Shown here: one piece after another, positions 1-32,384 of the stretch
Position numbering within the stretch: position 1 is the stretch's first letter
Layout: each line of letters begins with the position of its first letter
Origin: Saprospiraceae bacterium
Lineage (GTDB): Bacteria; Bacteroidota; Bacteroidia; Chitinophagales; Saprospiraceae
DNA length: 32,384 nt
NCBI GenBank assembly: GCA_024762995.1
Contig: JANTGI010000023.1
Coordinates: forward strand, 1-32,384
Reading direction: 5' to 3'
Position numbers and translations under genes: made by a program
Notes under the pieces: generated by a model
The model's database searches: none
What the model was told of the DNA's origin: nothing
What the model saw: only the letters and a program-made list of their open reading frames with translations

Positions 1-105
1 GTCTTTGGTGCGCTCCCTGTGGTCGCTGTTGGTCTTTGGTGCGCTCCCTGTGGTCGCTGTTGGTCTTTGGTGCGCAACAAGTTGCTTTTGGAGGCAGCAA
101 GCTGC
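1..105. repeat. Tandem 31-bp repeat plus palindromic units
   Basis: Positions 1-31 and 32-62 are identical 31-bp units starting GTCTTTGGTGCGCTCC, and a third copy begins at 63 and diverges after about 12 bases. Two short palindromes follow: GCAACAAGTTGC (74-85) and GCAGCAAGCTGC (94-105). The same words recur at 5454-5625, so this is one repeat family. The block probably continues beyond the left edge. Reading frames through it are open only because the repeat lacks stop codons. Confidence 0.85.
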
Positions 106-205
106 TTTGGGTTTCATGTTCAAGAGAAAAAAAATGGGGGGGGATTTGGCCGTTATACGTTGTTTGGGGCTTAGGGTTACGGGAAAGCCTTAATTTCTTG
201 CTTTA

Positions 206-213
206 TAATTTTG
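206..213 (+). promoter_or_regulatory. Candidate -7 box (TAATTTTG)
   Basis: TAATTTTG matches the Bacteroidota TAnnTTTG -7 element and lies about 60 bases before the ATG at 274. No clear TTTG -33 element is at the expected distance, so support is from the -7 box and position only. Confidence 0.4.
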
Positions 214-273
214 GTCGCTTTACTTTTTTTTTAAAAAAACTGATTACATTTGTGAAAAGGCATCCCGCAATTC

Positions 274-1695
274 ATGGAATCTACCAAAATACTAAAAAGC
301 TTACGCAAATTAGACTATGAGCATCGGAAACGATTTAGGCTGTATTTGCAATCTCCTTATTTTAATCGGAGTAAGACTTTTTTGAAGGCATTTGATGTGC
401 TTTCCGGCTTTATCGATAAGTATCCGGATAAAAAACTGTCTAAGGAAAAGTATTGGAAAAAGGTCTTTGGCAAAGAATCCTATAAAGAGGTCAATTTGCG
501 CAAGCTCAATTCCGATTTGCTCCGAATTTTTAAAAACTTTTTAGCGCAAGAGCAATATCAAAAGGATGAAGGACGGAAGATTAATTATTTGATGAAGGCA
601 GTACATAATTTGGGTATTGATGACTTGCAGTCCATATCCATTCGACAAAGTGATAAGTATTTTGAAGAGACGCCTTATCGAAACGCTGATTATTATTTGC
701 AGAGATATACTAAAGAAAAGGAGTATTACCAATTAATTGATTTTGATAAGGATCGGGAGGCAAAGTCCAATGTAGAAGAAATTCTTAGAAATTTGGATTT
801 GTTTTATATCTCTGAGAAGCTCTATTTTTATACAAGCTCCATTGTGCGAAGTAAAATCCTGTCTCATGATTATCAATTGTTCCTCATTGATGAAATTTTA
901 GAGTATTTAAGACAAACAAAAAACGAGAAAGTAACTGCTGTTGCCATTTATTATTACTTGGCATCGGCCATTTCTGATATCAGTAAAGTTGATGCCTTTG
1001 TTGGGCTAAAATATTTGATTGAGACGGAGATTCATTTGTTTCCTGTTGACGAGGCTATTCAAATTTATTCAGGGGCCTTAAATTATGCTGTTGCCAAATT
1101 AAATAGTGGCGCCTTTGAGTTTAATAAGGAGTATGTTGATTTAATCAAACAAATGATTGAAAAAAATTATATCTTAGAAAAGGATGGGTACATTGCCTTA
1201 CATAAATTTAGGAATACCTGTATGGGAGCCTTAAGAATTGAAGAATTTGAATGGACCGAATGGTTTATTCAGGAGTATGGCAAAAAATTGCATCCGGATA
1301 TCCGGGAGAGTGCGATTAATTTTACGTTGGCGTTGTTGCATTTTCGGAAGAAACAGTTTGGTAAAGTGGTACCTTTGTTGTCAATGATTGAATATGATGA
1401 TGTGGCTTTTGGCCTTGCGGCAAAAACTTTGCTTGGTGCTACCTATTATGAATTAGACGAATTTGATGCTCTAGAGTCCCATATAGATGCCTTTAAGGTC
1501 TTTTTGAGTAGGCGAAAGGATATTCCTGAAGTTCGTCGTAAAAATTATTTGATATATTTGAAATATTTAAGTCGTTTGATTAGGCTTATACCCGGGGATA
1601 AAAAGCAAATTGATAAATTTGTCGCTGATATTGAAGCGGAAGGAAGGGTCATTAACTCGGAATTTCTGCTGGAAAAAGCAGAAGAATTACGCTAA
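274..1695 (+). CDS. Hypothetical alpha-helical protein, 473 aa
   Basis: Function not recognised. The protein has no signal peptide, membrane segment or catalytic motif that I can see. It is rich in Lys, Glu, Leu, Tyr and Phe, and looks helical throughout, like TPR/HEAT-type solenoids. The N-terminus (residues about 7-40) contains the phrase LQSPYFNRSK, a pattern I associate with uncharacterised Bacteroidota proteins of similar length; that is recollection, not a search result. ATG 274 is chosen because it starts the conserved-looking helix and follows an AT-rich leader with a -7-like box at 206-213. The gene is monocistronic and converges on sdhB. Homology search with structure prediction would test the solenoid idea. 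Confidence 0.85.
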   Translation: MESTKILKSLRKLDYEHRKRFRLYLQSPYFNRSKTFLKAFDVLSGFIDKYPDKKLSKEKYWKKVFGKESYKEVNLRKLNSDLLRIFKNFLAQEQYQKDEGRKINYLMKAVHNLGIDDLQSISIRQSDKYFEETPYRNADYYLQRYTKEKEYYQLIDFDKDREAKSNVEEILRNLDLFYISEKLYFYTSSIVRSKILSHDYQLFLIDEILEYLRQTKNEKVTAVAIYYYLASAISDISKVDAFVGLKYLIETEIHLFPVDEAIQIYSGALNYAVAKLNSGAFEFNKEYVDLIKQMIEKNYILEKDGYIALHKFRNTCMGALRIEEFEWTEWFIQEYGKKLHPDIRESAINFTLALLHFRKKQFGKVVPLLSMIEYDDVAFGLAAKTLLGATYYELDEFDALESHIDAFKVFLSRRKDIPEVRRKNYLIYLKYLSRLIRLIPGDKKQIDKFVADIEAEGRVINSEFLLEKAEELR

Positions 1696-1697
1696 AA

Positions 1698-1731
1698 AAA
1701 ATGCCTACCAAAGCTAATTGATAGACATTTT
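1698..1731. terminator. Imperfect bidirectional terminator hairpin
   Basis: The arms AAAATGCCTACC (1698-1709) and GATAGACATTTT (1720-1731) pair with two mismatches. A run of A's precedes the hairpin and T's follow it. It sits between two convergent genes (the stop at 1695 and the sdhB stop at 1754), as expected for a shared terminator. Confidence 0.5.
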
Positions 1732-1753
1732 ATGAGGGATATGTTCAGGAATG

Positions 1754-2503
1754 TTAATCTTTATCTGACAAGATAGAAGCAGAAAGATAGTTTTTGTTCA
1801 TCATAGCGATATTGATTAAGCTAATTCCTTTTGGACATTCAGCTTCGCAGGCACCTAGGTTGGTGCAGTTACCGAAGCCTTCTTTATCCATTTGTCTGAC
1901 CATGCCTAGGGCACGCTTGTCTTTTTCTAATTTACCTTGCGGCAAAAGGTTCAAGTGACTGACTTTTGCGGCAGTAAATAACATGGCTGCTCCATTAGGG
2001 CAGGCGGCGACGCAGGCTCCACACCCGATACAGGCTGCGGCATCCATGGCTAATTCCACAGTGTCCTTATCAATCAAAATATCATTGGCATCTCTAGGGC
2101 CGCCCGTATTGACGGAGATAAACCCACCGGATTGAATGATTCGATCAAAAGAAGAACGATCGACCGCTAAGTCCTTGATAATCGGAAAAGCTTTTGCGCG
2201 GAATGGCTCCACCGTAATCGTCTGACCATCTTTGTAAAAACGCATATGCAATTGGCAAGTAGTCGTTCGTTCGTTAGGTCCGTGTGGATGACCATCGATG
2301 ACCATACTACAGGCTCCGCAGATACCTTCCCGGCAATCATGCTCATAAGCGACCGGTTCTTTACCGTCTTCGAGTAGATTTTGATTTAATACATCAAGCA
2401 TTTCCAGGAAAGACATGTGTTCGTTGGCTTCAACGACATGCGTTTCAAAATGCCCTTTAGCATTGTTATTTTTTTGTCTCCAGATCTTTAAGTTGAGTTT
2501 CAT
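1754..2503 (-). CDS. sdhB: Succinate dehydrogenase/fumarate reductase iron-sulfur subunit
   Basis: This subunit carries electrons from the flavin of SdhA to the quinone site in cytochrome b through three Fe-S clusters. The plant-ferredoxin-type [2Fe-2S] site is visible as CREGICGAC with C57, C62 and C65, plus C83. The ferredoxin-like half has [12 protein letters not shown] (C158, C161, C164, C168) and C213, C219, C223, which bind the [4Fe-4S] and [3Fe-4S] clusters. At 249 aa the length is normal for the short type-B enzyme. It is the last gene of sdhC-sdhA-sdhB, 68 bp after sdhA. It starts at an ATG directly before the beta-rich ferredoxin fold. The direction of the reaction cannot be told from sequence; succinate oxidation is assumed. 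Confidence 0.97.
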
Positions 2504-2540
2504 TTCTTTTAATTTTAGAACGAAAAAGGGTGCCGTGCGT

Positions 2541-2563
2541 AGGTTCGATTATAGTATGAACCT
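2541..2563. other. Intercistronic hairpin between sdhA and sdhB
   Basis: AGGTTC (2541-2546) and GAACCT (2558-2563) are exact complements around an 11-base loop in the 68-bp gap between sdhA and sdhB. It lacks a T-run on the minus strand. It may set mRNA stability or translation of sdhB, but it may also be chance. Confidence 0.3.
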
Positions 2564-2571
2564 CCTGCAAT

Positions 2572-4572
2572 CTATTCGTATGATCTAGTTTTTAGTTCAA
2601 TATCTTTGAATTCAAGCTCTTCTTTGTTGAGTTCGGGTTCTTGATCCCAACCATTCCATTTCCAAGCGGCGACGTAGGCGAAATCTTTATCATTCCGTAA
2701 GGCTTCCCCTTTTTCGGTTTGATATTCTTCCCTAAAGTGACCACCGGCGGATTCTTTTCGAGCTTCTGCATCAATAAGCAAAAGTTCAGCGAGCTCCATA
2801 AAATCAGCGACTCGACCTGCTTTTTCAACTTCATTGTTGTAATCTTCGGCACTGCCCGGTACAAAGACATCTTTCCAAAAACGTTCTCGAAGCTCGCGGA
2901 CTAATTGACGTCCTTTCTTCAGACCTTCTTCATTTCTGGAAATGGCTCCGTACTCCCACATGATGCGACCTAATTCCTTGTGAAACTCTTCGACAGAAGT
3001 TTTTCCTTTGATGGATAAAAGTTTTTCGATTTGATCTTTGACTGCCTGCTCTGCTTGCGCAAATTCCGGAAGGTCGGTACTTATCTTAGGTGTTCTGATC
3101 TCCTTTGATAAGAAAGTGCCGATGGTATAAGGGATGACAAAATATCCATCAGCCAGCCCTTGCATTAAAGCGGAAGCGCCTAGTCTGTTGGCTCCGTGAT
3201 CGGAGAAATTGGCTTCTCCCAGTACAAATAAGCCGGGAATATTGGATTGTAGGTTGTAATCTACCCAAAGACCACCCATCGTATAGTGAACTGCGGGGTA
3301 AATCATCATCGGTGTCTTGTACGGATCATCTCCTGTAATGCGCTCATACATCTCAAAAAGGTTACCATATTTTTCTTCGATAACTTCTTCCCCTAGTTTT
3401 CTAATGGTCGCAGCATCCGGATTATGAATGCCTTTGATATGAGCCGAGGACTTTCCATAACGTTGAATAGCTGACGCAAAATCAAGAAAAACCGCCTTTC
3501 CGGTAGCGTTGACTCCACCGCCTTGGTCACATGCGATTTTGGCGGCTCTGGAGGCGACGTCTCTGGGTACCAAGTTACCAAATGCGGGATATCTTCTTTC
3601 TAAGTAGTAATCCCTATCTTCTTCTGCCAAATCAGTAGGTTTCTTTTTGCCTTCTCTGATGGCAATTACATCTTCTTTATGTTTGGGTACCCAAATCCGT
3701 CCGTCATTCCGCAAGGATTCGGACATTAAGGTCAATTTGGATTGATAATCTCCGGATTGCGGGATACATGTCGGGTGAATTTGTACATAGCAAGGATTGG
3801 CAAAATAAGCTCCATGCTTAGCTGCTCGCCAAGCTGCCGTTGCATTGGATGCCATCGCATTTGTCGAAAGATAATACAAATTACCATATCCACCGGTTGC
3901 TAAAACCACAGCATGAGCACTGTGTCTTTCCAGTTCGCCGGTGACTAAGTTTCTTGCGATAATACCGCGTGCTTTGCCGTCCACTAAAACCAAATCTAGC
4001 ATTTCGCGACGATTATGCATGATTACCTGACCGGTGGCAATTTGGCGAGATAGGGCAGAGTAGGCACCCAAAAGGAGTTGTTGGCCGGTTTGACCGCGCG
4101 CATAAAAAGTTCTGGAGACTAATACGCCACCAAAAGAGCGGTTGGCGAGTGTACCCCCATATTCCCGTGCAAAAGGGACACCTTGAGCGACACATTGGTC
4201 GATGATGTTTCCGCTGACTTCTGCCAGTCGATACACATTGGCTTCCCGTGATCTATAATCTCCACCTTTTACGGTGTCATAAAACAATCTATAGTTGCTG
4301 TCCCCATCATTTTGATAGTTTTTAGCGGCATTGATACCCCCTTGGGCGGCAATACTGTGCGCTCGTCTTGGGCTGTCATGGTAAGTAAATACTTTGACAT
4401 TGTAGCCCATTTCACCAAAAGAAGCAGCGGCCGAAGCACCTGCCAATCCAGTACCGACAACTATGATGTCTAATTTTCTCTTGTTATTGGGTGCCACAAG
4501 TGGCATTTTAGAGCGATATTCTGTCCATTTTGTGGCTAAAGGCCCTTCAGGAACATTTCCATTGATTTTCAT
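2572..4572 (-). CDS. sdhA: Succinate dehydrogenase/fumarate reductase flavoprotein subunit
   Basis: This is the catalytic subunit, interconverting succinate and fumarate with covalently bound FAD at the cytoplasmic face of the inner membrane. The Rossmann FAD-binding motif is [10 protein letters not shown] (residues 40-49). The histidine for FAD attachment is H72 in AHSIAAQGG. Substrate-site signatures [17 protein letters not shown] and the REYGG segment are present. At 666 aa it is longer than E. coli SdhA but normal for the type-B family (Bacillus, Wolinella, Bacteroidota). It begins 20 bp after sdhC ends and is cotranscribed with it. Confidence 0.97.
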
Positions 4573-4592
4573 ATATCGAAGGTTTGGTTGGA

Positions 4593-5258
4593 TTAATGGT
4601 TAAGGTACATGATGATTGGGATGATGGCAAATCCCAAAGCTATAACAACAGACAAAATCTTGCCTAAAGCGGCGACGAAGCCATCGTACTTGGGGTGTCT
4701 GGCGCCCAAAGTCTGAAACGCACTCTCAAATCCATGCCATAGGTGGATGCCCAACACAATCATGGAAAAAACATACCAACCTACATAAATAGGACTTGAA
4801 AATTTTATGGCTACAAGTTTGGCCAGATCCTTTACACCGTCCATCTCACCCAAGTCGCCATAGTGCATTTGGAACCAAAAGTCACCCATGTGCAAAATCA
4901 GGAAGACCAAAATTAATATCCCCAGCCAAATCATATTGCGACCGGCAAAAGAGGTATTATCGGTTACTTTGACGGCATACTTTTGACCTTTTGCGGAAGC
5001 ATTTTGTCTCCATAAGATTAATCCGACGATAGCATGTAGGCCAAAAAGAAACTTCATGATCCAAGACATGCCTTGAATAAATCCATTATGTGCCATAAAA
5101 TCGGCGTAGTGATTAAACGCTTTGCCGCCGTCTGCGTGCAGCAACTGTAAATTTCCAAGCAGGTGTACCAATAAAAACAGTACAAAGAAGAGTCCGGTGA
5201 GACTCATAATCACTTTTCGCCCGATGGAAGATGTGAATAGTTTAGAAAGCCAACTCAT
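4593..5258 (-). CDS. sdhC: Succinate dehydrogenase cytochrome b subunit (type B)
   Basis: Membrane anchor and quinone-reactive subunit of 221 aa. It has five hydrophobic segments (roughly residues 15-35, 60-80, 105-125, 155-175 and 195-218) and several histidines suited to haem b ligation, including those in LVHLLGN, FGLHA, LHMGDFW and GIHLWHG. One five-helix protein in place of separate SdhC and SdhD defines the type-B complex, which carries two haems and normally uses menaquinone. It is the first gene of the operon. A TAGATTTG box lies at 5357-5364, giving a leader of roughly 90 nt. Confidence 0.95.
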
Positions 5259-5356
5259 ATGTTGATTCTATTTGATTAGGAAGAGAGTTTTATTCAAAAA
5301 ACCCGTTTAGGTTTCTCTTGTAGTAGTCTGAATAGACATTGTTTCATTGCGGAGTG

Positions 5357-5364
5357 CAAATCTA
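5357..5364 (-). promoter_or_regulatory. Candidate sdhCAB promoter -7 box (TAGATTTG)
   Basis: On the minus strand the sequence reads TAGATTTGCAC, a perfect TAnnTTTG element, about 100 bases upstream of sdhC. No good -33 TTTG is visible. It lies between sdhC and the palindromic repeat block at 5454-5625, so the block is outside the inferred transcript. Confidence 0.55.
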
Positions 5365-5453
5365 TTAACAAGCATTGGATTTTACATCTTTTTTTGGCTA
5401 ATTTATTTTTGATTGGGGCTATTTATATTATGTCTAAATTGTTGGGGGAGGGG

Positions 5454-5625
5454 GTCTTTGGGGCGCTCCTTCGTCGCTTTTGGTCTTTGGGGCGCAGCAA
5501 GCTGCTTTTGGTGGGGCTCAGCGGGGCGCAGCAAGCTGCTTTTGGTGGGGCGCAGCAAGTTGCTTTTGGTGGGGTGCAGCAAGTTGCTTTTGGGGTGGCG
5601 CAGCAAGCTGCTTGTTTTTTGCTTT
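5454..5625. repeat. Palindromic tandem repeat block (GCAGCAAGCTGC family)
   Basis: Five copies of the palindrome GCAGCAAGCTGC or its G-to-T variant GCAGCAAGTTGC begin at 5494, 5528, 5552, 5576 and 5600. The first interval is 34 bp and the rest are 24 bp. Units are joined by TTTTGGTGGGG-like spacers. GTCTTTGGGGCGC occurs at 5454 and 5483, matching the 31-bp repeat at position 1. Several long frames run through it on both strands, but they translate to simple repeats and are not credible genes. The rest of 5259-5832 holds only the two candidate -7 boxes. Confidence 0.85.
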
Positions 5626-5693
5626 TGAGAGATGGTAGATTGGGAAGTGGAAAGATTCTTGGTGTTTTTATTACCTTTATCCTGAAATTCAAG

Positions 5694-5701
5694 TATTTTT
5701 G
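5694..5701 (+). promoter_or_regulatory. Candidate -7 box (TATTTTTG) upstream of the deiminase operon
   Basis: TATTTTTG matches TAnnTTTG but sits about 130 bases before the ATG at 5833, which implies a long leader. No clear -33 element. Low confidence. Confidence 0.3.
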
Positions 5702-5832
5702 CGCAAGCAGTAGGACTGTATTCAATAATAGTAACCACCCAAAATGAATGAAATGGATTGAATATTGCATATATTCTTCTGTTCTGACGCTAGTAGAAAC
5801 TAAGCCGGGTTGTTACCATAAAAATCATCTTT

Positions 5833-7089
5833 ATGTCAAAAATAAATGTCTCCTCTGAAATCGGGAATCTTAAACGGGTGTTTGTGCATCGACCGGATAA
5901 TGGGATCAGTCGCTTAACCCCACAACGATTTGAAGAGTTGTTGTTTGATGATATTGTCCATTTGGAAGCCATGCAGGCAGAGCATGATGTTTTTACAGAT
6001 GTATTAAAAGCGTTTATGGGCACCAAAAATGTCATCGAAATTGGTAAAGTATTAAAGGATGCTTTGGCTTCGAGTAGATTGGTTACAGAGCAGATGGTCG
6101 AACAGCTCTTGGAATACGCTGAGTTGCCGGGGACTTATAAGGAGGAATTATTAAGGCTTTCTGATCAGGAACTGGCCGATTTATTGATAAGTGGCGAGCT
6201 CAAATCCCAAAATTGGATTCTCTTTGACCCGATTCCTAATTTTATTTTTACTCGGGATATTGCGGTAACGGTCAATGACCATATTATCATCACCAAGGCC
6301 GCCAAAAAGGCCAGGTTTAGAGAAAATTTTCTATCTAAATTTATTTTTAAGGCGCATCCTGTTTTTCAAGAAATGTATAGAAATAGACGCTTAATTGATA
6401 TGAATGATTTGAATGAGTTTCCGCCTTCCCGAAAGGGAGAGAAAGTCTCTATCGAAGGGGGGGATTGTATGATAATTGATAAGGATTATTTTTTGGTGGG
6501 ACAGAGTGAACGGACAACCAAGCATGCTATTAACCTATTGAAAGACAAGCTATTAAAAAAGGGAATTGTAAAAAATGTCGCCATGGTCACGATTCCGTCG
6601 GAGCGGTCTTTTATGCATATTGATACGATTTTTACACGGATAAGCAAAGAGCATTTGGTCTGTTATAAGCCGATTGTGATGGATGGGTTGTCCTCGTATG
6701 TAGATGTCTTTAGGGCGGACGGGACGACTGTAAATTATCCAAGTGTAAGGGAGTTTATGCTGGTGGAAATTAATCCCGACATGAAGTTTATTTTAGTGGG
6801 AGATGGGGAGTCTCCTTACCAAGAGCGAGAGCAGTGGACGGATGGAGGCAACCTTGTCGCTATCAAACCCGGCGTGGGCATCACCTATGATCGAAATATT
6901 GCCACAGAACGAGCCTTTAAAAAGAATGGGTACAAAATAGTCCCGGCTAAGGAGTTATTAGCTAAATTTGCAGCCAAGGAATTGACCCCCGCAGAAGTGG
7001 AGAATACCATTATTACCATTCCATCCGCAGAATTGTCTCGGGCACGTGGAGGGTCGCATTGTATGACATGTCCGATAGAGCGTAGTTAA
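5833..7089 (+). CDS. arcA: Arginine deiminase family protein
   Basis: Predicted to hydrolyse arginine to citrulline and ammonia in the cytoplasm. The guanidino-modifying fold signatures are present in order: FTRD (139-142), EGGD (208-211), the catalytic H262 with D264 in MHIDTIFTRI, and the C-terminal LSRARGGSHCM with the nucleophile C410. At 418 aa the length is right for arginine deiminase. The usual partners of the energy-yielding pathway (ornithine carbamoyltransferase, carbamate kinase, arginine/ornithine antiporter) are absent nearby, so the role may be nitrogen or arginine catabolism rather than ATP production. The next start codon follows 25 bp downstream, suggesting cotranscription with the thioesterase. 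A related guanidino substrate cannot be excluded. Confidence 0.85.
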   Translation: MSKINVSSEIGNLKRVFVHRPDNGISRLTPQRFEELLFDDIVHLEAMQAEHDVFTDVLKAFMGTKNVIEIGKVLKDALASSRLVTEQMVEQLLEYAELPGTYKEELLRLSDQELADLLISGELKSQNWILFDPIPNFIFTRDIAVTVNDHIIITKAAKKARFRENFLSKFIFKAHPVFQEMYRNRRLIDMNDLNEFPPSRKGEKVSIEGGDCMIIDKDYFLVGQSERTTKHAINLLKDKLLKKGIVKNVAMVTIPSERSFMHIDTIFTRISKEHLVCYKPIVMDGLSSYVDVFRADGTTVNYPSVREFMLVEINPDMKFILVGDGESPYQEREQWTDGGNLVAIKPGVGITYDRNIATERAFKKNGYKIVPAKELLAKFAAKELTPAEVENTIITIPSAELSRARGGSHCMTCPIERS

Positions 7090-7114
7090 TGCCTTTCGGA
7101 AAAAATTAATTAAT

Positions 7115-7537
7115 TTGTATTCATTTGACACACATGCTCGCGTTAGGTATGGAGAAACCGACCAGATGGGTTATCTCTACTATGGCAATTATGCCTTATA
7201 TTATGAAGTTGGTCGAGTGGAGTTATTTCGATCTTTGGGTATGACTTATAAGGCCTTGGAAGAAGAACACCATATCATGATGCCGGTATTGTCGCTTCAA
7301 CAGCGCTTTGTTCGGCCTGCTTTTTATGATGATTTGTTGACCATACGAACCACCATTAGAAAGATGCCCGAGAAAACAGTAACCTTCCATCACGAAATCT
7401 TTAATGAGCAAAAGAAACTTATCAATGGCGGGTCTGTACGGTTGGCCTTTGTGGATACCGATACCGGAAAAACGGTGCCGGCTCCTCCCATCTTTCTGGA
7501 CAAAATAAAATCTTGGTTTGAAGAAGAATCCAAATAA
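7115..7537 (+). CDS. YbgC-like acyl-CoA thioesterase (hotdog fold)
   Basis: Hotdog-fold thioester hydrolase of 140 aa, the usual YbgC length. The active-site stretch RYGETDQMGYLYYGNYALYYE fits the family pattern in which an Asp (here D16) is followed by a Gly-x-x-Tyr-Tyr helix. The substrate is not deducible; relatives act on short-chain acyl-CoA or 4-hydroxybenzoyl-CoA. No ATG is available upstream in frame (an ATG at 7089 runs into a stop in its own frame), so TTG at 7115 is the only start that keeps the N-terminal strand. It overlaps the next gene if the TTG start at 7518 is used. Confidence 0.88.
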   Translation: MYSFDTHARVRYGETDQMGYLYYGNYALYYEVGRVELFRSLGMTYKALEEEHHIMMPVLSLQQRFVRPAFYDDLLTIRTTIRKMPEKTVTFHHEIFNEQKKLINGGSVRLAFVDTDTGKTVPAPPIFLDKIKSWFEEESK

Positions 7538-8468
7538 TTGGGTAGAACGATTTTGGGCGCTCCCCATTATGAATGCCTTATTATCTTGGTCGAAAAGGAC
7601 TTCTTTGCCCGGACTTTTTGGAGTGCCTATTTATGACATCATCATTTTTATCCGCAAGGAATTACAAAATCATGACATTACCACCCGGGCTAATTCGATG
7701 GCTTTTAGCTTCTTTTTGTCTTTATTCCCGGCGATGATTATGTTTTTTACCTTTATTGCTTATTTGCCCATGGCGGATATCCTTTCGGCCAATATAGAAA
7801 CGACCATAAAAAGTATTATGCCGGGTGACTCCGGCACTAGTGTCGTCGAGGTCATTGAGTCGGTCACCAAGAGGCGTCGAACGGCTTTGATGTCCTTGAG
7901 TTTTGTTTTAGCCTTGATTTTTTCGTCTAATGGGATATTTACGATGTTGATGGGATTCAATAAACAGGCGTACGAAAAAACCTTTAGAAAGCTCGGCTTT
8001 TTCCGAGGGAGATGGATTGCTCTAAAATTATTGGTTATTTTGGTCATGACTTTGTTAGTGTCGATTGTGTTTGGTATTATGGGTAATACGATTGTGATGT
8101 TCCTTGCGGAAAAATTTCATTTTACGTGGTTGGCCCAATGGGGGGCTGTTTTTTTACGATGGTTTGTGACTGTGTTGATTTATTATGCGAGTATTTCTTT
8201 TATTTATCGTTATGGAATGCAGACACGTAAGCGGCAGCGATTTTTTAGTACCGGAGCGACTTTGGCAGCGGTTTTATCGCTTTTAACTTCTTTGGCTTTC
8301 TCCTTTTATGTAAATAATTACTCGCTGTATAACAAAATCTATGGTCCCATCGGTACACTTATCGTGACTATGCTATGGATTCAGTTGAATTCGACGATTA
8401 TTTTAATTGGATTTGAGCTTAATGCTAGTATTGCGGTTAATCGTGATTTGCGTAAGGGGAGGGGGTGA
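7518..8468 (+). CDS. YihY/BrkB-family inner membrane protein
   Basis: Polytopic membrane protein of the YihY family (once called ribonuclease BN, since withdrawn); function uncertain. The family-typical RANSMAFSFFLSLFPAMIMF segment forms the first helix, and about six hydrophobic segments are seen (roughly residues 62-85, 130-150, 175-200, 212-232, 245-265 and 275-300 in the long form). It begins with TTG at 7518, overlapping the thioesterase stop by 20 bases, or with ATG at 7569 in the same frame. I favour 7569 slightly less, because the upstream residues WVERFW resemble the amphipathic lead-in seen in relatives. The tight spacing argues for one transcript with the two genes before it. Confidence 0.88.
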   Translation: MKKNPNNWVERFWALPIMNALLSWSKRTSLPGLFGVPIYDIIIFIRKELQNHDITTRANSMAFSFFLSLFPAMIMFFTFIAYLPMADILSANIETTIKSIMPGDSGTSVVEVIESVTKRRRTALMSLSFVLALIFSSNGIFTMLMGFNKQAYEKTFRKLGFFRGRWIALKLLVILVMTLLVSIVFGIMGNTIVMFLAEKFHFTWLAQWGAVFLRWFVTVLIYYASISFIYRYGMQTRKRQRFFSTGATLAAVLSLLTSLAFSFYVNNYSLYNKIYGPIGTLIVTMLWIQLNSTIILIGFELNASIAVNRDLRKGRG

Positions 8469-8472
8469 TTTC

Positions 8473-8557
8473 TTCCCGCAGACCTGCCTACTGCCCGAAG
8501 GAAGGTAGGTGTAGGCAGATATTTCCCGCAGACCTGCCTACTGCCCGAAGGAAGGTA
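8473..8557. repeat. Exact 35-bp direct repeat, period 50
   Basis: TTCCCGCAGACCTGCCTACT and the following 15 bases occur identically at 8473-8507 and 8523-8557. Both copies carry ACCTGCC words shared with the GC-rich elements near 22.4 kb. Copies are separated by a 15-base spacer. It lies just after the yihY stop. Confidence 0.85.
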
Positions 8558-8755
8558 TTCGCAGATTTTAGCTTGTCTTGAAGCACTTTGTGGTTTGGTG
8601 TTCTCAGTGTTCATTGTGGTTTAATTTTTTAACACTAAGGTCACGAAGGCTGCTTCACTTAGGGGCACTAAGTGGCAAAGTCCTATTTTTAGGGTACTTA
8701 GAAGTGAAAAAAATTTGTATAGAATCCGGGCAATTTGTAAACTTAGCGTGCGGAG
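8558..8755. other. Intergenic region, no gene; CACTAAG-type repeats
   Basis: No credible gene. The stretch about 8627-8675 contains the words AACACTAAGG, TCACGAAGG and CACTTAGGGGCACTAAGTG; the last can fold into a hairpin. It may serve as the 3' end of the yihY transcript, but no T-run follows. Confidence 0.4.
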
Positions 8756-9073
8756 TTATTTCAATATTTCTTGTAAATCCACAAATCCACCCCCGTTAAC
8801 GGTTTTGATGCCGGCTTTATTTAAGATGTTGGTGGCGATGCCACTTCGGCGACCGCTTCGGCAGTAGGCGATAACGGGCTTGTTGTAGGCTCTGATTTCA
8901 TCTAAATGGTTTTTGATGACATTGTGGTCAATATTAATGGCTCCATCAATATGCCCGGCATCAAATTCTTCTTTTGTACGTACATCTAAAAGGAGTGCCC
9001 CATCTTGAGCCATTTTTTTAAAATCTACTCCTTCAGATTGCTTTTTTCCAAAAAGAAAGTCAAAAAATCCCAT
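8756..9073 (-). CDS. Single-domain rhodanese-like sulfurtransferase
   Basis: Small cytoplasmic rhodanese of 105 aa (PspE/GlpE type). The domain spans about residues 16-103: LLLDVRTKEEFDAGHIDGAINI, then the active-site loop with the persulfide-carrying cysteine C71 in YCRSGRRS. The six-residue loop CRSGRR fits sulfur rather than arsenate or phosphate chemistry. It probably moves sulfane sulfur from thiosulfate or a protein persulfide to an acceptor. There is no export signal. It diverges from the LysE-type transporter gene; a TAGCTTTG box at 9102-9109 and the CRP-like site at 9131-9146 lie upstream. Confidence 0.92.
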   Translation of the reverse strand: MGFFDFLFGKKQSEGVDFKKMAQDGALLLDVRTKEEFDAGHIDGAINIDHNVIKNHLDEIRAYNKPVIAYCRSGRRSGIATNILNKAGIKTVNGGGFVDLQEILK

Positions 9074-9101
9074 ACTGTTGTCATTTTAAATTATCGAAGC
9101 C

Positions 9102-9109
9102 CAAAGCTA
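9102..9109 (-). promoter_or_regulatory. Candidate rhodanese promoter -7 box (TAGCTTTG)
   Basis: On the minus strand TAGCTTTGGGC matches TAnnTTTG. It implies a transcript start near 9096 and a leader of about 22 nt. The centre of the CRP-type palindrome is then near -42. Confidence 0.5.
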
Positions 9110-9130
9110 GAAAAAAAAACCTTATTGACA

Positions 9131-9146
9131 TGTGATAGGGGTCACA
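9131..9146. promoter_or_regulatory. CRP/FNR-family operator (TGTGA-N6-TCACA)
   Basis: TGTGATAGGGGTCACA has two perfect TGTGA half-sites separated by six bases, which is the CRP consensus. Its centre (9138.5) is about 42-44 bp from the inferred transcript starts of both divergent genes, close to the -41.5 position of class II CRP-activated promoters. FNR-type sites (TTGAT-N4-ATCAA) fit less well. The regulator is not in the window. Confidence 0.6.
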
Positions 9147-9168
9147 TTTCCAGTCAATTATATTTAAG

Positions 9169-9176
9169 TATCTTTG
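9169..9176 (+). promoter_or_regulatory. Candidate lysE-like promoter -7 box (TATCTTTG)
   Basis: TATCTTTGCACA is a perfect TAnnTTTG element. TTTC at 9147-9150, 18 bases upstream, is close to the -33 TTTG consensus, and the CRP-like site abuts it. Start near 9182 gives a leader of about 98 nt. Confidence 0.6.
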
Positions 9177-9217
9177 CACAAATTGTTCCGGTCGAACATT
9201 TTGTAGATGGAATTCAG

Positions 9218-9244
9218 TAGATTAAAGGCCAGCCTTTTAATCTA
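9218..9244 (+). other. Leader hairpin upstream of the LysE-type gene
   Basis: TAGATTAAAGGC (9218-9229) and GCCTTTTAATCTA (9232-9244) form a nearly perfect stem with one bulged base. It lies within the inferred 5' leader and has no T-run, so it is a candidate 5'-UTR structure rather than a terminator. Confidence 0.4.
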
Positions 9245-9279
9245 TTAAGATTTCTAAACAATGACAAAAAAATAAAAAA

Positions 9280-9894
9280 ATGGATTATATTCTACCCCTG
9301 ATTGTTGGATTTTTAGCGGCATTTATAGGGCTGTTGGCACCTTCCATGCTGAATATGACAGCCGCACGTACTAGTATTGAAAAAGGAAAAGCAGCGGGAA
9401 TACAATTTGCTGCCGGTGCGGCTAGTGTGGTCTTTATCCAGGCTTTTATTGCGGTGACCTTTGCCAAATATTTGGTAGCTCATCCGGAGGTAATCACTCA
9501 GCTTAAGACAGCGGCCATATTTGTTTTATTGGCTTTGTCAGTGTTCTTTTTTATGCAAGCACGCAAAAAGTTTAAGGCGGAAGGAAAACAAAAGAAAGGC
9601 AGTAGTTATTTGACCGGTTTGGGGATGTCCTCATTAAATATGTTGGCTATTCCATTTTATTTGGCGATGGCTACATTGGCAGAAAGCAAGGGTTGGATGG
9701 AGATTGTACAGCCTTATTCTACGATTTATGTGGTGGGTGCAGTATTGGGGGCTTTTTCGTTATTTGCCACGTATGCGTCTTTTGCGGAAGTTATAGCTAA
9801 AAGGGCGGCTTTTATTGCGAAGAATATCAACTATATTTTGAGTGCGTTGTTTATTATCTTGGCTATATCGACCGCCATTCAAGTTTTTGGATGA
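9280..9894 (+). CDS. LysE-family transporter
   Basis: Integral inner-membrane protein of 204 aa with six hydrophobic segments (about 4-26, 38-62, 74-92, 108-130, 143-168 and 182-203), matching the LysE/RhtB amino-acid exporter size and layout. The N-terminal LAPSMLNMTAARTSIEKGKAAGIQFAAGAA resembles the family's first-helix and loop signature, where a Pro follows the first helix and a Gly-rich second helix comes next. The substrate is unknown. It is transcribed alone, from a promoter paired with the divergent rhodanese. Confidence 0.82.
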   Translation: MDYILPLIVGFLAAFIGLLAPSMLNMTAARTSIEKGKAAGIQFAAGAASVVFIQAFIAVTFAKYLVAHPEVITQLKTAAIFVLLALSVFFFMQARKKFKAEGKQKKGSSYLTGLGMSSLNMLAIPFYLAMATLAESKGWMEIVQPYSTIYVVGAVLGAFSLFATYASFAEVIAKRAAFIAKNINYILSALFIILAISTAIQVFG

Positions 9895-9921
9895 ATGGTC
9901 ATAATGAGTTCTTGGAGAGTG

Positions 9922-9976
9922 GACTTTCGTCAAATATGACCGCAAGGATGGTGAGATAGTGACGGAGTCTTTTTTT
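9922..9976 (+). terminator. Possible terminator downstream of the LysE-type gene
   Basis: GACTTTCGTC (9922-9931) can pair imperfectly with GACGGAGTC (9961-9969) across a long loop, followed by seven T's (9970-9976). The long loop makes this weak. The remainder of 9895-10128 holds only a small AAGGG/CCCTT hairpin (10053-10070). Confidence 0.35.
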
Positions 9977-10128
9977 ATTAAGCCTTACAAATCGGACTGT
10001 TTTCAACTTAGTATTGATTTCTTTTGCTTATTTTGCAGCATTTATAAATTTCAAGGGTTTTTTGGCCCTTTAACCATAAAATTGGTGTTGGAGCATGTTC
10101 GCAGGACACCATTCATAAAAATTAACGC

Positions 10129-10623
10129 ATGAAAGCAGTAATTAATCCGATTCTTGATAATTTAGACCGTGGGTATGTATTGTTGGATAGTTTAACCAAC
10201 GAGCAATTTGTGGCCAATCACATTGGACCTTACAATTCGACGGTCGGTCAACATTTTCGGCATATTTTAGATATTTTTTCTTGCATTTTCAATGGCTTGG
10301 ATGAGCGAAAAGTGGATTTGACCGCAAGGGAAAGAAATGAATTGGCGGAAAGCAATATTGGCGTAGCCAGGAATTATTTAGATACCATTTATGAAAAACT
10401 AAAGTCAATTCAAGATTTGGACCCAAACATACCTGTTAAAGTGACCGATGATTTAGGTCTTGGCAGAGTGGATGTGAATTATACGCTTGGAAGCGCACTT
10501 TGTCAAGCGCATAGCCATGCGATACATCATTTTGCTAGTTTGGGTTATATGCTGCATCAGTTAGATGTGAAGATACCGGACACTAGATTTGGTTACAATC
10601 CGACAACTCCTGAATCGGCCTAA
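10129..10623 (+). CDS. DinB-like four-helix metal-binding protein
   Basis: Cytoplasmic protein of 164 aa resembling the DinB/YfiT superfamily, whose members bind a divalent metal in a four-helix bundle and include thiol-dependent transferases. Likely metal-facing histidines are H42 and H45 in TVGQHFRHILDIF and the cluster H128, H130, H133, H134 in AHSHAIHHFASLGY. The first helix contains NPILDNLDRGYVLLDSL. ATG 10129 fits the start of this helix. No partner gene is adjacent, so the reaction cannot be assigned. Confidence 0.8.
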   Translation: MKAVINPILDNLDRGYVLLDSLTNEQFVANHIGPYNSTVGQHFRHILDIFSCIFNGLDERKVDLTARERNELAESNIGVARNYLDTIYEKLKSIQDLDPNIPVKVTDDLGLGRVDVNYTLGSALCQAHSHAIHHFASLGYMLHQLDVKIPDTRFGYNPTTPESA

Positions 10624-10709
10624 GAAAAGGAAAGAAATCGGTTTAAAGGCAGTTGTTTTTTGCCCGTTTGCTAAATTTTGTTTTGTGCTGAGAAATAAAT
10701 CTTAGCTTG

Positions 10710-11130
10710 TTGTATGACAGTGGTCGTCATAACCTGCTATGCCACCAAAATCCGCCTTGATTAAGAAAAAATTTGGAGCTTATTTTTTAGATATTAACAT
10801 CTACTAAATATTTCAAATTTTTCCTTTAGGGACACGCCAAAAATAAATGTCCATTTTATACGGCTTCTTTTGAGATTATACTTCGTTGCTCATCGCTCTG
10901 GTAGCCCTGCTACCATCGCTCTTCCCGCCTTGTCTAATCTCAAAATAATCTCGTCTAATTATGGACATTTATTCTGATTGTGTCCCTTACTCTGCGTTGG
11001 TTTTTCCAACATAGCTTGCTATGAGTTGCAGTTGGGTTATGCTTGTATCCCGCCACTACGTTGCGCGGTACAAAGATGTCACTCCTATGGAGCTTGAATT
11101 GACCGAAATCTTGGAAAAGTCGCAATATGT
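10710..11130. repeat. Dispersed repeat, copy A (interrupted)
   Basis: This stretch is the reverse complement of 22700-22991, apart from a 160-bp insertion (10828-10987) here and about 33 extra bases in the other copy. Shared blocks include TGGTCGTCATAACCTGCTAT, ACTAAATATTTCAAATTTTT and CTCTGCGTTGGTTTTTCCAA. Short hairpins inside are CATAGCTTGCTATG, TTGGTTTTTCCAA and CCCGCCACTACGTTGCG(C). I see no conserved protein frame: a frame open in this copy has a stop in copy B. No gene lies in 10624-11203. Confidence 0.9.
10828..10987. mobile_element. 160-bp MITE-like element inside repeat copy A
   Basis: The ends are inverted repeats of 27 bp with 22 matches: AGGGACAC...ATAAATGTCCAT at 10828-10854 and its complement at 10961-10987. 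A second internal pair, GAGATTAT and ATAATCTC, and the hairpin GGTAGCCCTGCTACC lie inside. Repeat copy B at 22.8 kb is the empty site, which proves this is an insertion. TA flanks both ends, consistent with a TA target duplication, allowing one extra T. It has no coding capacity, so it would depend on a transposase elsewhere. Confidence 0.75.
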
Positions 11131-11203
11131 TATACATACAATCTTAGTTTAAGTTGGAGAGTTTAAAAATAATTCCTAACTTAGTCCCAAGATTTTAAAT
11201 CTT

Positions 11204-11380
11204 ATGTGGCAGATTGCTGCGATTGTTTTTACACAAAAATCCAAAAAGATGGTTAAGGCTAGAAAGAAAAAGAAGGAACGCATCAAAGAATTGGATCACC
11301 AACAAAGTAAGAAGTTTTTTGTGGTGGCCGGTATTATCACTATTTTGTTGGTGATTTTGATTTACTTTATGTATAATTGA
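11204..11380 (+). CDS. Small basic single-pass membrane protein
   Basis: A 58-codon frame from ATG 11204, or 43 codons from the internal ATG at 11249. The shorter form reads as a Lys/Arg-rich head (MVKARKKKKERIKELDH) followed by a 20-residue hydrophobic helix (FFVVAGIITILLVILIYFMY) ending at the C-terminus. That organisation, positive inside and one helix, is typical of small inner-membrane proteins. No function is recognised. I prefer ATG 11249 because the first 15 residues look less protein-like. Confidence 0.55.
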   Translation: MWQIAAIVFTQKSKKMVKARKKKKERIKELDHQQSKKFFVVAGIITILLVILIYFMYN

Positions 11381-11439
11381 TGGCCGATGATTCTTGGCGG
11401 GTGCTTTGCCGGTTTTTTACTGCAAAGTCCGTTCTAGAT

Positions 11440-12708
11440 TCATTGATTCCCGGAGATTTTTATTTTCCCAACATATTTTTTTACTTTGTCTTGTAGGACG
11501 ATGTAATGTAGGCCAACTCCCTCATGGGCCGGGATGGTGTAGGTGATTGTTTTTCCTTTCGAATAAAGGGGAAGGAAATGTGAATCTAGGACTTTGCCTT
11601 GAGTGTTGACCCAAGAGATTGAGTTGTAGCCGGGAGATAGATTGTCGGGGATCTGGATGGATACTTGGTCACCCTTAGGTGGATTTGGGTAGATGATGAG
11701 CGGGTTTGAAGCGTCGAGTAGGGCAGGAATTGCTACGGTATTCGAGAGAAAATCTTTGATGGAATAACTAAATAAGGCTTGCTTTTGGGGTGTACCACCA
11801 AATTTGAATGACTCTGTTCCAATAAATCCGGTGAATTGGCTATTTAGAGTGATGGATTCAGGTTGGCCTAATTTTTCATGTTTTACTATGATTTGTCTTT
11901 TGTTGCCCGAAAAAACATCCTGTCCATTAAAGTCAAATAACAACTCTATAAAAGAGTCTCCCAAAAGAAAACTACCCAACAGCACAACGGTACTGTCTCC
12001 TATGTTGGTGGCATCAGTAACAATTCCGCTTACATTCAACGAATCATGCAAAATGGCTGAATAATTACCCGGTTCTTTAGGAATTGTGTAGTATCTTGTG
12101 ATGAATTGTTGCCAATCTTTCGAAAATAAGTATAAAGAGTCGCCCATCGCAATAATCGACTCACAGTCATAGCGGGTAGTATTTTTCGGCAAAGAAGTAA
12201 AATCCGTCTGATCCTCATAATGATAATAAATCCTTTCGATGTGATCATTAGGAATGTCTCCTGCAATATCCAAATCACTTATCGGAAACCTATAAATGAC
12301 TAAGTCTTTTCTGTTTCCATGCTTATTGTTGCCGGTATCACCGACATAAACAAAAGAATCGTCTCTAGTCATCGATTCCCAGTCTTCGTTTTCAGTGCCT
12401 TTGAGTTTTTTCGTTTGAAGGATGTCCCCTGTGATGGTGTCGAATTCATAGATAGAGTGGGGATTGCCTGAATCGGCCAGTCCAAAAATCCGGTGATTAT
12501 ACTCTATCATAGCGGAGATTTCTTCTAGGTCATCGTGCAGAACCGTCCTAAATTGTGGGATTAAATCAGTGGTGTTGTAAGTACAACTTCCATCATTGAC
12601 GGTCGCGTTGGCATCATAATTATTGGCTTTCGGATCCGTGCATCCGGCTTGCGCCAAAAGCGAAATGGACAAGGAAAGACTATAAAAAAATACAAGGATT
12701 TTCTTCAT
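11440..12708 (-). CDS. Secreted protein with T9SS C-terminal sorting domain
   Basis: The product is 422 aa. A signal peptide (MKKILVFFYSLSLSISLLAQ) is followed by a Cys-containing motif, GCTDPKANNYDANATVNDGSC, which is common near the N-terminus of Bacteroidota surface proteins. The middle (about 55-320) alternates beta strands such as FVYVGDTGNNKHGNRKDL and looks like a beta-propeller. The last ~85 residues, from IIYPNPPKGDQVSIQIPD to KYVGKIKISG, are a type A T9SS sorting domain, so the protein should be exported across the outer membrane and attached or released. No enzymatic motif is visible. Confidence 0.88.
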   Translation of the reverse strand: MKKILVFFYSLSLSISLLAQAGCTDPKANNYDANATVNDGSCTYNTTDLIPQFRTVLHDDLEEISAMIEYNHRIFGLADSGNPHSIYEFDTITGDILQTKKLKGTENEDWESMTRDDSFVYVGDTGNNKHGNRKDLVIYRFPISDLDIAGDIPNDHIERIYYHYEDQTDFTSLPKNTTRYDCESIIAMGDSLYLFSKDWQQFITRYYTIPKEPGNYSAILHDSLNVSGIVTDATNIGDSTVVLLGSFLLGDSFIELLFDFNGQDVFSGNKRQIIVKHEKLGQPESITLNSQFTGFIGTESFKFGGTPQKQALFSYSIKDFLSNTVAIPALLDASNPLIIYPNPPKGDQVSIQIPDNLSPGYNSISWVNTQGKVLDSHFLPLYSKGKTITYTIPAHEGVGLHYIVLQDKVKKYVGKIKISGNQ

Positions 12709-12729
12709 GTTGGTTTTATTATTCGAGAG

Positions 12730-12737
12730 TAAAGATA
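12730..12737 (-). promoter_or_regulatory. Near-consensus -7 box (TATCTTTA) for the T9SS cargo gene
   Basis: On the minus strand TATCTTTACTC differs from TAnnTTTG at the last base and lies 22 bases before the ATG, implying a very short leader. Confidence 0.35.
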
Positions 12738-12841
12738 ACGGTTCTTACGGAATGTTTAAAGCAGGTGTTGGAAATTTACTCATTCATAATTTTCTGATTA
12801 TTAATTTACTAAATACCAGCTATATCTTACACTTTGATGGT

Positions 12842-12916
12842 CAATTGCCTTCGGCGCCCGCCTGCAACGGGCAGGTTTATTTGCCTGCGGCGTCTGCTGC
12901 AACGGGGGGGCAATTG
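12842..12916. repeat. GC-rich inverted-repeat element
   Basis: CAATTGCC (12842-12849) and GGCAATTG (12909-12916) bound a GC-rich core with two CTGCAACGGG direct repeats (one at about 12862, one at about 12897) and overlapping hairpins (CCTGC/GCAGG, GCAGG/CCTGC). The core contrasts with the AT-rich flanks. The rest of 12709-13005 shows no gene. Confidence 0.6.
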
Positions 12917-13005
12917 TGCTTTGCACGTTCCGCTATAGGTGCTCTTTTCTAGGCATAAAATAGATTCTTTTGTGGTAGCAGATACAGGGCATGCCTTGTG
13001 GAGTA

Positions 13006-14769
13006 CTAAAATACACTTTGGAAACCGAGATGGATTTTGGCAGAGCGAGTGTCGAGCGGCCGGCTATCTTGTTTTCCTAAAGCATAACTAATGCGGAATA
13101 ATCCGGCGTTGGTTTGAAAACTCATTCCCGCTCCAAATCCGAATAATCCGGTGTCTATAAATTGATTGTTTTGACTACTAGGATATTGCACAAAACCATA
13201 GTCCCCAAAGGTGTATAAATAGGAGGTTGAGCCTACAAGCAACCGATACTCTAAGGAAGAGACATTATAGAAAGCTGCAAAAATGGATTCTTCATCAAAC
13301 CCGCGCATGAGTTGATTGCCGCCAATTCTGAAAAGTTGATTTTGGGCGATGGTTGCCGGAGAATAAAGCCAAGCCGATTTATTCGCCAAGGCGATGACGC
13401 TATTTTTAAAAAGCGGAAAGTAGGCGTTTACTTGAATTTCGGAGCGTAATTCCCATGATTTTTGACCGATGGAATCATAAAGGGCTTGAAAAGAAAATTC
13501 CGGGGCATTGGGGATTTTTATTTCTATGATTTTGGGGTTGGGCGGGTGTCGTAGAATGCCGGCGCCAACCTTGGTTCGGAGCGACCACCCTTTGCGTGGA
13601 TTGAGGCGATAATCTAATTTTTCTATGCCATATTCTAAACCAAAAACATTGGAGTGGAAGTCTAAATTAGCCGGTAATTGTTTTGAAGTAATTAATTGAT
13701 TGGTGTTGATGCTTAGTAAGTTAGACCGTATGGAATGCCAAAAAACTTTAAGGTAGTCTTGTCCATTTAGGTAGTAACGCGCAGCGATCTGTCCATTAAT
13801 ATTGATATAGGAACTGTCCCGTTTATACAAATCAAAGGACGCATCCATGCCGCCCGGTAAATCAAAAGGATAGGGCCAATTCGTTTTTAGGGCCAATTGC
13901 TGTGTTTGTGGACGTGTTTGGTCGAATTTAAGGTAAAGTCTTTCCCCAAAACCCAGCAGGTTTTTGAAATCGACAAGTGCGTTGCCAACTAGAAGCAACT
14001 TTTTAGTTTCATTATTATTGGGTAGTACTCCGATTAAAAAATTGAATTGGTTGGCTTTTTTTTCTTTTAGTGGCAGGCCAATGATGGCTTCATCACCCCG
14101 GATTTGGATGTGTGGGGAACCTGCGAGTTGTACAAAATCTAGATCCGCCATTTTTTTTGGGATTTCTTGCACATGGTGGAGATTAAAAGGTTGACCGTCA
14201 TTTAACTGCAAGTAATTTTGCAAAAAAACGGATTTCATGTCTATTTTTCCGTGGGTTTCCAGATGCCCATATCGGATGAATGGTCCTTTGGAAAGGATTA
14301 TTTTAGTGAATAAGGTGTCATGATGAATGGAGGTACTGTCTAGATGAACTCGGGCAACGGGATATCCATTTTCGGTTGCCTGGTCTAAAATACCGGCTAA
14401 GTATTGGCTTAACTGAAAAGGCGAGAAGGGTACTGTTTTGTCCGGTGAATAATGCTTTTTACGAGGGCGCAATGCTAGGGGGATGGCTTCTAAATTGACC
14501 ACCGTCAAGTGATATTTGCGGCCTTTATGAAGAGTGGCGGTGGCCTTTTTTTTCTCGAAAGAGAGCGAATCAACGGAGGCTTCCGCAAATCCTTGCCCAA
14601 TCCATTGGAGTTTTTTTTCTGTTAAGAATCGGATAATGGAAATGGAGTCTTTAAATTTGGAGGGGTACGCCGGCATCTCCTTCCCGGTATCTAGGTTTAT
14701 TTGAAGGGAAAACTGAGCATGAGCACGAAAAACGGCAAGCAAAAGTAATGTTGAAATCCATATTCGCAT
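13006..14769 (-). CDS. Omp85-family outer-membrane protein (BamA/TamA-like)
   Basis: A 587-aa outer-membrane protein with a signal peptide (MRIWISTLLLLAVFRAHA). Residues about 25-235 contain POTRA-like alternation (for example FIRYGHLETHGKIDMKSVFLQNYLQLNDGQPFNLHHVQEI). The remainder is a 16-stranded-type beta-barrel. The Omp85 hallmark is seen as LMRGFDEESIF (the RGF motif), and the chain ends in Phe as barrel proteins do. It is shorter than BamA and closer to TamA-type or two-partner translocators. The TamB-like gene lies about 14 kb away, so a functional pair is possible but not shown. No operon partner. Confidence 0.85.
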   Translation of the reverse strand: MRIWISTLLLLAVFRAHAQFSLQINLDTGKEMPAYPSKFKDSISIIRFLTEKKLQWIGQGFAEASVDSLSFEKKKATATLHKGRKYHLTVVNLEAIPLALRPRKKHYSPDKTVPFSPFQLSQYLAGILDQATENGYPVARVHLDSTSIHHDTLFTKIILSKGPFIRYGHLETHGKIDMKSVFLQNYLQLNDGQPFNLHHVQEIPKKMADLDFVQLAGSPHIQIRGDEAIIGLPLKEKKANQFNFLIGVLPNNNETKKLLLVGNALVDFKNLLGFGERLYLKFDQTRPQTQQLALKTNWPYPFDLPGGMDASFDLYKRDSSYININGQIAARYYLNGQDYLKVFWHSIRSNLLSINTNQLITSKQLPANLDFHSNVFGLEYGIEKLDYRLNPRKGWSLRTKVGAGILRHPPNPKIIEIKIPNAPEFSFQALYDSIGQKSWELRSEIQVNAYFPLFKNSVIALANKSAWLYSPATIAQNQLFRIGGNQLMRGFDEESIFAAFYNVSSLEYRLLVGSTSYLYTFGDYGFVQYPSSQNNQFIDTGLFGFGAGMSFQTNAGLFRISYALGKQDSRPLDTRSAKIHLGFQSVF

Positions 14770-14878
14770 GTTTTAACCAAACGAAGATTTGGTGCCATTA
14801 GTTTATGGGATTAGTAGATTTATCATGCGTATTGAAAGGAGGCCGTTTTGCTTGGTGTGAAAAAAGAAAATCTGGTAC

Positions 14879-14886
14879 TATTTTTG
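14879..14886 (+). promoter_or_regulatory. Candidate -7 box (TATTTTTG) for the EF-hand gene
   Basis: TATTTTTG fits TAnnTTTG and predicts a transcript start near 14893, about 34 nt before the ATG at 14927. No clear -33 element. Confidence 0.45.
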
Positions 14887-14926
14887 TTGAGTACGATTAA
14901 CCCCCTGTCGTTTACAATTCAAAACT

Positions 14927-15298
14927 ATGGGGAATATATACTTGCTTAGACAGTCCCCCCTGATTTTCATCCTATTCTTACAATGTGCGGTGCTCTCTGC
15001 GCAGACCAATGCCTTTAAATGGTCATTCAAAAAATTTGATAAGGATTCAAGTGGAGAAATTACCTTTCGGGAACTAAAATGTGACGGTTTTTTTAAATTT
15101 GACCGGAATAATAATCTGAAATTGTCGAGATTTGAATTTTGGCGATTGAAAAGGTATCAAAAGAGAGAATTAAGGAGATTTGAGAAAATTTTACGTAAGG
15201 GTCTTTATGCAAAATATTATAAAGTAGCGCTGACTCCTTTAATTGCCTATAAACCTGCAAAAGATACCTATAAGGAGCTGTATCGATTTAAAAAATAA
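14927..15298 (+). CDS. Small secreted EF-hand protein
   Basis: Predicted exported protein of 123 aa with an N-terminal hydrophobic signal (about 10-26, ending LSAQ). Two EF-hand loops follow in tandem: D38 to E49 (DKDSSGEITFRE) and D59 to E70 (DRNNNLKLSRFE), with acidic or oxygen ligands at positions 1, 3, 5 and 12. The C-terminal half is very basic and Tyr-rich (RLKRYQKRELRRFEKIL). No catalytic domain is present, so calcium buffering, structural or regulatory roles are all possible. Orphan gene between an Omp85 gene and a peroxidase gene. Confidence 0.78.
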   Translation: MGNIYLLRQSPLIFILFLQCAVLSAQTNAFKWSFKKFDKDSSGEITFRELKCDGFFKFDRNNNLKLSRFEFWRLKRYQKRELRRFEKILRKGLYAKYYKVALTPLIAYKPAKDTYKELYRFKK

Positions 15299-15393
15299 GT
15301 GCGCCCGATTCCTTGACCATTCTTCCATATTCCGTTTTTTTATATCCGCTTAAAATTTAACAAGGGAATGCACTATCTAATTGTTTTTTGCAT

Positions 15394-15401
15394 TATTTTT
15401 G
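15394..15401 (+). promoter_or_regulatory. Candidate -7 box (TATTTTTG) for the peroxidase gene
   Basis: TATTTTTGCAAG is a perfect TAnnTTTG element, giving a leader of about 85 nt to the ATG at 15493. No clear -33 element. Confidence 0.45.
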
Positions 15402-15492
15402 CAAGTCAATAATGTCCTTTATTGGGCCACTTGTTTATTTTACCCCCCGATATACTTGTGCAACTTCTAAACACAAATCATAAAAGTAACTC

Positions 15493-16839
15493 ATGAAGAA
15501 TTTATTATTTTTTCTATTGGCTTTAAGTGTCATTGGCTTGTCAGCTTGTAAAAAAGACCAGCCAACCGTGTCCGGGGAATTTGACAAAGAGTTGACCACT
15601 GCCTTAGAGAATGCATCAAATGGAGAAGGAAAAGCCTTTTTTACCTTACCGGAAGCGATGGATTTTGCTAAGATTCCGCAAGATCCCAATAATCCGTTGA
15701 CGACAGAAAAAGTGGAGTTAGGTAAAATGCTTTATCACGAAACCGCCTTGTCTATTCATCCTAAAAACCCGATTACCATGGGCACCTATTCTTGTGCGAC
15801 ATGCCATTTTGCGCAAGGTGGATTTGCCGCTTGTAAGGTTCAAGGTGTGGGAGATGGAGGTATGGGATTTGGGGAATCCGGCGAATCCAGAGACAAAAGC
15901 CCGGTTATCTCGGAAGCTGATGTCGATGTACAACCTATCAAAACTCCAAGTTCTATGAATGATGCCTACCAGACCGTGACCTTGTGGAATGGTGCTTTAG
16001 GGGGTGTCGATGTGAATATCGGGACAGAATCCCACTGGACAGTCGGCACGCCAAAAGAGACCAATAATATGGGATTTCATGGGTTGGAAACGCAAGCAAT
16101 TGCCGGTCTAAAGGTGCATCGCATGGGTATTGACCCTGTTTTTGTAGATACAACGGAGTACAAAGCGATGTTTGATGCTGCATTTCCGGATGTGGATACC
16201 AGTGAGCGTTATACTAGAAAATATGCCGGTCTGGCCATTGCTGCTTATGAGCGCACACTGCTCGCCAATCAAGCCCCTTTTCAGAAATGGTTGAAAGGGG
16301 ATGATCAAGCTATGTCGGATAAGGAAAAGCAAGGAGCTATTCTTTTCTTTGGGAAAGCGGGTTGTGTGGAATGTCATACCGGTCCGGCATTAAATTCTAT
16401 GACTTTTTATGCTTACGGTATGAATGATTTGAATCAAATGCCCGGTGTTTATCGTCCGGATCCTAATTCTGATGCGAATTTAGGGCGCGGTGGATTTACA
16501 GCTAAGACCGAAGATATGTTTAAGTTTAAAACTCCCCAGTTATACAATTTAGCTGACTCGCCGCACTATGGTCATGGCTCTAGTTTTAATAGCATCAAGG
16601 AAGTGGTTGAATATAAGAATACCGGGCTTCCGCAAAATCCTAAAGTGGTAGCAGGTCAACTGGCTTCCGCCTTTAAATCTCTTGATCTTTCTACTTTGGA
16701 AGTAGAACAATTGACCGAGTTTTTGGAAAAAGGTTTGCGCGATGATAATTTGATGAGATATACGCCTTCTCAAGTTCCTTCCGGAAATTGCTTTCCCAAT
16801 AATGATCCGCTTTCTAAGCTGGAAATGGGTTGCGAGTAA
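15493..16839 (+). CDS. Di-heme cytochrome-c peroxidase (CcpA/MauG family) lipoprotein
   Basis: A 448-aa protein of the bacterial di-haem peroxidase family, which reduces hydrogen peroxide with electrons from cytochrome c or carries out related oxidations. Two c-haem sites are visible: CATCH (101-105) and CVECH (291-295). The N-terminus is a lipoprotein signal with lipobox LSAC (C19), so it is anchored in the envelope rather than free in the periplasm. The region 110-210 carries a long insertion between the haem domains. It ends before a strong terminator. Peroxidase versus MauG-like activity cannot be told apart here. Confidence 0.9.
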   Translation: MKNLLFFLLALSVIGLSACKKDQPTVSGEFDKELTTALENASNGEGKAFFTLPEAMDFAKIPQDPNNPLTTEKVELGKMLYHETALSIHPKNPITMGTYSCATCHFAQGGFAACKVQGVGDGGMGFGESGESRDKSPVISEADVDVQPIKTPSSMNDAYQTVTLWNGALGGVDVNIGTESHWTVGTPKETNNMGFHGLETQAIAGLKVHRMGIDPVFVDTTEYKAMFDAAFPDVDTSERYTRKYAGLAIAAYERTLLANQAPFQKWLKGDDQAMSDKEKQGAILFFGKAGCVECHTGPALNSMTFYAYGMNDLNQMPGVYRPDPNSDANLGRGGFTAKTEDMFKFKTPQLYNLADSPHYGHGSSFNSIKEVVEYKNTGLPQNPKVVAGQLASAFKSLDLSTLEVEQLTEFLEKGLRDDNLMRYTPSQVPSGNCFPNNDPLSKLEMGCE

Positions 16840-16841
16840 AA

Positions 16842-16879
16842 CGGTGCAACGGTATGACAGTGTAGCGGTGCAACGGTAT
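16842..16879. repeat. Two CGGTGCAACGGTAT repeats
   Basis: The same 14-bp word occurs at 16842-16855 and 16866-16879 (period 24), directly after the peroxidase stop codon. Confidence 0.7.
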
Positions 16880-16899
16880 AACGGTTTTATGGTATAGTA

Positions 16900-16942
16900 T
16901 AGTAGATACAAGATGTGCTGTCTTGTATCTACTATTTTTTTA
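16900..16942 (+). terminator. Strong rho-independent terminator
   Basis: A perfect 14-bp stem (TAGTAGATACAAGA at 16900-16913 against TCTTGTATCTACTA at 16921-16934) with a 7-base loop is followed by eight T's. It terminates the peroxidase transcript. Confidence 0.9.
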
Positions 16943-17002
16943 TCAACAAAAAGAAATGTTCCTTTCGGAGAAATCCATAGAGTTTATGTTAAAAAAAATA
17001 AT

Positions 17003-17010
17003 TAGATTTG
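17003..17010 (+). promoter_or_regulatory. Candidate -7 box (TAGATTTG) for the SDR gene
   Basis: TAGATTTGC matches TAnnTTTG, predicting a start near 17017 and a leader of about 41 nt to the ATG at 17058. -33 element unclear. Confidence 0.5.
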
Positions 17011-17057
17011 CTAAAATCTTACGATAGTAAACGCTAAAAGGCGTTAAACCATAAATC

Positions 17058-17807
17058 ATGAATCTAAAAGGAAAAGTAGCCGTGGTCACCGGAGCTTCAA
17101 AAGGAATTGGAAAAGCTATTGCTTTTGCATTGGGCAAGGTGGGGGCTAAGGTGGTGATTTCTAGTCGCAATCAGGAGGCTTTGGATGCCGTTGTGGAGGA
17201 ATTTGCGCAAGCAGGAGTCATTGCTTTTGCGAAAGCAGCCCATGTAGGAAAAGCAGATGATAGAGAAGCCTTGGTGCAGTCTGCGCGGAACCATTTCGGG
17301 AAAATAGATATCTTGGTGAATAATGCCGCAACGAATCCGGTTTTTGGGCCGCTAGAACTTACCGGGGAATCAGTTTTTGACAAGATTATTGATATTAATT
17401 TGAAGGCTCCATTTGAGTTGTCGAAGTTAGTTTTGGCCGGGATGAAAAAATCAGGTAGTGGCAGTATTATTCATATAAGTAGCGTGGAAGGGCAGAAACC
17501 GGGTACTCACATGGGCATGTACAGTGTGAGCAAGGCGGCTTTGCTTATGCTGACTCGTGTGCAAGCCAACGAATGGGGGCCACAGGGTGTACGCGTAAAT
17601 GCCATCGCTCCCGGATTGATTCAGACTAAATTTAGCCAAGCACTTTGGGACAATGAAAAGGTATTGAAGTATGCCTTGCGACAAATCCCTTTAGGACGTA
17701 TGGCACAGCCCGAAGAAGTCGCCGGATTGGCGGTTTTTTTGGCTTCTGACTTGGCTTCTTACATTACGGGTTCGACTTTTACGGTGGACGGTGGGTATTT
17801 AGCCTGA
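17058..17807 (+). CDS. SDR-family NAD(P)-dependent oxidoreductase
   Basis: Classical short-chain dehydrogenase of 249 aa. The Rossmann motif TGASKGIG occupies residues 11-18, the NNAA motif 88-91, the catalytic serine is near S141/S142, and the YxxxK pair is Y155/K159 in MYSVSKAA. The residue after the second beta strand (SSR, 35-37) suggests NADP preference, though this is a soft inference. Substrate not deducible; it could be FabG-like or a sugar or alcohol dehydrogenase. It converges on pyrI. Confidence 0.9.
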   Translation: MNLKGKVAVVTGASKGIGKAIAFALGKVGAKVVISSRNQEALDAVVEEFAQAGVIAFAKAAHVGKADDREALVQSARNHFGKIDILVNNAATNPVFGPLELTGESVFDKIIDINLKAPFELSKLVLAGMKKSGSGSIIHISSVEGQKPGTHMGMYSVSKAALLMLTRVQANEWGPQGVRVNAIAPGLIQTKFSQALWDNEKVLKYALRQIPLGRMAQPEEVAGLAVFLASDLASYITGSTFTVDGGYLA

Positions 17808-17846
17808 TTTGCTTTGGGTAGAAGGGGCACTTCCTGTTTGGCCGGC

Positions 17847-18302
17847 TCAAAACTTAAACCGCACTTGGTCGATAGCATATTTTTTTTCGCAGTATGCGCA
17901 ACGGACTTCTACCGGTTTTCTGCAAGCGACTTCAAATCTAGTGGGTACATTTTCGATATTGGTGACACAATTTGAATTGGGGCAGACAATATGTTTTTTG
18001 ATCTCGTCCGGGATGCTGATTCCATGTTTTTTGACCACCTTAAAGTCTTCGATAATGATGAGGGTGGCAGAGGGTGAAATCAAGGCAATACTATTGACTT
18101 CATCTTCCGTCAAAATTCGGTTTTCAACTTTGATGATGTCTTTTTTACCCATTTTATGACTGGTCAGATTGACCCCGATCATCATTAAATTTTTGGGTGG
18201 ATTCAAGCTCAAAATATCGGCTACTTGTAATGCTTTTCCGGCAACAATATGGTCGATGACGGTACCGTTTTTGATGGGATCCACTTTTAGTTTGTCTTTC
18301 AT
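17847..18302 (-). CDS. pyrI: Aspartate carbamoyltransferase regulatory chain
   Basis: Regulatory subunit of aspartate transcarbamoylase, 151 aa, which binds ATP or CTP/UTP and holds catalytic trimers together. The zinc site is complete: C107-x4-C112 and C135-x2-C138, matching the four-cysteine site of the E. coli protein. The N-terminal nucleotide-binding domain starts KVDPIKNGTVIDHI. It follows pyrB by 45 bp, so the holoenzyme is probably the feedback-regulated dodecamer. Confidence 0.96.
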   Translation of the reverse strand: MKDKLKVDPIKNGTVIDHIVAGKALQVADILSLNPPKNLMMIGVNLTSHKMGKKDIIKVENRILTEDEVNSIALISPSATLIIIEDFKVVKKHGISIPDEIKKHIVCPNSNCVTNIENVPTRFEVACRKPVEVRCAYCEKKYAIDQVRFKF

Positions 18303-18347
18303 TTTTTTTGTTTTCTGTGATTGGAAGATTTTTTGCGTAAGCGAAGG

Positions 18348-19250
18348 CTAGACTAATTTCATGATTTTGCTGATAATCGCTTGTCGCATGAAAACGCCAT
18401 TTTTGGCTTGTTGAAAGTAGTAGGCATAAGGCATACTGTCCACATCTGTCGTGATTTCATTGACCCTGGGCAATGGGTGTAATAGGATAAAATTGTCTTT
18501 GACTTTTTCCAACACTTGCGGAGTGATGATGTAGGCATCTTTTACTTTTTCGTAGTCTTCCAATACCGCAAAACGTTCCTTTTGTATGCGGGTCACATAC
18601 ATGATGTCCAATTGGGGGATAATCGGCTTGATATCTTCGACTTCTTCAAATTGAATCCCTTTTTCTAATAGCTCGTCCTTGATATATTGGGGCATTTGTA
18701 GATGGCTGGGGGACGCAAAATAAAAAGTAGGATTAAATTCGGATAAGGCTTGCGCCAAAGAATGAACCGTGCGCCCTAAACGTAAATCTCCGACCATGGC
18801 GATGGTTAAATTATCTAAGGTGCCTTGAGTCTTGTGAATGGAATATAAGTCCAACATGGCCTGAGTCGGATGTTGATTGGTGCCATCCCCTGCATTGATG
18901 ATGGGTACATCGACTGTTTCTGACGCAAAACGCGCAGCGCCTTCTACCTTATGGCGCATCACGATAAAATCCGCATACTGGCTGATAGTCATCAAAGTAT
19001 CTGATAAGGTTTCGCCTTTTTTGACGGAAGAACTACTCGTGCCGGACATAGAAAAACTCTGTCCCCCCAATTTTTTGATGGCAGTGTCGAAGGAAAAGTG
19101 AGTGCGAGTGGATGGCTCAAAAAAGAGTAGGGCGCCGAGATGACCGGAAAGGTCGGGTTTGATTTCCTTTGTTTCGATTTGCCGGGCTAATTCCAGCAAC
19201 TCCAAAATGTCATTTTTGCTGACATTACGCATCGAAATTAAATTTTCCAT
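18348..19250 (-). CDS. pyrB: Aspartate carbamoyltransferase catalytic chain
   Basis: Condenses carbamoyl phosphate with aspartate, the committed pyrimidine step. The carbamoyl-phosphate motif STRT is at residues 47-50 (FFEPSTRTHFSF). The later DGTNQHPTQAMLDLYS segment and the HPLPRVNEI motif complete the active site. The 300-aa length is standard for class B ATCase that works with PyrI. It is separated from pyrC by 58 bp, and the pyrI gene follows. Confidence 0.97.
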   Translation of the reverse strand: MENLISMRNVSKNDILELLELARQIETKEIKPDLSGHLGALLFFEPSTRTHFSFDTAIKKLGGQSFSMSGTSSSSVKKGETLSDTLMTISQYADFIVMRHKVEGAARFASETVDVPIINAGDGTNQHPTQAMLDLYSIHKTQGTLDNLTIAMVGDLRLGRTVHSLAQALSEFNPTFYFASPSHLQMPQYIKDELLEKGIQFEEVEDIKPIIPQLDIMYVTRIQKERFAVLEDYEKVKDAYIITPQVLEKVKDNFILLHPLPRVNEITTDVDSMPYAYYFQQAKNGVFMRQAIISKIMKLV

Positions 19251-19308
19251 GTTTTCATTTTTTGTTTTTGGTGTGAGTTAATATTTCAACTCCATTCGGA
19301 GCTAATTT

Positions 19309-20565
19309 TTACGTAAGTACCTGCCGTCCACTGACAAAAACTTGGTCAATGGGGACGACTTCCATTCCTTCAAAAGGGGAGTATTTGGCTTTGGTTTCAA
19401 ATTCTTGGGCTCGGATGACGGCAGATTGTCGGAGATCGAATACTGTCAAATCCGCTCGGTAGCCCGGAGCAATGGCGCCCACTTTTTCCAAGCCGAATAT
19501 ATTTGCGGTATGTGTAGAAGTGAGTGCCACCAATTTCTCCACGGATAAATTTCCTTTCTTTACTTCTTGTAAGAGTAGCGGCAAGGAGGTCTCCAGCCCG
19601 GGAAATCCTGATGGGGCTTGGAGATAAGGTCGGTTTTTTTCTTCAAGTTGGTGCGGGGCATGATCGCTGCCGATGGTATTCACTGTTCCGTCGGCGATGG
19701 CCTGCCAGAGTGCTTCATTATCTTTTGGGGTGCGCAGTGGGGGATTCACCTTGCCATAGTTGCCTACTTCGTTGAGTATCAATTCGTTAATCAATAGATG
19801 GTGCGGTGTGACTTCGCAATAGACACGGACTTTATCCTTGTAGGCGCGTATTAAATCAATCTCTTCAGCGACAGATGTGTGGGCAATATAAATGGCGTTG
19901 CCGATGCTTTGGGCGATTTTTAAAACGACTTCCGTTCCGATGGCGGCACATTCTCGATTGCGGATAAAGTGATGGTCTAGGACGGTTGGGTCTTTGACCT
20001 TGCGGGAAAATTTTTCTACACATGCTTGCCATTCCGAGTGAATCATCACCGGTAAGTCGTATTGCAAAGAGTATTCAAAAATTCGTTTAATAATTTCTTT
20101 GTCATTGACAAATTCGTTGGAGTTGGAGCCGGCCAAAAATAGTTTAAGAGAGGCTACATCGTCCGGGTTGGTGGATAGTATTTCCTGAAGTCCATCGAGA
20201 TTTTCGGCGGTGGCAGCAATATTGAATTTGTAGTGGACGAGTGATTTTTTAGCCACTTCTCGTTTTTTATTAAGATACTCTAAATTGACGGTAGGCGGTC
20301 TGTTATTGGGCATGTCAAATACGGTGGTGACCCCGCCTTTGATGGCGGCTTTAGAAGCCGAAGTCCAATCTTCTTTATAAGTTTGCCCCAAATCTCTGAT
20401 ATGAGTGTGTGGATCAATCATGCCGGGAATGATGTGTTTTCCGGTCATGTCGATGGTTTGGTCTGCGTTCGGAAATTCTTTACCTGAGTAGGCAATTAGA
20501 CCATCTTGAATCAATAGATTTTGGCTTTGTCCGTTGATGATGGCGTGGGTTAGAAGTAGGCTCAT
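19309..20565 (-). CDS. pyrC: Dihydroorotase
   Basis: Cyclises carbamoyl-aspartate to dihydroorotate. The metal-binding DPHTHIRD has H53 and H55. The lysine that becomes carboxylated is probably in SLKLFLAGS. Further ligands are the His of MIHSEW and IYIAHTS, with the catalytic Asp in IGSDHAPHQLEEK. At 418 aa it belongs to the long (type I-like) dihydroorotase group. The start ATG overlaps the pyrD stop in an ATGA, indicating translational coupling. Some members of this group are inactive PyrC-like proteins, but all ligands appear present here. Confidence 0.94.
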   Translation of the reverse strand: MSLLLTHAIINGQSQNLLIQDGLIAYSGKEFPNADQTIDMTGKHIIPGMIDPHTHIRDLGQTYKEDWTSASKAAIKGGVTTVFDMPNNRPPTVNLEYLNKKREVAKKSLVHYKFNIAATAENLDGLQEILSTNPDDVASLKLFLAGSNSNEFVNDKEIIKRIFEYSLQYDLPVMIHSEWQACVEKFSRKVKDPTVLDHHFIRNRECAAIGTEVVLKIAQSIGNAIYIAHTSVAEEIDLIRAYKDKVRVYCEVTPHHLLINELILNEVGNYGKVNPPLRTPKDNEALWQAIADGTVNTIGSDHAPHQLEEKNRPYLQAPSGFPGLETSLPLLLQEVKKGNLSVEKLVALTSTHTANIFGLEKVGAIAPGYRADLTVFDLRQSAVIRAQEFETKAKYSPFEGMEVVPIDQVFVSGRQVLT

Positions 20566-21620
20566 TTCACAATTGGTTTTTGATGATGGGCTTCATCGTT
20601 TGCGATTAGGGAGGTTATATTTTTTATTAAACCGGGACCTTGATAGACGAATCCGGTATAGATTTGTATCAAGGAAGCTCCGGCATCTAATTTTTCTTGG
20701 GCATCTTCTTTAGACATGATGCCGCCCACACCGATGATGGGGAGCTGTCCGTTGGTTTTTTGGTGGATGTATCGAATGATTTCTGTCGCTCGATTTTTTA
20801 GGGGCGTGCCACTCAACCCACCGGCACCTATTTTTTGGATTTTGGAGTTTGGGTAGGAGAGATTATTTCGGGTGGCGGTGGTGTTTACGGCGACAATTCC
20901 GTCAATTTTTGTAAGGTTGATGATGTTTAAGGTATCGTCTAGTTGCTCCCAAGATAAGTCCGGAGAAATTTTTAAAAGAATTGGTTTTGGCTTGGGTTTT
21001 TGTGCGTTAATTAAAGTCAGTTGAGAAAGCAAATCAAGCAAACTGTCTTTATCTTGTAGTTCCTTTAAATTTTTAATATTCGGGCAACTAACATTAACGG
21101 TAAAATAGTCCACATAATCATGTAACTCTTTGAATAACAGGATGTAATCATCATTGGCACGTTGGTTTGGGGTGTCGGTATTTTTGCCAATATTGGCACC
21201 GATAATGATATTACTTTTCCTTTTTTTTAGATTTTTGATGGCATTTTGTAGGCCCTTATTATTAAAACCCATTCGATTGATGAGCGCTTGATTCTTTTTT
21301 AATCGAAAAAGTCTTGGTTTGGGATTACCGGCTTGCGCCAAAGGGGTCACGGCGCCTATTTCAATGAATGCAAAACCAAGATGACTAAGCGCATCAATAA
21401 ATTCTGCATTTTTATCAAAGCCAGCAGCTAATCCTACCCGGTGCGGAAAGCTTAAACCAAAAAGTTGAATAGGTTTAGACTTAATTTTGGGCATAAAAAA
21501 AGTCCTTAACAGGACCGGTACAAAGGGAATACGACTAAAGAAACGTAACGAGTTTAAAGCTAGATAGTGGGCCGATTCGGCATCCAGCAGGAATAGTAAG
21601 TTTCTGACAAGTCGATACAT
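20562..21620 (-). CDS. pyrD: Dihydroorotate dehydrogenase, class-2 type
   Basis: FMN enzyme oxidising dihydroorotate to orotate. The N-terminal amphipathic extension (MYRLVRNLLFLLDAESAHYLALNSLRFF) identifies the membrane-associated class 2 group, which passes electrons to quinone. FMN and substrate signatures are VGLAAGFDKNAEF, FIEIGAVTPLAQAGNPKPR, INRMGFNNKG and ANIGKNTDT. The active-site motif is NVSCPN, with C179 where class 2 enzymes usually have Ser. I start at ATG 21620; the frame also extends to TTG 21638, but that codon lies inside the TACCTTTG box at 21636-21643. First gene of pyrDCBI. Confidence 0.93.
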   Translation of the reverse strand: MYRLVRNLLFLLDAESAHYLALNSLRFFSRIPFVPVLLRTFFMPKIKSKPIQLFGLSFPHRVGLAAGFDKNAEFIDALSHLGFAFIEIGAVTPLAQAGNPKPRLFRLKKNQALINRMGFNNKGLQNAIKNLKKRKSNIIIGANIGKNTDTPNQRANDDYILLFKELHDYVDYFTVNVSCPNIKNLKELQDKDSLLDLLSQLTLINAQKPKPKPILLKISPDLSWEQLDDTLNIINLTKIDGIVAVNTTATRNNLSYPNSKIQKIGAGGLSGTPLKNRATEIIRYIHQKTNGQLPIIGVGGIMSKEDAQEKLDAGASLIQIYTGFVYQGPGLIKNITSLIANDEAHHQKPIVK

Positions 21621-21635
21621 TCGGATAGGTTTAGG

Positions 21636-21643
21636 CAAAGGTA
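21636..21643 (-). promoter_or_regulatory. Candidate pyrDCBI promoter -7 box (TACCTTTG)
   Basis: On the minus strand TACCTTTGCC is a perfect TAnnTTTG element. The implied start near 21629 is only about nine bases before the ATG at 21620, so the pyr mRNA would have almost no leader and no room for attenuation. The identical core precedes tamB (32214-32221). Confidence 0.55.
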
Positions 21644-21711
21644 AAACATTTTTTTATCTTTTTATAATTTTTCCTTTTTTTTCGTATCGGTTGATATAAA
21701 TGGCATATCAC

Positions 21712-22263
21712 CTAAATAAATTCCCAGCTCCAACCATCAAAAAAAACAAATCCCCAAAAACCCTTTTGCATGACTAAGCGAACACGGGAGCCTGTCCCAG
21801 CGATTTTGGTGGGCATGGTGCCGTGCGTGCGAAAAGTATATTCCTTCCCATTTTTACGCAAGTATATCCAGTAAGTATCGGCGGGTTGACCTTTTTTCTT
21901 GCCAAACATTTGTACAAAATAACCTTTCTGTCCGATGTATTCATAGGATTCTGAAAAGGGCTGTGAAGTAGCCAATTTGCGATTGGTATAACTCCCAAAA
22001 AAAGGAGCGAATAACACAAAAGAAATCACAAAAAAAATATGTAGCCGAAGGCTTTTGGGATTTAATATTTTGGTGAGATAGCCTACGGTCACAAAGATAA
22101 TCGCCACAATAGATGCAGTGATGAATGAATTTCGAACTAAACGACCGATATGTCGTGTATTCGACAGGTAGGGAAATTCTAGAACATATAAGGTGATTAA
22201 TCCTAGAAAAGCGAAAGTACCCAGTGCTAGAAATAGATTTGTTTTTCTTTCCGAATGAGACAT
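21712..22263 (-). CDS. Hypothetical membrane protein, 183 aa
   Basis: Not recognised. Three hydrophobic segments are seen (about 10-30, 45-68 and 75-92), followed by a soluble C-terminal domain of about 85 residues with a beta-rich, aromatic ending (KGFWGFVFFDGWSWEFI). No catalytic motif. It lies upstream of pyrD in the same direction with a 91-bp gap that contains the pyrD promoter candidate, so it is probably a separate transcript. Confidence 0.75.
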   Translation of the reverse strand: MSHSERKTNLFLALGTFAFLGLITLYVLEFPYLSNTRHIGRLVRNSFITASIVAIIFVTVGYLTKILNPKSLRLHIFFVISFVLFAPFFGSYTNRKLATSQPFSESYEYIGQKGYFVQMFGKKKGQPADTYWIYLRKNGKEYTFRTHGTMPTKIAGTGSRVRLVMQKGFWGFVFFDGWSWEFI

Positions 22264-22326
22264 AATATCCTTGATAACTGCAATATAGACGGGTTTGTTG
22301 ACAAAAAAGTATAGTTAATTGCTAAG

Positions 22327-22534
22327 TACAGGACAAAAGTTGGTTAGATCGAAGAAAACCAAGTATTTTTTGATTTTTCTATTTTAACCCCCAAATACCT
22401 GCCTGCCTACAGCTCCGCTTTGGCCATGTCAGGCAGGTCCCCCTTGCGGAATGGGGACCTGCCTGCTCCGCAGGAAGGCAGGCTTTTGGCTAAAAAATAC
22501 TTGGTTTGCCTAAGTTCCAAGATTTTGTCCTGTA
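22327..22534. mobile_element. 208-bp palindromic (MITE-like) element
   Basis: The outer arms TACAGGACAAAA (22327-22338) and TTTTGTCCTGTA (22523-22534) are exact complements, as are the inner arms AACCAAGTATTTTTT (22357-22371) and AAAAAATACTTGGTT (22492-22506). The arms are AT-rich while the core (22390-22485) is GC-rich with many CCTGCC words, which can refold among themselves. TA occurs at each extreme, consistent with a TA target duplication. No coding capacity. Between this and 22700 (22535-22699) only a further GC-rich CCTGCC stretch (about 22558-22606) is seen. Confidence 0.65.
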
Positions 22535-22699
22535 TAAAGAGTTAATTGTTTAATTTCCAGCCTGCCTGCCGGGCGCAGCGTAGGATATGGCGGTAGGGCA
22601 GACAGGTACTGTGGTCAATATGTTTGACGATGTATTAGTATTACTCTTTTTTGGTTTTGTGGTGATATTGAAGGGTAAAAATTTAATAGTCAATGGAGT

Positions 22700-22991
22700 A
22701 CATATTTCATCTTTTTCAATATTTCGGCCCATTCAAGCTCCATAGGAGTGACATCTTAGTAGCCCGCAACGTAGTGGCGGGATAAAAGCATAACCCAACT
22801 GCAAGTCATAGCAAGCTATGTTGGAAAAACCAACGCAGAGTAAGGAAAAATTTGAAATATTTAGTAGTGGTAATTCTCTAAAAAATATCCTTCAAATTTT
22901 TTCTTAATCAAGGCGGATTTTGGAGGCATAGCAGGTTATGACGACCACTAGTCCAGTCTGGAATATTGTTTTTGTGCAACCTGTCATACAA
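22700..22991. repeat. Dispersed repeat, copy B (uninterrupted)
   Basis: Inverted copy of 10710-11130 without the 160-bp insertion. Blocks shared as reverse complements include GCTCCATAGGAGTGACATCT, CATAGCAAGCTATGTTGG and GGCATAGCAGGTTATGACG (with the corresponding sequence of copy A differing at a few positions). About 33 extra bases (near 22949-22981) separate TGGTCGTCAT from the TTGTATGACAG word of copy A. Some internal stems are CATAGCAAGCTATG, TTGGAAAAACCAA and CCCGCAACGTAGTGGCGGG. Confidence 0.9.
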
Positions 22992-23032
22992 TCTGTTACA
23001 CACACCAGCGCATCCGTTACCAAAATCTTTTG

Positions 23033-23040
23033 TATGTTTG
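23033..23040 (+). promoter_or_regulatory. Candidate -7 box (TATGTTTG) for the aldo/keto reductase gene
   Basis: TATGTTTG matches TAnnTTTG, about 60 bases before the ATG at 23100. -33 element not evident. Confidence 0.4.
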
Positions 23041-23099
23041 TGCTAGAGATGGGTTTAGCATTTTTTGTGTAACCTATTTTTTGATAATCACCCAAAAAA

Positions 23100-24095
23100 A
23101 TGAATGCAATGGAATATAGAAAATTAGGAAAATCAGGCCTGAAACTAAGTGCTTTGTCTCTCGGGTCATGGCTGACTTTTGGTAAGCAAATCCGTAATCC
23201 TGTAGCCGAACGATTGATGGCTTATGCTTATGAAAATGGGGTCAATTTTTTTGATAATGCGGAGATTTATGCGCAAGGTCAATCCGAGGTGGTCATGGGG
23301 CGTATATTGAAAAAAATGAAATGGGATAGGACATCATTTGTGGTTTCGAGTAAAGCTTTTTTTGGAGATCACCGGCAGGGGCCCAATCAGACAGGGTTAA
23401 GCCGAAAGCATTTGGTGGAGGCTTGTCATAATGCCTTGAATAGATTGCAGGTGGACTATTTGGACTTGTATTTTTGTCATCGACCGGACAAGGAGACGCC
23501 GATGGAAGAAGTGGTTTGGACGATGAATCATTTGATTCAGCAAGGGAAAATATTGTATTGGGGTACTTCAGAATGGTCTGCGCAGGAAATAATGGAGGCG
23601 CATATGGTCGCAAAAGAGTATCGCTTGATTGGGCCTACGATGGAGCAGCCGCAGTACAATATGTTTGTGAGAGATAAAATGGAAGTGGAATATAGTCAAA
23701 TATTTAGGAATATCGGGATGGGGACGACCATTTGGTCGCCGTTAGCGAGTGGAGTTTTGACAGATAAGTACTTGCGTAAAAATTTTCCGAAAGGTACGAG
23801 ATTAGGAATGGAGGGTTTGGAATGGCTCAAAAATTTAGCTCAGTTAGATGAGCGACTACCGAAAGTCCATGCCTTGAATGAATTTGCTCATGAATTGGGG
23901 CTTAGTCTGCCGCGTCTGGGTATCGCATGGGCATTGAAAAATCCAAATGTTTCGACAGTAATATTGGGGGCTTCTAAATTGAGCCAATTAAAAGAAAATA
24001 TGAAAGCCTTGGCCGATGTGCAACTGCTCACTCCGGATGTCATGGAAAGAATCGAAGAGATATTAGACAATAAACCTGTGGCACCACCTTACTAA
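23100..24095 (+). CDS. Aldo/keto reductase
   Basis: NADPH-dependent oxidoreductase with a TIM-barrel fold, 331 aa. The catalytic tetrad is visible: D52, Y57 (in FFDNAEIYAQGQSE), K85 (VVSSKAFF) and H127 (LYFCHRPD). Length and the C-terminal SKLSQLKENMKAL region, where the cofactor phosphate binds, resemble the potassium-channel beta-subunit-like group (AKR6) and YghZ-type reductases. Substrate unknown. An alternative start at ATG 23109 (MEYRKLG) is equally plausible. Monocistronic, converging on nrdJ. Confidence 0.9.
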   Translation: MNAMEYRKLGKSGLKLSALSLGSWLTFGKQIRNPVAERLMAYAYENGVNFFDNAEIYAQGQSEVVMGRILKKMKWDRTSFVVSSKAFFGDHRQGPNQTGLSRKHLVEACHNALNRLQVDYLDLYFCHRPDKETPMEEVVWTMNHLIQQGKILYWGTSEWSAQEIMEAHMVAKEYRLIGPTMEQPQYNMFVRDKMEVEYSQIFRNIGMGTTIWSPLASGVLTDKYLRKNFPKGTRLGMEGLEWLKNLAQLDERLPKVHALNEFAHELGLSLPRLGIAWALKNPNVSTVILGASKLSQLKENMKALADVQLLTPDVMERIEEILDNKPVAPPY

Positions 24096-24144
24096 ATGGG
24101 GCGGCTTGGGAACTATTGAATAGAAGTCCACTCCCCAAGCATTT

Positions 24145-24212
24145 GCTCGCTATCAAACGGTAGTTTGCCCTATTGGGTTTGGTACCGAAGGATAGCGAGC
24201 ATTTGTTTTTTT
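24145..24212. terminator. Bidirectional terminator between the aldo/keto reductase and nrdJ genes
   Basis: GCTCGCTATC (24145-24154) pairs exactly with GATAGCGAGC (24191-24200), extended imperfectly outward, and is followed by a T-run (24206-24212). A second small stem (CAAAC/GTTTG) lies inside. It separates two convergent genes. Confidence 0.7.
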
Positions 24213-24218
24213 CGTCGG

Positions 24219-26798
24219 TTACTCACATTTGGAATCTCCGCAAAGTGTACAAACTTGGCAGCCTTCTTTATAAATAATCCCACCGCTTTCTCCACAGTTT
24301 TTGCAGGTTGCTTTCTGGTGTGAAGTGCCGTTTGGGATAAATTTTTTCAAGGCTCTGGCGACCCCGTTTTTCCAAGTATTTAGGTATTCGGCTTCGACAT
24401 TCAGGTCTTTAATCAGGTCGATGACATTGACTAGAGGCATTCCGTGTCTAAGGATACCGGAAATAAGCTTGGCATAATTCCAATATTCTTTGTCGAAAGA
24501 CCGAGAAAGACCTTCAAAGGTAGTTCGATAGCCATCTTTATCTACAATTTGGAAATCATATCGGCTTTTACCGTTATCATCTTTATTTTTGATGACCCAA
24601 GCTTGTTGAAAAGTCTTTGGTATGATGAAAGTATCGACTGCCTTGCCGGTAAAAACTTCATACGGGTGGTTATCCATCAAGCCCACAACCGCAATCCAAT
24701 CTTCACTGTTATTTTTGAAGCGAACGACTTCGGCCGGGAGTTTTTTGGGACGCTTAGGCGAATGGTTCACGCGAAACTTCTTCTTTTCATCTTTTTTGGG
24801 CTCATCAGAAACCAAAACACCGGTTCTGGAGCCATCACGATAAATGGTGATGCCTTTGCAACCTACTTCCCAAGCTGTATAAAAGATTTTATCCACCAGC
24901 TCTTGGGTTGCACTATTGGGGATGTTCACGGTCACGCTGATGGAATGATCGACCCATTTTTGGATGGCACCTTGTAGTTTTACCTTTTCGACCCAATCCA
25001 CATCGTTGGCAGTGGCTTTGTGGTAAGGGGATTGGGCGATGAGCTGATTTAATTTTTCGGTGCTATAATTTTGGACTTCTTTGACATTGTATCCATTGAC
25101 TTCCAACCAAACGGAAAATTTATGGTGAAAGACATTGTATTCTTCCCAGTGGTCTCCATTTTGATCGACAAAGGTGGCATTGGTATTTGTATCGTTGGGA
25201 TTTACTTTTTTTCGTCTTTTGTATGAGACCATGAAGACCGGCTCTAAGCCGGATGATGTTTGACTCATTAAGCTAGTGGAGCCGGTAGGGGCGATGGTCA
25301 ATAAGGCAATATTGCGACGACCGTGCTGAACCATGTCTTCGTATAATTTTGAATCCGCCGTTTTGAGTCGATTAATGAAAGGGTTGTTGACTTCCCTTTG
25401 CGCATCGTAAATGGGAAAAGCGCCCCTTTGTTGTGCCAAAGTAACCGATGAGCGATAAACATTTAGCGCAAGCGTTTCATGGACTTTTTGAGAAAAATCA
25501 GTGGCTTGGGACGTTCCATATCGAATACCCAATGCGGCGAGCATATCTCCTTCTGCGGTGATGCCTATGCCGGTGCGACGCCCATGAATGGCTTTTTCTC
25601 GGATTTTTTCCCAAAGTTCTTTTTCATTACGCTTGATGGTATCTGATTCAGGGTCTTGACTTAACTTATTCAGGATTTTGTCGATGTGTTCCAGCTCCAA
25701 ATCCACAATATCGTCCATGATGCGTAGCGCCAATCGAGCATGTTCTGCAAATAAATCAAAATCAAAGCGGGCATTCTCGGTAAAAGGATTTTTGACATAG
25801 CTATACAGATTGATGGCCAGTAGCCGGCAACTGTCGTAAGGTGTTAAAGGGATTTCTCCGCAAGGATTGGTGGAGACCGTTTGAAAGCCTAAATCTGCAT
25901 AACAGTCCGGAATAGATTCCTTGATTACCGTATCCCAAAACAAAATACCCGGTTCTGCGGACTTCCAAGAGTTATGGACAATCTTGTCCCAGATTTTTTT
26001 GGCATCAACCTTTTTTGTATATTTAGGATTCTGACTATCAATCGGAAAGGATTGTGTGTACTCCTTATGCGCATGGGCTGCTTGGACAAAGTCGTCGTCT
26101 AACTTTACAGAAATATTGGCACCGGTGACTTTATGAAGGTCTAATTTGGCGTCAATAAAATCTTCGGAGTCCGGATGTTTGATAGAGACACTGAGCATCA
26201 AGGCTCCACGTCTGCCGTCTTGAGCCACTTCACGTGTGCTATTAGAATAGCGCTCCATAAAAGGGACAATACCGGTCGAAGTTAAAGCACTGTTTTTGAC
26301 TGGTGAACCTTTGGGGCGGATGTGCGATAAATCATGGCCTACACCGCCCCGTCTTTTCATGAGTTGGACTTGTTCTTCATCTAATCTGATGATGCCTGCA
26401 TACGAATCCGCTTCATTACCGATTACAAAGCAATTAGAAAGGGAAGAGATTTGGAAAGGGTTTCCGATACCGGCCATTGGACCGCCTTGCGGCAAAATGT
26501 ATTTAAAATCTTTTAGAAGATGGAAGATTTCGGATTCTTTTAAAGGATTTTTATATTTTTTCTCAATCCTGGCTATCTGTTTGGCCAGTCTGATGTGCAT
26601 GTCTTTTGGGGATTTTTCGTAAATATTGCCGTCAGAATCTTTAAGTGCATACTTGTTGATCCAGACACTTGCGGCTAATTCGTCTCCTTTAAAATAAGCC
26701 GTAGAAGCGTCAAAAGCTTCTTCGTAAGAATAGGATTTAAGAGGCGTATTGGTGGATAGAGTAGGGGTGCCGGCTTTAGTGGTATTAGTTGGATTCAT
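24219..26798 (-). CDS. nrdJ: Adenosylcobalamin-dependent ribonucleoside-diphosphate reductase (class II)
   Basis: Reduces ribonucleotides to deoxyribonucleotides using a thiyl radical generated from coenzyme B12; needs no oxygen-dependent partner subunit. Cysteines align with the class II set: C123 in LSNCFVIG, the radical Cys C313 in NPCGEI (311-316), and C324, with E315 as the acid. C313 to C324 spacing of eleven equals C408-C419 of the Lactobacillus enzyme. The APTGSTSLMSQTSSG segment is typical of NrdJ. The C-terminus carries a Cys-rich tail (CKNCG...CQVCTLCGDSKCE). At 859 aa the length is normal. I see no cobalamin riboswitch upstream (26799-27146). Confidence 0.95.
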   Translation of the reverse strand: MNPTNTTKAGTPTLSTNTPLKSYSYEEAFDASTAYFKGDELAASVWINKYALKDSDGNIYEKSPKDMHIRLAKQIARIEKKYKNPLKESEIFHLLKDFKYILPQGGPMAGIGNPFQISSLSNCFVIGNEADSYAGIIRLDEEQVQLMKRRGGVGHDLSHIRPKGSPVKNSALTSTGIVPFMERYSNSTREVAQDGRRGALMLSVSIKHPDSEDFIDAKLDLHKVTGANISVKLDDDFVQAAHAHKEYTQSFPIDSQNPKYTKKVDAKKIWDKIVHNSWKSAEPGILFWDTVIKESIPDCYADLGFQTVSTNPCGEIPLTPYDSCRLLAINLYSYVKNPFTENARFDFDLFAEHARLALRIMDDIVDLELEHIDKILNKLSQDPESDTIKRNEKELWEKIREKAIHGRRTGIGITAEGDMLAALGIRYGTSQATDFSQKVHETLALNVYRSSVTLAQQRGAFPIYDAQREVNNPFINRLKTADSKLYEDMVQHGRRNIALLTIAPTGSTSLMSQTSSGLEPVFMVSYKRRKKVNPNDTNTNATFVDQNGDHWEEYNVFHHKFSVWLEVNGYNVKEVQNYSTEKLNQLIAQSPYHKATANDVDWVEKVKLQGAIQKWVDHSISVTVNIPNSATQELVDKIFYTAWEVGCKGITIYRDGSRTGVLVSDEPKKDEKKKFRVNHSPKRPKKLPAEVVRFKNNSEDWIAVVGLMDNHPYEVFTGKAVDTFIIPKTFQQAWVIKNKDDNGKSRYDFQIVDKDGYRTTFEGLSRSFDKEYWNYAKLISGILRHGMPLVNVIDLIKDLNVEAEYLNTWKNGVARALKKFIPNGTSHQKATCKNCGESGGIIYKEGCQVCTLCGDSKCE

Positions 26799-27026
26799 AG
26801 TGCAAAATAATTTAGGTGGTGGGCAATACGGGTTTACAACTGATTATATACAAATCTCTGTTTATATATAACCGGTTGGTTACAAAAAAAGTAGCTCCAT
26901 CGCAAAGGAGAAGCATTATAAAAAGCGGATTACACTATTTCCAAGAAAAACTGGAATGCGGATTGTGTTTCACGAAGGTAAATAATTTTTATAATAGTTT
27001 CCTTGTTAGAGAATGAATTTTTTTTG
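26799..27026. other. Intergenic region, no gene seen
   Basis: AT-rich spacer between nrdJ and the tamB tail. No credible frame, no cobalamin-riboswitch-like conserved core that I recognise, and no convincing TAnnTTTG box directed at nrdJ. Confidence 0.4.
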
Positions 27027-27059
27027 AAAAAAATCATCCGGTTAAAGCGTCGTTTTAAC
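27027..27059 (-). terminator. Possible tamB terminator
   Basis: Read on the minus strand, GTTAAAACGACGCTTTAAC (27041-27059) forms a short stem (six A/T-rich pairs plus a G-T pair) and is followed by a seven-T run (27027-27033). It is 88 bases beyond the tamB stop, on the same strand. Confidence 0.4.
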
Positions 27060-27146
27060 AGGAGGTATGGAAGTCATTGACTGTCAATATGGTCGAAAAA
27101 TGTTTCGTTTTAGGGGGTATTTTTTTGCGCAAGCTGAAGACCCAAA

Positions 27147-30100
27147 CTATTGCTGTACTGCTTTTTTTAGCCCCTTAAATAGTTCTTGGAAGGAATTGAA
27201 CTCTCTCTGGTAGCTCAAACCAAAGCCTGATTTCATGCGGTTGCGTGTCGTTCCGGTGTAATCTGGCGCAAACCTGTTGTAGATTTGGGCGCGGTATCTT
27301 CTGTTTTTTGACAGTACAATCTCAATGAGGATGTCTCCGGAAAAATCCGATGTGGCCACCGGAGATATTTGATTGTCGTCCAATCCGACGTTGCCGCCGA
27401 GTTGGATGGTTACCCGATTATTGAAGAAATGATTCTTTAGGTTAAATTGAAAGGCCCTGGACTGAATAGAAGTGGTGGGCACATTCCCGACTGTCTCATA
27501 GGTCTGATAAATATTTAGACCCACATCTACTTCCATGCCGGAATAAAACTTGCCGGTCCCGACTACCTCGGAGAGAAGGGAGTTGACATAGAGCGCAAAT
27601 TGGCTAGAGAGCAACTCCGATATGGTACTGGCGATGCCTGTACGAACGGCCCCCGATTCTTCGAGCCCTAAAGAGTTACCCGGCGATAAAAATCCACCGA
27701 AAACCAACAAGCCGAATACTTGCCTATTGAGTTCATTGGGGTCATTCTGTATGAGATTTAGTTTGCTGGACACATAGTTTTTGTTATTACCCACTAGATT
27801 TTTGATGTCCAAGGTAAAGGCAATATTAGGTTGAAGCATGGGGCCGGTTAAAATCAGACCAAGGTCTATGGGACTCGCTCTTTGGGCATCTTTGATGTCG
27901 GTAGAAGTCCCAATCGAGGAGAGCTCTTCTTTAATTAAAGGGTAAATGGGGGCACTCAATCCTTGGTAGAGCGCTTCAATATTGAGCTCCGCCTTCATAG
28001 GGTCTTTTCGCCAGGTAATCGTTCCGCCGGGCTCAATGATAAAGGGTTTGTTGACGAAATTCAGTAAGGTGAAGAGATATTCTCCTTTGGAGATGACATA
28101 TTGCCCATTCATCGTGAACTCACCGGAACGCAAATATTGCAAATGGAAAGTCCCGGTGCCTTGACTTTTGATAATATCTCCTGAAATCTCATCAAAGATT
28201 AATTGAATATCCGCATCTTCGGTTAAGTCCAGTTGCATGTCAATATCTAATCCAATGGGTTGGGTAGTTTCTTCTTCTTTATTAATTTTTTCATTTTGCT
28301 CTTTGAAGGAAACAAACTTAACAAACTTTGTATCTTGTATTTGTTTCTCGTCCGTAAACAAAAGCTTGAGGTCGGTATTCTTTAAGCTTTGCCCCAATAC
28401 TCTTAGTTTGGGTTGATTAAAGTTTCCACTAAAACCGGCAAAAGCATCTGCTAATACCCGCCCGTAGTAAAGAGGGTTGTCTCCTTTTTTGGTGTCTAAT
28501 ACTAAAAATTTATTAGATCGAATATTGACATTTAAACCAAAATTTTTGAACCTTTGATGGGTGAGCCCGCCTTCGATAAAGGCTTTGTTGCCATACTTGT
28601 CTTCTATTAATTGACCGGTGGCGTCAAATTTATTGGTGGTAATTTTGATGTTTTGATTATTGATATAGTAATGAGTTTTTAGATAGTCGATGGTTATTTC
28701 TCCTGTTTTAATGTTGGCGACTCCATCAAACTCCGGTCCGGTTAAGGGGCCTTTAATATTAATAAATCCATCAAAGACGCCTGCGGTTTCCGAAATTCCT
28801 TTGGGGATGATGTCTTCCATAATCGCAAATGGGAAGTCATTCACTTCTCCTTTAAGATATATGGATTTTGGTTGGACATGTTGGCCATTCCAAGTAGCGG
28901 AATTTTTGCCAAAATGAATATAGCCCTTGGTGGTCAGCAGTTGGTTTTTGCCAATATCCAGCTTTACATCCAACGGACTATGGAAGTCGGGCATTTTGGC
29001 TCGTAATTTAAATCTTCCGTAAGATAACTTGTTGATATTCAGTGTGTCAGCATCTATTCGCAAAGAAAGATCTTTTTTGTTTTTAATGTCATTAAAGCGA
29101 ATGTTGGCCACAAAAGGACCGGTATATTGAAAGTTTGGATAATTATATAAAGAGTTGATAAAGGATAAATCAAAATTCTTGAGGTCGAGATTTAGGCTAT
29201 TATGGGTTGGGGTGGTTAGTTCAATTTGACGATTTTCGGAAACGAAATTAATATTTTTAGCTTCCAAATAATTGTAGCTAAATCTTAAGAAATTGTCGGA
29301 ATCAATTTTCCATAAATCTTGAGCTACTTGAATTTTCGATGGATTAAATTGTAATTGATAGTAATCATCTTGGGGCAGGATGATGCCATTGATCCGGATG
29401 TTTTTGAGTACATTGCTGATGTTAGAAGATTTGACTCTAAACTCCAAAGTATCCGGATACAAATTAAGCTTAAGAGAGATGGGCGGTAGTGACTTTTTTT
29501 CGTTTAGTTGAGTTTCGAATATGTATCCATTCACCTTAAAGTCGTCTGCGGTACCTTTGGCATCCACGATGGTATTGAGAATGGCTTTATTACCCATGTA
29601 AATCCCGCCAACGGAGGCGTTTAGGTTGAACAGGTGCTTTTCGCTATTAAAATTGCCGGATAGATTTACATCTTTAAACGTGTCCACCTTGATGTTGATT
29701 AATTTAGTGATATTTAGGGTGCTTGGCAATTGAATGGAGAAGTCAATATCTTGTACCGGCAGAGAATCGGTAGAAGCGGTAATATTTAATTTTTGTGCAA
29801 ACTGGGGACTCCGAGAAATAATGTCTGATTTAATGACTTTGGATATGGTGGCCAAATCAAAAAGTCCGGATAGTTTGGCATTCACTAAGCTGGATTGGAT
29901 AGTGACAAATTTTTTCTCCTTGTCTTGTAGATTAAGGGAAATGAAAGCGGAGTCCAGTTTGTAGGAATCCGTTTTATCAACCAATCGAACATCTTTTAAT
30001 AGGGCATGCCCAATAAGCTCTTTTAAATTTTGGCCGTGGAGATTAAGATCAAATTCTCCGGTGATATTGAGTGGTTTTTTGGCCAGGTTAAGTTTGTATA

Positions 30101-31199
30101 AGTCTAGCTTTCTGACTTTAGAATCGAAATTGTATTTGGCGATACGATTTGTAAAATCTACGGTCCCATTAAAGTCAAAATTTAGGTCATCAGTTCGAGA
30201 TTTGATTTGCCCGTCAAAAAAGTTTTTCTCTAATTTTCCGTTTAGGGTGATGTCCCGATATTCATAATTTTTATAGACAAAATGCTGAATGGCACCCGTG
30301 AGCACGGCATGCGCATTTTTTAATCTAATTCCGCCACCTTCGCGGATGGATGAGCGAAAAGAAATTTGGCCGATATCTTTATTCTGAAACCAAGTCCCCA
30401 GGTCAAAGTCTTCTACGGATAGTTTGCCGGAGTAAGTGGCATTTTCTGTACCGTTTGAGATATTAAGATTGATGTCTCCCCCTACGGTACCGATGTCTGT
30501 TTGGAGTTCGCCAAAGGCTACAAAGTCGGTGATAAACCCTTCAAACTTTCCCTTAAAGTTGAGTTGTCCTAAGGTAAACAGGCTCTTGGGCGGATTAAAG
30601 TTAGGGAGTAAAAGTTGTAAGGTGTTTACATCGGTTTTGAGTTGTTGGACATCGAGATTGATGGAGGCATGTTCTTTATCAAAAATGTCAGATGCTTTGA
30701 ATTTGCCGATCATTGACGTCTTGCCTATCGAAACGGATAAATTATTGGCTCTAGGGTTTTTTACGGATCCAAACAGATTTCCTTGGATGTGAATGGATTT
30801 TTTACGGTTTTGTCTGAAGAATTGATTGTTGCGCCATTTTTTTGCAAAAAATAGCAGGTCATGAATGGCAATTCGGCTATCGGTGAGCTTCGCTTTCAGA
30901 AAAACATCTTCCTTAAAATTTTTAAAATCTTTAAAACTGCTGTATTTGAAAGATAAATCCTTACGGAGAAAAGTACCCGGTTGCTGTTGGGTGGCAGGAG
31001 TTTGGAGTGTAAAATCGGTGAGTTTGATTTCTTGATTAGAAATGTTGACCTTTTTTGCCGCAAGGCGCTCTACTTCAAAACCGGATTTTTCTTTTAGGCT
31101 TATCCGTGTAATTTGCGCTTGATATTCCGCATGCTGCATGGCAAAATTCTGAATATGGGCATTGATGTTTTTGACGTCAAGATGCTTGAAGTCTATCAA
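27147..31199 (-). CDS. tamB: TamB-like translocation/assembly module protein, C-terminal part
   Basis: Large beta-rich envelope protein (1350 aa in this frame) ending in the TamB (DUF490) domain, which forms a groove carrying lipids or assisting outer-membrane proteins between the membranes. The C-terminal 400 residues have repeated FXXG/FGGFL-type motifs (QVFGLLVFGGFLSPGNS), as in the family. The frame opens with TTG 31199 but continues upstream without a stop or ATG to the 11-G tract (31292-31302), where the reading frame of the preceding piece shifts. The sequence joins smoothly (LSINIKELRINDGQFHSDNF), so it is the rest of one gene. Reported here as one part of a split gene. Confidence 0.85.
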   Translation of the reverse strand: MIDFKHLDVKNINAHIQNFAMQHAEYQAQITRISLKEKSGFEVERLAAKKVNISNQEIKLTDFTLQTPATQQQPGTFLRKDLSFKYSSFKDFKNFKEDVFLKAKLTDSRIAIHDLLFFAKKWRNNQFFRQNRKKSIHIQGNLFGSVKNPRANNLSVSIGKTSMIGKFKASDIFDKEHASINLDVQQLKTDVNTLQLLLPNFNPPKSLFTLGQLNFKGKFEGFITDFVAFGELQTDIGTVGGDINLNISNGTENATYSGKLSVEDFDLGTWFQNKDIGQISFRSSIREGGGIRLKNAHAVLTGAIQHFVYKNYEYRDITLNGKLEKNFFDGQIKSRTDDLNFDFNGTVDFTNRIAKYNFDSKVRKLDLYKLNLAKKPLNITGEFDLNLHGQNLKELIGHALLKDVRLVDKTDSYKLDSAFISLNLQDKEKKFVTIQSSLVNAKLSGLFDLATISKVIKSDIISRSPQFAQKLNITASTDSLPVQDIDFSIQLPSTLNITKLINIKVDTFKDVNLSGNFNSEKHLFNLNASVGGIYMGNKAILNTIVDAKGTADDFKVNGYIFETQLNEKKSLPPISLKLNLYPDTLEFRVKSSNISNVLKNIRINGIILPQDDYYQLQFNPSKIQVAQDLWKIDSDNFLRFSYNYLEAKNINFVSENRQIELTTPTHNSLNLDLKNFDLSFINSLYNYPNFQYTGPFVANIRFNDIKNKKDLSLRIDADTLNINKLSYGRFKLRAKMPDFHSPLDVKLDIGKNQLLTTKGYIHFGKNSATWNGQHVQPKSIYLKGEVNDFPFAIMEDIIPKGISETAGVFDGFINIKGPLTGPEFDGVANIKTGEITIDYLKTHYYINNQNIKITTNKFDATGQLIEDKYGNKAFIEGGLTHQRFKNFGLNVNIRSNKFLVLDTKKGDNPLYYGRVLADAFAGFSGNFNQPKLRVLGQSLKNTDLKLLFTDEKQIQDTKFVKFVSFKEQNEKINKEEETTQPIGLDIDMQLDLTEDADIQLIFDEISGDIIKSQGTGTFHLQYLRSGEFTMNGQYVISKGEYLFTLLNFVNKPFIIEPGGTITWRKDPMKAELNIEALYQGLSAPIYPLIKEELSSIGTSTDIKDAQRASPIDLGLILTGPMLQPNIAFTLDIKNLVGNNKNYVSSKLNLIQNDPNELNRQVFGLLVFGGFLSPGNSLGLEESGAVRTGIASTISELLSSQFALYVNSLLSEVVGTGKFYSGMEVDVGLNIYQTYETVGNVPTTSIQSRAFQFNLKNHFFNNRVTIQLGGNVGLDDNQISPVATSDFSGDILIEIVLSKNRRYRAQIYNRFAPDYTGTTRNRMKSGFGLSYQREFNSFQELFKGLKKAVQQ

Positions 31200-31282
31200 A
31201 TCCGGTAGGCTATCTCTTGCTATGGATTGCTCAAAATTATCTGAATGGAATTGTCCATCGTTGATACGGAGTTCTTTAATGT

Positions 31283-32041
31283 TTATGGAAAGGGGGGGGG
31301 GGCATTTGGGGCATTGGGTTGATGTCCGGTGTCATCGGTCGGTTTGACCAAATTTTTGTGTTTGAAAGTTGAAAAACCGGGGTTGGTGAGTACGACACGT
31401 CGAATATCAAATTGGTTATTGTTTAGATTAATCGAGTCCATGGTGATGTCTCCTTGATGGATATAGGCATCAAAATTGGACATTTTTCGGTCATCTCGTT
31501 TATGAAATCTAATTTTGTCGAGCCGGATTTTTTGTAATGCAAGATTGATTTTTGCTCGGTCTTTTTTGGGTTTGTCTGATTTAAAGTAGTCCAGGAGGAA
31601 TTGGGCATTAAAATCGGTGCTGTCCTTATCCCTAAAGAGATAAATATTGGCTTGGTCAAGCTCGATTTCGTTAATGTCAAGTTCATTCTGAATGAGGGAG
31701 TAAGCACCCCGGCTCAGAGAAACTTGGACTTTGTGGGCATAAAGGAGTGTATCTTGATGAAGGTCTTCGATGTATAAGTCTTTGAGATAGAAACCATTGA
31801 TGAGACTAAATTTGAATCCGGAAATGCTGATTTCGGTGTTTAGTTCTTTTTCGAGTTTGTCGATGGTTTTGTTTTTTATATAGTTTTGTACGGCGGGTAA
31901 TTGAAGCACCATGAATATAAAAAACACGAGGAAGAATATAGAAATGCCTATTCGCTTTGGCCATTTTACGACAAAGTGGTAGATTTTTTCAGCCCGGCTG
32001 CGTTGAGGGCGTTTTTTCTTTTCTTTAGCTTCTTTCTTCAT
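31283..32041 (-). CDS. tamB: TamB-like protein, N-terminal part (frameshifted)
   Basis: First 252 aa of the TamB-like gene. It starts with a basic head and a signal-anchor helix (about 31-55, KRIGISIFFLVFFIFMVLQL), then a beta-rich AsmA-like domain (NTEISISGFKFSLINGFYLKDLYIED). The frame ends in APNAPPPFP with a stop 12 codons past the last clear domain, because the 11-C tract (31292-31302 on the minus strand) is one short of, or two over, the number that keeps frame with the C-terminal piece. This stop could be sequencing error, phase variation or a pseudogene. The full protein would be about 1630 aa. Confidence 0.85.
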   Translation of the reverse strand: MKKEAKEKKKRPQRSRAEKIYHFVVKWPKRIGISIFFLVFFIFMVLQLPAVQNYIKNKTIDKLEKELNTEISISGFKFSLINGFYLKDLYIEDLHQDTLLYAHKVQVSLSRGAYSLIQNELDINEIELDQANIYLFRDKDSTDFNAQFLLDYFKSDKPKKDRAKINLALQKIRLDKIRFHKRDDRKMSNFDAYIHQGDITMDSINLNNNQFDIRRVVLTNPGFSTFKHKNLVKPTDDTGHQPNAPNAPPPFP

Positions 32042-32384
32042 TAACTACCTAAGTAACGATGGAATAGGCAATCAGTTCCCTAAAGTAGAAGTGATTTAAC
32101 TTTTATTTAACCGGTTACTAATTATTGAATTCGGTGAGTTTGTTGGGGTGGAGTTATGGAATTGACTCGAACATTTATTTCGGACGTATTCCTACTTTCG
32201 TAAAAAGGCGCGACAAAGGTAAGAAGATTTGGGAAAAATGAATGTTTTTTTTTGGGGGAAGACTAACCAACATTTTTTCTACTTAGATGATTGAAAAAGG
32301 GAGTTTCCTAACCATTTAATTACGGCTCGATAATTTTGCGAAATTTGTATGATTTGTGACACTTATAGACATATCACGAACAAC
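32042..32384. other. Upstream region of tamB, no gene seen
   Basis: Contains the tamB promoter candidate at 32214-32221 and a second box TAATTTTG (32331-32338) on the plus strand, which could serve a gene starting beyond the right edge. No coding frame of note. Confidence 0.45.
32214..32221 (-). promoter_or_regulatory. Candidate tamB promoter -7 box (TACCTTTG)
   Basis: On the minus strand TACCTTTGTC is a perfect TAnnTTTG element, identical to the pyrD box. It would give a leader of about 165 nt to the start at 32041. No clear TTTG -33 element. Confidence 0.5.

Follow-up and report, generated by a model that had tools for sequence, protein, structure and literature searches.

A CRP-type palindrome shared by divergent rhodanese and LysE-type promoters as the probable operator of a sulfane-sulfur regulon in Saprospiraceae

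The palindrome TGTGATAGGGGTCACA, located at positions 9131–9146 between two divergent genes of a Saprospiraceae bacterium, is quite probably the operator through which a CRP/FNR-family regulator governs a sulfane-sulfur/sulfide regulon. The regulator most likely activates both flanking promoters and is most likely CRP2, a protein encoded on C16 of the same genome. The original prediction was concerned with this single promoter pair, and the comparative results support widening it to a regulon.

In the window, i.e., the whole stretch of 32,384 nucleotides that was analysed (contig JANTGI010000023.1), the minus-strand gene at 8756–9073 encodes a single-domain rhodanese of 105 residues (PF00581, E 7.5e-17), and the plus-strand gene at 9280–9894 encodes a LysE-type transporter of 204 residues (PF01810, E 2.7e-10). 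The predicted operator, given above as on the plus strand, has the form TGTGA-N6-TCACA and is common to both promoters without belonging to either strand. Each promoter contains a −7 box of the type TAnnTTTG, TAGCTTTG for the rhodanese gene (9102–9109, read on the minus strand from 9109 to 9102) and TATCTTTG for the LysE-type gene (9169–9176, plus strand), separated from the operator by gaps of 21 bp and 22 bp, respectively. According to the accessible text of a study of Flavobacterium psychrophilum (PMC9723704), TAnnTTTG lies at −12 to −5. With the boxes set at these positions, transcription is predicted to start near 9097 on the minus strand and near 9181 on the plus strand, and relative to these predicted starts the operator centre falls at −41.5 for the rhodanese gene and at −42.5 for the LysE-type gene. 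The perfect palindrome and its coordinates, the two boxes and the identities of both gene products, all of them part of the original prediction, proved to be right, and the predicted starts agree with its placement of the operator centre near the class II CRP position. Two further features were observed at this locus. A strong hairpin at 9216–9248 (folding z −3.4) falls within the leader predicted for the LysE-type gene, and the corresponding leader in the same-genus genome G026 is shorter and unlike that of the window. A G+C-rich direct repeat of approximately 33 bp (around 8476–8508 and 8524–8556) is present between a BrkB-like gene and the rhodanese gene.

Class II CRP promoters, such as those bound by Escherichia coli CRP and NtcA, combine a palindromic dimer site near −41.5 with a −10/−7 box and the absence of a −35/−33 element, and the same arrangement is found here with respect to the predicted starts. 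In contrast to those systems, the −7 box has the Bacteroidota form TAnnTTTG, the targets are sulfur genes rather than genes for carbon or nitrogen, and the candidate regulator carries a cysteine motif with no obvious cAMP or 2-oxoglutarate signal. The site, TGTGA-N6-TCACA, does not match an FNR-type site, which has the form TTGAT-N4-ATCAA.

Perfect copies of TGTGA-N6-TCACA occur three times in the 3.68-Mb genome and not at all in the reversed control. With up to two mismatches, 10 matches are found in the window where 12 are expected, and with up to one mismatch the whole genome contains 65, against 40 in the reversed control. The palindrome frequency is about what the base composition gives; the palindrome alone proves nothing, and its count, being at chance level, was dropped as evidence. 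One perfect copy, on C82, lies inside an outer-membrane-efflux-like open reading frame (ORF). The other, TGTGATACTGGTCACA on C7, is intergenic, lies 21 bp from TACCTTTG, and is flanked by divergent genes for an exported-looking rhodanese and a 534-residue membrane protein, called sulfur-transport type by its look; both intergenic copies are therefore placed at divergent promoters with a rhodanese gene adjoining. Unlike the palindrome alone, the composite of palindrome and box exceeds chance. With up to two mismatches, 13 composites with a gap of 21 bp and 8 with a gap of 22 bp are found in this genome, each against 2 in the control. Five of these 21 composites lie within ORFs, and in two cases the contig ends before any ORF is reached. 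Rhodanese-like genes follow five of them, and a metallo-beta-lactamase (MBL)-rhodanese fusion gene on C16, the LysE-type gene and a thioredoxin-like gene follow one each; the remainder precede genes for cytochrome-like, DsbD-like, porin-like or unassigned proteins, several of the target names in this genome having been assigned by eye.

The divergent gene pair and its site are kept in all three other genomes of the genus that contain a composite (G026, G131 and G203). In G026 the 16-mer is identical and both boxes are present, with most of the bases between them differing. In G131 and G203, where the site reads TGTGATACGCATCACA and TGTGACGGATATCACA on the LysE strand, the same two genes have boxes at 21 and 22 bp, and the six middle bases are changed with the half-sites unchanged. 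The family scan found no composite in G250, of the same genus (79% complete). Conservation of the palindrome in relatives that keep the gene pair had been put forward as a check on the original prediction, and these three genomes bear it out; the kept pair, palindrome and boxes also support its proposal that one regulator may serve both genes from one site. In other genera the LysE homologues mostly lack both the site and rhodanese neighbours. A rhodanese gene is nearby in only 3 of 30 LysE-homologue loci, and in G042 the homologue lies between two rhodanese genes. A plasmid search with the LysE protein gave no match.

Across the family, 298 Saprospiraceae genomes were scanned for TGTGA-N6-TCACA-N19-24-TAnnTTTG, and the composite was found in 94 of them, with 4 matches in all for the reversed control. 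The 143 distinct composites that were fetched and read include 135 with an ORF of at least 55 residues starting within 350 bp, and 8 without. Pfam searches of these 135 downstream ORFs identify rhodanese domains in 52, MBL domains in 26, thioredoxin in 13, Sulf_transp and Pyr_redox_2 in 6 each, HTH_Crp_2 and DUF983 in 4 each, and SulP in 3. Beside rhodanese, the frequent target kinds are persulfide-dioxygenase-like proteins, as which the MBL-rhodanese fusions are presumably to be counted, together with thioredoxin, YeeE and SulP; some of the Pyr_redox_2 targets we take to be similar to sulfide:quinone reductase (SQR). In three loci of G198 and G251 (L170, L171 and L218), TGTGA composites precede genes for exported-looking proteins with a stretch like GVGTSTPGAKLMVVG, and in each of these two genomes a Cys-less E-type CRP homologue (helix types are defined below) is encoded beside one such site.

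The gap between palindrome and box is 21 bp in 93 of the 135 sites and 22 bp in 35, with 20 bp in five and 23 and 24 bp in one each, so that 128 fall at 21 or 22 bp. A TTG in the −33 place is present at a single site, where approximately 9 would be expected from the spacer background. The rigid spacing and the missing −33 TTG resemble a class II activator-dependent promoter, as may also be said of the two promoters in the window. It is rather unlikely that site and regulon are real and the regulator instead represses, occupying the −33 region and leaving it in response to a sulfur signal. A dimer at −41.5 could also block RNA polymerase, and the accessible text of PMC6955866 reports that oxidative-stress genes rise in a mutant of PgRsp, the Porphyromonas gingivalis relative of the regulator; a repressor, however, needs neither the fixed gap nor the absence of the −33 TTG.

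As to the protein that would act as activator from this site, six CRP/FNR genes in the genome score above the Pfam cut-off. Two of these, encoding CRP2 and CRP1, overlap in tandem on C16, approximately 6–8 kb from the MBL-rhodanese gene, and their products are the only ones of the six with an SRExxSR helix (SREAISR in CRP2 and SREVISR in CRP1). Both thus share the RExxxR recognition helix of E. coli-type cAMP-CRP, and either could bind the site. As read from the sequences, the CRP protein on C81 has KExxxR instead, and those on C47, C54 and C37 are without the RExxxR pattern. The sensor domain of CRP2 contains the cysteine motif GDSCSMAFSCCM, of the CxMxxxCC type, in the region of the cyclic-nucleotide-binding domain (PF00027); at E 1e-4 this domain was detected in the Cys-poor CRP1 and not in CRP2. 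The order of a Cys-motif CRP gene followed directly by that of a Cys-poor paralogue is also observed in three related loci (L227:163-1456, L228:5941-7301 and L229:5822-7115), and the paralogue is possibly a heterodimer partner or an antagonist. An ORF that appears Cas9-like by eye (L228:1-2728) lies a few kb from one of these regulator pairs.

The composite is found in 60 of the 108 Saprospiraceae genomes with a strong CRP2 match (E ≤1e-60) and in 34 of the 190 others (p 3e-11, genome size being ignored). For any match at 1e-10, it is found in 89 of 229 genomes, against 5 of 69 without a match. Conversely, 48 of the 108 genomes with a strong match are without the exact composite, and 5 of the 94 site-bearing genomes are without a regulator match at 1e-10 (G038, G069, G110, G156 and G275). 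A composite lies in front of CRP2 orthologues in four loci (L077, L078, L164 and L167); in the scanned stretch of the regulator promoter in the genome studied here, no site with up to two mismatches was found.

The closest homologues of CRP2 in named genomes are from Saprospiraceae (87% identity), and among 80 homologues from such genomes, 78 contain CxM..CC. The helix of these 80 homologues falls into two types, an E-type, SREaiSR, in 10, and a V-type, SRVviSR, as in Flavobacteriaceae, in 70, two of which have TRVVISR. A V-type homologue from P. loveana (L299) is 42% identical to CRP2. PgRsp belongs to the same superfamily; the accessible text of PMC6955866 describes it as autoregulated, binding to the bcp promoter and linked to oxidative-stress genes, proposes haem and redox sensing, and names Cys76 and Met78. 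In that text the terms 'binding site', 'consensus', 'rhodanese' and 'palindrom' are absent. Compared via the published residue numbers, Cys76 and Met78 would correspond, with an offset of one residue, to Cys77 and Met79 of L299. A Cys-x-Met in the sensor domain is shared with the PgRsp group; in CRP2 it reads CSM.

Near the 80 named-genome regulators only two TGTGA composites are present, both at one locus, and none lies within approximately 6 kb of the regulator in the 10 E-type loci. A different palindrome was therefore searched for. With no motif assumed, the commonest palindrome in the class II place around the 70 V-type regulators is GTAAC-N4-GTTAC, with 76 composites in 56 of the 70 loci, 68 of them at one spacing, and none in the reversed control. 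Written as TGTAAC-N4-GTTACA, it has the same 16-bp frame as TGTGA-N6-TCACA, with the fourth base of each half-site changed from G to A, and it shares the spacing and gene kinds of the TGTGA sites. In the rows scanned, which were part of the whole, the genes behind the GTAAC composites encode TauE/SafE, MBL-rhodanese, rhodanese, SulP, Sulf_transp, DUF983, peroxiredoxin-like and NrfD-type polysulfide reductase proteins, and a regulator itself. In a class-level sample of 295 genomes, the TGTGA composite is found in 30 and the GTAAC composite in 61. DUF983-type targets occur under both operator types (L079, L168, L189, L223, L268, L274, L285, L369 and L371), and this recurrence suggests that DUF983 takes part in the handling of sulfur or thiols. 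A thioredoxin-like protein of approximately 220 residues likewise recurs in similar form, after a TGTGA-type site in one genome (L123, on C10 of G000) and after a TGTAAC site in another (L377, in G053).

The same covariation is seen within Saprospiraceae, where 57 genomes were typed as E and 23 as V, four of the former (G026, G131, G203 and G250) by similarity and the others by reading of the helix. Of the 54 TGTGA sites in E-type genomes, 45 have a sulfur gene behind them, against none of the 9 sites in V-type genomes (p 2e-6); the corresponding numbers are 43 of 64 in untyped genomes and 3 of 8 where the only homologue is Cys-less. The TGTAAC composite is present in 11 of the 298 genomes; by type, it occurs in 9 of the 23 genomes typed as V and in 2 of the 57 typed as E (p 1.3e-4). 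The two types are not distinguished by the presence of TGTGA alone (E-type, 33 of 57; V-type, 8 of 23; p 0.08). Both comparisons are indicative only, the helix-read genomes having been chosen partly by site status. Most of the 12 TGTAAC sites lie, as judged by eye, before sulfur or thiol genes (MBL-rhodanese, TauE-like, SQR-like, YeeE-like and DUF983-like). Exceptions to the helix rule are G053 and G122, which are E-type with a TGTAAC composite, and L264, which is V-type with a divergent TGTGA composite.

In three genomes with a V-type Cys-motif regulator (G240, G274 and G002; loci L160, L161 and L162), TGTGA composites precede PaaA/PaaC-like genes, a type with three members among the 135 Pfam-scanned ORFs; these sites are probably read by another regulator. 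V-type genomes thus have TGTGA composites in front of genes unrelated to sulfur, which implies that the family has further readers of this motif. It is nevertheless improbable that another CRP/FNR protein of the cell, e.g., one encoded on C47, C54, C37 or C81, reads the site in the window. The six CRP/FNR genes, the five site-bearing genomes without a regulator match and the non-sulfur targets would allow for it, but the proteins on C47, C54 and C37 do not have the RExxxR pattern, the covariation of helix and operator follows the Cys-motif regulator, and genes for regulators of this type are themselves among the targets. That the palindrome is a functionless product of chance is scarcely credible, for despite the chance-level frequency of its three perfect copies it is kept in three relatives, in two of which the spacer has changed, and the composite exceeds its controls both in this genome and in the family.

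The sites, their spacing, the gene content and the covariation of helix and operator are computed results, and they suggest how a CRP2-type activator may work. A dimer bound at 9131–9146 would be centred at approximately −41.5 in the rhodanese promoter and −42.5 in the LysE-type one, would contact RNA polymerase at both, replacing the missing −33 element, and would most likely activate both. The binder is most likely CRP2, perhaps together with its tandem paralogue CRP1. The position of the CxMxxxCC motif within the sensor domain makes a thiol-based signal, for example persulfide, the leading guess, and sulfide-derived persulfide or polysulfide may switch the regulator on by modifying its cysteines. 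The rhodanese would then move sulfane sulfur, and a sulfur metabolite may be what the LysE-type protein exports; the slot comparable to that of LysE is often occupied by a TauE/SafE-type protein in Flavobacteriaceae loci.

It appears, from the comparison of helices and sites, that a close relative of the regulator may recognise a variant site with one base pair changed in each half. In E. coli CRP this base pair is reportedly contacted by Glu181, and Val, Leu and Lys at this position are said to relax or change the preference (Ebright and colleagues). In an alignment with an NtcA chain, TRVTVTR is found where the V-type regulators have SRVVISR, with the Val in the aligned place. NtcA of cyanobacteria binds GTAN8TAC at approximately −41.5 (PMC3898017, accessible text), and the V-type operator GTAAC-N4-GTTAC is itself a GTAN8TAC. 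A term search of the accessible text of PMC12531629 returned nothing on residue 181 or Bacteroidota. A more general proposal, which we regard as evenly balanced between being right and wrong, is that the cysteine-motif CRP/FNR group of Bacteroidota consists of persulfide/polysulfide sensors activating one conserved sulfur regulon, the operators of which all switched from TGTGA to TGTAA half-sites alongside a single helix change from Glu to Val, as a natural counterpart of the classic residue-181 specificity mutants of CRP.

The persulfide-sensing regulators CstR, SqrR/BigR and FisR, members of the CsoR and ArsR families and a sigma-54 activator, control genes for rhodanese, persulfide dioxygenase, SQR and sulfite exporters. 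In contrast, the predicted reader described here belongs to the CRP/FNR family, and to our knowledge the known persulfide sensors all belong to other families. The kind of element is already known; the group of regulators, the regulon that they would control and the naturally occurring switch of operators appear to be new, no description of them having been found in a literature search conducted largely by abstract, with subscription journals mostly outside its scope. If the proposed role is true, a persulfide sensor would be added within the CRP/FNR superfamily, and a testable regulon for the handling of sulfide and sulfane sulfur would be available in a phylum that is very common. Proteins such as the LysE-type transporter and DUF983 would be tied to sulfur metabolism, and there would be a natural series in which to follow the joint change of a regulator and the operators throughout its regulon.
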